The translations under genes were made by a program, and so were the position numbers. From Cephaloticoccus sp. (GTDB lineage: Bacteria; Verrucomicrobiota; Verrucomicrobiia; Opitutales; Opitutaceae): DNA of 64,000 bases. The DNA lies in assembly GCA_030833445.1 (NCBI GenBank), contig JAURHD010000013.1, positions 1 through 64,000 of the forward strand, in the 5' to 3' direction. The notes under the pieces were generated by a model. That model saw nothing but the letters and a program-made list of their open reading frames with translations. It made no database searches and was not told where the DNA came from. Below, in pieces: positions 1 to 64,000 of this stretch (positions are counted from its first letter, which is position 1; the number at the start of each line of letters is the position of its first letter).

Positions 1-827
1 CGACGGTTGAGTAGCACATCATCCACCAAGTCGCGCAGAGTCGGTTCGATCTCGTCATAGACACCGAGCATGCCGGCGTTGACGATTGCCATGTCCATGC
101 CTTGGGCGATCGCGTGGTAAAGAAAGGCGGTGTGCATGGCCTCGCGCACGGGATTGTTGCCGCGGAAGGAAAAAGAAACATTGGAGACGCCACCACTCAC
201 CTTGGCACCGGGAAGGGTCTGCTTGATCAACGCGGTGGCCTCGAAGAAATCGACCGCGTAGTTGTTGTGCTCCTCGATCCCGGTGGCGACGGTCAGGATG
301 TTGGGATCGAAAATGATATCCTCCGGCCGGAAGCCCGCCTGCTCGGTGAGGAGTTTGTAGGAGCGCGTGCAGATGCGGACCTTTTCGTCGCGGGTGGCGG
401 CCTGGCCTTTTTCGTCGAAGGCCATCACGACGGCCGCGGCGCCGTAACGATTCAGAAGTTTCGCGCGACGGAGAAATTCCTCCTCGCCATCCTTGAGGGA
501 GATGGAGTTGACGATGCCTTTGCCTTGGAGGCATTTCAGGCCGGCCTCGAGCACCGTCCACTTGGACGAGTCGAGCATGATGGGCACGCGCGAGATGTCG
601 GGCTCCGCTGCGATGAGGTTGAGAAACTTGACGATGGTGGCTTCGCCATCGATCATCGCTTCGTCGACATTGATATCGATGATGTTGGCGCCGTTCTCGA
701 CCTGCTGTTTGGCGATGGCCAGACAGGCATCCCAATCGCCGGCCTTGAGCATCTTGGCGAAACGGGGCGAGCCGGTGATGTTGGTGCGTTCGCCAACGAC
801 GATGAAGTGTGCTCCGGACTGGGTCAT
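1..827 (-). CDS. metH: Methionine synthase, pterin-binding module (partial, C-terminus outside window)
   Basis: Second half of a cobalamin-dependent methionine synthase that has been divided into two genes. The visible 275 residues form the methyltetrahydrofolate-binding TIM barrel. It opens with [14 protein letters not shown], followed by [39 protein letters not shown] and [17 protein letters not shown], all typical of the MetH pterin domain. The B12-binding and reactivation domains should lie beyond position 1. The ATG at 825-827 follows a stretch with no Shine-Dalgarno. The homocysteine-binding module is the separate gene ending 101 nt upstream. The two products together would transfer methyl from methyl-THF through B12 to homocysteine in the cytoplasm. 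Identity is near certain; the remaining domains are inferred. Confidence 0.95.
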
Positions 828-842
828 GACTAATTCAAATAT

Positions 843-920
843 ACCACGGAGACGCGGAGGTGCGGAGAGATATGCATGGGATTGGTCTGTAGTTACTCAG
901 TGATCTCAGTGTCTTGGCGG
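843..920. repeat. Imperfect inverted repeat between the two metH parts
   Basis: Left arm 843-867 and right arm 896-920 are each 25 nt, and the right arm approximates the reverse complement of the left (about 17 of 25 positions with one offset, counted by eye). The left arm is built of CGGAG units separated by 3-4 nt. The element fills most of the 101-nt spacer that splits methionine synthase. It could be an intergenic repeat element or just a hairpin. I cannot search for other copies. Confidence 0.5.
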
Positions 921-928
921 CGCATTGA

Positions 929-2011
929 TCAGGCGATGGAGAGAGCTTCGAGGCCGCTCAACCGCATGGTGGGTGCGTGGGCGCGCGGGGCACGGGAAGG
1001 ATGCTCACGGACGGCCGCGGCGATGGCACGGATGTGGCCCGGGGTGGAACCGCAACACCCGCCGACGAGGTTGACGAACCCGGAACGGGCGAATTCACCG
1101 AGCACACCGGCCATGTCGGCTGGCGTTTCATCGTAACCGCCGAAGGCATTGGGCAAACCGGCGTTGGGGTGACAGGTCACATAGCACTCAGCCAACTCCG
1201 CGAGTTCCTCGATGTAGGGTCGCATCTGTTTGCCACCGAGGGCGCAATTGATGCCAACCGAGAACGGGCGTGAATGGCGAATGCTGTGATAAAACGCCCC
1301 GATGGTCTGACCTGAAAGGGTGCGGCCTGAGGCGTCGGTGATTGTGACCGATATCATGACCGGCAGGCGGCGGCCGATCTCGTCGAATAAATCTTCAAGC
1401 GCGAACAGGGCGGCCTTTGCATTCAGGGTATCGAAGATAGTCTCGAAGAGCAGGGCATCCACGCCGCCGTCGATCAAGGCGGACGCTTGATCGCGGTAGG
1501 CGGCGGCGAGTTGATCGAACGTGATGGCGCGATAATCGGGCCGGTTCACATCAGGCGACATTGAGGCGGTGCGGTTGGTCGGTCCTAGACCGCCGACGAC
1601 GAAACAATGTCGACCTGGCGTGGCTGCTTCGGCGCGACGCGCAGCTCGCACTGCGCATTCCGCGGCGGCGCGGTTAAGGGCTGGCACACGGTCCTCGAGA
1701 TGGTAGTCGGCTTGGGCGATGCTAGTGCTGCTGAAAGTGTTGGTGGTGACCAGATCCGCACCGGCTTCAAAATAGGCCAGATGGATTTCCTCAATGACAT
1801 CCGGGCGGGTGAGTGAGAGCAGGTCGTTGTTGCCCTGCAGGTCGTGCCCGTGGTCCTTGAGGAGATCGCCGCGAAAATCGGCCTCGGTCAATTTCCGCGC
1901 CTGGATCATGGTGCCCATCGCACCATCGAGCACGGCGATGCGTTCGCGAAACAACGTGTGCAAGGCGGCGGTGCGTTCAGAAGGGTCGGCATTCTGCATT
2001 ACGACGGCCAT
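929..2011 (-). CDS. metH: Methionine synthase, homocysteine-binding module
   Basis: A 360-residue homocysteine S-methyltransferase domain, the first module of cobalamin-dependent methionine synthase. Seen: DGAMGTMIQ near the start, the [14 protein letters not shown] strand, and the three zinc-ligand cysteines C256 (INCALGG) and C319/C320 (VGGCCGSTP) that bind the homocysteine thiolate. The C-terminus reads [12 protein letters not shown], which matches the linker joining this module to the pterin module in full-length MetH, so the chain stops exactly at the domain border. The pterin module follows 101 nt downstream on the same strand. The ATG at 2011 is supported by the preceding operator-like region. 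A stand-alone betaine- or SAM-homocysteine methyltransferase is less likely given the neighbour. Confidence 0.93.
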
Positions 2012-2050
2012 TGCAGGGATTTGCCCGGGGAAGGCAACATAGATATCTAT

Positions 2051-2070
2051 ATATCATGATTTGATGATAT
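2051..2070. promoter_or_regulatory. Palindrome upstream of metH, candidate operator
   Basis: ATATCAT (2051-2057) and ATGATAT (2064-2070) form a perfect 7-bp inverted repeat around a 6-nt spacer, 40 nt upstream of the metH start codon in an AT-rich stretch. The size and symmetry fit a dimeric winged-helix repressor such as the ArsR-type regulators known to control methionine/SAH-cycle genes in other bacteria. The regulator assignment is inference. Confidence 0.45.
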
Positions 2071-2094
2071 GAATTAGGCTTGTCTGCCGCCGGC

Positions 2095-2325
2095 GAGCAG
2101 GTCCAGAGTGATGGCCTCGTTCTTTTGATCCTTCCGGCAACCAGGGAAGGCCGTGAAAACCGGCCACAGTTGCGCTGCGGTAACGCATCAGTCCAGACCT
2201 CCATCCTGCCTCGGCGGGAGCAAAGCCAATCGGAATTCTCCTTCCGGTGAAGGCGGGGGCGAGGCTACTCCGCGGATCCTACGATCCGCTGCGGGTGACA
2301 CATGCGGAGTCCGAACATCTGTCCC
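2095..2325 (+). ncRNA. Cobalamin riboswitch
   Basis: Several conserved blocks of the B12 aptamer occur in order on the plus strand. They are AGGGAA (2143-2148), a stem-loop with GTGAAAA in the loop flanked by GGCCG/CGGCC (2149-2165), CGCTGCGGTAACG (2173-2185), a GCCAatc...ggtGAAGGC hairpin (about 2225-2253) and a 3' B12 box AGTCCGAACATCTGTCC (about 2308-2324). A GCAGG segment near 2097 can close the outer helix. It precedes the BtuB-like receptor gene and should lower its expression when adenosylcobalamin is abundant. A hairpin GGCGCG/CGCGCC near 2344-2362 and a CTTCAT/ATGAAG hairpin near 2377-2395 follow and may be the expression platform. The 5' and 3' ends are approximate. Confidence 0.85.
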
Positions 2326-2490
2326 GGAAGACTCACGCGGTTGGCGCGAACTTTGCGCGCCCTGACTCGCGAAAACTTCATCGCAAAAATGAAGCGTGAG
2401 AGCACAATCCAGCCATGCAACGATCGTTGGTAATTCAACCTTCGCTGTCTGGTGATGGCCTGCTCTTGCTCCCAGCCAAGCAGTCCATCC

Positions 2491-4374
2491 ATGAAAACCA
2501 TTCTGCTGATCATTCCCAATCGGTTCCTTTTGACGGGCATCCTAATGGGGTGCCTCGTCACACTTTCTATTCCGTCGCATGCTCAACCGGCTCCGTTTGA
2601 GCCTATCATCCCGATCGAAGATTATGTCGTGACGGCCGCCCGCACGCCTCAGCGATCGAACGAAGTGGCGAGCAGCGTCACGGTTATTGCGCCGGGCGAA
2701 TTGGCGGCGAAACAAATCACGACTTTGGGCGACGCTTTGCGTTCCGTGTCAGGCGTCAGTGTGCTGAAAACCGGCGGCACGGGTGGCGTGACCTCGTTGC
2801 TGGTGCGCGGCAGCAAGGCGGCGCAAACGCTCTTCCTCGTGGATGGCGTGCGCTTCAACGACACCAATACTTCCTATGCTAGCTGGCTCGGTGGATTTGC
2901 GCCGGGCATCAATGACCGCATCGAAATGCTGCGGGGCCCACAGAGCACGCTCTATGGTGGCGCGGCTATGGGTGGAGTGATCTCGGTGGGACTGATGCGC
3001 GGGTCGGGTGAACCTAGTGGATCTGTTGCGGCTGAGGGCGGTAGTTTTCGCACGATGCAAGGCGCACTTTCCGCGCAGGGAGCTGACGGTGCTTTGGCGT
3101 GGTCGTTCAGCGTCTCAGGTTACGACACGGATAATGACCGTCCGGACAATGAGGCGAGATTGGCGAATTACACCGGACGGCTGGACTACCGCGTGAGTGA
3201 GGCTTTGAACGTCGGCGCCACGTTTCGGTATCTCGAAAGTGCCTATAAAGACCCGAATGACATCCGCACGTTCAATACGACGCCGATCAGCAACAATAAC
3301 CTGAGGAGCAATCTGATAACCGGGTTCGCAGAATTCACCTCGGGCTCCGTTTGGTCGGCGCGCTTGACCGCAGGCGTGCAAAGTCAGCGGTATGACAACG
3401 ACGGTAGTTTCTCCGGGTTCCCCAGTCCCTACCGCACGGAGAGTCGGCGCGAGATGATCGATTGGCAGAACACGCTGAATATTTCGGATAATGTAACTGT
3501 GGTGGCCGGCGCGAACACTGAGCGCTCTAAATTTTCCGATGGCGCACCTTATCCGGACGACAAACTGGCTGGGCTTTATGGTCAGGTGGAATGGGCGGCA
3601 GCGGCCGGTATGCATCTGGGCGCGGGATTGCGCTACGATGACTACAGCTCGTTTGGCAAGGCAGTCACCGGGCGGCTCACGGCTAGTGAAACGATCGGGC
3701 TGACGCGCGTGCATGCGACATACGGCACGAGTTTTGTGCCGCCGAGTTTGAGTCAGCGCTATGGTTCCGCCTACACTGCACCGTCACCCGGTATTCAAGC
3801 GGAAGAGTCCACCGGCTGGGATGTGGGGATCGAACAGACTGTGATCGCGAATCGTCTGATCCTGGATGTGACTTACTTCCACAACAGCTTCAAAAATCTC
3901 ATAGCCTACCAGGGGGCTATCTTTCCCGCCTTGGGCGATTATCGCAATATCGGTCGGGCGGAAGCCTCAGGGATGGAGACTTCACTCAAGGCGAATTTAT
4001 CCGCGCAATTGAGTGCAACGCTGGCGTGGACTTACTTGCACGCGACCGACGAACTATCGGGTGGGCGGTTGGATGATCGGCCCCGGCACAGCTACGCGGC
4101 AGATGTGATTTGGAAACCGCACAGTGCCTTCATGCTTGGAGTGGGTCTGCATGGAGCGGCGGATCGACTCGCGACTGACTTTAATGCTTTCCCCAGTGCA
4201 CAGCCCGATCCGGGTGATTACACGGTGGTGCGCCTCTACGCGCGGTATGCAATTTCGGATCAGTTGAGCTTCAAGGTGCGCGTCGAAAACTTGCTCAATC
4301 GTAACTACGAAGAGACCTATGGGTTTCCATCGAGTGGGACCGCTGCCTACGTGGGAGTGGAGTGGAAGTTCTGA
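2491..4374 (+). CDS. btuB: TonB-dependent outer-membrane receptor, BtuB-like (cobalamin uptake)
   Basis: A 627-residue TonB-dependent receptor. A signal peptide (charged N-terminus, hydrophobic core, SHAQ cleavage region) is followed by a short segment DYVVTAARTPQRSNEV typical of BtuB-type N-termini. A plug domain contains LRSVSGVSVLKTGGTGG, LVRGSKAAQTLFLVDG and EMLRGPQSTLYGGAAMGGVI. A beta-barrel rich in alternating aromatic strands follows and ends in the terminal phenylalanine of outer-membrane proteins (GVEWKF). The start at 2491 gives the signal peptide; an upstream in-frame ATG at 2452 would add 13 residues that spoil it. The riboswitch directly upstream makes corrinoid the most likely substrate, consistent with the adjacent B12-dependent methionine synthase. 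It needs TonB-ExbBD, which is not in this window. Confidence 0.88.
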   Translation: MKTILLIIPNRFLLTGILMGCLVTLSIPSHAQPAPFEPIIPIEDYVVTAARTPQRSNEVASSVTVIAPGELAAKQITTLGDALRSVSGVSVLKTGGTGGVTSLLVRGSKAAQTLFLVDGVRFNDTNTSYASWLGGFAPGINDRIEMLRGPQSTLYGGAAMGGVISVGLMRGSGEPSGSVAAEGGSFRTMQGALSAQGADGALAWSFSVSGYDTDNDRPDNEARLANYTGRLDYRVSEALNVGATFRYLESAYKDPNDIRTFNTTPISNNNLRSNLITGFAEFTSGSVWSARLTAGVQSQRYDNDGSFSGFPSPYRTESRREMIDWQNTLNISDNVTVVAGANTERSKFSDGAPYPDDKLAGLYGQVEWAAAAGMHLGAGLRYDDYSSFGKAVTGRLTASETIGLTRVHATYGTSFVPPSLSQRYGSAYTAPSPGIQAEESTGWDVGIEQTVIANRLILDVTYFHNSFKNLIAYQGAIFPALGDYRNIGRAEASGMETSLKANLSAQLSATLAWTYLHATDELSGGRLDDRPRHSYAADVIWKPHSAFMLGVGLHGAADRLATDFNAFPSAQPDPGDYTVVRLYARYAISDQLSFKVRVENLLNRNYEETYGFPSSGTAAYVGVEWKF

Positions 4375-4420
4375 GCCGATTGGGGCTTGAGCGGGTATCG
4401 GTTCGTTTTAGCCTGATGAT

Positions 4421-5146
4421 ATGCGTTTGGCCGCCCTAATATTCCTGATTCTATCGACCGGGACGGCCTGGTCTGTGTCGGTGGGCGATACGCGCGATGC
4501 CGTGGTGAAAGAGTTGGGGCAACCGCAAAGCACGATGGTGGCGGGTGACCGTGAATTTCTGGTTTATGGGGAGGGACGTATCGTGCTGATAGACGGCCGG
4601 GTCATCGAATATCGCGGTTCCGTAAAACTGCCACCCGCGGCTCAACCTTCCGTCGTGCCGAGCGCCCCTACGGCCCCAGTCGCCGCCACCGCAACTACCC
4701 GTAAGGAGGAATCCCGGTGGCTCACCGATATCGGCCTCGCCCAAGCCCAGGCGGCGAAGGAAAACAAGCTGATTCTCGCCTTGTTCACCGGCTCCGACTG
4801 GTGCCCGCCCTGTTTTGCCTTTGAAAACGAGGTCGCGCACGACGCGCAGTTTATCGGTATTTTTTCTCCTTCATTTATCTTTTTTAAAAGCGACTGGTTG
4901 CGCAAATCGGAGCAACCTGAAGCGGTCAAGGAAGAGGTCGGGCGACTGAAGCGCAAATACCTGATCACCGCTTACCCGACTCTCCTGATTCTCAACGCCG
5001 ATGGTGAGAGGTTGGACAAGGTTGAATGGACGAAGGTGCAGGGCGGCTCATTCAAGGAGATCATGATCGAGGCGATCGACAATTCTCGCAAGGCGACCAA
5101 GGGCGGAAAAATAGCGTCTGACACTTGGTGGTGGCCGTTTGACTGA
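4421..5146 (+). CDS. Secreted thioredoxin-fold protein with BamE-like N-terminal segment
   Basis: A 241-residue exported protein. Residues 1-18 form a signal peptide. Residues about 20-66 (GDTRDAVVKELGQP..., then VLIDGRVIEYRG) resemble the small SmpA/BamE-type repeat found in many Verrucomicrobia lipoprotein-like proteins. A proline/alanine-rich linker (about 70-95) leads to a thioredoxin fold with the active site WCPPC (C128, C131) and the cis-proline region AYPTLLIL. The CPPC motif and periplasmic location suggest disulfide reduction or isomerisation of secreted proteins, but the substrate is unknown. The gene starts 46 nt after the BtuB-like gene on the same strand and could be cotranscribed. 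It converges on metY across a terminator. Confidence 0.75.
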   Translation: MRLAALIFLILSTGTAWSVSVGDTRDAVVKELGQPQSTMVAGDREFLVYGEGRIVLIDGRVIEYRGSVKLPPAAQPSVVPSAPTAPVAATATTRKEESRWLTDIGLAQAQAAKENKLILALFTGSDWCPPCFAFENEVAHDAQFIGIFSPSFIFFKSDWLRKSEQPEAVKEEVGRLKRKYLITAYPTLLILNADGERLDKVEWTKVQGGSFKEIMIEAIDNSRKATKGGKIASDTWWWPFD

Positions 5147-5149
5147 GCC

Positions 5150-5187
5150 AAAAAAAACGCCCCTTGTCCGTTGGGACAAAGGGCGTT
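5150..5187 (-). terminator. Intrinsic terminator of metY
   Basis: A 12-bp stem with one mismatch, CGCCCCTTGTCC (5158-5169) and GGACAAAGGGCG (5174-5185), with a GTTG loop. On the minus strand it is followed by eight T (complement of 5150-5157). It lies 23 nt after the metY stop codon. Confidence 0.9.
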
Positions 5188-5209
5188 GCAGATTGAACCT
5201 GAAGGTAGG

Positions 5210-6508
5210 TCAGGCTTGGGCGAGGGCCTGTTCGAGATCGGCTTGGAGGTCGATGAAGTCCTCGGTGCCAAGCGAGAGGCGGATGAAGTCCGGCGAGGTG
5301 CCGGTCGAAATTTGCTCCTCGGCGGAGAGCTGACTGTGGGTCGTGCTCGCCGGATGAATTGCGAGTGACTTGGAGTCGCCGATGTTGGCGAGGTGGGAGA
5401 AGAGCTTGAGGCTCTCGATTAATTTGCGGCCACCCTCGAAGCCACTCTTGAGGCCGAAGCCGACCAATCCGCCAAAACCACCACTCAGATATTTTTTGGC
5501 GGCGGCGTGGTTGGGACTGCTCTTGAGGCCGGGATAGTTGACCCATGCGACCTTGTCGTGGGCGGCCAGAAACTCGGCCGTCTTGAGGGCGTTCTCGCAG
5601 ATGCGCGGCATGCGCAGATGGAGGGTCTCGAGCCCTTGCAGCATCAGGAATGAATTGAAGGGGGAGATGCAGGCACCGGTGTCGCGCAGAAGTTGCAGAC
5701 GCATTTTCAGGATGTAGGCGACATTGACACCGCCTGCCGGAGGGAAGGCCTTGAACGCATCCCAATGCACCAGACCGTGGTAGCTGTTGTCGGGTTCGGT
5801 ATAGCCGGGGAATTTGCCGTTGCCCCAGTCAAAATTGCCGCCATCCACGACGATGCCACCGATTGATGTGCCGTGGCCGCCGATGTATTTCGTGGCGGAA
5901 TGCACCACGACGTTGGCGCCCCACTCAAAGGGGCGATTGAGCATCGGGCTAAGGCAGGTGTTGTCGATGATCAGGGGGACGCCAGCCTCCTTCGCGATTT
6001 TGCCGACCTCCTCAAATGGGAATATATTCAGCGCGGGATTGCCGAGGCCTTCGCCATAGAAGGCCTTGGTGTTCGGCTTGAGCGCTTTGCGGAAGGCATC
6101 CGGATCGCCCGCATCAACGAATGTCACCTCAATGCCGAGCTTGGGCAAGGTGTAGTGAAAGAGATTGTAGGTGCCGCCGTAGAGTTGGGCGACTGATACG
6201 ATGTGGTCGCCAGCCCCGGCGATATTGAGAATCGCATCCGTGATGGCGGCTTGGCCGGATGCATGGCCGAGTGCGCCGGTGCCGCCTTCAAGGGCGGCGA
6301 GGCGTTGTTCGAACACATCCGTCGTCGGATTCATGATCCGGGTGTAGATGTTGCCCAGTTCTTTCAGGGCGAATAGATTCGCGGCGTGTTCGGTGTCGCG
6401 GAAGACGTAGCTGGTCGTCTGATAGATCGGCACGGCCCGGGAGCCGGTGGCGGGATCCGGCGTTTGGCCGGCGTGAAGGGCTTTGGTTCCTAATCCTTGG
6501 GGTTTCAT
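5210..6508 (-). CDS. metY: O-acetylhomoserine aminocarboxypropyltransferase (sulfhydrylase)
   Basis: A 432-residue PLP enzyme of the Cys/Met metabolism fold-type I family, cytoplasmic. It makes homocysteine from O-acetylhomoserine and sulfide, feeding the methionine synthase encoded nearby. Seen: [25 protein letters not shown] at the N-terminus (positions 11-34), YTRIMNPT, the PLP lysine K207 in [11 protein letters not shown], and [20 protein letters not shown], an insertion typical of MetY rather than MetB/MetC. The start at 6508 is chosen because a GGGGAAGG stretch lies upstream and homology begins there; in-frame codons further upstream are not conserved. A strong terminator follows. Cystathionine gamma-synthase is less likely from the MetY-specific segments. 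Confidence 0.93.
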
Positions 6509-6573
6509 CAAGGGCAAACCTTCCCCGTCAGTTGGTGGATGGCAAGCCGTCAGCGTGTCACCAAGATTTGACC

Positions 6574-8172
6574 TTATTTTTGCGCGCCGGAGGGTGGAAC
6601 CCAAGCGGGAATCGTGTGCGTGATGCAGTGAACCGCGCCGAAGCTGCCGATGATGGGGTCGCAATCGAGCCAGTGCAGGTCCGCGCCAGGGAAGGCCAGC
6701 TTATAGGCGGCCAAGACCTTGTCCTCCATCTTTGCGATGATCGGGACCTCGTCGGCATTTTGCGCCTTGTAACGTGGGATGATCACCGCGCTCTTACCCG
6801 CGACATTGCGAAGGTAGAGTGCGTTAAGGTAGGTGCGGTAGGCGACGGCGTGTTTGACGTGGCGGGACTCAAGTTCGGCCAAGGAGGCGCCGAGCACGAC
6901 TTTGGCCACGCGGTTGAGATCCTTCTCATCCTCAAAACGCACTTGGCCAAACTGGCCGACCAGGGCGCGCTCAAATTGTTTTTGGGCTTCCTTTTGCACC
7001 GGGTCACCCGGCGTCCGGCCGGCAAGGTCAGTCCACTTGATCAGGTATTGGCTGCAGAGTTCCTGCAGAATTTGCTGGCTGATTTGAGTGAGCACTTCGG
7101 TGCGCGGCGTCCGCACGATGGGCGGCATCGGCACGGGAATGAACTGCTTGTCGGGAAACTGTTCCAGCAGGTAACGGCGGTTTTCATTCAACACGTCCGT
7201 GACTTGATCGAGCAGGATGTCGTCATAGAGTTGGGGTGATTTCATGCCCGGCGGCTGCTCGGCGATGAGCACGGTCTTTTCGTTCGCCGGCATCACGATG
7301 AAATCAAGGTGGTCAATGGTGTAGCCGGGCAAGGTTTCCAGGTAATGGACCTTCTTTAGACCGAAATAGCTGCTCATGACCTGGGCCACTTCCTCATCCT
7401 GGCCGCCGTTAAAGCGGAGAGTGGATTGGGAGAGGATCACATCATCACCACCGAGGGTGATGAAATCGCCGCCATCGAGTGAGATCGGTGGGCGGACCAG
7501 TTGCAGGTCATACCGGTAGTTCGTGCGGATATTACTGGCCAGATAGGCTGGGGTGACGTCGTCGCCCAGATTGCGCTGCAGCTGCCGGTAATAGATCGCG
7601 GTGGGATTTATCTCCGGGGAAGTGAATAGATTCAGGGCTTCGGTGGGATCGGAGGTAAAATCAATCCGTCCGCTGTCTAGCATCACGAGACGCCCACTGG
7701 TGCCGACGGCGTATTGCGGCAGATAGTCCCGGGCCCAAACGGTCGAGTTGGTGGCCGCCACAAACTTGATGCGGCTGCGCAGCGCATCGCCGTCGGAGGT
7801 TTTCTTGAGTAATTCGATCACCTGCACTTGCACTTCCGGGCGGTCAAAGGGCACCACAATCAGGATGTCCATGTAGTTGGCCGCGATCCGGAACAAGCTG
7901 AGGTAAGTCTGGAGTGCCTCCGGTTGATTGGTGAGGAAGGACGGCGTCAGGGCAACGACCAGCGCGCGCTGGGGTTCCCAAGGTTGGATGAAATGACTGA
8001 GCGGCACCGGCAGCGTGGGCTTGGTCAGGGGGGAGCGGATACCGGGAGGGAGCGTATCCTCGGCACTCGGTCCGGTGCCCGGAGATTGCGCCAGCCCAAG
8101 GGGCGGGCAGATCAGGGCGAGGATCGCGGCGAAAATCGTGTTCCGGGTGGCTGAAAAACTTAATGGATGCAT
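6574..8172 (-). CDS. Secreted agmatine/peptidylarginine deiminase-family protein
   Basis: A 532-residue protein with an N-terminal signal peptide ([22 protein letters not shown]) and a guanidino-group-modifying domain of the PAD_porph type. Active-site-like elements appear in order: [12 protein letters not shown] (catalytic-type Asp), [26 protein letters not shown] (His, Asp) and the C-terminal cysteine in [12 protein letters not shown]. Members convert agmatine or arginine groups to carbamoyl/citrulline forms. The export signal and an insert of about 150 residues between the His and Cys elements make this longer than cytoplasmic agmatine deiminase (about 350 residues), so a secreted or periplasmic substrate is likely but unknown. 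It lies 65 nt upstream of metY on the same strand. The start is at 8172 because the signal peptide begins there. Confidence 0.8.
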
Positions 8173-8347
8173 GGCGGTGCTGGTTGGGGTGGAGGGAATA
8201 TGAATTGAATTGGAGCCAAACAATAAGGGTCTCCTTACCCAACCACCTTCGAATATCTGATCACAAGTGAGGTGTTCAATCAGAAACTCCCGGGTTGCAT
8301 GGCAGAATTTATCCATCGACAAGCAATGAATCAGCTGCCAATACCAC

Positions 8348-8361
8348 CCCCTCCGGAGGGG
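8348..8361. other. Short GC-rich palindrome in the ilvA leader
   Basis: CCCCTCCGGAGGGG is a 14-nt perfect palindrome 19 nt before the ilvA start codon, immediately followed by GTCCCCC, which could pair with its right half instead. It may affect translation initiation. No leader peptide or classic attenuator was recognised. Confidence 0.35.
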
Positions 8362-8380
8362 TCCCCCTGCGGCCGAAATC

Positions 8381-9889
8381 ATGATCGATTACCTGCAAAA
8401 AACCCTCATGGCCCGCGTCTATGATGTCGCGAAGGAAACCCCGTTGGAAAAGTCGGCCCACTTGTCGGCCCGTCTGAACAACACCCTCCTATTGAAACGC
8501 GAGGACATGCAGAGCGTGTTCTCCTTCAAGTTGCGCGGCGCCTTTAACAAGATGGCACAACTTTCGCCGGCCGCGCTGGCCCGCGGCGTCGTTTGTGCGT
8601 CGGCCGGCAATCATGCCCAGGGGGTGGCCCTGGCGGCCAAGCGGCTCGGCACCCGGGCGGTGATCGTCATGCCGGTCACGACCCCACAGGTCAAAGTGCA
8701 GGCGGTCAAAGCCCGCGGGGGCGAGGTTGTCCTGTTTGGCGATTCTTTCGATGACGCCAACGTCCACGCCCGTGAGTTGGAGAAAAAGGAGAAGCTCACC
8801 TTTGTGCATCCCTTCGATGATCCCGATGTCATCGCCGGTCAGGGCACCATTGCCTTGGAAATCCTGCGACAGCATCAAGGTCCCTTGCATGCGATCTTTG
8901 TGGCCATTGGCGGTGGTGGTCTGGCGGCCGGGGTGGCGGCTTGTGTCAAGCGGGTCCGACCTGAGGTGAAGGTGATCGGCGTCGAGCCAGTTGATGCGGA
9001 TGCCATGCACCGTTCCTTGAAAGCCGGCCGTCGGGTGAAACTGCAACACGCCGGTTTGTTCGCGGATGGCGTGGCCGTGCGCGAAGTCGGGAAGGAAACC
9101 TTTCGTCTTTGTCGGCAATACCTTGACGAAATCATACTCGTCGAAACGGATGACATCTGCGCGGCCACCAAGGATGTCTTTGAAGATACCCGTGCGGTGT
9201 TGGAACCAGCCGGGGCACTCGCGGTGGCCGGAGCGAAGGCCTACGTGGAACGCGAACACTTGAAGGGCGAGACCCTCATCGCGATCGCGTGCGGGGCGAA
9301 TCTAAATTTCGACCGGCTGCGTTTCATTGCTGAACGCGCCGAGATTGGCGAACATCGCGAGGCGGTCCTGGCTGTGACTATTCCAGAGACTCCCGGTAGC
9401 TTGAAAAAATTCTGCAAGCTGGTTGGTCGGCGCAGTGTCACGGAATTCAACTACCGCATCGCTGAACAAAAGGACGCGCACATCTTTGTGGGTATTCGCA
9501 CGGCAGGTCGGGGGGAGAGTGCCAAGATTGCCGCGCACTTTAGTCGGCAAGGTTTCAAGTCTTTGGACCTGACCAACGACGAAATGGCCAAGTTGCACAT
9601 CCGCCACATGGTCGGCGGTCGATCGCCCCTGGCCGATAATGAAGTCCTTTATCGGTTCGAATTTCCCGAGAAGCCCGGTGCATTGATGACCTTCCTGACG
9701 GCGATGTCCCCCAACTGGAATATCAGCTTGTTTCACTACCGCAACCATGGCGCCGACTACGGTCGCGTGCTGGCGGGGCTGCAGGTGCCGCCCAATGAGC
9801 AACCCGCGCTGCAAAAGTTTTTGAAGAAACTCGGCTACCGCTACTGGGACGAAACCGACAACCCGGCCTACAAACTCTTCCTGCGCTGA
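8381..9889 (+). CDS. ilvA: Threonine ammonia-lyase, biosynthetic
   Basis: A 502-residue PLP enzyme that deaminates threonine to 2-oxobutanoate, the first step of isoleucine synthesis. The catalytic domain (about 1-315) has the PLP lysine K50 in SVFSFKLRGAFNKM, CASAGNHAQGVA, and the glycine-rich phosphate loop VAIGGGGLAAGVA. The C-terminal part (about 325-502) holds two ACT-like regulatory modules (AVTIPETPGSLKKFCKLVG and YRFEFPEKPGALMTFLTAM), so isoleucine feedback is expected as in the E. coli-type enzyme. It is divergent from the deiminase-family gene and converges with the glycosylase gene 10 nt away. Confidence 0.95.
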   Translation: MIDYLQKTLMARVYDVAKETPLEKSAHLSARLNNTLLLKREDMQSVFSFKLRGAFNKMAQLSPAALARGVVCASAGNHAQGVALAAKRLGTRAVIVMPVTTPQVKVQAVKARGGEVVLFGDSFDDANVHARELEKKEKLTFVHPFDDPDVIAGQGTIALEILRQHQGPLHAIFVAIGGGGLAAGVAACVKRVRPEVKVIGVEPVDADAMHRSLKAGRRVKLQHAGLFADGVAVREVGKETFRLCRQYLDEIILVETDDICAATKDVFEDTRAVLEPAGALAVAGAKAYVEREHLKGETLIAIACGANLNFDRLRFIAERAEIGEHREAVLAVTIPETPGSLKKFCKLVGRRSVTEFNYRIAEQKDAHIFVGIRTAGRGESAKIAAHFSRQGFKSLDLTNDEMAKLHIRHMVGGRSPLADNEVLYRFEFPEKPGALMTFLTAMSPNWNISLFHYRNHGADYGRVLAGLQVPPNEQPALQKFLKKLGYRYWDETDNPAYKLFLR

Positions 9890-9899
9890 AGCGACGTTT

Positions 9900-11036
9900 T
9901 TAGGCTCGCAGGCCCAGAAATTTCGCCAAGGAGACTTCCGCGGGTTTGGTCGCGTGCCCTCGTCGAACCTTGCGGGATACGATGGTAAGTTTACCGGACT
10001 TGCGATCCGCCTTTGGGTCCACGTGGCCGACCAGTTCGTGGCCGGAAAGCACGGGCAGGGCATAGTAACCGCGCACGCGTCTGGCCGGTGGGGTATAGAC
10101 TTCCCAAGTGTAATCGTAATCCCAAACTGCCTGAGTAACGCGACGATCATAAATCAAAGGATCCAGCGGCGCGATGAGCAGTGATGGGGGAGGCGAGCCT
10201 TGTGATCCGTCCAATTGGTCAAACAAAGGCAGGTCGCTCTTGAGACAATGGAGCAGGGGGCCGTCCTTGAGTTGCACCGGTTGCACGAGATCCGCAATGA
10301 CCGCGAGTTCCGCGCGCTTCAACCAGGCCAGTCGCCGTTGACGCATTTTCAACAACGCTTCCCACCGCGCTGTTTCTTGTTTGGTAGGTGCAGGGAGTTT
10401 GAGCACCGCGGCGGGCAACACCCGTTCCGGCAAATCATAGTGCCTGCGGATCCCCTGGCGTTGGGCAATGAGGAGGCGGCCATGGAAAAACAATTTCTGC
10501 ATCGCCGACTTTGGGAGGGTCGCCATGCCCCAGACGCGGGTGGACTTTCGGTCATCGGAAAATGCATCGGAACTCAGAGGTCCTTTTTCCGTAATCGCCT
10601 CGAAGATGGTCTTTTCGATTTCACGCTCGGCCTTGGTCAGGCGACCGCTCCAAGCGCTTTTGATTTTGGTGCGAGCCTGCATTGCGGCGAGCAGGTGAGG
10701 CCAGGCATCATGGGTAAACACGGCCAGGTTGCCGGTGGCGGGTTGGTGATGTTCAAATGCGACCCGCGTAGTGGCCGACAGGATTTGGTCCTCGCCGTGC
10801 ACATGCCGCATGAGATCGCCTTCGCGATATCCCGCCACGCGGTTGCGTAGAATCAAATCATGCATGCGTCCGCAAACATTGATCGGATCGATCTGAATAA
10901 AGCCATGATGAGTCAGCGCGGCCTCGATCGTTGCTGCGGGTTGGTTGAGCAGCAGGGCGCGACGCATGAAGCGTCGGGCGGTGGCGGCAGTGATGGTGAA
11001 CTGGGCAGGCACAGCCCAGTTCAAAACCGGCTCCAT
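9900..11036 (-). CDS. AlkX/YcaQ-type winged-helix DNA glycosylase
   Basis: A 378-residue member of the HTH_42 (YcaQ/AlkZ) family, which excises alkylated bases and unhooks interstrand crosslinks. The key motif Q-hydrophobic-D is present as GFIQIDPINV (Q48, D50), matching the YcaQ/AlkX branch rather than the Q-x-Q AlkZ branch. Other family segments: LMRHVHGEDQ, RRHYDLPERVLP, PPPSLLIAPLDPLIYDRR, FDYTWE-like WDYDYTWEVYTP and ARRVRGYYALPVLSGHELVGHVDPKADR. The start at 11036 is preferred because the earlier ATG at 11060 lies inside the terminator hairpin of the upstream sigma-factor gene; no Shine-Dalgarno is seen for either. Confidence 0.85.
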   Translation of the reverse strand: MEPVLNWAVPAQFTITAATARRFMRRALLLNQPAATIEAALTHHGFIQIDPINVCGRMHDLILRNRVAGYREGDLMRHVHGEDQILSATTRVAFEHHQPATGNLAVFTHDAWPHLLAAMQARTKIKSAWSGRLTKAEREIEKTIFEAITEKGPLSSDAFSDDRKSTRVWGMATLPKSAMQKLFFHGRLLIAQRQGIRRHYDLPERVLPAAVLKLPAPTKQETARWEALLKMRQRRLAWLKRAELAVIADLVQPVQLKDGPLLHCLKSDLPLFDQLDGSQGSPPPSLLIAPLDPLIYDRRVTQAVWDYDYTWEVYTPPARRVRGYYALPVLSGHELVGHVDPKADRKSGKLTIVSRKVRRGHATKPAEVSLAKFLGLRA

Positions 11037-11045
11037 GCAAATAAC

Positions 11046-11077
11046 AAGGCCGCGCATCATTTCGGATGCGCGGCCTC
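11046..11077 (-). terminator. Terminator of the ECF sigma gene
   Basis: A perfect 11-bp inverted repeat GGCCGCGCATC/GATGCGCGGCC with a 6-nt loop, followed on the minus strand by TTGTTATTTGC. It lies about 30 nt after the sigma factor stop codon and just before the glycosylase gene. Confidence 0.8.
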
Positions 11078-11104
11078 CACCACCAACAAATGGTAAACCG
11101 GCCT

Positions 11105-11827
11105 CTAGGCGTAAGCCGGCGTGGGCTGGCCGTAGGTTTTCGTGGACGGGACAAAGTATTCGGTTGTTACCGTTTCATCGCTGAACTCGGGGCAGACGGC
11201 TGCCATGGCCGTGCGGAGATTCTTCCGAGCGCGGGCAATCCGGCTTTTTACAGTGCCCACATTGATGTGCAACTCGGTCGCGATTTCATCGTAGGAGAGA
11301 TTGCGCCCATTGCGCATAAACAGAATTTTACGATGTTTCGGCTCCAGTTTCTGCATGCATTCCTCGATCAGTGCAGTGAATTCGGCGTTGGCGGTTTCTT
11401 GGGCGGGATCCTGGGTTTCCGCGGCCACCAGGTCGGCAAAGGTGCTGCCGGTTTCCTCGTCCATTGCATAGTCGAGTGAGACCATGTTCTGCCGCTGGCG
11501 GCGGAAAAAATACCAATACCGGTTGCGGGCCAGATTGACCGCGATGCGATACAACCAAGTGGAGAGCGACGCATCACCGCGAAACTTGGCCAGGCCACGA
11601 TATGCCCGGATGAAAGTATCCTGCGTGATTTCCTCCGCATCCGTATGGTTGTGCAGCAGGTTCAGCACGGTGGCGAAAATCTTGTTCCGATAATTCTCCA
11701 CAATGGGGAAAAAGGCGGATTCGTCGCCTTGGTTGAACCGTTGCACCAGTTCGGCATCAATCATGGCCTGAGAGTCCGACTTGTCAGTGCGGCGTGAGGT
11801 CTTCGGGTCAAGGGAGTGTGTGATCAT
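11105..11827 (-). CDS. ECF-type RNA polymerase sigma factor
   Basis: A 240-residue sigma-70 family protein. Region 2 spans about 25-95 (FNQGDESAFFPIVENYRNKIFATVLNLLHNHTDAEEITQDTFIRAYRGL, then FRGDASLSTWLYRIAVNLARNRY). Region 4 spans about 150-205 (LEPKHRKILFMRNGRNLSYDEIATELHINVGTVKSRIARARKNL). A 30-residue tail follows region 4 (CPEFSDETVTTEYFVPSTKTYGQPTPAYA). No anti-sigma factor gene is adjacent, so the mode of control is unclear. The alternative ATG at 11764 would remove 21 poorly conserved residues. A 6-bp inverted repeat GTTATT-N14-AATAAC lies just upstream (11834-11859). A terminator follows the gene. Confidence 0.93.
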   Translation of the reverse strand: MITHSLDPKTSRRTDKSDSQAMIDAELVQRFNQGDESAFFPIVENYRNKIFATVLNLLHNHTDAEEITQDTFIRAYRGLAKFRGDASLSTWLYRIAVNLARNRYWYFFRRQRQNMVSLDYAMDEETGSTFADLVAAETQDPAQETANAEFTALIEECMQKLEPKHRKILFMRNGRNLSYDEIATELHINVGTVKSRIARARKNLRTAMAAVCPEFSDETVTTEYFVPSTKTYGQPTPAYA

Positions 11828-12025
11828 GGGTATGTTGAGTTATTGGAAACGCCCATGTAATAACTGGATTGATGCCAAGCCCGCTGAATCGATGTGTAAC
11901 AGTATGTCTCGCAATATATTAAAAATTTATCGATTTTCCGGTAAGCATGGCTGACTATGCCGGGACCCTGCATTTTGAAGCGGTCCAATGAGCCAGTCGT
12001 GCAAGATGCAATTGTCCCCAATCAC

Positions 12026-13033
12026 ATGAAACCTACGCCATCCGGACTGGAACCGCTGCGGAAGCTGCTGTGTAAGCTGCAAAACCACATCCGCGACACC
12101 CTGATTGCCGCGCGGTCCCGGCAGGCGCATACCTTTGCCCGGATTGCGGGTGTGACTGCGGCCGATACAATCTACCAGGTGGACAAGATCACGGAGGGCG
12201 CGATCTTTCACTGGTTTGAGGAAACCTGGCCCCGGTCGGTTCCGGTCGAGTTGGTCATGGAGGGTATCGAGGACGGTGACGAAGTGACCTTTCCGCGAGG
12301 CACGCCGGTAAAACAAACGCGTTACAAGGTGATCCTCGATCCGATCGATGGCACGCGGAACATCATGTATGACAAGCGGAGTGCATGGGCCTTGGCGGCA
12401 CTCGCCCCGCAACGCGGCGCGAAGACGCATCTTGGGGACATTGTCGTTGCCGTCATGACCGAACTGCCCACGAGCAAAATGTTTCGCAGTGATCAATTCA
12501 GTGCGGTGCGGGGCGAAGGGTTGAAGAGCCGCACCTTTAATCTGGCCTCGCGCAAATGGTCGCCGATCCCCGCGAAGCCCTCTCAGGCCAAGAACTTTGA
12601 GCACGGGTTTGCGTCGCTGGTGAAATTTTTTCCCGAGGCCAAGGGACTGATGGCCACCCTGGAAGAAGAGCTCTGGCGGGAACTGGGCGTGCATGGAAAG
12701 AACGGCGGCCAATTGGTTTTTGATGACCAATACCTGAGCACGGGCGGGCAGCTCTATGAGTTGTTGGTCGGCCACGATCGCATGATTGGCGATCTACGAC
12801 CGCCAGCCTATGCGAAAGCAGGCCTGGCGGCTTCGCTGTGTTGTCATCCTTACGATATTTGCACCGCCATGCTACTCCAGGAAGCCGGTGGGGTTGTGGA
12901 AACACCGGAAGGTAAAGCCCTGCGCTCGCCGCTCGACACCACCACGCCGGTGGCTTGGATGGGCTACGCCAATCCGACGTTGGCGCGCACCGTTCGCCCG
13001 GTGCTCAAGCGGCTGATGGCGAAATTCCTTTAA
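12026..13033 (+). CDS. Inositol-monophosphatase-family phosphatase
   Basis: A 335-residue protein of the metal-dependent FBPase/IMPase superfamily. The metal-binding motif DPIDGTRN is at 105-112. The third metal ligand is in HPYDICTAMLLQEAGGVVE near the C-terminus. Middle segments (WALAALAP, GGQLYELLVGHDRMIGDLRPP) match the sugar-phosphate phosphatase shape. The first motif is atypical (VELVMEGIEDGDE), and the enzyme is longer than the usual 260-270 residues, so the substrate is uncertain: inositol phosphate, a sugar bisphosphate or PAP are all possible. It is followed 48 nt later by a sugar kinase gene. A start at 11957 would add 23 residues without family support. Confidence 0.78.
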   Translation: MKPTPSGLEPLRKLLCKLQNHIRDTLIAARSRQAHTFARIAGVTAADTIYQVDKITEGAIFHWFEETWPRSVPVELVMEGIEDGDEVTFPRGTPVKQTRYKVILDPIDGTRNIMYDKRSAWALAALAPQRGAKTHLGDIVVAVMTELPTSKMFRSDQFSAVRGEGLKSRTFNLASRKWSPIPAKPSQAKNFEHGFASLVKFFPEAKGLMATLEEELWRELGVHGKNGGQLVFDDQYLSTGGQLYELLVGHDRMIGDLRPPAYAKAGLAASLCCHPYDICTAMLLQEAGGVVETPEGKALRSPLDTTTPVAWMGYANPTLARTVRPVLKRLMAKFL

Positions 13034-13081
13034 TCCCATGACGAATCTCTCCCTTTGTGCCGGTGAATCCGGTTTACTCAC

Positions 13082-14011
13082 ATGACGATCATTGGCGTGG
13101 ACATAGGTGGAACGAAATGCGCCTTGAGTGTGCCGACGGGCGATTCCGGGGTGCGCGAAGTGGTGCGGTTTGCGACCACCGATGTGAATGCAACTTTGGA
13201 GCGAATCTATGCGGAGATCCGTAAACTCGAACCGACGCCCGACGTGGTATTCGGGGTGTCCTGCGGCGGACCGCTGGATGCGAAGCTTGGATTGATTCTG
13301 TCTCCGCCGAATCTACCCGGTTGGGATCGGATTGCGATCTGCGAGGAACTCACCACGCGCTTTGGCGGCAAAGCCTACCTGATGAATGACGCCAATGCCT
13401 GCGCGCTCGCCGAGTGGCAGTTCGGGGCGGGGCGCGGTTGCCAAAGCATGATTTTCCTGACGATGGGCACGGGCATGGGCAGCGGCCTTATATTGGACGG
13501 ACGACTCTATGATGGCGTGACCGGCAATGCCGGGGAAGTCGGGCATCTGCGTCTGGCGCCGGATGGACCGATCGGATTTGGCAAGCGCGGTTCTTTCGAG
13601 GGGTTCTGTTCCGGCGGCGGCATCGCGCAACTAGCGAGGCAACGTGTCGGTGGATATACCAAAGACAGCAGTTTGAAATATCTCGCGGCGGACAAACTGA
13701 CGGCGCGGGCCGTGGGTGAGGCGGCCACGGCTGGCGACGAACTCGCACGGGCAATTTGGCGCGAGGTGGGTGAGCGGTTGGGCGAAGCACTGGCGCTCTT
13801 TATCGATCTGCTGAATCCGGAGCGGATCGTGATCGGGAGCATTTATCAGCGATGCGAACACTTTATTGTGCCGAGCATGCAAGCAGTGATTGATCGGGAA
13901 GCCCTGCCGGACAGTGCGCGGGATTGCCGAATCGTGCCTGCGGAACTGGGTGATGAGATCGGCAGTTATGCGGCGGTCGCAATTGCACGCTACCATTTGA
14001 ACCGCGGCTGA
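13082..14011 (+). CDS. ROK-family sugar kinase without the zinc motif
   Basis: A 309-residue ROK (repressor, ORF, kinase) protein without a DNA-binding domain, so an enzyme. Seen: ATP phosphate loop IGVDIGGTKCALS at the start, catalytic Asp region YLMNDANACALAEWQFGAGRG, glycine loop FLTMGTGMGSGLILDG and the GNAGEVGHLRLAPDG histidine region. In most ROK proteins the histidine is followed by a CxCGxxGCxE zinc motif. Here that position reads GFGKRGSFEGFCSGGG with no such cysteines, so zinc-dependent structuring of the sugar site is absent. Phosphorylation of a hexose or hexosamine is likely; the exact sugar is not predictable. The gene lies in a plus-strand run with an IMPase-like phosphatase and a heparinase-family lyase. 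Confidence 0.85.
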   Translation: MTIIGVDIGGTKCALSVPTGDSGVREVVRFATTDVNATLERIYAEIRKLEPTPDVVFGVSCGGPLDAKLGLILSPPNLPGWDRIAICEELTTRFGGKAYLMNDANACALAEWQFGAGRGCQSMIFLTMGTGMGSGLILDGRLYDGVTGNAGEVGHLRLAPDGPIGFGKRGSFEGFCSGGGIAQLARQRVGGYTKDSSLKYLAADKLTARAVGEAATAGDELARAIWREVGERLGEALALFIDLLNPERIVIGSIYQRCEHFIVPSMQAVIDREALPDSARDCRIVPAELGDEIGSYAAVAIARYHLNRG

Positions 14012-14089
14012 TTATTCGGCGACTATTTGGCCGCATGGCCGGATTTGGAATGACAGGTTGCACGGCTCGGTTACCTTTCGGCTCTACAC

Positions 14090-16075
14090 ATGAGCACTAC
14101 CGTGACGCGGGGTCTTTTTTTTGACGAAACTGATTTGCCACGAATCCGGGCCAACACGACCAACCCTCGTTTCGCGCCTTTCTGGCAAAGTCAATTGGAG
14201 GCAGATAGCGCCGCGGACACGAAGTTCCTTACGGAGGAACTGAGCCTGACGAACCATACGGTGCATCTGCTGCGGGCGCAGCGCATCCTCGAGCGGGCGT
14301 CATTCATATATTTGGTGAATCGCGATCCCGCTCAGCTGGAGTTGGCGAAACTGGCGATTCGTCGGATGCTGGATTTTCCGGAATGGGACAGTTTCCTGGA
14401 GGGCGGACGACAGATCCTCGGCTTGCAACGGGCGACGGAGGGGAGTGTGGCGTTGCTGCAGGCGATCAACTGTCTGGGTGATGCATTATCGGCGGCGGAA
14501 ATCACCGAGATTGAACAGGCCGTGCTGACCAAAGGGGTGCCGGCCTGCTATGCGCCGGTTTACGGCATGAAGTATCCGGACCGGGTGCAGGGTTGGACTT
14601 GGAATCCCCGCAGCGAAGTGGACGAGTTTCGACACATCGACCTCAAGCGCTGGCCGTTGATTCTCAATGCGACGAATCTGAAGATCGTGCCCACGGCCTG
14701 CTTGGGGATCGCGGCCTGTTATTTTCATGGCCGGGTGACGGAGGCGGAAGGTTGGTTGGAACTGGCCCGCTCCAGTGCAAAAGCCTTTGCCGCTTATTAC
14801 GGCAGTGACGGTTCCTACGACGAAGGTGTGAGCTATTGGGGCTATACGACCCTGTATTTGGCCATGTTTGCCGATGTGTTGTGGCGCACGCAGGGGATTG
14901 ATGACCGCAATCTCATCAATTATCCCGGCACGGTGCGGTATGCCCTCGGTAATACGATGCCCACGATCGACAGCGGTTTGACCATGACAGATTTCATGCA
15001 CGTCAAAGGCTACACCATGCCAAAGGTAAAACCGGCTTTCGATATTGTGAACCATGGTGACTCGAATGGAGCCGTTGACGTATCGGTGGCCGCATGGGTC
15101 GCCCGCACTCACGGTGATGCATTGTCGCAATATGTGGCGCAGGAAATCGGCGAGGTGAAGCACCTGCAGGCACTGATGTGGTATGATCCGCAACTACCGG
15201 TGTCCCCACCGGAAGCGTCGCTGCTCGATCGGCGGCAATCGAACGACATCATCCTTTCACGCACCGGCTGGACGGCGCAGGACAATGTGTTGGCGTTGCG
15301 CAGTGGCGGCCCCGGCAACCACGAACATGCGGATCGCAACAGCGTGATCTTCAAGGCCTATGGCGAACGCTTGCTGCATGATCCCTTTCGTGCCGCCTAC
15401 ATGGTGCATAATCCGCGTTGGATCCTGCGCCTGACCGAGGCGCACACGGCCGTGCTGATCAATGGTCAGGGGCATCAGTATCACGATGGCAGTGAGGGCA
15501 CCAATGCCTCCTGGGCTTTCGTGAAAGTGATCAATTACGCCACCGGACCCGGATGGATGCGGGTTACCAGTGATGCCACCGATGCCTATCAACTGGTCAA
15601 CCCGGATGTCGCGCTTGTGCAGCGCACCCTCGTGTATCTAAAGCCGGATGTCCTTGTGGTGCTTGATCGGGTGAAAATGAAAACCACGCCAGCGAGCGTG
15701 CAGGCACGTTTTCAACTCTACAACGAAGACGACGGCGGACGGTTGGAGATCAAGGGCAGTGAATTCATGATCACGCGACCGCAGGCATCCTTGCTCGGGC
15801 GGATTGGCGTGCGAGAGGGCATCAGTCTGCGTGCCGGCCGTCTGCCGCTCGAGCCCAAGGACGGCGAACAACAATTTGCCGAGGTGGAGTCCGCAGAGGC
15901 GCTGGAACATGTGATTCTGACGGTCTGTTCCGCTGCTCCTGAAGGAAGTGATCATGGACAGTTGGAGATATCACGGGTATCGGATGGCTGGCATGTCTCT
16001 GGCCAGCATGGTAACCAAACGGTGAAACTCGTCATTACTTGCAAGACCGGCGATTTGCTGGAGATTGCCCTCTAG
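14090..16075 (+). CDS. Heparinase II/III-family polysaccharide lyase-like protein
   Basis: A 661-residue protein with an N-terminal alpha-helical toroid (about 1-330) and a C-terminal beta-sandwich (about 350-661), as in heparinase II/III and oligoalginate lyases. Catalytic-region hallmarks: NATNLKIVPTACLGIAACYF, the Tyr/His region GSYDEGVSYWGYTTLY, and GGPGNHEHADRNSVIFKAYGERLLHDPF with the clustered histidines. No signal peptide is seen, so action on imported oligosaccharides in the cytoplasm is likely, giving unsaturated uronates by beta-elimination. Substrate (heparin-like, alginate, or other uronide) is not determined by sequence. An isochorismatase-like gene follows after 10 nt, suggesting an operon. 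Confidence 0.82.
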   Translation: MSTTVTRGLFFDETDLPRIRANTTNPRFAPFWQSQLEADSAADTKFLTEELSLTNHTVHLLRAQRILERASFIYLVNRDPAQLELAKLAIRRMLDFPEWDSFLEGGRQILGLQRATEGSVALLQAINCLGDALSAAEITEIEQAVLTKGVPACYAPVYGMKYPDRVQGWTWNPRSEVDEFRHIDLKRWPLILNATNLKIVPTACLGIAACYFHGRVTEAEGWLELARSSAKAFAAYYGSDGSYDEGVSYWGYTTLYLAMFADVLWRTQGIDDRNLINYPGTVRYALGNTMPTIDSGLTMTDFMHVKGYTMPKVKPAFDIVNHGDSNGAVDVSVAAWVARTHGDALSQYVAQEIGEVKHLQALMWYDPQLPVSPPEASLLDRRQSNDIILSRTGWTAQDNVLALRSGGPGNHEHADRNSVIFKAYGERLLHDPFRAAYMVHNPRWILRLTEAHTAVLINGQGHQYHDGSEGTNASWAFVKVINYATGPGWMRVTSDATDAYQLVNPDVALVQRTLVYLKPDVLVVLDRVKMKTTPASVQARFQLYNEDDGGRLEIKGSEFMITRPQASLLGRIGVREGISLRAGRLPLEPKDGEQQFAEVESAEALEHVILTVCSAAPEGSDHGQLEISRVSDGWHVSGQHGNQTVKLVITCKTGDLLEIAL

Positions 16076-16085
16076 AATCAACGCA

Positions 16086-16904
16086 ATGAATCCAGTCAAA
16101 CTACCCGCTTCTTATTACCAGCAATTTGACGCCGACTATACGCGTGAAGTCCCGGGCGAGGGCTACGCCGGCTGGCAACAGGGTGAGGTCGAGCTGGCGC
16201 CGAAGCACACCGCACTCGTGGTCATGCACGCGTGGGATTGCGGCGGGTTGGAGGAGTGGCCGGGCTGGCGGCGCGCGGTGGAGTATTATCCGCGGGCCGT
16301 GAAAATCGCGCAGGAAGTTTTTCCCGATCTGCTCGCGGCCGTGCGGGCCTCGCCGCTGCCGGTATTTCACGTCGTGGGCGGCAACGATTACTATCAGAAC
16401 CTGCCCGGCTATCAAAAGACCCTGGCCATCGCGGGAGCCTCGCCGGTATTCAAGCCGGTCGTGCGCGATCCGGTTTATGAGCGGTTGCAGCAGTTCCGGA
16501 GCGACCACGTGTTCGTCGGTGAACGCAACCGGCCGGATGTGGAAGAGGGACGCAAGTTCATCAAGTTTCTGCCCGCGGCCGAGCCCCGCGAGGGCGAGTT
16601 CATCGCGGAGGACAGTCATCAACTGGCGGCGCTCTGCCGCGAGTTTGGCATCAATCATCTGATCTATACGGGCTTTGCCATCAACTGGTGCCTGTTGATG
16701 TCACCCGGCGGCATGGTGGAATTGGATCGCTATGGTGTGATGTGCTCCACGATCCGCGAGGCTGTGACCGCTGTGGAAAACGCAGAGACCGCGCGTGAGG
16801 AAAGGGAGAAACAGCAGGCGCTCTGGCGCGTGTCGCTGCAATTTGGATTCGTGTTCGGCGTCGACGATTTCAAGAAAGCCATCAAGTCGATCCCGCAGGC
16901 GTAA
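16086..16904 (+). CDS. Isochorismatase-like cysteine hydrolase
   Basis: A 272-residue protein with the cysteine-hydrolase fold. The hydrophobic strand with the acidic residue is TALVVMHAWDCGG, and the catalytic-cysteine strand is IYTGFAINWCLLMSPGG. Family members cleave isochorismate, nicotinamide, N-carbamoyl compounds or ureides. The expected Asp-x-Gln after the first strand is replaced by WDCGG, so the substrate cannot be assigned. The start at 16086 lies 10 nt after the lyase stop; an earlier alternative start overlaps the lyase gene. Neighbourhood suggests a role in the same catabolic pathway, which is inference. Confidence 0.75.
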   Translation: MNPVKLPASYYQQFDADYTREVPGEGYAGWQQGEVELAPKHTALVVMHAWDCGGLEEWPGWRRAVEYYPRAVKIAQEVFPDLLAAVRASPLPVFHVVGGNDYYQNLPGYQKTLAIAGASPVFKPVVRDPVYERLQQFRSDHVFVGERNRPDVEEGRKFIKFLPAAEPREGEFIAEDSHQLAALCREFGINHLIYTGFAINWCLLMSPGGMVELDRYGVMCSTIREAVTAVENAETAREEREKQQALWRVSLQFGFVFGVDDFKKAIKSIPQA

Positions 16905-16930
16905 ATGGGACGTCGATGCTTGTGACAGGT

Positions 16931-16975
16931 GTGGGACGACGTTAGAAAGTCGGGATGAAGCCACGTCGACCCCAC
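16931..16975. other. Hairpin between convergent genes
   Basis: GTGGGACGACGT (16931-16942) pairs with ACGTCGACCCCAC (16963-16975) with one bulge. No T-run follows on either side, so it is at most a weak terminator or mRNA 3'-end structure for the isochorismatase-like or nupC genes. Confidence 0.4.
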
Positions 16976-17066
16976 ATCATTTACGTTTTATCGGATGAAC
17001 ATTGCGGTTTGGCGATGGGAGCGACGAGGCATTCGGGCGATTTCGATTTAAGGTTAGGCTGTTCGG

Positions 17067-18362
17067 TCAGACGAGAATGCCGGCGATGGTCGCGGCCATG
17101 AAGCAGGCGAGACTGCCGCCGATGAGGGCCTTGACGCCGAGCTTGGCGAGGTTTTCGCGTTGGGCGGGGGCAATGGCGCCGATGCCGCCAATCTGGATGC
17201 CGATGCTCACGATGTTGGCAAAGCCGGCGAGGGCATAGGTCATGATCATCAGGTTGCGCGGATCGGTGTAGATCCCGGTGTCCTTGAGGCGGGCCAAATC
17301 GATGAAGGCGACGAATTCATTGAGCACGGTGCGGGTGCCGAGCAGCGCACCCGATTGGAGGAGGGCGTCATTGCTGATACCCATCAGCCACGCAACCGGG
17401 GCAAAAAACAACCCGAGGACAAATTCCAAGGAGAAGGACTGAAAGGTGCCGCCGGTCCAGGAAATCACCAGGGTATTGAGTCCGAGGGGATCTCCGATCC
17501 AGTGGCCGAGCACGTAGTTGACGAGGGCGACGAGGGCCACGAACACGATCAGCATGCCACCGACGTTGACGGCCAGTTTGATACCGTCGGTCGTGCCGAG
17601 GCAGATGGCGTCGAGCAGGTTGGCACCGATCTTCTCCTTGTTAACTTCCAGACTGGTGTCCACGGCCTCAGTTTGCGGCACGAGAATCTTGGCGAACATC
17701 AGCGCGGCGGGTGCCGAGATGACCGACTTGGTGATCAGGTGGGTAGCGAAAATGACCTGCTGCGCCGGATCGTTCCCGCCGAGGAAACTGATATACGCGA
17801 TGAGCACCGCGCCCGCGACGGTGGCCATGCCGCCGACCATGACACAGAGCAGTTCCGAGCGCGTCATGGTGTTGAGGTAAGGCTTGATCAACAACGGCGC
17901 CTCGGTCTGACCAAGAAACACGTTGGCCGAGGCACTGAGGGTCTCTGGACCGGACAACCGCATGGTTTTGGTCATCACCCAAGCGAGGCACCAGACGATC
18001 TTTTGCAGGATGCCGAGGTAGTAGAGCGCAGAGGTAAAGGCGGAGAAAAAGATGATCGACGGCAGGATACTCAGGCCGAAGACCACGCCGTGTTTGCTTT
18101 GGTCGACCAGGGAACCGAAAAGAAATTTTACTCCTTCGCCGGTGAAGGCCAGCAGTTGCACAAAGAAGCTGCCGACCGCCTCTACTGCAAAGCGCACTGG
18201 TGGAGCGTAAATGACGAGGGCGGCGAAAACAAATTGAAGCAGCATGCCGATGCCAACGACCCGCCAGTTGATGGCGCGGCGGTTTTCACTGAGCAAGAGG
18301 GCGATACCGAGAAACGCCGCGACCCCCAGCAGGCCGCGGAAAAGGTGAGTGAGTTGCTCCAT
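17067..18362 (-). CDS. nupC: Concentrative nucleoside transporter (NupC/CNT family)
   Basis: A 431-residue inner-membrane protein with about eight to ten hydrophobic segments. CNT signatures: VFGLSILPSIIFFSAFTSALYYLGILQ, MRLSGPETLSASANVFLGQTEAPLLIKPYL (the GQTEAP nucleoside/sodium site), MTRSELLCVMVGGMATVAGAVLIAYI, ISAPAALMFAKI and MGISNDALLQSGALLGTRTVLNEFVAF. It imports nucleosides by proton or sodium symport. The start at 18362 places the first membrane helix near the N-terminus as in the family. It is divergent from the gamma-carbonic anhydrase gene with about 60 nt between starts. Confidence 0.94.
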   Translation of the reverse strand: MEQLTHLFRGLLGVAAFLGIALLLSENRRAINWRVVGIGMLLQFVFAALVIYAPPVRFAVEAVGSFFVQLLAFTGEGVKFLFGSLVDQSKHGVVFGLSILPSIIFFSAFTSALYYLGILQKIVWCLAWVMTKTMRLSGPETLSASANVFLGQTEAPLLIKPYLNTMTRSELLCVMVGGMATVAGAVLIAYISFLGGNDPAQQVIFATHLITKSVISAPAALMFAKILVPQTEAVDTSLEVNKEKIGANLLDAICLGTTDGIKLAVNVGGMLIVFVALVALVNYVLGHWIGDPLGLNTLVISWTGGTFQSFSLEFVLGLFFAPVAWLMGISNDALLQSGALLGTRTVLNEFVAFIDLARLKDTGIYTDPRNLMIMTYALAGFANIVSIGIQIGGIGAIAPAQRENLAKLGVKALIGGSLACFMAATIAGILV

Positions 18363-18424
18363 AATTCGGGGTGGGGTTAAGCAGGGAGCTTGCCGAAATG
18401 GTGATATCGCGCGAGAACCAAGTG

Positions 18425-18958
18425 ATGACCCATGCCGAACGTTTGCACCGCCATCTCGGTCGCACGCCTGATACCTCATCCGCCCTGTTTGTGGCCGCCA
18501 ATGCCACCATCAATGGCGACGTGGTGCTGGCTCCACAGAGCAGTGTTTTCTATGGAGCCGTGTTGCGGGGTGACATTCAAGAAATCCGGGTCGGGCAGGG
18601 CACTAACATTCAGGACAACGCCATTGTGCATTTGGCGGATGACTATGGGGCCTATATCGGCGCATGGTGCACGATCGGACATGCTGCCATTGTGCATGCC
18701 TGCACGATCGGCGACGAATGCCTGATCGGCATGGGTGCCACCATTTTGGACGGGGCGGTGATTGGCGACCGCTGCATCATCGGCGCAAATTCGCTGGTGC
18801 CTCAAGGCATGGTCGTGCCGGCCGGCTCGATGGTTTATGGTTCACCGGCGAAGGTGATCCGACCCTTGCGCGAGGATGAGATAGCCGGCCTCAAGCCCTG
18901 GGCGGAAAAATACGTCGAGGTGGCCAAGGCGCACGCGGCATTAGCCCGACGGACCTAG
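18425..18958 (+). CDS. Gamma-class carbonic anhydrase family protein (left-handed beta-helix)
   Basis: A 177-residue hexapeptide-repeat protein of the YrdA/PaaY/gamma-CA group. The repeats (VAANATINGDVVLAPQSSVFYGAVLRGD, GTNIQDNAIVHLAD, IGHAAIVHACTIGDECLIGMGATILDGAVIGD) carry the three candidate metal-binding histidines (VHLAD, IGHAA, VHACT). It could hydrate CO2 or be a metal-binding acyltransferase-like relative; sequence alone does not decide. The start at 18425 gives the usual length; ATG at 18401 with GGAG upstream is an alternative adding 8 residues. Confidence 0.87.
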   Translation: MTHAERLHRHLGRTPDTSSALFVAANATINGDVVLAPQSSVFYGAVLRGDIQEIRVGQGTNIQDNAIVHLADDYGAYIGAWCTIGHAAIVHACTIGDECLIGMGATILDGAVIGDRCIIGANSLVPQGMVVPAGSMVYGSPAKVIRPLREDEIAGLKPWAEKYVEVAKAHAALARRT

Positions 18959-19064
18959 TTACGGTCGGGGGGACGAATCTGCGTAGTCTTGGCCAATATC
19001 CGCCTAGTTCCGGGCTCACGCATATCGTATAGTAGCTGCCGAACCTCAAAGGAGAAATTATCCC

Positions 19065-19250
19065 ATGAAACCAAATGTTGGCTCAATTGATCGCGCGTTG
19101 CGCTTTATCGTCGGTGTCGCGGTGCTGGGTGCCGGATACTATTATCAGAGTTGGTGGGGCTTGGTCGGTATCGTGCCCTTGCTGACATCGGTATTTCGAA
19201 TTTGCCCGGCCTATATTCCGTTCGGTTTGAGCTCCTGCACCAAGAAATAG
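19065..19250 (+). CDS. Small DUF2892-type membrane protein
   Basis: A 61-residue protein with a clear Shine-Dalgarno (AAAGGAG) 9-10 nt before the ATG. It matches the DUF2892/YgaP-tail pattern: MKPNVGSIDRALRFIVGVAV, then a hydrophobic hairpin (two membrane segments, about 14-30 and 31-45) and a closing RICPAYIPFGLSSC that carries two cysteines. Its role is unknown; some relatives are fused to rhodanese domains. It converges on folA with 8 nt between. Confidence 0.85.
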   Translation: MKPNVGSIDRALRFIVGVAVLGAGYYYQSWWGLVGIVPLLTSVFRICPAYIPFGLSSCTKK

Positions 19251-19258
19251 GGCCTGGC

Positions 19259-19753
19259 TCAGGAGCGAATCCGTTCGAGGATCGAAAACGTGTAGCGGAA
19301 ATTCGCGTCGCGCGATTCGCGTGATTCGAGTTCGCGCCATGGCAGGTGGCGCCACTCCGGGAAATAGGTATCCCCGGGGATTTCGGCGTGCACGAGGGTA
19401 AGGTAGATGCGATCCGCCCGCTCCAGGGTTTCTTCATAGACGCGTTGTCCACCGCAGATCATGATCCGTCCCGGTAAGGTCTGCGCGAGGTTGAGCGCGG
19501 TATCGACGTTTTCAGCGATCAAGACGCCGGGTTGGGCCAAATCGCGATTACGCGTAATAACCACGGGCTGACGGCCATCCTGATACACCTTGGGCCACGT
19601 CTCGTAGCAGACGCGACCCAACACGACGGTCTGACCGGCGGTCATGGTATGAAAGTGGGCCATGTCTTCCGGAATGCTCCAAGGCAGTTTGCCGTCGCGC
19701 CCGATGACGCGGTTTTCGGCGCAGGCGACGATCAGGCTGAGCGGTTTGGTCAT
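19259..19753 (-). CDS. folA: Dihydrofolate reductase
   Basis: A 164-residue DHFR, the usual length. Reduces dihydrofolate to tetrahydrofolate with NADPH. Seen: SLIVACAENRVIGRDGKLPWSIPEDMAHF (Met20 loop and the catalytic acidic residue in PEDMAHF), VVLGRVCYETWP, and the NADPH phosphate loop MICGGQRVYEETL. It supplies folate one-carbon units used by methionine and pyrimidine/purine synthesis. No thyA is adjacent in the window. Confidence 0.95.
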   Translation of the reverse strand: MTKPLSLIVACAENRVIGRDGKLPWSIPEDMAHFHTMTAGQTVVLGRVCYETWPKVYQDGRQPVVITRNRDLAQPGVLIAENVDTALNLAQTLPGRIMICGGQRVYEETLERADRIYLTLVHAEIPGDTYFPEWRHLPWRELESRESRDANFRYTFSILERIRS

Positions 19754-19867
19754 GCAGACATCACAGTCACCCCGCCGGGTCTGTCAAAAATTACCAAAGT
19801 ATGGCATTTCCTTGGCTGGGGCTTCTCTGCGATTGCGCTCGTGCGGGAAACCTTGTGTCATTAATCC

Positions 19868-20959
19868 ATGCTAATCGGAGTTCCCCAAGAATTTAAGATT
19901 GGTGAAACACGTGTCTCCATGACGCCCAGTTTATGCCGGCGTTGTGTTTCCCTGGGCGCGCAGGTGCTCGTCGAAAAATCCGCCGGCAGCAGTGCTGGCT
20001 TCACCGACGAGGAGTATCGCTCCGCCGGTGCCACCATCACGAACAGTGCCCGCAAGGTGTGGCGCGACGCCGACATGATCCTCAAGGTCAAGGAGCCCTT
20101 GAAGGCTGAGTATGATTTGATGCGGCCGGGGCAGACGATTTTCACCTACCTGCATCTCGCCGCCGGACCGGAACTATCCAAGGTGCTTTTGAAGAAACGG
20201 ATTTTGGGAATCGCCTACGAAACCGTGGAAGGAACCGACGGTTCCTATCCTTTGCTTAAGCCGATGTCGCAAATCGCCGGCCGGCTCTCGATCCAGATCG
20301 GCGCGTATCGCCTGCAGTCGCAGCTCGGAGGATCCGGCGTGCTGTTGGGCGGAATTCCCGGGACGATGCCCGGCCATGTGGTCGTAATCGGCGCAGGTAA
20401 CTCCGGGGCGCATGCCGTGCAGATGGCAGTGGGGATGGGTGCGCGGGTGACGGTGCTCGATCTCGACATGCGCAAACTCGAAGCGCTCGACGCCGAGTAT
20501 CGCGGGCGGGTGGTTACCCTGATGTCCAATCCGGCCAATATCGAAGCCGAAGTGGCCGATGCGGATTTGTTGATCGGGGCGGTGCTGATACCCGCGGCGA
20601 AAGCACCCATTGTGGTCTCACGTAAGGTCGTCAAAAAGATGCGACCCGGCAGCGTGATCGTGGACATTGCGATTGATCAGGGCGGATGCATTGAAACGAT
20701 TCGTCCGACCTCACACGAAAAGCCGACTTACATGGAACACGGGGTGGTGCACTATGCCGTGCCGAACATGCCGGCCTTGGTCGGTCGCACCTCGACCATC
20801 GGGCTTACGCAGGCGACCGAACCCTTTGTGGCGTTGTTGGTGCAAAAAGGCATCGAACGCGCTTTGGCGGAGCACAAGGGCTTGGCCGCCGGGGTGAATA
20901 CCCGCAATGGCGTGATCACCTGCGATGCCGTGGCCAAGGCACTCGGCTACGCCAGTTGA
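19868..20959 (+). CDS. ald: Alanine dehydrogenase
   Basis: A 363-residue NAD-dependent enzyme interconverting alanine and pyruvate plus ammonia. Seen: MLIGVPQEFKIGETRVSMTP, the catalytic lysine and histidine regions LKVKEPL and FTYLHLAAG, the Rossmann loop VVIGAGNSGAHAVQMAVGMGARVTVLD, and HAVPNMPA-like HYAVPNMPALVGRTSTIGLTQAT. Length and motifs are those of Ald. The nearby GlnK/AmtB module elsewhere in the window shows other ammonia-handling genes but is not linked to it. Confidence 0.96.
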   Translation: MLIGVPQEFKIGETRVSMTPSLCRRCVSLGAQVLVEKSAGSSAGFTDEEYRSAGATITNSARKVWRDADMILKVKEPLKAEYDLMRPGQTIFTYLHLAAGPELSKVLLKKRILGIAYETVEGTDGSYPLLKPMSQIAGRLSIQIGAYRLQSQLGGSGVLLGGIPGTMPGHVVVIGAGNSGAHAVQMAVGMGARVTVLDLDMRKLEALDAEYRGRVVTLMSNPANIEAEVADADLLIGAVLIPAAKAPIVVSRKVVKKMRPGSVIVDIAIDQGGCIETIRPTSHEKPTYMEHGVVHYAVPNMPALVGRTSTIGLTQATEPFVALLVQKGIERALAEHKGLAAGVNTRNGVITCDAVAKALGYAS

Positions 20960-21003
20960 GTTTGTTGCTTGCTGAGCTCAGGTTGGTGGCGTCTGGTTTT
21001 CTC

Positions 21004-22509
21004 ATGCGGTTTTCGCGATATTTGCTGGCCGCCCTGTTGTGCATCAGCTGGGTCATGCTGCTGCCGGCAAAGAGCCGTTGGCTTACGACGGCCACCCCGC
21101 ACTTTGAGCTGATCAGCAGTGCTTCGGCCGGGAACTCCCGTGAAATTCTGGAGGACCTCGAACAATTGCATGCGGTATTGGAAACGGGCTTGAAACTGCC
21201 GCCGGGGCGCGAACCCAGGACCCGGGTGATCGCGTTTGGCAGTGCGCGGGAGTTTCGGAATTACAAACCAATGTTTAACGGCAAGGTGAAGGAGGATGTG
21301 CTGGGCTATTATACGGACGGCAAGGACTCCGCCTACATTGCCGTGCAACTTGGGTTTGCCGCTGATGGGGCCCGCCGGACGATCTTTCATGAATATCTTC
21401 ACCAAATCGCGGCGACGCGTGATTTGAAACTGCCGCTTTGGTTGAATGAGGGACTGGCGGAGTTTTATTCGACCTTTGAGATAATTAACGGGCGGGTGGT
21501 GCTGGGCACTCCGATTGAGGAGCACGTGAAATTTCTACGTCAGGTCAGCAAATTCAGCGTGGCTGATCTGGTGCGGATCAACCAGAGCTCGAGCGAATAC
21601 AACGAGGGTTTCCGCCAAGGGCTGTTTTACGCCCAGTCTTGGGCATTGGTCCATTATCTCCTATGCGCAAAATCGAAACTGGATTTGGCCGACGGCCTGT
21701 CACGTTACATGGCTTTGCAGCAGGATGAAGCCTTGAACGACCCCGCCCGTTTTGAACAAGCCTTTGGGCTGGACTACACGGCGATGGATAAGGAGCTCAA
21801 TCGCTACCTGAGGTTGGGTCGGTTTTACCTGTATAGCGGGGAAGTTGAAACGAGTCCCGTGGAGATACCCGAACTGCAACCGGCCAATCCGGCCTTGGTG
21901 CAGTGTGCCTTGATTGACTTGCAGTGGCGGGCCCGCCAAACGCCCGGTGCCACCTTGCGTTTGATCGAACTCGCCGAGGCCAATCCAACCTTGCCGCAAA
22001 TTCCCGAGGCGCTGGGCGCGATTGCGTGGCGGCAAAACCAATGGGAGATGGCCCTCAGCTATTGGCGCGTAGCGGCTCGCATGGGCAGCGACAATCCCTG
22101 GGTTTACACCCAGAAGGTGGAGCGCACCGTGCTGGATCTGCTCTATAATAAAAACCTCGATTACCGCTTGCCGCCTGAACTTGCAGATTCAATTCGGGCC
22201 GGCTTGCAGCGCGCCTTGCAATTGAGTCCGAATTTTGGCGAGGCCTATGAATTGTTGGCTCTGGCCGAGGCCTTCACGGCGCAACCCAATGTAGCGAATA
22301 TCAATTTGGTGCTGCGCAATGCGGGTAAGATTGCCAAACCGCATCGGTTGTTACTCGCCCTTGCCATCGTCCGCTGGCGAGTGGGTGACGAATCAGCTTG
22401 TCGGGAGTTACTCGATGTCATTCAGGCGGCGAGTGACGCCAAACCTGCGGTCAATCTACTTGCGGAAAAATTGTCCCGGCTGATCGATCCATCGATCAGT
22501 CGGGACTGA
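21004..22509 (+). CDS. Secreted HExxH (gluzincin-like) peptidase with TPR-like helices
   Basis: A 501-residue protein. A signal peptide (RFSRYLLAALLCISWVMLLPAKS) precedes a zinc-peptidase-type domain with FHEYLHQIAATRD (HExxH, about residue 125) and the downstream glutamate helix PLWLNEGLAEFYS, the arrangement of DUF1570-like gluzincins. The second half (about 270-500) is alpha-helical with TPR-like pattern (LGAIAWRQNQWEMALSYWRVAARMG, GEAYELLALAEAF). It probably acts in the periplasm; the substrate is unknown. The start at 21004 is chosen for the signal peptide; the 20956 alternative overlaps ald by 4 nt. Confidence 0.78.
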   Translation: MRFSRYLLAALLCISWVMLLPAKSRWLTTATPHFELISSASAGNSREILEDLEQLHAVLETGLKLPPGREPRTRVIAFGSAREFRNYKPMFNGKVKEDVLGYYTDGKDSAYIAVQLGFAADGARRTIFHEYLHQIAATRDLKLPLWLNEGLAEFYSTFEIINGRVVLGTPIEEHVKFLRQVSKFSVADLVRINQSSSEYNEGFRQGLFYAQSWALVHYLLCAKSKLDLADGLSRYMALQQDEALNDPARFEQAFGLDYTAMDKELNRYLRLGRFYLYSGEVETSPVEIPELQPANPALVQCALIDLQWRARQTPGATLRLIELAEANPTLPQIPEALGAIAWRQNQWEMALSYWRVAARMGSDNPWVYTQKVERTVLDLLYNKNLDYRLPPELADSIRAGLQRALQLSPNFGEAYELLALAEAFTAQPNVANINLVLRNAGKIAKPHRLLLALAIVRWRVGDESACRELLDVIQAASDAKPAVNLLAEKLSRLIDPSISRD

Positions 22510-22521
22510 TTAGGCAATACT

Positions 22522-23037
22522 TCAGGCCGCCACGATCTCGACCGAGGTCAGCTCGATGCGATCGATAGGGGTGCTCTTTTCGCCGCCACCCCCGCCTTGG
22601 GTGGGGACCGTGGCGATGCGCTCGAGCACATCGTCGCCGTCGACGAGTTCACCGAAGGCCGTGTATTGGCGGTCGAGAAACTTCGCGTCACCGTGGCAGA
22701 TGAAAAACTGGGAACCGGCGGAGTCAGGACTGGCCGAACGGGCCATCGAAATTACTCCGCGGACGTGGGACTTGGGATTGAACTCGGCCTTGATCTGGTA
22801 GCCGGGGCCACCGGTGCCGGGCATGCCCTTTTGTCCGGCCTTGGTGTTGGGGCAGCCGCCTTGGATCATGAAACCCTTGATGATACGGTGAAAGGCGGTG
22901 CCATTGTAGAAGCCTTCGCTGGCGAGCTTCTTGAAATTTGCGACCGTCTTGGGGGCGACGTCGGGCCAAAAGGCGATGGTCAGATCACCATAGGTGGTCT
23001 TGATGATGGCTTTCTCTGCGGAGGTTTCATTACTCAT
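22522..23037 (-). CDS. Peptidyl-prolyl cis-trans isomerase, cyclophilin type
   Basis: A 171-residue single-domain cyclophilin without signal peptide, so cytoplasmic. Active-site elements are visible: GTAFHRIIKGFMIQGGCPN (catalytic Arg, Phe, Met, Gln), SMARSASPDSAGSQFFICHGDAKFLDRQYTAFGELVDG. It accelerates proline isomerisation during folding. It stands 58 nt before the gmhA stop codon on the same strand, with no obvious functional link. Confidence 0.95.
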   Translation of the reverse strand: MSNETSAEKAIIKTTYGDLTIAFWPDVAPKTVANFKKLASEGFYNGTAFHRIIKGFMIQGGCPNTKAGQKGMPGTGGPGYQIKAEFNPKSHVRGVISMARSASPDSAGSQFFICHGDAKFLDRQYTAFGELVDGDDVLERIATVPTQGGGGGEKSTPIDRIELTSVEIVAA

Positions 23038-23095
23038 AAGGAACCAAGCGAACTCAGCCTCTGGTCATCCGCAAGAACCAAAAAATCGGCGCGAC

Positions 23096-23653
23096 TCAGG
23101 CGAACTCTCCGTCAATCAGTTCGCAGAAATGGTGAATCAGGAACAGGTGTGCTTCCTGACAAGCGGCGCCGCTTTCACTGGGCATGATGAGGTCGCAGGT
23201 GGCGAGACCGGCCGCCTTGCCACCGCCGCGGCCGAGAAAGGCTACGCTGCTGAGCCCGAGGGACTTGGCCTCGTGGAGGGCCGCTATGATGTTGGCGGAA
23301 TTGCCACTGGAAGTCAGGACGACCACGAGATCACCGGGATGGGCGAGACCCGCAATTTGCCGGGCAAAGACCTGGTCGTAGCCGTAGTCGTTGCCAATAC
23401 AGGTTACGAGGGAACCGTCGGCCGAGAGGGAGATGGCCGGGAGGGAGGCGCGATTCTTTTGATAGCGGCCGACCAGTTCGGTGGAAAAGTGCGCGGCCTC
23501 GGCTGCGCTACCCCCGTTGCCGCAGATCAGCAGCTTCTTATCATGCCGAAGGGTGTTGAGCATCAGGGCGGCGGCTTCATCGATGGCCGGACGGATGGAT
23601 GACAGGGCTTGCAGGGTGCGAACGGATTCGGCGAGCGACGCTTCAAAAGTCAT
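23096..23653 (-). CDS. gmhA: Phosphoheptose isomerase (SIS domain)
   Basis: A 185-residue SIS-domain protein. It would convert sedoheptulose 7-phosphate to D-glycero-D-manno-heptose 7-phosphate for the LPS core. Seen: LLICGNGGSAAEAAHFSTELVGRY, IGNDYGYDQVFARQI, VLTSSGNSANIIAAL and the C-terminal catalytic-type segment QEAHLFLIHHFCELID. DiaA-like SIS proteins are similar, but the glutamate/histidine set favours GmhA. The ATG at 23653 is supported by homology. The gene is divergent from recF across a 198-nt region full of heptamer repeats. Confidence 0.88.
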   Translation of the reverse strand: MTFEASLAESVRTLQALSSIRPAIDEAAALMLNTLRHDKKLLICGNGGSAAEAAHFSTELVGRYQKNRASLPAISLSADGSLVTCIGNDYGYDQVFARQIAGLAHPGDLVVVLTSSGNSANIIAALHEAKSLGLSSVAFLGRGGGKAAGLATCDLIMPSESGAACQEAHLFLIHHFCELIDGEFA

Positions 23654-23661
23654 GTCGGGAT

Positions 23662-23845
23662 AGTAGCTAACAGTGGGTAGTGGGTAGCGAGTAGAAAATC
23701 TGCGCTGAGGCGGGTCGTCAGGGCCAAACTTGCTCGCTACCCACTGCCTAATACTCACCCCTGTGGGACCGCGAGGAACGACCATTTTGCAGTGGCGCGC
23801 CCAGCATTTTCTACTCGCTACGGACTACTGGCTACCCGCTACTTT
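23662..23845. repeat. Heptamer repeat cluster with 16-bp inverted repeat
   Basis: Three tracts in the gmhA-recF divergent region read in 7-nt register. At 23662-23696: AGTAGCT, AACAGTG, GGTAGTG, GGTAGCG, AGTAGAA. Around 23733-23758: CGCTACC, CACTGCC, TAATACT. At about 23809-23843: TTCTACT, CGCTACG, GACTACT, GGCTACC, CGCTACT. The first and third form a perfect inverted repeat, GTAGCGAGTAGAAAAT (23684-23699) against 23806-23821. The same heptad style recurs at 38653-38687 and 40660-40687. Confidence 0.8.
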
Positions 23846-23851
23846 CCAGCC

Positions 23852-24955
23852 ATGCTTCTGCGCCAGCTCACCCTCCAGAATTTTCGCAACATCCCATGGG
23901 CGAAGCTGGCGCTGCAGGGGCGGCAGACCTTTTTGTTGGGTGCCAACGGCCAGGGAAAAACCAATTTGCTGGAAGCGGCGGGGTTTATCACCGCGTTGCG
24001 TTCGTTTCGCACGACGGATGCGAAACTGCTGATTGCCCGGGAAAAACGGGAGGCGGGACTGGTCTGCGTGGTGGATCACGAACAACGGGGCGAAACCGAG
24101 CTGACGATAAAACTCAAACCCGAGGGTCGCGAACTATGGTGCGACCGCGAGCGGGTCACCAAACTGGCGGATCATCTGGGGCGGTTTCCCACGGTGGTAT
24201 TTTCATCGCAGGACATGTTGTTGGTGCGCGGAGCCCCGGCGGCCCGGCGGCGGTGGTTGGACCTGACCCTGTCGGCCATGGATGCTGACTATCTGCGCAC
24301 GTTGCAGACTTACCACCGAGCCTTGGCCGGCCGCAACAGCCTGTTGAAACGCGGATCAACGGATGCGGAACTCAACGCCTTCGAACAACAGTTGGCCCCG
24401 GCGGCGGCGGATCTGGTGGTGCAACGGCGGGAGGGCATCCGTGAACTTGGGGCGCGGCTTAGTGGATATTATGCGCAACTGACCCCGGATGCCGAACCGG
24501 CAGGATTGCGTTATACGCCCAGTTTTGACGGGACCTCGACGTCCACATGGTTGGAACGTTGGATGCAGGGACGAGGCCGGGACAAGCAGTTGCGCGCGAC
24601 CATGAGTGGACCGCACCGCGATGATTTCGAATTCATGGTCCGTCAATTACCCGCGGCGGATTTCGCATCGGAAGGGCAGCAGCGTTCGTTGGTGCTCGCC
24701 CTGCGACTGGGGCAGGCGGCGTGGTTTCAGGCGCGTTCCGGAGTGAGACCCTTGCTGCTGGCTGATGATGTGCTGGGCGAACTCGATCCGGTGCGCCGCA
24801 GTCGGTTCTGGGCGGCCGTGGATCCTGCTTCGCAGATCATTGCCACGGGCACGACGGTGCCGGAGGCGGATCTGGGTGAGTGGCAGATTTTTTCGGTCGT
24901 CGCCGGTGAGTTTACCGGGAACAGTGGGCCGATGGAGACACCTGGCGATGCTTGA
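23852..24955 (+). CDS. recF: DNA replication and repair protein RecF
   Basis: A 367-residue SMC-like ATPase that loads RecA at single-strand gaps with RecO and RecR; a recO gene lies in this window. Seen: [18 protein letters not shown], Walker A GANGQGKT (30-37), [45 protein letters not shown], the ABC-type signature [16 protein letters not shown] and Walker [15 protein letters not shown]. The ATG at 23852 matches the family N-terminus. It overlaps the next gene by 8 nt, suggesting coupled translation. It is not next to dnaA/dnaN here. Confidence 0.95.
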
Positions 24956-25700
24956 ACTTGAAACTTGGCAGTGGGTGCTGGCTGGACTCGGCGCCATGGC
25001 GGTCGGGGTGGCCAAGACCGGGATTGGCGGATTGGGCATGCTGGCCGTGGTGATTTTTGCGAATCTGTTGCCGGCCAAACAATCCGCCGGGTTTGTGCTG
25101 CCGATGTTGATCATGGCCGATATCGTGGCGGTGCTGACTTATCGCCGTCATGCGCAGTGGTCATTGTTGTGGCGGCTCTTTCCTTGGACGGCGCTGGGCG
25201 TGTTTCTTGGTTTCCTGACGATGGGCCGCATCAACAATCAGCAGGCCGGACTCTTGATCGGGATCATTGTGCTGGCATTGCTGGGTCTGCACATAGGCCG
25301 GCAGGCGAGGGTAAAGACCGAGGAGCCAGAACACGCTTGGTGGTTTGCCCCGGCGATCGGGGTGATGGCCGGCTTTACCACCTTGGTCGCCAATGCGGCC
25401 GGTCCGCTCATGGTGATTTATCTCCTCGCGATGCGGTTGCCCAAAATGGAATACATGGGCACGGGGGCGTGGTATTTTTTGCTGATGAACCTGTTCAAGG
25501 TGCCATTCATGATTCATCTGGGCTTGGTCTCGGCGGAAAGCTTTACCGGTAACCTCATGCTCTTGCCGGCGGTGCTCCTCGGCACTTTGATCGGCTGGTT
25601 GGTTCTACGTAAAATTAACCAAAAAGTTTTCGAAACCCTGGCCCTGCTCCTTTCGTTCGTGGCCGGTCTGAACCTACTCTACCAATCATGGCGCGGATGA
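24948..25700 (+). CDS. TauE/SafE-family membrane permease
   Basis: A 250-residue inner-membrane protein with about eight hydrophobic segments. TauE/SafE hallmarks include [54 protein letters not shown] in the first half and the mirrored [29 protein letters not shown] in the second. Relatives export or import sulfite, sulfoacetate and other anions; the substrate here is unknown. It starts inside the end of recF (8-nt overlap) and its TGA overlaps the ruvC ATG. Confidence 0.88.
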
Positions 25701-26269
25701 ACGTCAGGCAAATGTGGAAGGCCAAGCTAGAGGGCAAACCTGTGCCCGGAGCCAGCGCGGGTCCGGCGATCATCTTGGCCAAGCCGGCCTTTGCCGGCCA
25801 GGTGCTCGGGGTGGATCCAAGTTTGCGCGGGACGGGTCTGGCCCTGATTGAGTTTATACCCGGGCGGCAACCGGTGATGTTGCGTTGCCGGACGGTCAAG
25901 GTTGCGGCCAAATTTTCCATGCCGCATGCGCTGGGTGAAATTCACCGCGCAATCGCTTCCTTTCTGGATGATTTTCCGGTGAAGCATGTCGCCTTGGAGC
26001 AGACGATTTACGTGCAGAATTTTCAAACGGCCCAGATCCTCGGTGCGGCGCGGGGCGCGGCGATAGCGGCTGTCGCCTTGCGGGAGTTGCCGGTGTTTGA
26101 ATATGCCCCGCTGCGAGTGAAGCAGGCTGTGGTGGGGGCCGGTCGTGCGAGCAAGGAACAGATGGCCCGCACCGTTATGGGCATGCTCGGTCACGGTCGC
26201 GCCTTGGCGTTTGATGAAGCGGATGCCGCCGGCGTGGCGCTCTGCCACGCATTGACCTGGCGGGAGTAA
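25697..26269 (+). CDS. ruvC: Holliday junction endodeoxyribonuclease RuvC
   Basis: A 190-residue RNase H-fold nuclease resolving Holliday junctions. Acidic catalytic residues: D40 (VLGVDPSLRGTG), E101 (HVALEQTIYVQN) and the C-terminal DEADAAGVALCHAL. The family usually begins a few residues before the first Asp, so about 33 extra N-terminal residues ([17 protein letters not shown]...) are unusual. An ATGA overlap with the permease stop supports 25697; 25688 is the alternative. RuvA/RuvB are not in the window. The 3' end overlaps the convergent DUF1275 gene by 95 nt. Confidence 0.9.
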   Translation: MNVRQMWKAKLEGKPVPGASAGPAIILAKPAFAGQVLGVDPSLRGTGLALIEFIPGRQPVMLRCRTVKVAAKFSMPHALGEIHRAIASFLDDFPVKHVALEQTIYVQNFQTAQILGAARGAAIAAVALRELPVFEYAPLRVKQAVVGAGRASKEQMARTVMGMLGHGRALAFDEADAAGVALCHALTWRE

Positions 26270-26936
26270 CCGGCGTGTTTTTTAATTGCCGGTAGAGGGC
26301 GTAGCCGATCCCGGTCAGACCGGTGATGGTGGCGGGAATCAGCAGGGCGTTGAAGTCCCACCATTGATAGCCGAATCCACCGATAATGCCGCCTACGATA
26401 AAGCCAGTGATCAATACCAGATGGATCGCGATCTGCCGTGAGATCACCGGTTCACCGCGCAGCCAGTGGCCGCAGGCCAGACCCAGATCGGTGACAATGC
26501 CCGTTACGTGGGTGGTGCGGATGACCGCGCCGCTGTAGGTTGTGGCCATCGCGTTTTGCAGTCCGCAGGCCATGGCGGCGAGGTAGTCGCCGGTATTAGT
26601 GCCGTTACGCAAGGCTATTGTCGCGCCGAATAACAGGCATGATTCCAAACCAAGGGCGACGCCGTAGCGCGGGCCCATTTGCAACGCGCTCCGCCGGATG
26701 ATTATCCCACTTACAACACAGCCTAGAAAGAATGAAACGAGCACCATGCCGGCGTGCCCCGCCAGTCCCAATCGCCCCAAGCTCAAGTAGGTGCTTAGAA
26801 TCGTCGCTGTGCCCGACATGTGGGAAAGTGCCTGGTGGTGGATGCCCATGAAGCCGACGGCATTGATGCTGCCGGCCATCGCAGTGAGAAGAAAAGCGCC
26901 AACCAAGATCCAGGCGGGGATAGGTTTGGAAAGCAT
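26175..26936 (-). CDS. DUF1275 (YoaK-like) membrane protein
   Basis: A 253-residue protein with about six membrane segments and the DUF1275 pattern: AGSINAVGFMGIHHQALSHMSGTATILSTYL, CGLQNAMATTYSGAVIRTTHVTGIVTDLGLACGHWL. Function of the family is unknown. The C-terminal 30 residues are a basic, non-hydrophobic tail (MRGRAPRRRHPLHQTPRRDRDRACP region) encoded antisense to the end of ruvC. This overlap suggests a read-through extension gained after loss of an earlier stop. Confidence 0.85.
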   Translation of the reverse strand: MLSKPIPAWILVGAFLLTAMAGSINAVGFMGIHHQALSHMSGTATILSTYLSLGRLGLAGHAGMVLVSFFLGCVVSGIIIRRSALQMGPRYGVALGLESCLLFGATIALRNGTNTGDYLAAMACGLQNAMATTYSGAVIRTTHVTGIVTDLGLACGHWLRGEPVISRQIAIHLVLITGFIVGGIIGGFGYQWWDFNALLIPATITGLTGIGYALYRQLKNTPVTPARSMRGRAPRRRHPLHQTPRRDRDRACP

Positions 26937-26948
26937 GTGATCCGGGAT

Positions 26949-29612
26949 TTAACCCAGCACGGCCTTGATGACCTTGCCGAGTTCGGTGACCCGGTAAGGC
27001 TTGGTCAGATAACCGCAGAAACCGAGATCAAGAAAACGCTGCGCCATGTCGTCGTTGTCGTAACCGCTCGAAACGATCGCGCGGACATCGGGATCGAGGG
27101 CCTTGAGCGCGTGGAAACATTCTTCGCCTCCCATGCCACCAACCACGGTGATATCCATGATCACGGCGTCGTAAGGCCGGCCGATGTTCAGGTAGCGTTG
27201 ATAAAACTTGATGGCCTCCTCGCCGTTGCGCGCGATGTCGAACTTGTAGTCCAGGCTCTGTAGCATGGTGGAGGTGAGGGTGCAAATTTTCTCGTCGTCG
27301 TCCATGAACAACACGCGTCCGGTGCCGAAGCGGAGGGTGGGGGCGCGCCGGGCCTGAACCTCGGCAGGTTTGTCGGCCTGCGGCACGAATACCGTGAACG
27401 TGGTGCCTTCTCCCACCGTGGAACCGACGCCAAGTTCACCACCGTGTTTGCGCACAATGGAAAGGACGGTAGCAAGGCCGAGCCCAGTGCCGTGTTTTTT
27501 GGTGGTAAAGAAGGGATCGAAAATTTTCTCGAGGTGCTCCGGTTTAATGCCGGAGGCATTGTCACTGACATCGATCTTGATGTAGTCGCCTGCCACCAGC
27601 GGCGGAAACTCGTTCTCAGCCAGACTTACATTGCGCCCGATGATTTGCACGAGGCCGCGATGCGGCGCCGGCGGCATGGCCTGAACGGCATTGACGATCA
27701 GATTTTGAAAGACCTGCAGGATTTGGGAGCGGTCAACCAGCATGGGCCAGGTATCGTCGGGGACATCGACCTCGATTTTCGCGTCACTTCCGGCGGCGGC
27801 TATCTTGACCGAATCCTGGATGATTTCGCGGGCATTGATCAACGTCATTGCGCCCGCTCCGCCCTTGGCCGCCGCGAGTAATTGCTTCGTCAGACCTTTG
27901 GCCGTGAGGCAGGCCTGCTCACTGTCAGCCAGCGCGGTATAGTCGCGATTGTCCTTGGCGAGGGAAATTCCCCCGAGAATGGTGGAAAGGAGATTGTTGA
28001 AATCATGGGCGATGCCACCGGCCAACAAACCCAAGGCCTCGAAGCGGTTGGCCTTGAGCAATTCCTCGGGGGTGAGATTCATCTCATTCGGGTCACGGAA
28101 GACCACCACCACCCCTTGGGCGAGCCCGTCTGAACCGAAGGAAACCGTGGCCGTCCAAACAATCGGCACCGGAGCGGCATCTTCGCCGATGTCCATGGAG
28201 TGTTGATTGCTGAGGGGCAGGGTTCCTTCCGCCGCCAGCGCGCGTTCACAGACATCTTCGCCCGGCAGACCCGATTGCCGGTCGATCAAACGCATGACTT
28301 CGTTGACCGGTCGACCGAGCGCTTGGTCAGGAGCCATGTGGAGCAACCGCCCCGCAGTCGCGTTAAGGTAACTGACCTTGCCATGAGCGTCGGTCACGAG
28401 CACGGCTTCGGCCAGCAGTTCCAAAGTGTCCTCGACCATTTGCGGCGCGAGGTTGCCACCCGCGACCGCTGAGCCGAGATTGTCGGGCAAGGCGCAGAAA
28501 AAACCAGTAATGCGCGCGAGGTCATGGCGTCGGGTGAGATGGCGTTGCGCCCCCATCAGCAGGGTGATCGGTGTCCCGTCGCGGCGTTGCAGATTGGCCA
28601 CTTCGCACCAAGTGCCGTGACCCGGGGAACGGGACAACCACCAGCCTTCGAGGCCGGCCCCGGTTTCACCTGCCGGGATCACGGAGCGAAACAGATCCGG
28701 GGTGGCATTGTCGCCTTCGGATTCAAAACCGAATAACTCGCACCACGCGGGTGAATACCAGAAACGCTGGTTACTGAAATCGAGTTCAAATACCCCGGCC
28801 GGGCCGCCATCGCTTAGTTCCTGAAGGCGGTCGTCATTGGCCAAGCTCGCTTCCTCGACTTCCTTGCGCTCGGTGATGTCGATGATCACGCCGCTGACCC
28901 GTTCAACCTTGGCTGCTTCGGTTACGACTAGCTGGCCGACGCAATGAATCCAAATGTAATGCCCGCGCTGATGACGCATGCGAAACTCGACATCAAAGGG
29001 TTGCGCCCCTGCCGTGGCTCGCCGACCGATTTGATCCGGAGCCGCCGCGGAGTCTTCAGGGTGAATCAGGTCCAGCCAAGTGCTGTAGGTATTAGCCAAC
29101 TCGGCTTCAACATAGCCGAGGATACGTTTCCATGCCGCGCTGTATTGGGCGGTTCCATTCAGGGGATTGAGGTCGAAAAATCCCAATCCCGATGCCATGC
29201 CCACCTGGTCCGATTGATCAGCAGTGGGGATAACGGTATCGGCTGCGATTGGCACCGCCCGGACCGTGGCAATCAGTTGCCGATCCAGACCGGTTGCGGC
29301 CTCCAAATGAACCAGCACGCTCCGGCAACTACCATCGTGCAGCTTGGCATCCAGTTTGGTATCCCGATCCAGCACGGAGTCACGCAAGGCCAGCCACTGG
29401 GTCTCCAGCCAATCGCTTTCATCCGAAACAATATCAAACTCAAACAATTGCACAAAGGCCTCACCACAAAGGTTCCGGGCTGCCACTCCCCAAAAGTTGG
29501 CCGCCGAGTTATTACAGGCCTGCACCACTCCAGCCTCGTCCATAACCAACACCGCCGCCGTGGGTGAATCAGCGGGTGGGGAGAGTTCGGTCTGTGATGG
29601 AGGGATACTCAC
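26949..29612 (-). CDS. Hybrid sensor histidine kinase (PAS repeats, HisKA, HATPase, receiver)
   Basis: An 887-residue soluble hybrid kinase. It has about four PAS-like modules: 15-115, 135-250 (with the PAC sequence GVIIDITERKEVEEA), 260-375 and 395-510. A HisKA follows with phospho-accepting H536 (GGIAHDFNNLLSTI). The HATPase shows FQNLIVNAVQAMP, DNASGIKPEHLEKIFDPFFTT and GTGLGLATV. A C-terminal receiver begins about 765, with D820 in PYDAVIMDITVVGGMGG and the conserved lysine in YLTKPY. There are no membrane helices, so it senses a cytoplasmic signal. It begins with GTG overlapping the hemH stop (GTGA), so translation is likely coupled to ferrochelatase. A partner regulator is not adjacent. 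Confidence 0.92.
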   Translation of the reverse strand: MSIPPSQTELSPPADSPTAAVLVMDEAGVVQACNNSAANFWGVAARNLCGEAFVQLFEFDIVSDESDWLETQWLALRDSVLDRDTKLDAKLHDGSCRSVLVHLEAATGLDRQLIATVRAVPIAADTVIPTADQSDQVGMASGLGFFDLNPLNGTAQYSAAWKRILGYVEAELANTYSTWLDLIHPEDSAAAPDQIGRRATAGAQPFDVEFRMRHQRGHYIWIHCVGQLVVTEAAKVERVSGVIIDITERKEVEEASLANDDRLQELSDGGPAGVFELDFSNQRFWYSPAWCELFGFESEGDNATPDLFRSVIPAGETGAGLEGWWLSRSPGHGTWCEVANLQRRDGTPITLLMGAQRHLTRRHDLARITGFFCALPDNLGSAVAGGNLAPQMVEDTLELLAEAVLVTDAHGKVSYLNATAGRLLHMAPDQALGRPVNEVMRLIDRQSGLPGEDVCERALAAEGTLPLSNQHSMDIGEDAAPVPIVWTATVSFGSDGLAQGVVVVFRDPNEMNLTPEELLKANRFEALGLLAGGIAHDFNNLLSTILGGISLAKDNRDYTALADSEQACLTAKGLTKQLLAAAKGGAGAMTLINAREIIQDSVKIAAAGSDAKIEVDVPDDTWPMLVDRSQILQVFQNLIVNAVQAMPPAPHRGLVQIIGRNVSLAENEFPPLVAGDYIKIDVSDNASGIKPEHLEKIFDPFFTTKKHGTGLGLATVLSIVRKHGGELGVGSTVGEGTTFTVFVPQADKPAEVQARRAPTLRFGTGRVLFMDDDEKICTLTSTMLQSLDYKFDIARNGEEAIKFYQRYLNIGRPYDAVIMDITVVGGMGGEECFHALKALDPDVRAIVSSGYDNDDMAQRFLDLGFCGYLTKPYRVTELGKVIKAVLG

Positions 29613-30640
29613 CGGGCTTCATTCAACCAAACGCGAGTGCGTTTGGCGAGAAAATCGATAAAGGCTGGATGGTCGTTGAGGCAGGGGATTTGTTGGAAGG
29701 ATTCGCCGCCAGCGGCGAGAAAGGTTTCGCGGCCCTGTTGCTGGATTTCCTCGAGCGTTTCCAAGCAGTCGGAGGTGAATGCCGGACAAATCACGAGGAG
29801 TTTTTTGAATCCAGCTTTGGGCAGGCGCTCGAACTCCTGATCGGTAAATGGGGTCAGCCAGGGCTCACCTGCGAGCCGGGATTGGAAGGACATGGAGTGT
29901 TTGTCTGCCGCAATACCGGCTTTGATCACCAGGGCCTGAGTGGTGGCCACGCATTGGGCCTTGTAGCAGGTGGCGTGGGCTGGGGAGCACGTGGTGCAAC
30001 AATCCGGCACAATCGTGCAGTGGGCCTTGGAGGAATCGGCCTTGCGCATATGCCGCTCCGGCAAGCCGTGGTAGGAGAATAACAAATAGTCGTGAGGCTC
30101 GGCGAGGTGGGGCGCGGCCACGGCATGTAGCGCCGCGATGTAATCTTCGTCGGCAAAGAATGGCTGCACGGTGGTCACCTTGAGCTGCGGTGCCTGTTGG
30201 GCGACGGATTCCTTTACGCGCACCACCACGGTTTCCCATGAAGACATCGCGTAGTGTGGATATTGGGGAAAGAGCAGGATCTCCTCAATTCCGTCCGCGG
30301 CGATTTTTGCGATCACGGAATCGACTGACGGCTGGCCGTAACGCATCGCCAGATAGACCGGGGTGTCCGGACCGAGCGTGGCGGCGAGTTTCTGCTGCAC
30401 CGAGATCGAGGTAGTAACCAAGGGCGATCCTTGGTCGGTCCAAATCTGTTCGTAGGCGTGGGCGGACTTTTTCGGCCGCGTGCGCAGGATGATGCCTTCA
30501 AGCAGGGCCCAGCGCACCGGCGCCGGCACATCGAGCACGCGTTCGTCGCCCAGAAATTCCCGCAGGTAGTTGCGCACATCCGCCACCGAAGTGGAAGCGG
30601 GAGAACCTAGATTGACTAACAGAACGGCACGGCGTGACAT
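29609..30640 (-). CDS. hemH: Ferrochelatase
   Basis: A 343-residue class II chelatase that inserts Fe2+ into protoporphyrin IX (or coproporphyrin III). Seen: LLVNLGSPAS at the N-terminus, YLAMRYGQPSV, LLFPQYPHYAMSSWETV, the active-site LLFSYHGLPERHM, and SFQSRLAGEPWLTPFTDQEF with VICPAFTSDCLETLEEI. A cysteine-rich stretch after the active site (HCTIVPDCCTTC, then CYKAQC) contains six cysteines, which is compatible with an internal [2Fe-2S] cluster as known for some bacterial ferrochelatases. Its stop overlaps the kinase start. HemB is encoded at 42343. Confidence 0.95.
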   Translation of the reverse strand: MSRRAVLLVNLGSPASTSVADVRNYLREFLGDERVLDVPAPVRWALLEGIILRTRPKKSAHAYEQIWTDQGSPLVTTSISVQQKLAATLGPDTPVYLAMRYGQPSVDSVIAKIAADGIEEILLFPQYPHYAMSSWETVVVRVKESVAQQAPQLKVTTVQPFFADEDYIAALHAVAAPHLAEPHDYLLFSYHGLPERHMRKADSSKAHCTIVPDCCTTCSPAHATCYKAQCVATTQALVIKAGIAADKHSMSFQSRLAGEPWLTPFTDQEFERLPKAGFKKLLVICPAFTSDCLETLEEIQQQGRETFLAAGGESFQQIPCLNDHPAFIDFLAKRTRVWLNEAR

Positions 30641-30715
30641 GCGAAAAATACGAGGTCACAATACGCAGGGTTGTCAAATCCCACCGGGCGGCGTTTATTC
30701 GCGGTTTATTTGCCC

Positions 30716-32305
30716 ATGGCCACTCAACGTAAACCTGTTCTCCTCGTGATTCGCGACGGTTGGGGTAAGAATCCCGATCCGACCCAGGATAAATTTAATG
30801 CCACTGAGCAAGCGGTCACCCCTTGCGATGACATGCTGCATGCGAACTATCCCGTGACCTTGGTCAAGGCCTCGGGCCTCGACGTCGGCTTGCCCGATGG
30901 CCAGATGGGCAACTCGGAGGTCGGCCATGAAAACATCGGGGCTGGCCGTATCGTCGACCAAGAATTGGTGCGGCTGAACAAACTCTTCTCCGAGAACCAG
31001 CTCGCCCAGAACCTGGTGTGGCACGAAATCGTCGCCCGGTTGAATGACAATCCGAAGGCGCGGCTCCACCTCATGGGTATCGTGTCCGATGGTGGGGTGC
31101 ATGGGATGTTGGAGCATCTTTATGGCATTTTGCTGCAGGCGAAGGCAGACGGACTCGCGGGCCGCGTCTTCATTCACGGCTTTATGGATGGGCGCGACAC
31201 GCCGCCCCAGAGCGGACTCGGCTACATCAAACAGGTGGAAGCGAAACTGCAGGAAATTGGTGTCGGCCAAATTGCCACCGTCTGCGGGCGTTTCTGGGCG
31301 ATGGACCGCGATAACCGCTGGGAACGCGTGCAAACCGCCTACGATCTGCTTTCCGGACGCAAAATCGCGGCCACCTCGGCGAATGCCGAAGCGGCCATTG
31401 CGGGCTATTATGAAAAGCCGCTCAGCGAAACGCAGAAGGGCGACGAGTTTGTGGCCCCGACTGCCATCGTGGACAAGAATGGCGAGCCGCTCGCAACCTT
31501 TGCCGACGGGGATGCGGTGCTTTTCTATAACTACCGGGGTGACCGTCCGCGCGAGATCACCAAGGCCTTCGTGATGGATGATTTCGTGGGCTTCGACCGT
31601 GGACCGAAGCTGGATCTCTATTACGCGACCATGACCGAATATGAGGCCGGACTGCCGGTGCACATCATATCCGGCAAACCCGCCAAGTTGAAAAACATCC
31701 TCGGTGAAGTGGTGAGCAATGCCGGCATTGTTCAGTTTCGTTGCGCCGAGACGGAGAAAAATCCGCACGTGACATTCTTCTTCAACAATTACCGGGACGA
31801 ACCCTTTCCCGGGCAGGTTAACGCCTGTCCCTCCAGTCCCAAAGTGCCGACCTACGATATGCAGCCCGAGATGTCCGCAACACAGGTGACGGCCGAGGCG
31901 AAGGCAGCGATTCTATCCGGCCAATACGGACTGGTCGTGGTCAACTACGCCAATCCCGACATGGTCGGTCACACCGGTTCCTTGCCAGCGGCGATCAAAG
32001 CCTGCGAGGCGACGGACCAAGGTTTGAGTGAATTGCTCGAAGCTCTCGCCACTAAGGATGGCAAGGCGGTGGTGCTGGCTGATCACGGCAATGCCGAGCA
32101 AATGTGGGACCCGATTAACAACGGCCCGCATACGGCGCATACGTTGAATCTCGTCGAGGTATTTGTAATAGGGAAGGGCCTAGTGGCCGGTCAGACCAAG
32201 ATGCGCTCCGGCGGACGCTTGGCCGATATCGCCCCGACGGTGCTCGACCTGATGGGCTTGCCCAAACCTGCCGAGATGACGGGCGAGAGTCTGATCGTCA
32301 GCTGA
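30716..32305 (+). CDS. gpmI: 2,3-bisphosphoglycerate-independent phosphoglycerate mutase
   Basis: A 529-residue glycolytic enzyme of the alkaline-phosphatase superfamily with two manganese ions. Seen: VLLVIRDGWGKNPDP (metal Asp), LPDGQMGNSEVGHENIGAGR with the phospho-serine in GNSEVGH, FIHGFMDGRDTPP, CGRFWAMDRDNRWERVQ, FYNYRGDRPREITKAF, VVNYANPDMVGHTG, ADHGNAEQM and NNGPHTAHTLN. The start at 30716 follows the family N-terminus. A hairpin terminator follows. Confidence 0.96.
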   Translation: MATQRKPVLLVIRDGWGKNPDPTQDKFNATEQAVTPCDDMLHANYPVTLVKASGLDVGLPDGQMGNSEVGHENIGAGRIVDQELVRLNKLFSENQLAQNLVWHEIVARLNDNPKARLHLMGIVSDGGVHGMLEHLYGILLQAKADGLAGRVFIHGFMDGRDTPPQSGLGYIKQVEAKLQEIGVGQIATVCGRFWAMDRDNRWERVQTAYDLLSGRKIAATSANAEAAIAGYYEKPLSETQKGDEFVAPTAIVDKNGEPLATFADGDAVLFYNYRGDRPREITKAFVMDDFVGFDRGPKLDLYYATMTEYEAGLPVHIISGKPAKLKNILGEVVSNAGIVQFRCAETEKNPHVTFFFNNYRDEPFPGQVNACPSSPKVPTYDMQPEMSATQVTAEAKAAILSGQYGLVVVNYANPDMVGHTGSLPAAIKACEATDQGLSELLEALATKDGKAVVLADHGNAEQMWDPINNGPHTAHTLNLVEVFVIGKGLVAGQTKMRSGGRLADIAPTVLDLMGLPKPAEMTGESLIVS

Positions 32306-32311
32306 TCTAAA

Positions 32312-32353
32312 TTGTAGGACGGAATAGCTGTTCCCGTTCTACAAATCGTTTTT
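32312..32353 (+). terminator. Intrinsic terminator after gpmI
   Basis: TTGTAGGACGG pairs with CCCGTTCTACAA (ends 32344) with a short loop, followed by a T-run (GTTTTT, to about 32353). It begins 7 nt after the gpmI stop. Confidence 0.75.
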
Positions 32354-32419
32354 CCATGACCGAGAAAACCATTGCGCTCGGTTGGTGGGGTGGGTTCTTC
32401 TGTCCGGCTGTATTTTCCC

Positions 32420-34213
32420 ATGAAACGCACCCATCATTGTGCCCAACTCACCAAGGCTGACCTCGGCGCGACTGTGTCGTTGTCCGGCTGGGTGGATTCC
32501 GTCCGCGACCACGGCGGCATCAACTTCATCGATTTGCGCGATCGCAAAGGCATCACGCAGATCAAGTTCGATCCGCAGGACGATGCCAATCTGGGTGAAC
32601 TGGCCGCGCATCTGAAGCCGGAATCGGTGATCAGAATCACGGGAAAAGTAGTGGTCCGGCCCGAAGGCACGATGAATGCCGGTCTGCCCACGGGTGAGAT
32701 CGAAGTAAACGCTTCCGCGCTGGAAGTGCTCAACGCTTCGGAAACTCCGCCATTCCCGTTGGACGATGCCGGTGGTGACAAGGTCAACGAAGACCTGCGC
32801 CTGACCTATCGTTATCTCGATCTGCGCCGGCCGAAAATGGCGAAGAACCTGCGGGTGCGGCACAAGGCCACGAAGGTGATCCGCGATTACTTTGATACGC
32901 AGGAATTCATCGAGGTGGAGACTCCGGCGCTCTTCAAGAGCACGCCGGAAGGCGCGCGCGAATACCTCGTGCCGTCCCGCATTCATCCGGGTGAATTCTA
33001 CGCGCTCTCCCAATCACCGCAGCAGTATAAGCAGATCCTGATGGTGGCCGGTGTGGAAAAGTATTTTCAGATCGCCCGCTGTTTCCGGGACGAGGATTTG
33101 CGCGCCGACCGTCAGATGGAATTCACCCAGGTCGACGTCGAGGCTTCGTTTGTTACGCGCGAAGATATTTATGCCCTGTTCGAAGGCATGGTGAAGAAAC
33201 TGTGGCTCGAGGTGCTCGGCACCGAATTGACCACGCCTTTCCTGCGCCTGCCCTATCACGAAGTCATGAACCGGTTCGGGGTGGACAAGCCCGATCTGCG
33301 TTTCCGTCTCGAGCTGCAAGACTTCACGGAGCTGTTCAAGACCTCCAGCTTCAAGGTGTTCTCTGCGACGGCCACCGGTGGTGGTGCCGTCAAGGCGCTC
33401 AACGCCAAGGGCCTCGCCGATATCACGCAGGGTGAATTGAAGAGTCTCGAAGAAGCAGCGAAATCACTCGGGGCCAAGGGTCTCGCCTTCATCAAGGTGG
33501 AGGGTGGCGAATGGAAATCGCCGATCGTGAAATTCTTCAGCGAAGCCGAAAAGGCCGAGCTCACCGCCAAGCTCAACATCGAGGACGGCGACATCATCTT
33601 CTTTGCGGCTTCGGAATGGGAACGCGCCTGTGCGATCCTCGGTCGCGTGCGACTTGACTCCGCACAACTGCTGGTCAAACGCGGTAAACTTTCGATCCCG
33701 CACACCGATTGGAAATTCCTGTGGGTGATCGATTTTCCGTTGATGTCCTACGACGAGGAACGCGGTGGTTTTGCGGCCACGCATCATCCTTTCACCTCGC
33801 CGGTGCCGGAAGATATCGCGCTGCTCGACAGTGACCCGAAGAAGGTTCGCGGGCAGCACTACGACTTGGTGCTTAACGGCATGGAGTTGGGTGGAGGATC
33901 CATTCGTATTCATCAACCGGCCCTGCAGAAAAAAGTCTTTGAAGATGTGCTTAAAATTCCGGCCGATGTGGTCGAGAGCCGCTTTGGCTACATGCTGAAG
34001 GCCTTCACTTACGGTGCGCCACCACACGGCGGCATTGCCTTTGGTCTCGACCGCATGGTCGCACTGCTCTGCGGCACGACCAGCATCCGCGATGTGATTG
34101 CCTTCCCGAAAACCCAGAAAGGGCAGGACCTCATGGCCCAGAGCCCGACCCCGGTGACCGCAAAGCAATTGAAGGATCTCCATATCCAGACCGTGATTCC
34201 GCCGGAAAGCTGA
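32420..34213 (+). CDS. aspS: Aspartyl-tRNA synthetase
   Basis: A 597-residue class II synthetase of the bacterial type. An N-terminal OB-fold anticodon domain (GATVSLSGWVDSVRDHGGINFIDLRDRKG) is followed by motif 1, motif 2 (FRDEDLRADRQMEFTQVD), the bacterial GAD insertion (about 300-420) and motif 3 (GIAFGLDRMVALLCG). FKSTPEGAREYLVPSR and SPQQYKQILMVAG are present. Whether it also charges tRNA-Asn depends on the presence of AsnRS/GatCAB, not visible here. The start at 32420 corresponds to the family N-terminus. A good terminator follows. Confidence 0.96.
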   Translation: MKRTHHCAQLTKADLGATVSLSGWVDSVRDHGGINFIDLRDRKGITQIKFDPQDDANLGELAAHLKPESVIRITGKVVVRPEGTMNAGLPTGEIEVNASALEVLNASETPPFPLDDAGGDKVNEDLRLTYRYLDLRRPKMAKNLRVRHKATKVIRDYFDTQEFIEVETPALFKSTPEGAREYLVPSRIHPGEFYALSQSPQQYKQILMVAGVEKYFQIARCFRDEDLRADRQMEFTQVDVEASFVTREDIYALFEGMVKKLWLEVLGTELTTPFLRLPYHEVMNRFGVDKPDLRFRLELQDFTELFKTSSFKVFSATATGGGAVKALNAKGLADITQGELKSLEEAAKSLGAKGLAFIKVEGGEWKSPIVKFFSEAEKAELTAKLNIEDGDIIFFAASEWERACAILGRVRLDSAQLLVKRGKLSIPHTDWKFLWVIDFPLMSYDEERGGFAATHHPFTSPVPEDIALLDSDPKKVRGQHYDLVLNGMELGGGSIRIHQPALQKKVFEDVLKIPADVVESRFGYMLKAFTYGAPPHGGIAFGLDRMVALLCGTTSIRDVIAFPKTQKGQDLMAQSPTPVTAKQLKDLHIQTVIPPES

Positions 34214-34234
34214 GTTTTTTGTCATAATCCTTCC

Positions 34235-34267
34235 AAACCGGAGTCTCCAAAGGCTCCGGTTTTTTTG
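34235..34267 (+). terminator. Intrinsic terminator after aspS
   Basis: ACCGGAG (34237-34243) and CTCCGGT (34254-34260) form a stem, followed by six or seven T. It lies about 20 nt after the aspS stop. Confidence 0.9.
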
Positions 34268-34325
34268 GGTATTTCCACTGGTAAAACCACCTTCAGGACC
34301 GGGCGGTGGAAAAAGGAAACGAGGG

Positions 34326-34343
34326 TTGGCATGACCCCTGCTA
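34326..34343 (+). promoter_or_regulatory. Candidate sigma-54 promoter of amtB1
   Basis: TTGGCATGACCCCTGCTA has the invariant GG (34328-34329) and GC (34340-34341) exactly 10 nt apart, close to the TGGCAC-N5-TTGCA consensus. Predicted start of transcription is near 34353, giving a 60-nt leader to amtB1. Sigma-54 control fits an ammonium transporter/PII operon. Confidence 0.75.
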
Positions 34344-34412
34344 AACCACGGACAGCCCTATCAGGAGATAGTGCCTTCACTCGTCACTAACCCACTACAC
34401 GCACCTAACATT

Positions 34413-35789
34413 ATGAAGCAACGGTCCCCGCACCTAAGCCGATACTTGAAGATGACAGGCATCTTCATGTTTCTGGCTTTGTTCTCGACAGTCTTTGCGC
34501 AGGAAGCTGCCGAAGCGCCGAAATACGCAGATCTGGCGGCTTTCTCGGAATCTCCGGGATTTTCGCTGTTTACGGTAAATAACGTCTGGATGATGCTGGC
34601 CACCGGTCTGGTGTTCATCATGCACCTCGGTTTCGCCACCGTCGAATCCGGCCTCACGCAGTCCAAAAACACGGTCAACATTCTCTTCAAGAATACCCTG
34701 ATCCCGTGTATCGGTCTGCTGACCTACGCAATCTGCGGATTCAATTTGATGTATCCCGGCGTGGATGGCGGCTGGTTCGCATTTGCTGGCTTCGGCGTAA
34801 GTGTCGCTGATCCGGTTGCCAACCTGACCGACGTCTATAATCCCGGTTACACCTATTGGACGGACTTCCTCTTCCAAGGCATGTTCGCCGCGACTGCCGC
34901 GACGATCGTCTCCGGCGCCGTGGCCGAACGTATCAAGCTCGGCAAGTTCCTCGTCTTCTCGACGCTCTTCGTCGCGATTTCCTACCCGATCACCGGATAT
35001 TGGAAATGGGGTAATGGCTGGCTGAACACGATGGACACGCCTTTCTATGATTTCGCCGGTTCCACCTTGGTGCACTCGGTTGGTGGTTGGGGCGCCCTTG
35101 CTGGTGTCCTCCTCCTCGGTCCCCGTCTCGGCAAGTTCAAGGACGGCAAAGTATTTCCGATCCTCGGCCACTCGATGCCGCTCGCGACCATTGGTGTATT
35201 CCTCCTGTGGCTCGGCTGGTTCGGTTTCAACGGTGGTTCGGTCCTCTCGGCTGATCCTGGTCTGACCTCCCTCGTGCTCATGACGACCTGCTTGGCTGCG
35301 GCTGCAGGTGGCGTGGGTGCCGCCTTCACTTCCTGGATCGTGCTCAAGAAACCCGATCTCTCGATGGCCTTGAACGGTATTCTGGCTGGCTTGGTGGGTA
35401 TCACTGCTGGTGCCGACCAAATGGCTGCGATGTCCGCCTCCATCATCGGTCTCATCTCCGGTATCCTCGTTGTCTTCTCCGTGTTGTTCTTCGACAAGTT
35501 GAAGATTGATGATCCAGTGGGTGCGCTCTCCGTGCACTTGGTCTGCGGTATCTTCGGCACACTCGCCGTCGGTATCTGGGGCAACCTCGCTGGCTCCGCC
35601 CAGATCATCTCCCAGTTGAAGGGTATCGTCTCCATCGGTATCTTCACCTTCATCTTTGCCTTCGTCGTATTCTACGTGCTGAAGCTGTTCGGTGGTATCC
35701 GCGTGAGTGCTGAGGAAGAGACTGAGGGTCTCGACATTGGCGAGCACGGTGCTGAAGCCTATCCTGACTTCACTACCGCTCACAAATGA
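34413..35789 (+). CDS. amtB: Ammonium transporter AmtB (first copy)
   Basis: A 458-residue channel of the Amt/Rh family with an N-terminal signal peptide (MTGIFMFLALFSTVFAQ) and eleven membrane helices. Conserved pore elements: GFATVESGLTQSKNTVNILFKN, the DFAGSTLVHSVGGW segment with the first pore histidine, WLGWFGFNGGS, and the second pore histidine in LSVHLVCGIFGTLAVG. It conducts ammonium into the cell and is expected to be gated by GlnK, whose gene follows 82 nt later. The start at 34413 gives the best signal peptide; a GTG at 34371 with AGGAG close by is an alternative. Candidate sigma-54 promoter upstream. Confidence 0.95.
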   Translation: MKQRSPHLSRYLKMTGIFMFLALFSTVFAQEAAEAPKYADLAAFSESPGFSLFTVNNVWMMLATGLVFIMHLGFATVESGLTQSKNTVNILFKNTLIPCIGLLTYAICGFNLMYPGVDGGWFAFAGFGVSVADPVANLTDVYNPGYTYWTDFLFQGMFAATAATIVSGAVAERIKLGKFLVFSTLFVAISYPITGYWKWGNGWLNTMDTPFYDFAGSTLVHSVGGWGALAGVLLLGPRLGKFKDGKVFPILGHSMPLATIGVFLLWLGWFGFNGGSVLSADPGLTSLVLMTTCLAAAAGGVGAAFTSWIVLKKPDLSMALNGILAGLVGITAGADQMAAMSASIIGLISGILVVFSVLFFDKLKIDDPVGALSVHLVCGIFGTLAVGIWGNLAGSAQIISQLKGIVSIGIFTFIFAFVVFYVLKLFGGIRVSAEEETEGLDIGEHGAEAYPDFTTAHK

Positions 35790-35796
35790 TTCTGGC

Positions 35797-35828
35797 GGGT
35801 TGACTCGACGCTTGCGCCGGGTCAGCCC
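35797..35828 (+). other. Hairpin between amtB1 and glnK1
   Basis: GGGTTGAC (35797-35804) pairs with GTCAGCCC (35821-35828), 8 bp, 16-nt loop, no T-run behind it. It may stabilise or process the mRNA so that glnK and amtB are made in different amounts. Confidence 0.45.
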
Positions 35829-35847
35829 CCAACCTAATTCTAATTAA

Positions 35848-36210
<363 letters not shown>

Positions 36211-36228
36211 TCCACTCGACTGTTTTAC

Positions 36229-36261
36229 AAGGCCGGCTCCATAAACGGGGCCGGCCTTTTT
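36229..36261 (+). terminator. Intrinsic terminator after glnK1
   Basis: AGGCCGGC (36230-36237) and GCCGGCCT (36250-36257) form a perfect stem with TTTTT behind. It separates glnK1 from amtB2, so amtB2 needs its own promoter. Confidence 0.92.
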
Positions 36262-36289
36262 GCGTCATCTTTGCCGCGACGCCTTAGCG

Positions 36290-36306
36290 TGGCACTGCAT
36301 CTGCTA
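36290..36306 (+). promoter_or_regulatory. Candidate sigma-54 promoter of amtB2
   Basis: TGGCACTGCATCTGCTA has GG (36291-36292) and GC (36303-36304) 10 nt apart. The TGGCAC half is a perfect match to consensus. The predicted transcription start (about 36316) is only a few nt before the ATG at 36320, which would give a nearly leaderless mRNA. The ATG at 36356 could then be considered. Confidence 0.65.
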
Positions 36307-36319
36307 CATTAGTGGGGCT

Positions 36320-37753
36320 ATGAAACCCCCATACGCAGTAAAACTGCATCTAATCATGCTGCTGGCTTTGATCGGCTTGGCGGCACCCCACAGTTGGGCT
36401 CAGGAAGAAACGGCTGCGGCCGCCTTGCCTGAACCGACTCTTGAACAGCGCGTGGCCGATTTGGAGGCCTACATCAACAACACGGCTCGCACCCCGGACG
36501 TGGCTTCAAAGGTCGCCGGCCCCGGTCCTGGTCACAATGCCTGGCAGATGGTCAGCACCGCACTCGTCCTCTTCATGACGCTGCCGGGCTTGGCGCTCTT
36601 TTACGGAGGTTTGGTGCGCAAGAAGAACGTGCTTTCGGTGCTCGCGCAGTGCATGGGCATCGCGGGTCTGGTGAGCATCCTGTGGTGGGCGGTCGGCTAC
36701 AGCCTGTCGTTTGGCGGTGGCAACGCATTCATCGGCGACCTGTCGTTCAAGTTTTTTGAAGGCGTTAATCCCGGCAGCACGGGTGCGGGGTTTGAGTGGA
36801 TCAGCGACACCATGTGGGCGATGTTTCAACTCAGCTTTGCGATTATCACCCCGGCGCTGATGGTGGGGGCGATTGCTGAGCGGATGAAATTTTCCGCGGT
36901 GCTCCTCTTTGTGACGGTCTGGATGTTTGCAGTTTATTTTCCGTTTGCCCACATGGTTTGGGGCGGCACGGGTTTCATGTGCGGTCCGCTTAATGCTGAC
37001 GCCGGGATCCGGGCTATCGATTTCGCCGGCGGCACTGTAGTCCACATGACCTCCGGTTGGTCGGCCTTGGTGCTGTGTATCATTCTCGGACCGCGGCTGG
37101 GCTTCGGCAAAGAGCAAATGGCGCCGCATTCCATGGTGCTGTGTATGGTTGGCACCGGCATGCTTTGGGTCGGATGGTATGGCTTCAACGCCGGTTCCGC
37201 CCTCGGGGCCGATGCGATTGCATCCAACGCTTTTGCCACTACGACCCTTGCTGCGGCAGTGGCGGGTTTCAGCTGGGCTTCAGCTGAATGGTTACATCGC
37301 GGCAAACCCAGCGTGCTCGGCTTTTGTTCGGGTATCGTCGCGGGTCTGGTCGTGGTCACGCCGGGCGCGGGTTTTGTGACGGTCACCTCGTCAGTCATTA
37401 TGGGTGTGCTGGCCGGTATCGTGCCATTTCTGGCAGTATCGTATTTGAAGCGCCTGTTCGGCTATGACGATGCACTCGATACCTTCGGCGTGCACGGTGT
37501 GGGTGGCACCCTGGGAGCGATCCTGACCGGGGTGTTTGCGGATGAAAGCGTGAATTCGGTGGTCGGTCCGTTGAAGGACGGACTGGTGATCGAGCAACTG
37601 AAGGCCGTCGCCTTGACCATCGTCTGGAGTGTCGTCGCCACCGCGATCATTGCTTACGCCATCAAGGCCGTGATGGACATTCGTGTTTCACCGGAAGTCG
37701 AGCGTCAGGGGCTCGATATCAACGAGCACGGTGAGGAAGGCTATGTCAGTTAA
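36320..37753 (+). CDS. amtB: Ammonium transporter AmtB (second copy)
   Basis: A 477-residue Amt/Rh channel with signal peptide (LHLIMLLALIGLAAPHSWAQ), a short charged periplasmic segment (TLEQRVADLEAYINNTA) and eleven membrane helices. Pore elements: DFAGGTVVHMTSGWSALV with the first histidine, WVGWYGFNAGSALGAD, and DTFGVHGVGGTLGAILTG with the second. It is clearly diverged from AmtB1, unlike the adjacent PII proteins. glnK2 follows after 18 nt with no terminator, so the pair is cotranscribed. Own candidate sigma-54 promoter upstream. Confidence 0.95.
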   Translation: MKPPYAVKLHLIMLLALIGLAAPHSWAQEETAAAALPEPTLEQRVADLEAYINNTARTPDVASKVAGPGPGHNAWQMVSTALVLFMTLPGLALFYGGLVRKKNVLSVLAQCMGIAGLVSILWWAVGYSLSFGGGNAFIGDLSFKFFEGVNPGSTGAGFEWISDTMWAMFQLSFAIITPALMVGAIAERMKFSAVLLFVTVWMFAVYFPFAHMVWGGTGFMCGPLNADAGIRAIDFAGGTVVHMTSGWSALVLCIILGPRLGFGKEQMAPHSMVLCMVGTGMLWVGWYGFNAGSALGADAIASNAFATTTLAAAVAGFSWASAEWLHRGKPSVLGFCSGIVAGLVVVTPGAGFVTVTSSVIMGVLAGIVPFLAVSYLKRLFGYDDALDTFGVHGVGGTLGAILTGVFADESVNSVVGPLKDGLVIEQLKAVALTIVWSVVATAIIAYAIKAVMDIRVSPEVERQGLDINEHGEEGYVS

Positions 37754-38110
<357 letters not shown>

Positions 38111-38138
38111 TTCCTTCGGAGTAAACGTTTCTGCCCAT

Positions 38139-38169
38139 GGCCGGTCCCTGTGAAGGGGCCGGTCTTTTT
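38139..38169 (+). terminator. Intrinsic terminator after glnK2
   Basis: GGCCGGTCCC (38139-38148) pairs with GGGGCCGGTC (38155-38164) with two wobble pairs, then TTTTT. The T-run overlaps the stop codon of the convergent TPR gene. Confidence 0.85.
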
Positions 38170-38653
38170 ATGAGCCCAATTTCCGAGCGTAGTGCCGCAA
38201 GGCCCGTTGGTAGGCCGTCAGACCGGGATCGTCTGTCGTGTCGCAGAGCACCTCGAGGGTGAGTTTCAAGGCCTCCGTGGGTTGCCCGAGGTCATGTAGA
38301 GTCAGCGCGAGGAAGACGTCGAACTCCCGGTTGTCGGGAAACTGGGCCTGACCAGAACGCAGCACTTCGGCGGAGCGTTCAAACTGGCCAAGATTGCGCA
38401 AAGTGGAGCCCAAGCCGATCAAGGCACCGGCGAGTTCGTTCTCCGGCAGGCCGAGCGCAACCGCCTTTTCGTAAAAGGGCAGCGCCTCCGCTTCCCGTCC
38501 GAGCACATCGCAGGTCCACGCGAGCTGATAGTTGATCTCGGCGACATTGGGGTAACGCGCATCGAGATCCTTGAGTTGACCGAGCACGTGTTCCACCTGG
38601 CCGCCATGGCGTGCACCGGTGATGGCGTCGAGTTCTTCGCGCCAAGCGCTCAT
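38168..38653 (-). CDS. Tetratricopeptide-repeat protein
   Basis: A 161-residue, all-helical soluble protein with about three to four TPR units (PNVAEINYQLAWTCDVLGREAEALPFYEKAVALGL, NELAGALIGLGSTLRNLGQFERSAEVLRSGQAQFP, REFDVFLALTLHDLGQPTEALKLTLEVL). TPRs bind proteins; the partner is unknown. The protein pattern resembles small TPR proteins of about 130-160 residues found in many bacteria. Heptamer repeats begin at its start codon. Confidence 0.85.
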   Translation of the reverse strand: MSAWREELDAITGARHGGQVEHVLGQLKDLDARYPNVAEINYQLAWTCDVLGREAEALPFYEKAVALGLPENELAGALIGLGSTLRNLGQFERSAEVLRSGQAQFPDNREFDVFLALTLHDLGQPTEALKLTLEVLCDTTDDPGLTAYQRALRHYARKLGS

Positions 38654-38687
38654 AGCGGTAAGCGATAAGCGATAAGCTGTAAGACGA
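38653..38687. repeat. Heptamer repeat tract upstream of the TPR gene
   Basis: Five 7-nt units in perfect register: TAGCGGT, AAGCGAT, AAGCGAT, AAGCTGT, AAGACGA. The first base overlaps the ATG of the TPR gene. The tract occupies most of the 52-nt spacer to thrS. Same style as the tracts at 23662-23845 and 40660-40687. Confidence 0.8.
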
Positions 38688-38705
38688 TCATACCGGTAGA
38701 GGGCG

Positions 38706-40646
38706 TTAGGCTTCCGGTTTTTGTGCTACAACTTCTGGCTTCGTCTTCACGGCCAAGGCTCGGGTCGTGATTTCCTGCTTCACCTTGGCGAGGTAATCGT
38801 CGGCGGTCATTACGCCTTCGTCGCCCTTGGCGCGGCTGCGGACTGAGACGCTGTTCGCCTCAGCCTCTTTCTGGCCGATCACGAGCGTGTAGGGCACCTT
38901 GTCGAGTTCGGCACGGCGGATCTTGGCCCCGAGCTTGTCGCTATGCTCATCGAGGGTCGCGCGAATACCCGCGGCTTTGAGATTGGCGAGGAGAGCGTGG
39001 GAGTAATCCGCGACCTTGTCGCTGATCGGCACAAGGCGGGCCTGTTCAGGCGCGAGCCACACCGGGAAATCGCCGCCGAAGTGCTCGATGAGCACGCCGC
39101 AGAAACGCTCCATCGAACCGAACGGCGCGCGGTGGATCATCACCGGGCGGTGCTTCTCATTGTCCGCGCCGATGTAGTTGAGATCGAACCGAACGGGCAG
39201 GACGTAGTCCACCTGCACGGTGCCGAGCTGCCATTCGCGGCCGATCACATCCTTGACCACGAAGTCGATCTTCGGGCCATAGAAAGCGGCTTCACCGGGT
39301 TCCTCGGTAAATGGCACGCCAAGAGTGGCGGCGGCCTTGCGGCAGGCGTCTTCGGCGGCATCCCACTTGGCGGGATCGCCGGTGAATTTGCTGCTGTCGG
39401 GATCGCGCAGACCGACCCGCACGCGGTAGTCCGACATGCCAAGCGTAGTCAGCACGGTTTTAACGAGTGAAAGACAGCCGAGCACTTCGGCGGCGACTTG
39501 GTCCTCGGTGCAGAAAAGGTGGGCGTCATCCTGGGTGAAACCGCGGACGCGGGTCATGCCATTGAGTTCGCCGGATTGTTCCCAGCGATATACCGTGCCG
39601 AACTCGGCGAGACGCACCGGTAGGTCTCGGTAGCTGTGCGGCTGCGAGTCGAAGATCTTGATGTGATGCGGACAGTTCATCGGCTTCAGCATGAAGCCAT
39701 CGAGCAGCTTGCTCGGACCCATCACGCGTTCCGGGCCGACGATTTCCTTGCCGGCGCGTTCGTTGAGGGCGGCGGCAAAGGGTGCGGAGACCGCTTCGAG
39801 CCGGGCGATCATTTCGGCGCAGCCGCAACCTTCGTGGGCGATCTTGGCCAATTGGTCAGGCTCGGCGATGGCGGGGAATTGCGACTCCTTGTAGTAGGGG
39901 AAGTGACCGGAGGTCTTGTAGAGGGTGAGCTTGCCGATGTGCGGGGTGAAGACCTGTGAGTAACCCTGCTTGCGCAGTTCCTCGCTGATGAAGTTTTGCA
40001 GTTCCTGCCGGAGGATCGAACCGTTGGGCGTCCAGAGGATCAGGCCTTGGCCGACATCTTCATCGATATGAAACAGCTTCAGGTCGCGGCCGATCTTGCG
40101 ATGGTCGCGCGCCTTGGCCTGCTCCATGCGCTCGAGATAGGCGGCTAATTCTTCCTTCGACTCGAAGGCCGTGCCGTAGATGCGCTGGAGCTGCTTGTTC
40201 TTCTCGTCGCCGCGATGATAGGCGCCGGCAATCGAGAGCAGCTTGAAGGCTTTGAGCTTGGACGAATAGCGCACGTGGGTGCCGGCGCAGAGATCCATAA
40301 ACTCGCCGTTTTCGTAGAACGAAATAGCTTCCCCTTCCGGAATGTCGGCCAGACGACCCAATTTGTAGCGTTCCTGTCCGCGCGACTTGATGATTTCGAC
40401 GGCTTCCTCGCGGGAGACCTCCTTGCGCATGAAGGCCTGGTTTTCCTTGGTGATCTTTTTCATCTCCTCCTCGATTTTGACGAGGTCGTCGGCGGTGAAT
40501 TTGTGGTCGAGATCAATATCGTAATAGAAGCCCGTGTCGGTCGGGGGACCGATGTCGAGTTTGGCGTCCGGGAACAGGCGCAGCACGGCGGTCGCTAGCA
40601 CGTGCGAACACGAGTGGCGGATTTCTTCTAGGGGAGTCATGGACAT
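38706..40646 (-). CDS. thrS: Threonyl-tRNA synthetase lacking the TGS domain
   Basis: A 646-residue class II synthetase. It starts directly in the N2 editing domain: RHSCSHVLATAV (HxxxH), and later DLCAGTHVRYSSKLKAFKLLSIAGAYHRG (CxGTH-type). The usual 60-residue TGS domain is absent. The catalytic core has an insertion of about 45 residues (CGCAEMIARLEAVSAPFAAAL region) before the zinc ligands in FMLKPMNCPHHIKIF, RGFTQDDAHLFC and VMIHRAPFGSMERF. The anticodon domain is complete and ends in a basic/Ala tail. The ATG at 40646 or 40640 is the only reasonable start, since upstream codons overlap cysS. No T-box is seen. Confidence 0.95.
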   Translation of the reverse strand: MSMTPLEEIRHSCSHVLATAVLRLFPDAKLDIGPPTDTGFYYDIDLDHKFTADDLVKIEEEMKKITKENQAFMRKEVSREEAVEIIKSRGQERYKLGRLADIPEGEAISFYENGEFMDLCAGTHVRYSSKLKAFKLLSIAGAYHRGDEKNKQLQRIYGTAFESKEELAAYLERMEQAKARDHRKIGRDLKLFHIDEDVGQGLILWTPNGSILRQELQNFISEELRKQGYSQVFTPHIGKLTLYKTSGHFPYYKESQFPAIAEPDQLAKIAHEGCGCAEMIARLEAVSAPFAAALNERAGKEIVGPERVMGPSKLLDGFMLKPMNCPHHIKIFDSQPHSYRDLPVRLAEFGTVYRWEQSGELNGMTRVRGFTQDDAHLFCTEDQVAAEVLGCLSLVKTVLTTLGMSDYRVRVGLRDPDSSKFTGDPAKWDAAEDACRKAAATLGVPFTEEPGEAAFYGPKIDFVVKDVIGREWQLGTVQVDYVLPVRFDLNYIGADNEKHRPVMIHRAPFGSMERFCGVLIEHFGGDFPVWLAPEQARLVPISDKVADYSHALLANLKAAGIRATLDEHSDKLGAKIRRAELDKVPYTLVIGQKEAEANSVSVRSRAKGDEGVMTADDYLAKVKQEITTRALAVKTKPEVVAQKPEA

Positions 40647-40659
40647 GATAATAAATGGT

Positions 40660-40687
40660 TGGCTGTAAGCAGTAGGCTTTAAGCTTT
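40660..40687. repeat. Heptamer repeat tract between cysS and thrS
   Basis: Four 7-nt units: TGGCTGT, AAGCAGT, AGGCTTT, AAGCTTT. The tract overlaps the cysS stop codon (40679-40681) and lies just upstream of thrS. Related in pattern to the two other heptamer tracts. Confidence 0.7.
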
Positions 40688-42121
40688 TTTGAGAGGTTCG
40701 AGTGAGTAGCCGTCCTTGCGGTCGAGCATGGACCAACCGGCGCTGGTGAGGTCAGCGCGCAATTTGTCGGCCGTGGCAAAGTCCTTGGACTGCTTCGCAG
40801 CCCAGCGTTGCTCCGCGAGGGAAACGACCTCGGCCGGCGCCTCGGCCTTGGCTAAAGCAACAGGAAAATAAAAGCCAAATGCGAATAATACCAACTGAAG
40901 CCCTGCATATTGTGACGCGAATCGCTCAGTGCTATCCTCACCCAAGGGTTTTACTGATTTAAGAGCGGTTGATAGCAGGCCAAGAGCATGTGGAGTATTC
41001 AGATCGTCGTTTAGTGCCTCAATTACTGCTAGAAACTCAGGAGCCGGTTTGGCTTTCTGACCCTTTGAGTGAAACTGCAGATATTGGTTAACTGTATCGT
41101 AATGTCCGAGATTGGCTCGTGCCGCATGAAGAGACTCTACAGTAAAATTCAGCTGTTTCCGTGGATGAGATGAAAGTAGTGCCACACGCAATTCAGCCGG
41201 ATGGTATCCCATCAAACGTGTAATATCCTCTAGCGTGTAGAGATTACCAAGTGACTTGCTCATCTTCTTGCCGTCCACGAGGAGGTGTTCGCTGTGATAC
41301 CAGTGTCGGGCGAAAGTCGTGCCGTTGCAGCATTCGCTTTGGGCGATTTCGTTTTCGTGATGGGGGAAAAGCAAATCCACCCCACCGGTATGCAGGTCGA
41401 TGGTGTCGCCGAGATGCTTCTTGCTCATCGCACTGCACTCGATGTGCCAGCCGGGTCGGCCCCGCCCCCATGGGCTGTCCCAAGCGTTTTCGCCGTCCTC
41501 GGGTTTATGCGCCTTCCAAAGGGCGAAGTCGGTAGCGTCTTCCTTTTCATCGGCATCGACACTGGTGGTGTCCTTGCCGGTGTTGCCGCTGGCAAAGGCA
41601 GAACCCTGTTTCAGTTCACGTTCCTTTACCCGGGAGAGCCGACCATAATTGTCGAACGAAGCTACTTTGAAATACACGGAGCCGTCGGCCGCGCGGTAGG
41701 CGTTACCTTTCTCCATGAGCACTTCGATCATGTCGACCTGCTCCTTGACGTGGCCCGTGGCCGTTGGTTCGACGTGGGGCGACAACAGGTTCAGCGCCTT
41801 GCAGTCCGCGTGGAATTTGTCGGTCCACTGCTTCGTAACCTCGGCCAGCGGACGGCCCTCTTCGCGAGCGCGGCGAATGGTCTTGTCGTCCACATCGGTG
41901 AGGTTGCGGACGTGCTTCACCTTGTCTTGGCCAAATTCGAGCTCCAGCAGGCGGCGGATGACGTCGTTCACCACATTGGTGCGGAAATTACCGATATGGG
42001 CGGGGGCGTAGACCGTCGGACCGCAGTTATAGAATGTGAAAATGTCCTTGGGATCGGTCGGATCGGGCCGGCGGAGTTCGCGCGGGCTGCGGGAGAGAGA
42101 GTCGTAAAGCTTGAGGGCCAT
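40679..42121 (-). CDS. cysS: Cysteinyl-tRNA synthetase
   Basis: A 480-residue class I synthetase. Zinc ligands C33 (YNCGPTVY), C229 (HIECSAM), H254 and E258 (FPHHENEIAQSE), HIGN at 42-45 and KMSKS at 286-290. An acidic 15-residue insert (GKDTTSVDADEKED) lies before the second zinc cysteine. The coding region after KMSKS (about residues 291-424, positions 41255-40850) is visibly richer in A/T than the rest of the gene and the neighbours, although the reading frame is intact. The gene precedes thrS by 32 nt and they may be cotranscribed. It is divergent from hemB. Confidence 0.96.
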   Translation of the reverse strand: MALKLYDSLSRSPRELRRPDPTDPKDIFTFYNCGPTVYAPAHIGNFRTNVVNDVIRRLLELEFGQDKVKHVRNLTDVDDKTIRRAREEGRPLAEVTKQWTDKFHADCKALNLLSPHVEPTATGHVKEQVDMIEVLMEKGNAYRAADGSVYFKVASFDNYGRLSRVKERELKQGSAFASGNTGKDTTSVDADEKEDATDFALWKAHKPEDGENAWDSPWGRGRPGWHIECSAMSKKHLGDTIDLHTGGVDLLFPHHENEIAQSECCNGTTFARHWYHSEHLLVDGKKMSKSLGNLYTLEDITRLMGYHPAELRVALLSSHPRKQLNFTVESLHAARANLGHYDTVNQYLQFHSKGQKAKPAPEFLAVIEALNDDLNTPHALGLLSTALKSVKPLGEDSTERFASQYAGLQLVLFAFGFYFPVALAKAEAPAEVVSLAEQRWAAKQSKDFATADKLRADLTSAGWSMLDRKDGYSLEPLKKA

Positions 42122-42154
42122 GAAAATGAGAGAAGAGGTTGGCTAACAGGTTTT

Positions 42155-42203
42155 CCGCCGAAGCGGAACGGTGTTGTTCCCGCCTCCACCGAGGCTTCGG
42201 CGG
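42155..42203. repeat. Inverted repeat in the cysS-hemB divergent region
   Basis: CCGCCGAAGC (42155-42164) and GCTTCGGCGG (42194-42203) form a perfect 10-bp inverted repeat, with an inner GGAAC/GTTCC hairpin. The core GGCTTCGGCGG also occurs at 46403-46413 just after tRNA-Leu. The rest of the 221-nt region shows no recognised gene. Confidence 0.5.
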
Positions 42204-42342
42204 GCAAGGCGGACTGTTGTGAATGCTCAGAGCAAACAACAGCAACCCGTAGTTCGCGTCGTGGAGGTCTGACGCGTCAGGGTGCAAAAACATGTGGCGG
42301 GCAACGTCATGGCGTGCTTAGGTGGCTGGCAGAACACCGCTT

Positions 42343-43356
42343 ATGTCACAGGAATTCAAGCTCGATTTGCCCATACGTCCCCGGCGTCTGCGTCGGACGG
42401 CCGGCTTGCGCGCCATGGTTGAGGAAACCGTGCTGCGACCGGCTGATTTCATTGCCCCGCTGTTTGTGATCGACGGGAAAGGCCGACCCGAACCGGTCAA
42501 GTCCATGCCGGGGGTGAGCCGCCTGAACATCACGGATTTGGTGAAGGAATGCCGGGCCCTGGCCAAACTCGGCGTGCCGGCCGTCGCCTTGTTCCCCAAG
42601 CTGGATGCCAAGTTGAAGGACGCGGACGGCACCCGGGCCCTCGATGAAGACGGGCTGATTTTGCGCGCGGTGCGCGCAGTCAAAAAGGCCGTGCCTGGTC
42701 TGACGGTGATCACCGACATTGCGTTGGATCCCTACACCACGCACGGACACGACGGGGTGTTGACCCCTGCGCAAGATGATGTGGATAACGATCGCACGGT
42801 GGGCATTCTTTGCGAGATGGCCGTGCTGCACGCCGAAGCGGGGGTCGATATCGTGGCGCCCTCCGATATGATGGACGGCAGGATCGGTGCGATCCGTGAA
42901 GTGCTGGATATCGCTGATTTTACCGGAACGGCCATCATGGCTTATTCTGCAAAATTCAATTCGGCCTATTACGGCCCGTTCCGCGATGCGGTGGGCAGCG
43001 CCAAGGCCGCCGGCACGAACGTGCTCAGCAAGGCGACCTACCAACTCAATCCCGCCAATCGACGCGAGTCCCTGATTGAGGCGACACTCGATGTGGCCGA
43101 GGGGGCGGACATCGTCATGGTAAAACCGGCAGGTCCCTATCTGGACATCATTCGCGAAGTGCGCGACGCATCTACCACCCCGATTGCAGCCTACCAGGTT
43201 TCCGGCGAATACGCGCAAATCCACGCTGCCGCCAAATTGGGTTGGCTCGATTACGAGCGCTGCCGGCATGAATCCCTTCTCGCTATCAAGCGGGCCGGGG
43301 CAGATCTGATTCTCACTTATTTCGCCAAGGAGATGGCGACCTTGCTGAGTAAGTGA
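42343..43356 (+). CDS. hemB: Porphobilinogen synthase (delta-aminolevulinate dehydratase)
   Basis: A 337-residue enzyme condensing two 5-aminolevulinate molecules, early in tetrapyrrole (haem, B12) synthesis. Catalytic lysines are in MAYSAKFNSAYYGPFRDA and MVKPAGPYLDII. The metal site reads ITDIALDPYTTHGHDG, with aspartate rather than the cysteine triad, so it is the magnesium/potassium type rather than zinc type. The start at 42343 matches family N-termini (RPRRLRRTAGLRAMVEET follows). HemH is also encoded in the window. Confidence 0.96.
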   Translation: MSQEFKLDLPIRPRRLRRTAGLRAMVEETVLRPADFIAPLFVIDGKGRPEPVKSMPGVSRLNITDLVKECRALAKLGVPAVALFPKLDAKLKDADGTRALDEDGLILRAVRAVKKAVPGLTVITDIALDPYTTHGHDGVLTPAQDDVDNDRTVGILCEMAVLHAEAGVDIVAPSDMMDGRIGAIREVLDIADFTGTAIMAYSAKFNSAYYGPFRDAVGSAKAAGTNVLSKATYQLNPANRRESLIEATLDVAEGADIVMVKPAGPYLDIIREVRDASTTPIAAYQVSGEYAQIHAAAKLGWLDYERCRHESLLAIKRAGADLILTYFAKEMATLLSK

Positions 43357-43378
43357 TGCACAAATTTTTGGCTGTGAT

Positions 43379-43427
43379 ATAGCCGCATCGCTGTTGCGGG
43401 GTCGACGACCCCGGTTATAGCAGCTAT
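43379..43427. other. Nested hairpin between hemB and the export lipoprotein gene
   Basis: CGGGGTC (43397-43403) and GACCCCG (43407-43413) form a tight stem, enclosed by GCTG/CAGC and ATAGC/GCTAT pairs. It lies between convergent genes and may end both transcripts, but there is no T-run. Confidence 0.5.
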
Positions 43428-43466
43428 GTCGAAAATGCGATTCGGTGATCTCGCCCTGCAAATTTA

Positions 43467-44060
43467 TTAGAACGCCGAACGTGGCACCTGAATCGAATCG
43501 CCCGGCATGAGCAGCACATCTTGGGCGGGATTTTTTTGCGCCAAGGTCACGTTGATATCATAGGCGTCTTGATCGCGGGCGATCGTCACCCGACTTTCCT
43601 TGGCGTAAAGAGTGAACCCTCCGGCGGACTGGATGGCCTTGGTCAAAGTCAGATCGGGCGTCCAGATGATCCGGCCCGGGCGAGTGACCTCGCCGCCGAT
43701 ATAAACATAACGTTCGGTCACGGTGACCGATACATCGACGACCTTGTAGATCTTGCGCTCGATGTAGGTTTCCTTGATCCGCTGGGAGAGTTCGCCCGTG
43801 GTCACCCCCGCCGCGGTCAGATTGCCGATATAGGGCAGACTGATGACCCCTTGTTCATCAAGCTGAACGTTGTTGATGGTGGGGTCGGGGATACTCTGCA
43901 GGGATACCGCCAGGCTATCGCCGGGACGTAATTGAGCGGAAGAAGTGGTGGCTGGGATTCGCGGATTTGATCCCGTCGTCGCATCCGTGCTGCAACCGGC
44001 GACCGCCGCGATCAGGCTGGCAAGTAAAAGAGTTAGCCAGATACGGGTTGAATAAAACAT
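43467..44060 (-). CDS. Polysaccharide export (Wza-like) lipoprotein
   Basis: A 197-residue lipoprotein. The signal peptide ends in a lipobox (LIAAVAGCS, Cys near residue 23). A Poly_export domain follows (LRPGDSLAVSLQSIPDPTINNVQLDEQGVISLPYIGNLTAAGVTTGELSQRIKETY), then an SLBB-like segment (VYIGGEVTRPGRIIWTPDLTLTKAIQSAGGF). It is shorter than Wza (about 380 residues) and lacks the C-terminal membrane helix, as in many small export proteins of Verrucomicrobia and Planctomycetes. It likely takes part in exopolysaccharide or capsule secretion; no glycosyltransferase genes are adjacent. Confidence 0.88.
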   Translation of the reverse strand: MFYSTRIWLTLLLASLIAAVAGCSTDATTGSNPRIPATTSSAQLRPGDSLAVSLQSIPDPTINNVQLDEQGVISLPYIGNLTAAGVTTGELSQRIKETYIERKIYKVVDVSVTVTERYVYIGGEVTRPGRIIWTPDLTLTKAIQSAGGFTLYAKESRVTIARDQDAYDINVTLAQKNPAQDVLLMPGDSIQVPRSAF

Positions 44061-44127
44061 GCAGTCCCTAGGCAGTTGATTCGATCGCAAAAGGCAATCT
44101 TACATGGCGCTCGAACTTACCCGGCAT

Positions 44128-44160
44128 AAAAAACGGCGGTCTGATTGACCGCCGTTTAAA
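44128..44160 (-). terminator. Intrinsic terminator of the acidic-tail protein gene
   Basis: Perfect 11-bp stem AAACGGCGGTC (44131-44141) and GACCGCCGTTT (44147-44157) with a 5-nt loop; on the minus strand six T follow. It lies 24 nt after the stop codon at 44184. Confidence 0.92.
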
Positions 44161-44183
44161 GTATTTGGGAGTGGGATCAGGCC

Positions 44184-44942
44184 TTACTTCTTTTTGCGCC
44201 GTTTGGGACTTTCGTCCTCATCGTCATCGCCGTCCTCATCCTCGTCGCCGTCCGGCTTTTTCTTTTCGTCGTCCTCCTCCTCCGCGTCTTCTTCATCCCA
44301 CTTGAGGGATTGGTCGTTCTTGAGTTTCTCCTCTTCCTCTTCGTCGAGATCAGGGAGGTCTTCATCCTCGTCGTCGAGGTCCTTGGCCGGAGCATCATCA
44401 TCGGATTCATACCCGGCAGGCATGAAATCGAGAATCGTGTTAAGTTCGTTGAAGGTGTGAATCGCGATGCCTTCGATGAAGTCGGCATTCTGGGATTCGC
44501 GAATTTCATCCTCTACTTCGTCCACGGTCAGCTTGGATTCGAAATCAATCAAATTGTTCAGCATCTTGACGCGGCAGCGGGTCAGATGATCGAGCAAATC
44601 GGCGTAGGGACCGTTTTCTTCATCAAGCACGTCCGCCAATGCGAACAAGGTTTCCTCGGATTCGAACAGGGAGTCCTTGACGCGTTTCAAGCGCACCATG
44701 CCCTTGCCGAGATCCTTTTCGATGCGAAATGGAATGAAGGCGGCTTCGAAGACGTCCTGGTCGAAGCCATAGTCGCGGAGGGGGTCAACCAATTCGATCA
44801 AGTGATCCACTTGACGCGGGTCGACTATGCTGAGTCCGTCGACGTCCCAGCGCACAGGATCACTGGTTTCAGCGACCCACCAATTGTGGTCTTCTCCGAG
44901 TCGAACCACACACCAATCGAGAGTTGAAGTAGCTTTGGCCAT
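44184..44942 (-). CDS. Unrecognised protein with long acidic C-terminal tail
   Basis: A 252-residue cytoplasmic protein that I do not recognise. Residues 1-180 look folded: WCVVRLGEDHNWWVAETSDPVRW, VDHLIELVDPLRDYGFDQDVFEAAF, then helices rich in D/E and L (LLDHLTRCRVKMLNNLIDFES). The last 75 residues are almost only D, E, K and P, ending in a basic cluster (SPKRRKKK). Such tails occur in histone-chaperone-like and nucleic-acid-mimicking proteins, but no function is implied. The start at 44942 excludes an upstream hydrophobic in-frame stretch that would have no Shine-Dalgarno. It is single-gene, with its own terminator, divergent from pyrD. Confidence 0.8.
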   Translation of the reverse strand: MAKATSTLDWCVVRLGEDHNWWVAETSDPVRWDVDGLSIVDPRQVDHLIELVDPLRDYGFDQDVFEAAFIPFRIEKDLGKGMVRLKRVKDSLFESEETLFALADVLDEENGPYADLLDHLTRCRVKMLNNLIDFESKLTVDEVEDEIRESQNADFIEGIAIHTFNELNTILDFMPAGYESDDDAPAKDLDDEDEDLPDLDEEEEEKLKNDQSLKWDEEDAEEEDDEKKKPDGDEDEDGDDDEDESPKRRKKK

Positions 44943-45105
44943 GAAGGGTAAATTGTGGCGCAGCGTGCAAGCGAAGTATGAAAAAACAAGCAGAAAAAAC
45001 GCCTTATTTCTGTAACCGGCCTTTGATGCGGAAATTCCCGGGCAGACAATCATTTAGGAACCGTCACACTTGATTTTTTATCAGGTGGTTTCATCGTCGC
45101 GCCCC

Positions 45106-46158
45106 ATGGGTCACTTTTACGAAAAATGTCTGCGTCCGATGCTGTTTCGGTTGGATACCGAACATGCGCATGAATTGGCCGTGGACGCCTTGGCCCTGCT
45201 GGGCCGGCTGCCCCCCGTCTGCCGGGGGTTGGAGGCCCTGAATGGCGCTCCCCAGGCCCGACCAATCGAGTGTTTTGGGCTCAAATTTCCCAATCGGGTG
45301 GGTTTGGCGGCCGGTTTTGACAAGAATGCCCGGGCTTGGCCGGCCGCAGCGGCCATGGGATTTGGCCACGTGGAAATCGGCACGGTGACGATGCTACGGC
45401 AACCCGGCAACGACCGACCGCGTTTGTTTCGTTTTCCCAAACAGGAGGCCGTGATCAATCGCATGGGCTTCAATAACGATGGGGCGGAGGCGGTGGCGGC
45501 GCGATTGATCAAACAGGCCAAACTGGGTCCCCGACGGATCCCGCTGGGCATCAATCTGGGCAAATCGAAGGTGGCTTCGCTGGACCAGGCGGTGAGCGAT
45601 TATTTGGGCAGTTTTACGCGGCTGGCCGATCATGCCGATTATCTGGTGCTCAATGTGAGCAGCCCGAACACGCCGGATCTGCGCAAATTGCAGGATGAGG
45701 AACGCTTGCGGGCGTTGCTAGCGGCGGTCTCGGCGGCCAATACCGCCCGAGCCCAGATCGCAGGTAAACAACGCAAACCACTTTTACTCAAAATCGCCCC
45801 CGATCTTACCTACAATCAGATCGAGACCGTGCTGGAGGTTATTGAGGAATTTGCACTCGATGGGGTGATTGCCACCAACACGACCTTGGCCCGGCCCGAA
45901 CCATTTTCCGGGGTAGGGCAGGCGGGTGGGTTGAGTGGAGCACCCCTCCGGCTGCGATCCACCCAGATCGTCAATTTTATTGCCCGGGCGACGGGTGGGA
46001 AGTTGCCGATCATCGCCGTGGGCGGCATCATGGACTCCGCCGGTGCCGCCGAGAAACTCGATGCCGGTGCCAGTCTGGTGCAGCTCTATACCGGTTTGAT
46101 CTACCGTGGACCTTTTTTTGCCGCCGAACTGAGCCGGGATTTGCACGACCGCAAGTGA
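45106..46158 (+). CDS. pyrD: Dihydroorotate dehydrogenase (quinone), class 2
   Basis: A 350-residue FMN enzyme oxidising dihydroorotate to orotate with quinone as acceptor. An N-terminal membrane-associating helix region (HFYEKCLRPMLFRLDTEHAHELAVDAL) marks class 2. Seen: VGLAAGFDKNARAWPAAAAMGFGHVEIGTVT, NRMGFNNDGAEAVAARL, catalytic Ser in LNVSSPNTPDLRKLQ, KIAPDLTYNQIETV, IATNTTLARP and the FMN-phosphate region PIIAVGGIMDSAGAAEKLDAGASLVQLYTGLIYRGP. The start at 45106 fits the family. It is unlinked from the pyrR-B-C operon at 52325-55126. Confidence 0.96.
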   Translation: MGHFYEKCLRPMLFRLDTEHAHELAVDALALLGRLPPVCRGLEALNGAPQARPIECFGLKFPNRVGLAAGFDKNARAWPAAAAMGFGHVEIGTVTMLRQPGNDRPRLFRFPKQEAVINRMGFNNDGAEAVAARLIKQAKLGPRRIPLGINLGKSKVASLDQAVSDYLGSFTRLADHADYLVLNVSSPNTPDLRKLQDEERLRALLAAVSAANTARAQIAGKQRKPLLLKIAPDLTYNQIETVLEVIEEFALDGVIATNTTLARPEPFSGVGQAGGLSGAPLRLRSTQIVNFIARATGGKLPIIAVGGIMDSAGAAEKLDAGASLVQLYTGLIYRGPFFAAELSRDLHDRK

Positions 46159-46299
46159 GCCGGGTGTCCTTGCCGGATGGTTCGATGGTCGGCTTCTGGG
46201 AGGTAAATCCGTGTCCGGGATCGGGTTCGGCGCTCGTAAAATTTCGGGGCTTTACAAGCTGTGCCCGATTGCTCTTAGTCCGCCTTTCCCCGCATAAAT

Positions 46300-46384
46300 G
46301 CTCAGGTGGTGGAATTGGTAGACACACACGTTTGAGGGGCGTGTGCCGTAAGGCGTAAGGGTTCGAGTCCCTTCCTGAGCACCA
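46300..46384 (+). tRNA. tRNA-Leu (anticodon GAG), CCA encoded
   Basis: Acceptor stem GCTCAGG (46300-46306) pairs with CCTGAGC (46374-46380). The D arm GGTGGAATTGGTAGACA is present. The anticodon stem CACGT/GCGTG holds loop TTGAGGG, giving GAG. A long variable arm (TGCCGTAAGGCGTA) marks a class II leucine tRNA, and the T arm is GGGTTCGAGTCCC. Discriminator A and CCA (46382-46384) are encoded. Confidence 0.96.
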
Positions 46385-46525
46385 TGCTTCCATCGTCGCC
46401 AAGGCTTCGGCGGACCAGTCGCTGTGAAAGAGAAGGGGCTTGCGCCCGGCGCTGTATGTGCGGCGATGAATGTTCTCTGCTATCGCACTTGCTTCGGGCC
46501 ACAGGCCGACATACTCGCGAGTGAT

Positions 46526-47542
46526 ATGTCCAAAAACGCCCCGGTGGTCATAGATTGGTATCGCTCGCCCCTGCCAACTGCACTCTTCAAAAAATTGCAT
46601 GAGCGCAGCGACGCCAAGGCGTGGTTCCAGACCGGCGGGTATCTGTTAATCATGCTGAGCATGGCGCTGCTCATGTTGTGGTCGTGGCGCCACTGGCCGT
46701 GGTGGAGCACGGCAGGCTTCTTTTTTCTTTATGGCATGGTCGCGAGCTTTCTGCCCAACGGGATCCATGAGTTGGGGCACGGCACGGTCTTTCGCACCAA
46801 ATCACTCAACAAGGTTTTCCTGCGGGTCCTCGCATTTCTTGGTCAGCATCAATTCATCTTCTTCGATGCGAGCCACCAACGCCATCATCGCTATACCTTG
46901 CATCCACCGGATGACATGGAGGTGGTGTTGCCGGTCAAATTGATGTGGCGGCATTTCTGGAAACAAGGGTTTCTCAATTTGGCGGCTGTCCGTTGGGTCA
47001 TTGGCCAACACATCCGCATGGCGCGCGGAAAGTTTGAAGGTGAATGGGAACTGGCCTGTTTGCCGGCCGAAGAAGCGGAACTGCGGGCCGAGATCACCAA
47101 TTGGTCGCGCACGGTCCTGATTGGTCATGGCTTGATTGCCTTGGTGTCCATTCTCACCGGTTGGTGGCCGGTTGCGCTGTTGTTTGTGGTGGGGCCGTGG
47201 ACCGGCAACTGGCTGTTCTGGTTGTGCAATAATGCGCAGCACACCGGCCTCTCCGACGAGGTGTCTGATTTTCGCCTTTGCTGTCGCACGATTTATCTCA
47301 ACCCGTTTCTCAGCTTTCTCTATTGGCGGATGAATTTCCACACCGAGCATCATATGTATGCAGCGGTGCCCTGTTATAATTTGCCGCGATTACACGCTGC
47401 GATTGTGACCGATATGCCACCCTGTCCGAAAGGACTCTTCGCCACTTGGCGGCAGATCAATGGGATCCTGCGTAAACAACGCACCGATCCGGAATACCAA
47501 TATGCCGCGCCTTTGCCCGCGCCCAACCGGCCTGCGGTTTGA
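46526..47542 (+). CDS. Membrane fatty-acid desaturase-family protein
   Basis: A 338-residue integral membrane di-iron protein with the three histidine boxes HELGH (81-85), HQRHH (117-121) and HTEHH (272-276), typical of fatty-acid desaturases and related hydroxylases. Four membrane segments are seen (about 37-53, 59-77, 195-225). The second box (HxxHH) is preserved and the N-terminus lacks a cytochrome b5 domain. The substrate (acyl lipid, carotenoid or other) cannot be fixed. The start at 46526 is chosen because homology begins there. It lies 140 nt after tRNA-Leu. Confidence 0.87.
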   Translation: MSKNAPVVIDWYRSPLPTALFKKLHERSDAKAWFQTGGYLLIMLSMALLMLWSWRHWPWWSTAGFFFLYGMVASFLPNGIHELGHGTVFRTKSLNKVFLRVLAFLGQHQFIFFDASHQRHHRYTLHPPDDMEVVLPVKLMWRHFWKQGFLNLAAVRWVIGQHIRMARGKFEGEWELACLPAEEAELRAEITNWSRTVLIGHGLIALVSILTGWWPVALLFVVGPWTGNWLFWLCNNAQHTGLSDEVSDFRLCCRTIYLNPFLSFLYWRMNFHTEHHMYAAVPCYNLPRLHAAIVTDMPPCPKGLFATWRQINGILRKQRTDPEYQYAAPLPAPNRPAV

Positions 47543-47698
47543 GTTTAGACACCGTTTAACCTAGCGGCATGGGGCCTTGGCCCCGGTCGTAAAAGCGCTT
47601 GCGTAGGGGCCATCCTCGCGTGGACACTGTCGCCGACCTAACTCAGACCTGACAGATTACCAAGCAAACCACCGCGGCCAATTGCCCGCTTCGCCTAC

Positions 47699-49606
47699 AT
47701 GGACGACAACGACACCAAGGAGAATCCGTCTTCGGATTTCAATAAGCTAGATCTAAACCAACTGCAAAGCTTCAGCTTTGGCACGCAATGGACCCAGGAC
47801 AAATCGTCTCCGGGTGAAAAGCGTGAACAAAGTGATCGGCCCCGCCGTGAAGATCGTCGCGATGGCCCTGCCGCGCCGCGGCGTGACCGCCGCGGCTTTC
47901 GCAAGCCGGCCGGAGGTGGAGCAGAACCCAGCGGAGACCGCCGTGATGGCGGTGGGGAACGTCCCGCTTATCAGGGTGGACGTCCGCCGCGTCGTGAATT
48001 TTCCGGCGGACCCCGTGGCGAAGGTCGCTTTGAAGGCCGGGGGGCGCCGCAGGATCGTGGGCCGTATGACAGCCCGGTGTTTGCCGCGAGTTTCTATCCC
48101 GAGGACACGAGCTTCAACGCCTTGGCCAAAACCATCCGCAGCTCTTACCGCACGATCGAGTTGTTTGAGATCGCCCGCACCGTGGTCGGTAAGAACGACC
48201 GCTTCATTGTGGTGCTCAGTCGCAAGCCCGGCCGGGATGGCGCCGATAAACAGCCACTCTACATCTCACTACCTGACGGCCTGCCGTTTGAAAGTGAAGA
48301 GGCGGTCATCAATCACGTGATGGGCAGTCACCTCGGGCTCTTTTTCGATACCGCTGAAGTGGAAGTCGATCCGCCCAAGGGAAACTTTCAAGTCATCAAC
48401 AAGTGCGGTGTGACCGGTGAACTGATCGGACCGCCGAATTACCACCGCTACAACCAGATGGTGCAGCAGCACTTTGATGCCAAGGTGCAACGGATGTCGC
48501 CCGAGGCATTCCGGGCGCGGATCGAGTCTGTGCGCGATCCCGAAGTGGTGGCGCAATGGCTGGAAAAGATGAAGAAGGTCACGCGCTATACTTGGAAAAC
48601 CGCCGCGGTGACCAAACCCGCAGTCCCTGCCGCGACGACCGAGAACGAGGCCCCGGCCGAGGAAGCTCCCGTTGCAGAAACTCCGACTGACACGCCCGAA
48701 GCCACTTTGGTGGAATCCGCAGAGACGCCTGCCGTTGATACGGCCCCGGCGGCCAGTCCGGAAGCCGCCGCCGAGGTTTCTACAACCCCGATAGAGGCTG
48801 CCGCCCCCGATATCGCCTTCGACAGTTTGGATGATGCGCGCATGCACCTGCTGGCCAATGCCCGTCATCGCATTTACAAAACCGTGGAGACCGCCCGTTT
48901 TCATGGTCACCTGATCGAAACCCTGCCCATGGGCGAAATCCGCCGTGCCGTGGAAGGTGCCCTGGAACGTCAACGCCGCTTCCCGCTCGATACCGCCAAT
49001 GGCCTCCGGGGTCGGTTGCGCCGCGAACACTTCACCATCTTCAAGAAAGGCTCGAAGGGCATTTCGTATGTTTGTGCCGTGAAGCGGAAATTCCGCACGC
49101 ACGCCCAGACCTTTGCCGATAGCATCGGTGCCTTGATTTTCTTCATTGAGACCCATCCGATGATCAAGGTGAGCGAATTGCCCGCCAAGTTCTGCAATAT
49201 CCAGCAGCCCAAAGCGGCTGCTCCTGCGCCTGAAGGCACCGCTGAAACGCCGGCCCCGGCCGCGCCAGAACTCACCGTTGAGCAGAAGGAAAAATATTCC
49301 CGCATGCAGAGCGATTTGCGCTGGCTGGTAATGGAAGGCTACGTGACCGAATTTATCGACGGCCGCTTGTTCGCCGCACCACCGATGGCCGAATCGAACA
49401 AGCAATCGTCGGATGACGAGGAAAACGATCCCGAGAGTTACCCGGATATCCCTGCCGATGCTCCGGATGAAGCTCCGGCTCCGAGTGAGGCCAAGGCAGC
49501 AGCCCCGGTCCCGAGCAAGGTTCAAGAGCCAGCAGTGGCGGTTGAGCCGGAGAAGAAACCGGTGGCGACAGAATCCGAAGGCGAAACTCCCGCGCATACG
49601 GATTGA
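47699..49606 (+). CDS. RG-rich protein with two conserved domains, possible nucleic-acid binder
   Basis: A 635-residue protein of modular appearance that I do not recognise by name. Residues about 35-125 are disordered and rich in Arg, Gly, Asp and Pro (EKREQSDRPRREDRRDG, GGGERPAYQGGRPPRR), similar to RGG regions of RNA-binding proteins. Residues 130-300 form a first conserved part (SPVFAASFYPEDTSFNALAKTI, PPNYHRYNQMVQQHF). An Ala/Pro/Glu linker follows. Residues 380-510 form a second part (DARMHLLANARHRIYKTVETARFHG, RGRLRREHFTIFKKGSKGISYVCAVKRKFR). The end is Pro/Ala/Glu-rich. RNA binding is inference from the RG region only. Confidence 0.75.
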   Translation: MDDNDTKENPSSDFNKLDLNQLQSFSFGTQWTQDKSSPGEKREQSDRPRREDRRDGPAAPRRDRRGFRKPAGGGAEPSGDRRDGGGERPAYQGGRPPRREFSGGPRGEGRFEGRGAPQDRGPYDSPVFAASFYPEDTSFNALAKTIRSSYRTIELFEIARTVVGKNDRFIVVLSRKPGRDGADKQPLYISLPDGLPFESEEAVINHVMGSHLGLFFDTAEVEVDPPKGNFQVINKCGVTGELIGPPNYHRYNQMVQQHFDAKVQRMSPEAFRARIESVRDPEVVAQWLEKMKKVTRYTWKTAAVTKPAVPAATTENEAPAEEAPVAETPTDTPEATLVESAETPAVDTAPAASPEAAAEVSTTPIEAAAPDIAFDSLDDARMHLLANARHRIYKTVETARFHGHLIETLPMGEIRRAVEGALERQRRFPLDTANGLRGRLRREHFTIFKKGSKGISYVCAVKRKFRTHAQTFADSIGALIFFIETHPMIKVSELPAKFCNIQQPKAAAPAPEGTAETPAPAAPELTVEQKEKYSRMQSDLRWLVMEGYVTEFIDGRLFAAPPMAESNKQSSDDEENDPESYPDIPADAPDEAPAPSEAKAAAPVPSKVQEPAVAVEPEKKPVATESEGETPAHTD

Positions 49607-49635
49607 GGTCAGGCCGGGACGGACTGCAGCACGTC

Positions 49636-50088
49636 ATGTCACGCACGCTCGCGGAAGTTGAAGCGTATCTCCATCAGCACATTCCCATCGCTGCGGCGAT
49701 GGGGGTGCGCGTCAAGGCATGTGGTCCGGAGGAAGTCACGCTCACCGCGCCACTCGCCGCCAACGTCAACCATCGCGCCACGGTCTTCGGCGGTAGTGCC
49801 TCGGCCGTGGCCATCCTGTCGGCATGGACTTGGCTGCATTTTACCCTGCGCGATGACGGCTTGAGCTGCCGGGTGGTAATCCAACGCAACGATATGGAAT
49901 ACCTCCTGCCGATAGACGGAGATTTCAGCGCGACCTGCGAGGGACTGAGTGTGGCCAACTTGGGCAAGCTCCGGCAGACCTTGCGTCGCTACGGCAAGGC
50001 CCGCGTCAAGCTACGGGCGCGGTTGAGATTGAACGGTGAAACCGTGGCGCGTTTCTCCGGTGACTACGTCGCGGTGCTACTCGACTGA
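49636..50088 (+). CDS. YiiD_C/hotdog-fold thioesterase-like protein
   Basis: A 150-residue hotdog-fold protein: HQHIPIAAAMGVRVKACGPEEVTLTAPLAANVNHRATVFGGSASAVAILSAWTWLHF has the pattern of the putative thioesterase domain (YiiD C-terminus), including NxNHRATVFGGS. It would hydrolyse an acyl-CoA or acyl-ACP; the substrate is unknown. The start at 49636 gives the family N-terminus; the preceding gene ends 29 nt earlier, so the two may be cotranscribed. Confidence 0.82.
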   Translation: MSRTLAEVEAYLHQHIPIAAAMGVRVKACGPEEVTLTAPLAANVNHRATVFGGSASAVAILSAWTWLHFTLRDDGLSCRVVIQRNDMEYLLPIDGDFSATCEGLSVANLGKLRQTLRRYGKARVKLRARLRLNGETVARFSGDYVAVLLD

Positions 50089-50097
50089 GGCCCGTCT

Positions 50098-50535
50098 CTA
50101 ACGCAGTCGGATCGTGTGGCTTTCGTCCGGGGCAATGCCTAGATCGAGATGCAGGGCATTGGCCGGGATCCAGGCGGAAATCTTTTCCGGCCATTCGATC
50201 GCCAGACAATAAGGCGTGGTCAGAAAATCCTCCAGCAGCAGATCGTCGATTTGTTGAGCGGACTCGAGCCGGTAGGCGTCGAGGTGCACCAAGAGTCGCT
50301 GGCCGCGATGGATGGAATAAATCGAGAAGGTCGGACTGGTCACCGGTCCTTTGATGCCAAACCCGCGAGCCAAGCCGCGCACAAACGTGGTTTTGCCCAC
50401 GCCAAGATTTCCATGTAGGGCCAGAGTGACATCAGGCGGGATGGATTCCGCAAATTCCGTAGCAATGGCTTCGGTGGCCTCGGCTGTAGCCGTGGTGACG
50501 CCTGCGCGTAATTTATCGCAGATGTTCAAAGCCAT
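50098..50535 (-). CDS. tsaE: tRNA threonylcarbamoyladenosine biosynthesis ATPase TsaE
   Basis: A 145-residue P-loop protein that supports the TsaB-TsaD-TsaE machine making t6A37 in tRNA. Seen: Walker A GNLGVGKTTF (42-51), VTSPTFSIYSIHRG, VHLDAYRLESAQQIDDLLLEDFL and the catalytic IEWPEKI. It overlaps the end of thiL by 23 nt, so it is the last gene of the pyrR operon. TsaB/TsaD are not in the window. Confidence 0.94.
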   Translation of the reverse strand: MALNICDKLRAGVTTATAEATEAIATEFAESIPPDVTLALHGNLGVGKTTFVRGLARGFGIKGPVTSPTFSIYSIHRGQRLLVHLDAYRLESAQQIDDLLLEDFLTTPYCLAIEWPEKISAWIPANALHLDLGIAPDESHTIRLR

Positions 50536-51442
50536 AATAGCATTCCAAATTGAGGCTGTTTTCACTCTGGGTGGGTGAGGCGGTGAAGCGGCCGATGCAA
50601 GTCAGGCGCGTGCGCGTAAATTGCTGGCGCCACTTGCGGGCAAAGGCGGCCTGATTGGCCTTAGGGCTCAGCGTAAACAGGAGCTCATAATCCTCCCCAT
50701 CCGATAAGGCGGCCTTGGCATCAAATCCGGATCGAAGTGGCAGCTGGGCGGCATCAATCATGGGAGATGCGCCGGTCGGAGTAAGGGCATGGATGTCTTT
50801 GGCCAGACCATCGCTCAAATCCAATGCAGCCGTTACGGCTGATTGGCGGGAGAGCCATTTCCCCTCGGCGAGCCGGGGCGTGAATCGGTAATGATGTCCA
50901 CTGGCCAGACTGCCCCCGAGCGTCCCGGTGACGTAGATCCAATCCCCGGTCGCAGCTCCGCGGCGGGTCAGGGTTCGACGCCCATCCATGGTGCCGAGCA
51001 AGGTAAGACTCGCGGAAACCGTGTCCTTGGCCTGCGTAATATCGCCCCCGACGATCGATACACCGTAGCGTCGCGCACATGCCGCCAGACCACGGTAGAA
51101 TGACTCCAGCCACTTCTGGCTCGTGCGTGGATCCAACGTTAATGCAACCACTGCAACGGTGGGTTGTCCGCCCATGGCCGCAATGTCACTTAGGTTGCGC
51201 TTGAGCAGTTTGGCACCGACGTCGCGCGGTGGAACCTTGTCGTCAAAATGGCGGCCATAAATCACCGGATCGACGGTGATAAGCTGCGCGTGTTTGGCCG
51301 CCGGCAACACCGCGCAATCATCTCCCATCCCGGCAGGAGACTTGGGTGCGACATTGCCCAACCAGTGACGGATTGCCGTGATCAGTTTAGCTTCGCCGAG
51401 CGCGGCGACCGAATCCGAGCGACTGCGGGTAAAGGGCGACAT
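50513..51442 (-). CDS. thiL: Thiamine-monophosphate kinase
   Basis: A 309-residue enzyme of the PurM/ThiL family, phosphorylating thiamine monophosphate to the diphosphate. Seen: GMGDDCAVLPAAKHAQLITVDPVIYGRHF, LLKRNLSDIAAMGGQPTVAVVALTL, SIVGGDITQAKDTVSASLTLLGT, ALDLSDGLAKDIHAL and LSDGEDYELLFTLSP. It is in the same strand as the CPBP protease with 3 nt between and overlaps tsaE. Confidence 0.95.
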   Translation of the reverse strand: MSPFTRSRSDSVAALGEAKLITAIRHWLGNVAPKSPAGMGDDCAVLPAAKHAQLITVDPVIYGRHFDDKVPPRDVGAKLLKRNLSDIAAMGGQPTVAVVALTLDPRTSQKWLESFYRGLAACARRYGVSIVGGDITQAKDTVSASLTLLGTMDGRRTLTRRGAATGDWIYVTGTLGGSLASGHHYRFTPRLAEGKWLSRQSAVTAALDLSDGLAKDIHALTPTGASPMIDAAQLPLRSGFDAKAALSDGEDYELLFTLSPKANQAAFARKWRQQFTRTRLTCIGRFTASPTQSENSLNLECYYGFEHLR

Positions 51443-51445
51443 GGC

Positions 51446-52270
51446 TCAAGGGCCGACCCCGGAAAAGATGAGCACGATCGTGTTCAGGTTGAACAGAGCG
51501 TGGGCGATGATGGGCACCGCGATGCTGCCCGTGCGTTCGTAGGCGAGGGAGAAGATAATCCCGAGGGCGGCCAACGGGGCGAAACTGGCGAGATTGGCGT
51601 GCAGGGAAGCGAAGAGCAGGGCCGGACCCAACAGCGCGACCCACCGCGGGGTGCGGGTGCGCATGTAGCGAAAGATTCCCGCCCGAAAAATCAGTTCCTC
51701 CGTGATCGGAGCGATTCCGGCCGCCAACAGAATCATGCAGGTCAATAAGACGGGCGAATCAGTATTGGCGAAGATCGCGATCAAATCCTGATCCACCAAC
51801 TCAATCCCGAACAGGCCCATCAGGAACTGCCAGGTGATGCCGACGGCAGCGAGCACCGGCAGGGCAATCAGGAAGGTCATCAGGCCGTTTTGAATTTTGC
51901 GCCCCGGCGAACGTCGTTGTCCGGGGTTGGGGGATTTGGCTTCGAAGAAAAGTTTGAAGAGCAATATGCCGAGCAGCATGCCGCCCTGAAAGGTGCCACC
52001 ACTGATAATCAGACTGGCCGATTCATCGATGGCCAAGGATTTCAGGATCGGGACGCTGATGGCCGGTAGCAAAAGTCCTCCGCTGATGATCAGCCAGAGG
52101 AAGAGAAAAAAACGCGGCGCGGTGATGTCCCAGGCCGGCATCGCGCTAGCGCGCTCCTGAGACTTCAACCGGGCGGCGGGACTGAGGGCGTGTCGCCAAA
52201 GCAGAAAGCAACCCGCCAGCACCATGAGGAGCTCAAGCGACAGGATTAACTGGGTGGGCAGGGCGGACAT
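51446..52270 (-). CDS. CPBP-family intramembrane metalloprotease
   Basis: A 274-residue membrane protein with about seven hydrophobic segments and the CPBP (Rce1-like, formerly CAAX) signature: EELIFRAGIFRYMRT (EExxxR), FASLHANL (histidine) and HALFN. The active site lies in the membrane. Substrate unknown; bacterial members act in prenyl-protein-like or signalling peptide processing, or bacteriocin immunity. The start at 52270 is chosen over an upstream TTG. It sits between pyrC and thiL with short spacing. Confidence 0.87.
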   Translation of the reverse strand: MSALPTQLILSLELLMVLAGCFLLWRHALSPAARLKSQERASAMPAWDITAPRFFLFLWLIISGGLLLPAISVPILKSLAIDESASLIISGGTFQGGMLLGILLFKLFFEAKSPNPGQRRSPGRKIQNGLMTFLIALPVLAAVGITWQFLMGLFGIELVDQDLIAIFANTDSPVLLTCMILLAAGIAPITEELIFRAGIFRYMRTRTPRWVALLGPALLFASLHANLASFAPLAALGIIFSLAYERTGSIAVPIIAHALFNLNTIVLIFSGVGP

Positions 52271-52324
52271 TTCCCCGAGTGCGGCGCAAAAAACGACTTG
52301 GCGCAACGCCAACTATCGATCCGG

Positions 52325-53614
52325 TCAGCGAATGCGCTGACCATCGAATACCACCCGGCCGTCCACGATCGTCGACTTGACCTTGCCGGTGAGTGTCTGG
52401 CCGTTCCACGGGGAGTTGCTGGACTTACTGAATCCCTTGGCGGCATCGTAGCGCCACTTTTCATTCGGATCGAAAAGGCAGATGTCGGCGGCGGCGTCCG
52501 TCGCGAGGGACCCGGCCGGCAGTTTGAAGAGATCGGCCGGCCGGCGGGTCATCAGGTCAATGATCCGGGGCAGTTTCATTTTAGCCTCGCGCAGCAATAC
52601 ACCCAAGGTCACTGGCAAGGCGGTCTCGGAACCGAGGATGCCGTTGGGGGCGAAGTCGAACTCCTTGTCTTTCTCGTAATTGGTGTGTGGCGCGTGATCG
52701 GTGGCCACGATATCGATCGTGCCGTCTTTGAGTCCCGCGATGATCGCCTGCCGGTCCTCTTCGGTGCGCAGCGGAGGATTCATTTTGAAATTGGGATCGT
52801 AGGTCCCGAGGGCTTCGTCAGTCAGCGCAATGTGGTGTGGGGTGGCCTCGGCGGTCACACGGATGTTGCGCGACTTGGCGCGGCGCAGCAGCTCGACCGA
52901 ATTTTTGGACGAGATGTGCTGCATGTGGATATGCGCACCCGTGTAGGTCGACAGGATGATGTTGCGCGCGACGATCAGGTCCTCGGCCGCGTTGGGCCAG
53001 CCGCGCAAACCGAGCCGGGTTGAGACGACGCCTTCATTCATCACCGCGCCCTGAGTCATGGAATGGTCCTGGCAGTGGTCCATGATGGAGAGGTCGAACA
53101 TGCGGGCGTATTCGCAGGCGCGGCGCATGAGCTCGTTGGATTGCACGCAGTCACCGTCGTCGGTGATGGCCACCACGCCGGCGCGTTTCAATGAGCCGAT
53201 CGGGGCGAGAGCCTGGCCTTTCATGTCCACCGTGATGCAACCGGTGGGGTAAACCTTGATGACGGCGTCACGTTTGATCGCGTCGTTGATAAACTGAATG
53301 GTGCCGGCCGTGCACGCCGGTGGCGAAGTGTTTGGCATGCAGACCACGGTGGTGAAACCACCCGCGGCGGCGGCCTGGCTGCCGGTGGCGATGGTTTCCT
53401 TGTGCGTCTGGCCGGGCTCCCGGAAATGCACGTGCACGTCGACCAATCCGGGACAGGCTACCAGTCCGGTCGCATCGATAACCTTGGCGCGTTTGCGCTC
53501 GGCCGGGGACAGGCTGGCCACCATGCGGCCATTGTTTGCAAAGAGATCACCGACGGCATCCCGCTTGGTGGCGGGATCAATGACGCGGGCGTTTTTTATC
53601 CAGAGGGCAGGCAT
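52325..53614 (-). CDS. pyrC: Dihydroorotase
   Basis: A 429-residue amidohydrolase that closes carbamoyl-aspartate to dihydroorotate, third pyrimidine step. Seen: VDVHVHFREPGQTHKETIATGSQAAAAGGFTTVVCMPNTSP (metal histidines), SIMDHCQDHSMTQ, HMQHISSKNSVELLRRAK and DIVATDHAPHTNYEKD. The catalytic zinc ligands of the type I enzyme are all present. It lies 12 nt downstream of pyrB in the operon. Confidence 0.96.
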   Translation of the reverse strand: MPALWIKNARVIDPATKRDAVGDLFANNGRMVASLSPAERKRAKVIDATGLVACPGLVDVHVHFREPGQTHKETIATGSQAAAAGGFTTVVCMPNTSPPACTAGTIQFINDAIKRDAVIKVYPTGCITVDMKGQALAPIGSLKRAGVVAITDDGDCVQSNELMRRACEYARMFDLSIMDHCQDHSMTQGAVMNEGVVSTRLGLRGWPNAAEDLIVARNIILSTYTGAHIHMQHISSKNSVELLRRAKSRNIRVTAEATPHHIALTDEALGTYDPNFKMNPPLRTEEDRQAIIAGLKDGTIDIVATDHAPHTNYEKDKEFDFAPNGILGSETALPVTLGVLLREAKMKLPRIIDLMTRRPADLFKLPAGSLATDAAADICLFDPNEKWRYDAAKGFSKSSNSPWNGQTLTGKVKSTIVDGRVVFDGQRIR

Positions 53615-53626
53615 GGGTCAAAGGGG

Positions 53627-54571
53627 TCAGGCGCTGGTCGCGACGTATTCGGGTTGGCCACCGGAGCAGAGGTAGAGCACGGCCATGCGGACGGCGATGC
53701 CATTGGTGACTTGTTCCAAGATCACGCTGCGGGATCCGTCCGCGAGATCGCTGTCGATTTCGACGCCGCGATTGATCGGCCCCGGATGCATGATGATCGC
53801 CTTCGGGTTGAGCCACGAGGCGCGGGTTTTGTTGAGGCCAAACAGGCTGGTGTATTCGCCGAGCGAGGGAAACATGCCGAGTGATTGGCGTTCGTGCTGG
53901 ATGCGGAGGAGCATGACCACTTCGGCATCGGCCAGGGCGCTGCGCAGATCGTGCGAGACCTTGACCCCGAGATGGGCAAACCACTGGGGCACCAAGGTGG
54001 AGGGACCCACGATGGTAACGTTTGCACCGAGTTTTTTCAGGGCGTGGATATTGGAGCGGGCCACGCGGCTGAACAGGATGTCGCCCAGAATCACCACCTT
54101 GCGGCCTTGAAGTGAACCAAGACGTTCACGCATCGTGAAGGTATCGAGCAGACCTTGGGTCGGATGCTCGTGGGCACCATCGCCGGCGTTGATCACCGGA
54201 ATGTTCAGAATCTTGGAAAGATAGAGAGGCGAGCCGGCGGCGGCGTGGCGGATCACGATCATGTCGGCCTGCAGGGCCTCGATGTTTTGCGCGGTGTCAC
54301 GCAGCGTTTCGCCCTTGGTGGTCGATGAGACCGAGCCATCAAGCGAGATGACGTCCGCACTCAACCGTTTCGCGGCCATGTCAAAGGCCATGCGGGTGCG
54401 GGTGCTCGGTTCGAGGAAGAGGTTGACGATCGTCTTGCCGCGCAAGGCGGGGACTTTTTTCACACTGCGCTGCAGCGTCCGCTTGAAGGCGGCGGCCGTG
54501 GTGTGAATCTGATCGATCTCTTCGACGGTTAATTCTTCGAGGGTGAGGAGGTGGCGGCGAGTCCAGGGCAT
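53627..54571 (-). CDS. pyrB: Aspartate carbamoyltransferase, catalytic chain
   Basis: A 314-residue enzyme making carbamoyl-aspartate from carbamoyl phosphate and aspartate. Seen: carbamoyl-phosphate motif LEPSTRTRMAFDMAAKRL, MIVIRHAAAGSPLYLSKIL, NAGDGAHEHPTQGLLDTFTM and MHPGPINRGVEID. No pyrI regulatory chain is encoded nearby; PyrR upstream probably regulates at RNA level. It is 12 nt downstream of pyrR. Confidence 0.96.
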   Translation of the reverse strand: MPWTRRHLLTLEELTVEEIDQIHTTAAAFKRTLQRSVKKVPALRGKTIVNLFLEPSTRTRMAFDMAAKRLSADVISLDGSVSSTTKGETLRDTAQNIEALQADMIVIRHAAAGSPLYLSKILNIPVINAGDGAHEHPTQGLLDTFTMRERLGSLQGRKVVILGDILFSRVARSNIHALKKLGANVTIVGPSTLVPQWFAHLGVKVSHDLRSALADAEVVMLLRIQHERQSLGMFPSLGEYTSLFGLNKTRASWLNPKAIIMHPGPINRGVEIDSDLADGSRSVILEQVTNGIAVRMAVLYLCSGGQPEYVATSA

Positions 54572-54583
54572 CAGGAAATGGGT

Positions 54584-55126
54584 TTAACGACTCACGAGCT
54601 TTGGTTTGGCAGCAACGATGCTCACGGCATCGGCCGAGCGATCGTCGGCGTCGAGATTGACGACGACCTTGTCCTTGCCCACCGAGTCAAGGGTGATGCC
54701 GGTGTAGTCGGCGGCCATCGGGAGCATGCGGCCGCCACGATCCACCAAGACGGCGAGTTCCACCTTGGCGGGGCGCCCGTGGTCAAAAAGTTCGTCAAGG
54801 GCCGCTTTGACCGTGCGGCCGGAAAACAGCACGTCATCGACCAAAATCACGGTGGCGCCTTGCACATCCCATGGAATGACCGTGGGGGAAAATTCCTTGG
54901 GGATCGGATTGCGCCCGATGTCGTCCCGGTGAAAGGAGATATCCAGGGTGCCCACCCGTTTGATCTTGAGTCGGGTGGCCAGGCGCCGGGCGAGTTCGAT
55001 GCCGCCATTGGCGATCCCGAGCAAAATGACTGACTCACCTCCGGGGTGTTGGTGGGAAATACCTTCGGCCAACCGTGCGATGGCAGCGGCGATTTGGTCA
55101 GGTCCGAGGGATTTGGGTTGGGCCAC
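54584..55126 (-). CDS. pyrR: PyrR, bifunctional pyrimidine regulator / uracil phosphoribosyltransferase-like
   Basis: A PRPP-fold protein of about 180 residues. The PRPP motif is VILVDDVLFSGRTVKAALDELFDHGRP; LGIANGGIELARRLATRL and GTLDISFHRDDIGRNPIPKEF are typical of PyrR. It leads the operon pyrR-pyrB-pyrC. No ATG exists near the expected N-terminus: GTG at 55126 or TTG at 55153 are the candidates, and GTG fits family length better. I found no clear PyrR-binding anti-antiterminator in the short upstream region, so its regulatory mode is uncertain. Confidence 0.88.
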   Translation of the reverse strand: MAQPKSLGPDQIAAAIARLAEGISHQHPGGESVILLGIANGGIELARRLATRLKIKRVGTLDISFHRDDIGRNPIPKEFSPTVIPWDVQGATVILVDDVLFSGRTVKAALDELFDHGRPAKVELAVLVDRGGRMLPMAADYTGITLDSVGKDKVVVNLDADDRSADAVSIVAAKPKLVSR

Positions 55127-55324
55127 GAGGCTTGGTTTTGAAGGCCGGGCCAAGGCCGGTAAAGCGGAAACCTATCCGGCCAGTGAAAAAGCCGGTTTAT
55201 GGGGCACTTGGGCTGGTCCACTGACTGGGAATGGTTAAACGGGTCACCCAACCGTTTTGAGGTCGATTCCCGGCTGATTCAGGAAGAGAATCCCAGCCTG
55301 GATCAACCCTCAGCACCTGAATCT

Positions 55325-56212
55325 ATGCTTACTGATTTACGCCAGGCTTTGCGACAATTCCGGCACAACAAGGGATTCACATCGGCCACCTTGGTGACCC
55401 TGGCCCTTTGCATTGGGGCGACGACGGCGATTTTTTCCATCGTGTATTCGCTGATGTTGAAACCGCTGCCGTTCAATGAGCCGAAGCAGATCGTCGAACT
55501 CTACACGTCGGCCGCCAAGGCAGGTCTGAACAAAATGCCGGCGAATATTCCCTTCTATGTCGATTACACCGCCAATGCGACCTCCTACGAGGCAATCGGA
55601 CTCTGGTCTTTTTCGGAACAGATGGTCGGCGAAGAAGCGAGCGTGACGCGACTCGCGATGGCCACTGCAACCGCGGAGATTTTTCAGATTTTGCGCGTGC
55701 AGCCGCTGATGGGCAGTTCCTTTACGAAGGAGCAAAATCAACCCGGCGCGGACAGGGTGGTGGTCCTGACCCAGTCGTATTGGCAGACCCAGTATGCCGA
55801 GGATCCCGCAATCTTGGGCAAGGAGATCCTCATTGCCGGAGATACCTACAAGGTGATCGGGGTGGCACCGCGCAAATTCGAGGCTTGGGATGCGCGCGTA
55901 AAACTTGTCTATCCGATGTCTTGGCCGGCGGCGGAGAATCCGCGTGGGCGGTATGGGGTGAATACTCAACTTTTCGGCCGGCTAAAACCCGGGGTGGCAG
56001 CGGGGCAGGCGGATGCCACGGCCCTCGAATGGGAACAAGCGGGCAACCTGAGCCGTTTCATTGAAGTGAACTATGCCGGTGAGGCCACGGAGCAGCGTTG
56101 GCGGGAGCGCTATGCCGGAGCAAGGGTTGTTGCCCGACCGATGGCATTACGGGAAATTTTCATCGTCCTGGCCCGCAGTGGCCGCAAATCCATGGAAGGA
56201 GTCACAGCATGA
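55325..56212 (+). pseudogene. Truncated MacB/ADOP-type ABC permease fragment
   Basis: A 295-residue N-terminal part of an orphan ABC permease of the ADOP/MacB type. It shows the N-terminal membrane helix (FRHNKGFTSATLVTLALCIGATTAIFSIVYSLMLKPLPF) and the MacB_PCD periplasmic domain (QMVGEEASVTRLAMATATAEIFQILRVQPLMGSSF, VVVLTQSYWQTQYAEDPAILGKEILIAGDTYKVIGVAP). Intact members are about 800 residues with two FtsX membrane modules. Here the chain stops right after the first periplasmic domain at REIFIVLARSGRKSMEGVTA. It is probably a remnant from an internal deletion. Its TGA overlaps the ATG of the next broken gene. Confidence 0.75.
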
Positions 56213-56935
56213 ACCTCATATGGCATATCATTAAAAAAGATTTACGACACACCGTTTGGGGACTGCTCATTTGGGCGGTGTGTCTGGGTTACCTATTCAC
56301 CTTTCGCAAAATACAAGTCGTGCAAGGGTCCTTCTTGGATAATTTGGGGGTGTTTGCGCTCTTTGCCTTTGCGGCCCTCACGGTCGCGTTGATTGTCGCC
56401 ATCGTTCAGGAGGATGGTAACGCAAAGCAATGAGTTTTGGCGGACACGTCCGATCTCTGGTGGTCGACTATTGGCGGCCAAAATGATACTGATCGGTAGT
56501 GTATTCCTGGGAGTGCCCGGCCTTTTAGCCGTAATTCAAGCAGATGCTTCAAGCACGGGTATTAATTTATCCGACATGGGGCATCTACTGGGGGTTTTTG
56601 GGGTCATTCTGCTTTCCCTGATGGCCATGGCGGCGTGCACCAAGGATCTGGGCCGCTTTATTCTGGGGAGCATACTTTGCTGTATCGGTGTTACCCTGAT
56701 CGGACCCAGGTTTGCGGCCATGATCGAGATGGAACCCGTGGCCAAGACCATGATGCACCAGGTGGTTCTCTCCAAGTTATTCAACATCTTTGCGCTTTGT
56801 GGATTCGCCTCACTATTTATCCTGCTCAATCAGTATTTGAAGCGGCGCACCGCGGTTTCCATCGGGATCATCAGTGCCGCCGTGGTGGGCGTGGCGCTGA
56901 TCGATTCATTCTGGCGTTGGACTTTCTATCTTTGA
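56209..56935 (+). pseudogene. Frameshifted ABC-2-type membrane protein remnant
   Basis: Two overlapping frames make one plausible membrane protein. The first frame (56209-56433) runs MNLIWHIIKKDLRHTVWGLLIWAV to VALIVAIVQEDGNAKQ and stops. The second frame (from about 56393 to 56935) continues with NEFWRTRPISGGRLLAAKMI and five further membrane segments. The natural join is QEDG-x-NEFWRTRP, so a single 1-nt indel near 56410-56420 breaks the gene. Proteins starting this way and containing FWRTRPISGGRLLAAK occur in ABC-transporter operons of this group (from memory). The stop of the preceding fragment overlaps its ATG. Confidence 0.65.
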
Positions 56936-56936
56936 A

Positions 56937-59306
56937 TCAAGCCGTGGATTTCAACCAATCCGCCAGCTCGGAATCCGTCGCGATATTGGTGCCGAACTGG
57001 TAGTCGTGGGCGAGGAGGTTGGCGTAACGCGCCTCGCCGAAGCGTTTGCAGTGGAGGAGAATTTTGGCGCGCTGACCCGGGGCGCGGACCAAGCGGCCGA
57101 GGGCTTGGTTTACTTTCTGCAGACCGGGGATCTGGTAGACGCGACGAAAGGCGGTTTCACGGCCCTGGGTATCAAATTCAGCCATGCGGGCGCGCTGCAC
57201 GGCGTTGACCTCGGGCAGGGCCGGACCGACGACCATCGCGTGGGACACCCGACCGCCGAGCAGGTCGATACTCTCGGCGAAGCTACTGCCGAGCACGAGG
57301 AAGAGCGCATCCGCCAGCGCGAGGGATTCCTCGACCCAAGCGGATTGGGCGGTGAGTTGGTGTAGGCGCGGCTGCAAGGCCACGCGCAGCACGTTGGGTC
57401 CGTGGTCCACCGCTTTGAGGATCGCCTCGGCGTAGGCATAGCTGGGAAAGAACACGGCTACCGGTCCTTTGGCTGCCGCATGCATCGCCGCAATCGTGGC
57501 GGCAGTGCTGGCGAAGTGACGCGAGCGATGTTGGAACGTGGTGTCGACCCGGAAATCCACTGCCACATCGTAGGCCCCGTCCCGCCAGGGTGTCGCCGCC
57601 GGCACGAGCGTGGGTGCCGTCGCGATGGCGTCGACCGCGTCCATGCCGATGTTTTGAATGAACTCGGTGGTGGGGCTGAGTGTCGCCGAGGCGAGCACGA
57701 CCCCGCCATACGTGCGCAGGGTTCCGCCGATGGCGGCAGCCGCATCGAGGCAGGTGAGGGAGAGTTCCCCCTCACGCGGGCACCAGATGAGTTTGCGCAG
57801 TTCATGGCGTTCCAGCCACTCGAGTAGTTCCTGCACCCGCCAGAGTTGGCCGCTGAATTCTGGTCCCAGAGCCGCGTAATCGAGCGGTTGATTGGTGAGC
57901 AGGTTGGTGATCGTTTTCAGCGTATCGACCAAGTCCGCCTCGAGGGCCGGATCCAGTGATTCGACGGGCAGCAGTGCGCTGATCAACTGCGTGTAGCTTT
58001 CCCATGCGCGGATCAAATTGGTCGGGGCCTGGATGTGATCGAGCTCCGCCAACAGGGCGCGCACTTCATTAGCATGCACGTGATGCGAAAAGGCATCTGC
58101 CACGCGCGAAGGCAGGTTTTGCGCCTCGTCAATGATCAGCAGGGTGCGGGCCGGATCGAAGCCGGGTTGGAAGTAGAACAGACTGCGATTAGCTGGGGCG
58201 AAGACATAATTGTAGTCGCCGATCCAGACATCGTTGAAGGCGAGGGAAGCTCGGGTTATTTCGTAAGGACAGATGCGGGCTTCCCGGCCGGCCGCACGCA
58301 GGGTTTCCAATTCGCGGGCTTGATTTTCAAAACGATAAAACCGGGCCAGACCGCTCTGGGGCCAGCGTTCCTCCATCCCGTCCAAGTAGGTGCAATTGTC
58401 GCGGACACAGTGAAACACTTGGTTTATGCAATGCTCGGATTTGTTGCGCACATGCCAGGCGGCGACCGAGGGGCCGGCACCCTCGGCGGTATTGGTCATG
58501 GCGGCCAGTTGGTGCACGACTTGGATCTGGCCCGTGGATTTGCTGGTAAGATACAGTGCGCGATCGAAGTGACCGGAGCGTAACTGACCGAGGGCGAATT
58601 CGAGGAGGACTCCCGTCTTGCCAAAACCGGTCGGGGCCTCGAAGAGGACGGCCGGATGGTGCTCAAACGCTGCCGTCAGGTCCGTCAGGGTGGTTTCCTG
58701 TCCAGCGCGGGGTTGGGCAAAGGCAGGACGGAAACGCAGGCCGCGCAGGCGTTCGCGGGCCTGCAGGCGCAGACTGAGGAACTCCGCAACCCGGATGAGC
58801 TGTCCCCGATGAGTGGCTTCATCGGCCAGAGTGAGCGGAACGCTTTGCGCGAGACCGCTACCGGCTTCCACGAAGAAGAGTTCGGCGTGGTAGGTTAGCC
58901 CGGGATTGGCGAGGCGCTGCAGAATCAGATAGGTGGCGGCTTGCGCGAAATATTCGGGATACTCCCGCCGCAATTCGACCTCATCCATTGGCAGAGGCCG
59001 CATGACCGTCTTGATTTCGCGCAGAGTCGTGTGGGTCGTTTCCGGCAGGATCTGGTCAATCCGTCCACTCAAGCTGAGCGTCCATCCCTGATGAAACACC
59101 CGTCCAGCAATGGTGACTTCGAACTGCGCGTCGGAACGTTCACTGCCGACTCGTTGGCGCAATTCCTGATGCCATTGCGTGCCGAGTTGAGCGCGCCAGA
59201 TGCCTTGCTGACCGCTGCCGCTGCCGCTGTCGTGAGGCCCGAGGGTGAATCCCGCGAATTCGCCGACGCTGAGCGTGGCCTGGCGCTGATCGAGATCGAA
59301 TTCCAT
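56937..59306 (-). CDS. RecB-like nuclease fused to Fe-S Rad3/DinG-type helicase
   Basis: A 789-residue two-part enzyme. Residues about 60-180 form a PD-(D/E)xK nuclease of the RecB/Cas4 pattern: GRID (D84), E97-x-K99 in REIKT, and QxxxY at Q122-Y126 (FAQAATYL). Residues 200-789 form a superfamily 2 helicase: Walker A EAPTGFGKT (223-231), candidate Fe-S cysteines C293, C300, C305 and C346, DEAQ (393-396), GVVLASATLSP, and the C-terminal box with QALGRLVRAPGQRAKILL. Like XPD/DinG it should unwind DNA 5' to 3'; the nuclease may process ends. It is at the end of a series with recO, DUF502 and ybeY. A repair role is inference. Confidence 0.87.
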   Translation of the reverse strand: MEFDLDQRQATLSVGEFAGFTLGPHDSGSGSGQQGIWRAQLGTQWHQELRQRVGSERSDAQFEVTIAGRVFHQGWTLSLSGRIDQILPETTHTTLREIKTVMRPLPMDEVELRREYPEYFAQAATYLILQRLANPGLTYHAELFFVEAGSGLAQSVPLTLADEATHRGQLIRVAEFLSLRLQARERLRGLRFRPAFAQPRAGQETTLTDLTAAFEHHPAVLFEAPTGFGKTGVLLEFALGQLRSGHFDRALYLTSKSTGQIQVVHQLAAMTNTAEGAGPSVAAWHVRNKSEHCINQVFHCVRDNCTYLDGMEERWPQSGLARFYRFENQARELETLRAAGREARICPYEITRASLAFNDVWIGDYNYVFAPANRSLFYFQPGFDPARTLLIIDEAQNLPSRVADAFSHHVHANEVRALLAELDHIQAPTNLIRAWESYTQLISALLPVESLDPALEADLVDTLKTITNLLTNQPLDYAALGPEFSGQLWRVQELLEWLERHELRKLIWCPREGELSLTCLDAAAAIGGTLRTYGGVVLASATLSPTTEFIQNIGMDAVDAIATAPTLVPAATPWRDGAYDVAVDFRVDTTFQHRSRHFASTAATIAAMHAAAKGPVAVFFPSYAYAEAILKAVDHGPNVLRVALQPRLHQLTAQSAWVEESLALADALFLVLGSSFAESIDLLGGRVSHAMVVGPALPEVNAVQRARMAEFDTQGRETAFRRVYQIPGLQKVNQALGRLVRAPGQRAKILLHCKRFGEARYANLLAHDYQFGTNIATDSELADWLKSTA

Positions 59307-59310
59307 TACG

Positions 59311-59931
59311 TCAGTCGAAAATGAACTCGCTGTGTCCGCGGAGGTATTCCGTCAAGCGGCTGTGCAAGCGGGTGACCTCGCTGGTGGCGGCGGTCTGACC
59401 GGCGACGGGTTGGTTCAAGAGCGTTGCCACGGTGCGCCGATCCTCAGCCGGCAGGGTGGGCAGCCAATGTTCCTTGATCGGGTAGCCTTCATCACGGGCG
59501 AAACAATACACGGCCTTGAAGTGCACGATGTCGGGGCGATCCGCGGTGTTGAATGCGCCCAAGGCATGCCGCAGCAGTTCCGTCACGGTGGCGCGACTTT
59601 CCTCCGGCACATGATTGCGACAAACCATGGTGGTAAAGCCCGAGGCATGGCGCAGGGACTCGTAGCTGCGGCCGATCCCTGTGGCGCGTTGCAACAACTG
59701 CGATTCCTTCACGAACCAAGTCTGGCCTTGGTTGGAGCTTTCCAGAATGAGCGCGGCTTCGTCAAAGAGGTCGAGTGGCGCGAGTTTCGCACTGCCGTTT
59801 TTTTTTGTGATCCGCTGCATTACCAGCAGCAAGCCGTGCTCCGCGGAAAATACATTGCAGGTTTGAAACGAATCCCCGGGCGGGCGTTTCAACAGCACGA
59901 ACGCATTGGTGTGGAGCGTGAGACCGGGCAC
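59311..59931 (-). CDS. recO: RecO-like DNA repair protein
   Basis: A 206-residue protein resembling RecO. The N-terminal OB-fold part is THTNAFVLLKRPPGDSFQTCNVFSAEHGLLLVMQRITKK. A helical C-terminal domain follows (EGYPIKEHWLPTLPAEDRRTVATLLNQPVAG). Typical RecO has a four-cysteine zinc motif after the OB-fold; it is missing here. It loads RecA on SSB-coated DNA with RecR (RecF is encoded at 23852). The start is GTG at 59931, 9 nt after the DUF502 stop codon. Confidence 0.75.
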   Translation of the reverse strand: MPGLTLHTNAFVLLKRPPGDSFQTCNVFSAEHGLLLVMQRITKKNGSAKLAPLDLFDEAALILESSNQGQTWFVKESQLLQRATGIGRSYESLRHASGFTTMVCRNHVPEESRATVTELLRHALGAFNTADRPDIVHFKAVYCFARDEGYPIKEHWLPTLPAEDRRTVATLLNQPVAGQTAATSEVTRLHSRLTEYLRGHSEFIFD

Positions 59932-59940
59932 GCGCGTGAC

Positions 59941-60624
59941 TCAGTTTTCCGGCATGGGATTGGGCGTGGGCCCGGTGAAGGTGCGCGGCCAGGGCGGCAC
60001 CACGCCGCCACCCGAAATGATGAGCTTCATGCCTTCGCCCACACTCATCTCCAGTTCCACGATGTCCTTGATCGGCACCAAAATCAGAAAGCCACTGGTA
60101 GGATTCGGCGTGGTGGGCACAAACACGGTCCAGACTTCCTGCTCGGTCTTCGCTTGAGCCTCACCGCGGGCCTTGCTGGTGAGAAACCCGATGACCCAGG
60201 CATCCTTGCGGGGAAATTCGATAAGCACGACTTTGCTGAAGAGATTGCGTTTCTGCGAACCAAAGGTGTCCACGATTTGCTTCACTGTGGTATAGACTGC
60301 ATTGACCCCGGGAATGCTCAGCATGATGCGTTCGCCGACGCTGAGCAGGTAGCGCCCGAACATGTGGCGGGAGACGTAACCGAGCAAGGTGACCAACAAT
60401 AGGACGATCAGGGTTGAGAGGATGTCCCAAACAATATTCAGGCTCGGCCGGTCACGCAGGAATTCCGGCAGGTAGACAAAGAATAATGGACGGAAGGTTC
60501 CGCCGACGGCGTCAATGATCTTGCGCAACGCCCAGATGGTGACGACCAACGGGGCCAACAGGACCAAGCCGGTGATGAAGGCATTGCGAAACGTAACCAG
60601 CTTGGAGTCTTCTAGGTCGGCCAT
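59941..60624 (-). CDS. DUF502 membrane protein
   Basis: A 227-residue protein with two membrane helices (LVLLAPLVVTIWALRKIIDAVGG and NIVWDILSTLIVLLLVTLLGYVSRHMFG) and a conserved soluble part (GERIMLSIPGVNAVYTTVKQIVDTFGSQKRNLFSKVVLIEFPRKDAWVIGFLT, VFVPTTPNPTSGFLILVP). This is the DUF502 pattern. Function unknown in bacteria, related to plant LCV-like proteins. It is between ybeY and recO on the same strand. Confidence 0.9.
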   Translation of the reverse strand: MADLEDSKLVTFRNAFITGLVLLAPLVVTIWALRKIIDAVGGTFRPLFFVYLPEFLRDRPSLNIVWDILSTLIVLLLVTLLGYVSRHMFGRYLLSVGERIMLSIPGVNAVYTTVKQIVDTFGSQKRNLFSKVVLIEFPRKDAWVIGFLTSKARGEAQAKTEQEVWTVFVPTTPNPTSGFLILVPIKDIVELEMSVGEGMKLIISGGGVVPPWPRTFTGPTPNPMPEN

Positions 60625-60666
60625 GGATAAAACCGCATTCTCACCAAACCGGCCGCGGAAGCAAAA

Positions 60667-61143
60667 TTATTTGCGCAAAACAAATAACGGCAGGGCCCCG
60701 GCTCGGGCCAAAAGGCGCAGGGCCCGGCCTTCGGCGGCCCGCATCCGGCGCTTTTTGGCCGGTTCCAGATCATCGTATCCCGCCAAGTGCAGCCAGCCAT
60801 GGACGAGATACAGGGTCAGTTCGTTGGTGAAATCGCGGTGGCGTCGCCGGGCATAGGTCGCGGCGCGGTCGGCGGAAACACAGACTTCACCCGCCACGCC
60901 CATGGTGGCATCGCCCTCAAAAGTGATTACATCGGTCGGCGTGGGATCATTGAGGAAATCCGCGTGGAGTTGGGCCAAGGCATCGTCGGTCAGGAACACA
61001 ATTGAAAGTTCTCCGGCGGGGCAGCCACCGAGGAACTTTGCGGCTGATCCGTCCAATAGCTTGATCACGCGCTCCACTTCTTTGCGCGGCACTTTCAACC
61101 GAGGGTGTCGGTTGGCGATGCTGATACTGCGGTCCGGGCTCAT
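60667..61143 (-). CDS. ybeY: Endoribonuclease YbeY (16S rRNA maturation)
   Basis: A 158-residue UPF0054 metalloprotein required for 16S 3'-end processing and ribosome quality control. Seen: LSIVFLTDDALAQLHADFLNDPTPTDVITF and the zinc motif VHGWLHLAGYDDLEP. In E. coli the third zinc ligand of HGxxHLxGYDH is histidine; here it is aspartate (GYDD), as in some other phyla. The ATG overlaps the stop of the HD protein (ATGA), so the genes are translationally coupled. Confidence 0.93.
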   Translation of the reverse strand: MSPDRSISIANRHPRLKVPRKEVERVIKLLDGSAAKFLGGCPAGELSIVFLTDDALAQLHADFLNDPTPTDVITFEGDATMGVAGEVCVSADRAATYARRRHRDFTNELTLYLVHGWLHLAGYDDLEPAKKRRMRAAEGRALRLLARAGALPLFVLRK

Positions 61144-63506
61144 GCCTTGGGCGGTTCGTCCGGTTTATTCTCGGTGGGATAGTCCACGCGGGAATGCAGC
61201 ATGTTCAACATGGTATAGGCGAAGCTGCTTTTGATCTTGGTGATCTCGGCAAAGGTCAGGGGTGAGTCGTCGAGTTGCTTGTCCTCCACGCGTTCCCGAA
61301 TGACGGCATCGATCAATTCGCCAAGGTGCTGCGGGGTGACCTTGCGCAAGGTGCGCGAAGCCGCCTCGATCCCATCCGCGAGCGAGATGATCGCACTCTC
61401 CTTGAATTGCGGGATGGGGCCGTCGTAGCGGTAGGTCGATTCGGCGACTTCGACCGGGGCCAAGCCCGGTGGCAGCGGATCCTTTGAATCCCCGCGGTTA
61501 AACGGGGCATTGCTGTTGCTGGCGCTCTGTTTCGCGCGATGGAAGAAATAGCGGATCAGCGAAGTGCCGTGATGCTGGCGGATCACATCAATGATGGCCC
61601 GGGGCAGGCGGTGCTTGCGGGCGAGGTCGACGCCTTCCTTGACGTGACTCTTGATGATCAGGGCGGAGAGAGAGGGATTGTTAACGTCGTGCGGATTATC
61701 CCGCGTGCGCTGATTCTCGATGAAGTATTCCGGCTTGGTGGTCTTGCCGATGTCGTGAAACAGCGCACAGACCCGGGCGAGCAGCGGATTGGCTCCAATG
61801 GCGCTGGCGGCATTCTCGGACAACTGGGCGACCACGAGCGAATGATGATAGGTGCCCGGTGCTTCCAACTGCATCAGACGCAGGAGCGGATGATTGTAAT
61901 CCGTCAGTTCCAGCAGGGTGATATCGGTGGTCCGCTTGAAGAGACTTTCCAGCAATGGCAGCAGACCGACCACAATGATGCCGGTCAGGAGACCGGACGC
62001 CAGACCCGCGCCGAATTGTTTCAACAAAGTCGGGGCGGGCAGCTGATCGGCAAACCCAATGAGCAGTGCGAAGATCGCCACGGTGAGACCGCCCAGACCG
62101 GCCGCCCGCACGACCCGACTGCGTTTGCGTGCGTCTTGGCAGGAAAAGATGGCCACGGTCGAGGCGAGGAAAGTCAGCACCAACAGATCGAGCCGGTTGC
62201 CGTAGATGACGCCGGTGAAAATTGAAATGAACAGCGCCATGAAAATGGCCGAGCCGAAATCAATCAGGATGGCCACGATCAGCGGGGCGAAGGCCGACGG
62301 AGCGATATAGGGCAGGGTGGAGGCCCATGAGCCGTCCTGGGCAAAGAAGTCCAGTGAACTCAGCGAGAACACGGCGCGCACCAAGGTGATGTTGAGAATC
62401 ACGACCAACGCGAGCAGACCGAGCCGGCCGTTGCTCTGGAAAGTTTCGCGATCCTCGAGCCGCACATAAAACACACTCGCCAGCACCATCGCGAGCACGA
62501 GCAGGATGCGGCCGAACAGGCGCAGATCCTCGTCTAGCTGGTTGGCGGTGCTTTCGCTCAGCACCTTGCGGTGGGCCAGCAGCATTTCGTATTGTTCAGG
62601 GGTAACCCGCGTGCCCGCCTCGATGATGGTTTGCCCGCGGGTGACATTTACACTGACGGGATTGAGTTGCGCCACGGCGGCTTCCTCGCGCGCAGTGGTG
62701 GCCTCGCGGTCGAAAACGAGATTGGGCTCGATGCCATTGCGCAGGATGCGAAAAAGCGCAAACGAGACGGGCCGCGGCACGTCTTCGCCGGAAAGATTGA
62801 TGCGCAGGTGCGTGATGGCTTCTTCCAAGGACTGGACGTGGCGCACCGTGACGCCGCCAGTGGGCGAGGCCACCTGCAATACCGATACATTGCCCGGGGT
62901 GTCCGCATTGAGCGATTCGTCGTGCACGCCGTCTTCGTAGATTTGTCGCAGCTCGTTTAGCCCCGCCTCGATCAACGTGGACCGCCGTTCCGGAGTGACC
63001 TGCGTGAGCAACGTTTTCAGATCTTCCAAATTAACGCGATAGGGGCCGGTGGCGTTGAATGTTTCCAACGCGGCCGTCATATCAATCAGCACATCCGATC
63101 CCTTTGCAGGCTCCGTCCTATGAAACCGCTCCACCTCGGCGATCTGGTCCTGCAACTCGCGCATGGCCGCCTCGAACTTCAGGAGTGATTTTGTCTCCAA
63201 GGCGTAAACCGGTGGCACGCGGTCAAGAATCTGCTCCCGGGCTTGCTGCGTGCGGTGGGCGCTCTCGTAACTAAAAGGCATGGCCGCATCGATGGTGGCC
63301 GTCGCGAGCTGGTTGGGCAGCACCGGCAGATTGGCCGTGTGCAAACCGGCTGAGCTGATGACAACGATCGCGATCACCGTGACGCAAAAAATCAGCGCCG
63401 TGATCCAACGGCTCTTTTCCAGAAACACCATCACCGCTCCGGGCTCCGCCGTGCGGCGCGAGCGGCGGCCACCAAAAAGGTTACGCAAGCTTTGCAAAAG
63501 CGGCAT
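61140..63506 (-). CDS. 7TM-HD family phosphohydrolase (PgpH/YqfF-like)
   Basis: A 788-residue membrane protein: N-terminal helix (34-54), a large extracellular 7TMR-HDED domain (about 70-320), seven membrane helices (about 330-520) and a cytosolic HD domain with LFHDIGKTTKPEYF (near residue 583), EAPGTYHHSLVVAQL, HGTSLIRYFFHRA and the closing ADGIEAASRTLRKVTPQHLGELI. Relatives are c-di-AMP phosphodiesterases. The gene lies between phoH and ybeY, the usual order. It begins 2 nt after phoH. Confidence 0.92.
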   Translation of the reverse strand: MPLLQSLRNLFGGRRSRRTAEPGAVMVFLEKSRWITALIFCVTVIAIVVISSAGLHTANLPVLPNQLATATIDAAMPFSYESAHRTQQAREQILDRVPPVYALETKSLLKFEAAMRELQDQIAEVERFHRTEPAKGSDVLIDMTAALETFNATGPYRVNLEDLKTLLTQVTPERRSTLIEAGLNELRQIYEDGVHDESLNADTPGNVSVLQVASPTGGVTVRHVQSLEEAITHLRINLSGEDVPRPVSFALFRILRNGIEPNLVFDREATTAREEAAVAQLNPVSVNVTRGQTIIEAGTRVTPEQYEMLLAHRKVLSESTANQLDEDLRLFGRILLVLAMVLASVFYVRLEDRETFQSNGRLGLLALVVILNITLVRAVFSLSSLDFFAQDGSWASTLPYIAPSAFAPLIVAILIDFGSAIFMALFISIFTGVIYGNRLDLLVLTFLASTVAIFSCQDARKRSRVVRAAGLGGLTVAIFALLIGFADQLPAPTLLKQFGAGLASGLLTGIIVVGLLPLLESLFKRTTDITLLELTDYNHPLLRLMQLEAPGTYHHSLVVAQLSENAASAIGANPLLARVCALFHDIGKTTKPEYFIENQRTRDNPHDVNNPSLSALIIKSHVKEGVDLARKHRLPRAIIDVIRQHHGTSLIRYFFHRAKQSASNSNAPFNRGDSKDPLPPGLAPVEVAESTYRYDGPIPQFKESAIISLADGIEAASRTLRKVTPQHLGELIDAVIRERVEDKQLDDSPLTFAEITKIKSSFAYTMLNMLHSRVDYPTENKPDEPPKA

Positions 63507-63508
63507 GC

Positions 63509-64000
63509 TCAGGCGTCTCCCTCCGGCTTGATGGGGTTTTGATATTCGTCGTAGGCCGCGATGATTTTTTGCACCAGCGGGTGACGCACCACATCGGCCG
63601 CACTGAAAGTATGAAAGGCGATGCCCTCGACATGATTGAGGATGCGGCGGACCTCGATTAGGCCGGATTGCTTGCTGCGCGGCAGGTCAACCTGGGTGAT
63701 GTCGCCGGTGATGACCATGCGCGACCCTTCGCCCAGTCGGGTGAGGAACATCATCATCTGTTCCGGCGTGGTATTCTGCGCCTCATCGAGAATAATGAAC
63801 GCATTGGAAAGGGTGCGGCCGCGCATGTAGGCGAGCGGGGCGATTTCGATGATGCCCTTTTCGGTCAGGCGCGTCACATCCTCGGAATCCAGCATGTCGT
63901 GCAGGGCATCATAGAGCGGTCGCAGGTAGGGCAGGATTTTTTCGCGCAGATCGCCCGGCAGAAAGCCGAGGGTCTCGCCGGCTTCGACGGCGGGTCGGGT
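63509..64000 (-). CDS. phoH: PhoH-family ATPase (partial, N-terminus outside window)
   Basis: The last 163 residues of a PhoH-like P-loop protein; the reading frame is open to position 64000. Seen: [82 protein letters not shown] (Walker B and sensor) and [22 protein letters not shown]. PhoH is linked to YbeY in RNA metabolism in many bacteria. It is followed closely by the HD protein and ybeY. Confidence 0.95.

Follow-up and report, generated by a model that had tools for sequence, protein, structure and literature searches.

Heptamer arrays in intergenic gaps of Opitutaceae as arms of small palindromic elements, probably dispersed like REPs or MITEs

Why should the gap between two divergent genes be packed with 7-nt units in strict register? 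The question is raised by the gmhA-recF gap in a 64,000-nt stretch of DNA (the window, G000:C4), part of an Opitutaceae (Verrucomicrobiota) MAG whose recF relatives carry the name Opitutaceae. An initial annotation of the window reported degenerate heptamer runs with a TAR core in this gap and at 38653-38687 and 40660-40687, all intergenic and at start codons. TAR units were indeed found at all three places. Between gmhA and recF, TAG units lie at 23664, 23678, 23685 and 23692 on the plus strand, with a degenerate unit at 23671, and at 23841, 23834, 23827, 23820 and 23813 on the minus strand; the other two places hold three to four TAR units each, in register. The strictness of the register is borne out by the pattern TARN4TARN4TAR, which forms 4 clusters in the window and 0 at other spacings among 4-12. 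The placement between genes, at start codons, is likewise supported, and Pfam backs the gene calls themselves: a SIS domain for the gmhA-like gene, RecF, TPR and, for thrS, a class II synthetase with HGTP_anticodon and tRNA_SAD, with a cysS-type gene upstream of it (Table 1).

Table 1. Genes and repeat features of the window discussed in the text
Feature	Coordinates	Strand	Details
gmhA-like SIS-domain gene	23096..23653	-	Divergent from recF; Pfam SIS_2 3.3e-25
Element 1	23661..23759	+	Arm (TAGNNNN)4 + TAGAAAAT, loop, opposite arm TTGCTCGCTACCCACTGCC
16-bp inverted repeat, left half	23684..23699	+	GTAGCGAGTAGAAAAT; end of element 1 arm
Element 2	23760..23845	-	Opposite polarity; decayed left arm ending CATTTTGC, loop, right arm ATTTTCTACTCGCTAC(NNNCTAC)3 beside recF start
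16-bp inverted repeat, right half	23806..23821	-	Complement of GTAGCGAGTAGAAAAT; end of element 2 arm
recF	23852..24955	+	Pfam SMC_N; orthologues in Opitutaceae
Single TAAGCNN-family arm	38654..38687	+	GCGGTAAGCGATAAGCGATAAGCTGTAAG; TAR strand antisense to TPR gene, directly 5' of its start codon
Short TAAGCNN-type arm	40660..40687	+	GGCTGTAAGCAGTAGGCTTTAAGC; between cysS and thrS, 5' of thrS, overlaps cysS stop region

The three loci had been taken for one kind of repeat; this did not survive, and we distinguish two sequence families, TAGYGRG between gmhA and recF, and TAAGCNN at the TPR gene and thrS, whose arrays are single arms. For the arm at the TPR gene no partner arm was seen, and it does not fold above shuffles. 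Elsewhere in the MAG the TAAGCNN family has two-armed examples (C2:47175-47260 and C66:111021), and a third type, TARCCAA, occurs at a few sites (C7:32259, C10:242, C10:2615).

The perfect 16-bp inverted repeat described in the gmhA-recF gap is present, and is the longest inverted repeat there, but it is not one unit: it joins the TAGAAAAT ends of two adjacent elements. Element 1 folds well below shuffles (z −5.7), and its loop and arms are orthologous to the single element of a congener (L137). Element 2 alone folds no better than shuffles; its orientation is matched at six other recF loci (L136, L139, L181, L194, L122, L123), and the same reverse type is decayed in L133/L120. The orientation of type one, (TAGNNNN)n TAGCGAGTAGAAA - loop - ATGCTCGCTAC(NNNNTA)n, is found in L137, L182, L195 and L207. 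Where the window holds two elements in tandem, about 10 relatives hold one, in either orientation. The state of the element at recF varies from locus to locus: either orientation, a doubled copy, a decayed one or none. The recF gap is without a heptamer element in L135, L197, L205 and L124; these four gaps carry a short palindrome near GCGGGCTTGCCCGCGA(TAGAAAAT), like REP hairpins of other bacteria.

A genome-wide test for periodicity at lag 7, proposed with the initial annotation, gave a divided answer. Three TAR at exact 7-nt spacing gave 54 matches in 37 clusters across the source genome against 12 matches at spacing 8, but the bulk autocorrelation of intergenic DNA at lag 7 was not raised (z 0.7; 564 segments, 43% of genome); the arrays are sparse. 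Spacing served as the control because a reversed control is unclean for TARNNNN, which then reads RATNNNN, a pattern whose base rate in coding DNA is different. Within a 1.25 Mb sample, partly picked for holding matches, spacing 7 gave 19 clusters and the other spacings a mean of 6.6; an unselected 400 kb had 1 cluster at spacing 7, no excess. Lags 3, 9, 12 and 15 were raised in the 564 intergenic segments, probably from missed coding sequence. These source-genome statistics are based on stretches and on pattern searches. The arrays exist, though thinly and unevenly spread over this genome. Many of its TAR arrays are on C33 and on the window contig, and on C11, C44 and C1 (400 kb) none rise above chance; the contrast in spread was drawn between C11 and C44 on the one hand and C33, C4, C2 and C71 on the other.

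Related genomes supply the anatomy of the complete element. About four TAGYGRG units ending in TAGAAA are followed by a loop and then by about four reversed units that end in GCAT on the inside. Both arms point inwards and finish differently on the inside, one with TAGAAA and the other with GCAT: in 19 of 23 elements whose two arms were anchored at their inner ends, one of those ends is TAG[AG] and its counterpart is CA (binomial p 0.003). Over 184 units the unit reads T-A-G-(C 130, T 47)-G-(A 130, G 47)-G. Arms are mostly 4 units long, or 4 plus TAGAAA; elements measure about 60-200 bp and loops about 10-120 nt. Single-arm arrays also occur, as does a run of nine units (L150). Slippage variation had been proposed as something to check; the copy number per arm is mostly fixed near four, which does not resemble slippage-driven change.

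Complete elements in the closed genome G028 fold far below shuffles (z about −3 to −8), as strong folding is expected of any palindrome. Such folds could mean that the stem-loop itself is selected as an RNA structure, either a bidirectional intrinsic terminator or an mRNA stabiliser, and the outer edges AAAGTAG...CTACTTT, which give short T runs on both strands, would suit this, as would clear terminator-like hairpins with T runs in some orthologous gaps (L212, L224, L236). We nonetheless hold this explanation to be very improbable: facing arms show no co-variation at the variable positions (0.685 matched vs 0.707 with shuffled partners, 23 elements; a first, outer-anchored version of this test was discarded, another repeat being mixed in), a promoter and terminator scan found nothing convincing and no terminator-like site inside the gmhA-recF gap, single arms exist, and no Rfam family reaches threshold. 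Two Rfam matches to eukaryotic miRNA hairpins scored far below the gathering score and were taken as chance.

The element is largely a family-level feature. The pattern TAGYGRGTAGYGRGTAG occurs in 86 of 150 Opitutaceae genomes, at 0 to 162 matches each and with a reversed control near zero; elsewhere in the phylum about 8 of 260 genomes have it, at 1-3 matches each. Copy number varies sharply within genera, from 0 (G091, G155) to 121 (G167) in one and from 0 (G086) to 52 (G028) in another. Y1 transposases (PF01797) are found in many of the genomes, with one in the source MAG and nine in G028. Three genomes (G025, 97% complete; G003; G047) have arrays and no Y1 transposase match, so mobilisation by a RAYT may not be required everywhere; a dependence of the arrays on RAYTs was considered and left unsupported by these array-bearing genomes.

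Position relative to genes was best seen in G028, where about 22 sites account for 70 two-unit matches. Of 21 loci that were classified, 19 separate co-directional genes; the element there takes up the gap, leaving mostly 4-30 nt to either gene and usually 6-14 nt ahead of the start codon; gap-pgk and pgk-tpiA are examples. Single arms that can be placed between co-directional genes adjoin the start codon (four in G028, namely L147, L151, L156 and L273, and in the window those at the TPR gene and at thrS), in a sample that is small and judged by eye.

This tight spacing to start codons invites a functional explanation, by which the start-side array, YTANNNN in the mRNA, would be a leader or intercistronic element bound by ribosomal protein S1 or a similar regulator of translation, a role already suggested for TAACTGA repeats, the palindrome being secondary. 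The start-proximal position of those same few single arms is consistent with this, as are the retention of the arm beside recF as CTAC(NNNCTAC) in several genera and the position of TAACTGA repeats mostly just 5' of start codons (PMC4679880). Against it, orthologous genes in congeners are wholly without an array, the downstream genes (gap, pgk, recF, thrS) have no evident common function, and TARCCAA-type arrays are oriented opposite to starts (C7:32259, C10:2615). On balance we think regulatory binding unlikely to account for the arrays.

Using the flanks of G028 elements, we located the orthologous gaps in two congeners, G086 and G105. Several are tight and empty: L144 in G105, L149 and L152 in both congeners, and L155 and L271 in G086. 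Others are filled differently. G086 has an AAG-N4 heptamer palindrome in the L145 gap and CACGAANNN nonamers in the L146, L148 and L157 gaps; G105 has CTAAGTT/TGAATGN heptamers in the L154 gap and NNTTCGT heptamers in the L155 gap. Among these orthologous gaps, chosen for holding TAGYGRG elements in G028, periodicity in G105 reaches z 7.3 at lag 7 (partly its own TAG elements), and in G086 z 5.3 at lag 9 and z 3.0 at lag 7. Among loci noted in passing, L283, L281, L289 and L282 are non-TAG heptamer palindromes (AAG-N4, CTAAGTT/TGAATGN, NNTTCGT, TATCAAG/ATTCAAG) where a congener has TAG elements, and L286, L304 and L298 of G086, again in gaps orthologous to G028 elements, have 9-nt periodic arms, CACGAANNN ... 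NNNTTCGTG.

The neighbourhood of pgk is equally varied across Opitutaceae. CACGGA / ACACAGAG types related to these 9-nt palindromes occupy pgk gaps at L214, L217, L219, L222 and L225. The three terminator-like hairpins mentioned above lie in the gap-pgk gap directly before the pgk start codon, a place where other species have heptamer elements.

Could all this be neutral sequence, polymerase slippage expanding the heptamers and template switching making the palindromes, in gaps that merely tolerate them? The other 7-, 9- and 6-periodic sequences in congener gaps would be in keeping with that, as would unit variation that is mainly by transitions (C/T at position 4, A/G at position 6) and the rank of heptanucleotides as the most abundant long simple repeats of many bacteria (Mrazek 2007, as quoted in PMC4679880). 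The single arms and the nine-unit run at L150 could be explained by slippage. However, arms mostly fixed at four units, a conserved polarity and the recurrence of the TAGYGRG unit at non-orthologous sites over the family argue for the copying of a defined element, and a purely neutral origin seems to us rather improbable.

We therefore favour, at a probability of roughly 55%, the reading that the heptamer runs are arms of small intergenic palindromic elements of Opitutaceae that disperse in the manner of REPs or MITEs and then decay. The anatomy, the dispersal across the family, the tight fit between genes, copy numbers that differ between species and orthologous gaps that are empty or differently filled are established; dispersed intergenic palindromes with fast turnover are the most likely description of them. 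As we picture the process, elements would be copied as non-autonomous, REP- or MITE-like units into short intergenic gaps and would then decay in place. Where transcribed, a complete element would form an intercistronic stem-loop, and the start-side arm may be kept, lying as it does in the translation initiation region. Gaps without an element could be losses, and the scarcity of elements in the source MAG, with their absence from large stretches, counts against dispersal.

More tentatively, the intergenic gaps of Opitutaceae may be slots that are repeatedly refilled by unrelated short-period palindromes (7-nt with various cores, 9-nt CACGAANNN and others), by a process that makes or selects periodic inverted arrays regardless of sequence. 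This is doubtful as yet, and the pattern of gap refilling is the part most worth following.

How do these elements relate to known repeats? Cyanobacterial short tandemly repeated repetitive (STRR) heptamers are intergenic heptanucleotide repeats, and it was to these that the arrays were first likened. The likeness stands in principle, for heptamer repeats of other phyla generally, but the arrays are not a loose set of heptamers, being arms of defined palindromic elements; they differ from STRRs in sequence, phylum and palindromic, polar organisation. Among the cyanobacteria, Calothrix heptamers are cited in PMC4692102.

Closer in architecture are the degenerate GGGAATC or (GGGANTN)n heptamers of Xanthomonas and the GGGGA(C/T)T heptamers of Nostoc (Rehm et al. 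2015, PMC4692102). Those of Xanthomonas, the nearest precedent, most commonly have four units and form 70-75 convergent inverted pairs per genome near the 5' neighbouring ORF; they lie antisense just 5' of starts and sense just after stops, and the long repeats are on different genes in sister species (PMC4692102). The Opitutaceae arrays share with them the degenerate units, the strict 7-nt register, the prevalence of four units and the convergent intergenic pairs near the 5' neighbouring ORF, as well as the orientation towards starts and stops and the change of genes between sister species. They differ from the Xanthomonas and Nostoc repeats in their unit (TAGYGRG or TAAGCNN), in lacking G-quadruplex potential (of 46 arms, none contains four GGG runs), in their polar elements with inner ends TAGAAA and GCAT, and in their hosts, Opitutaceae as against Gammaproteobacteria and Cyanobacteria. 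We do not file them under the GGGAATC family itself; the architecture alone is common.

The TAACTGA direct repeats are a second point of comparison: 2-6 near-identical copies, in sense orientation, a few nt from start codons, with downstream genes of no functional class and one indirect repeat in BOGUAY (MacGregor 2015, PMC4679880). Heptamers of Opitutaceae likewise have TAA in 7-nt register, in 2-6 copies, near starts and with no functional class downstream; unlike the TAACTGA repeats, their units are TAGYGRG or TAAGCNN, degenerate, mostly paired and antisense to the start-side gene. A third comparison comes from within the family: GTAG-tagged REP palindromes are reported to be plentiful in Opitutus terrae (Di Nocera et al. 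2013, PMC3733652). A REP is a short-looped hairpin of 20-40 bp that has a single, unpaired GTAG at its end (PMC3733652). Our elements are also dispersed extragenic palindromes with pairs in opposite orientation and with GTAG present, but they carry GTAG every 7 nt within the stem, their overall size and loops are larger as given above, and no RAYT dependence was seen.

The initial claim that such repeats are undescribed in this phylum is right in part: we found no description of heptamer arrays in Verrucomicrobiota in the open-access literature, but the GTAG REPs of O. terrae and the Xanthomonas architecture were known. As far as the literature shows, the Opitutaceae arrays are an undescribed relative of the repeat pairs known from Xanthomonas, Nostoc and Beggiatoa, and not a system of a new kind. 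Xanthomonas, cyanobacteria and Beggiatoaceae each have their own reports of heptamer repeats, with no explanation common to all; the presence of this architecture, lacking G-quadruplex potential, in one more well-sampled phylum makes an explanation based on G-quadruplexes unlikely as a general one. Copy number runs from 0 to more than 100 among sister genomes, which allows the gain and loss of arrays, and any effect on the expression of the genes they touch, to be addressed directly.

At the L152 locus of G028 (C1:2616800) the opening TAG of the array may terminate the upstream gene, for which the congeners have a TGA of their own; the element may here have replaced the stop codon of that gene. 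TAR at 7-nt steps may provide stop codons in all three frames, with which the arithmetic fits.
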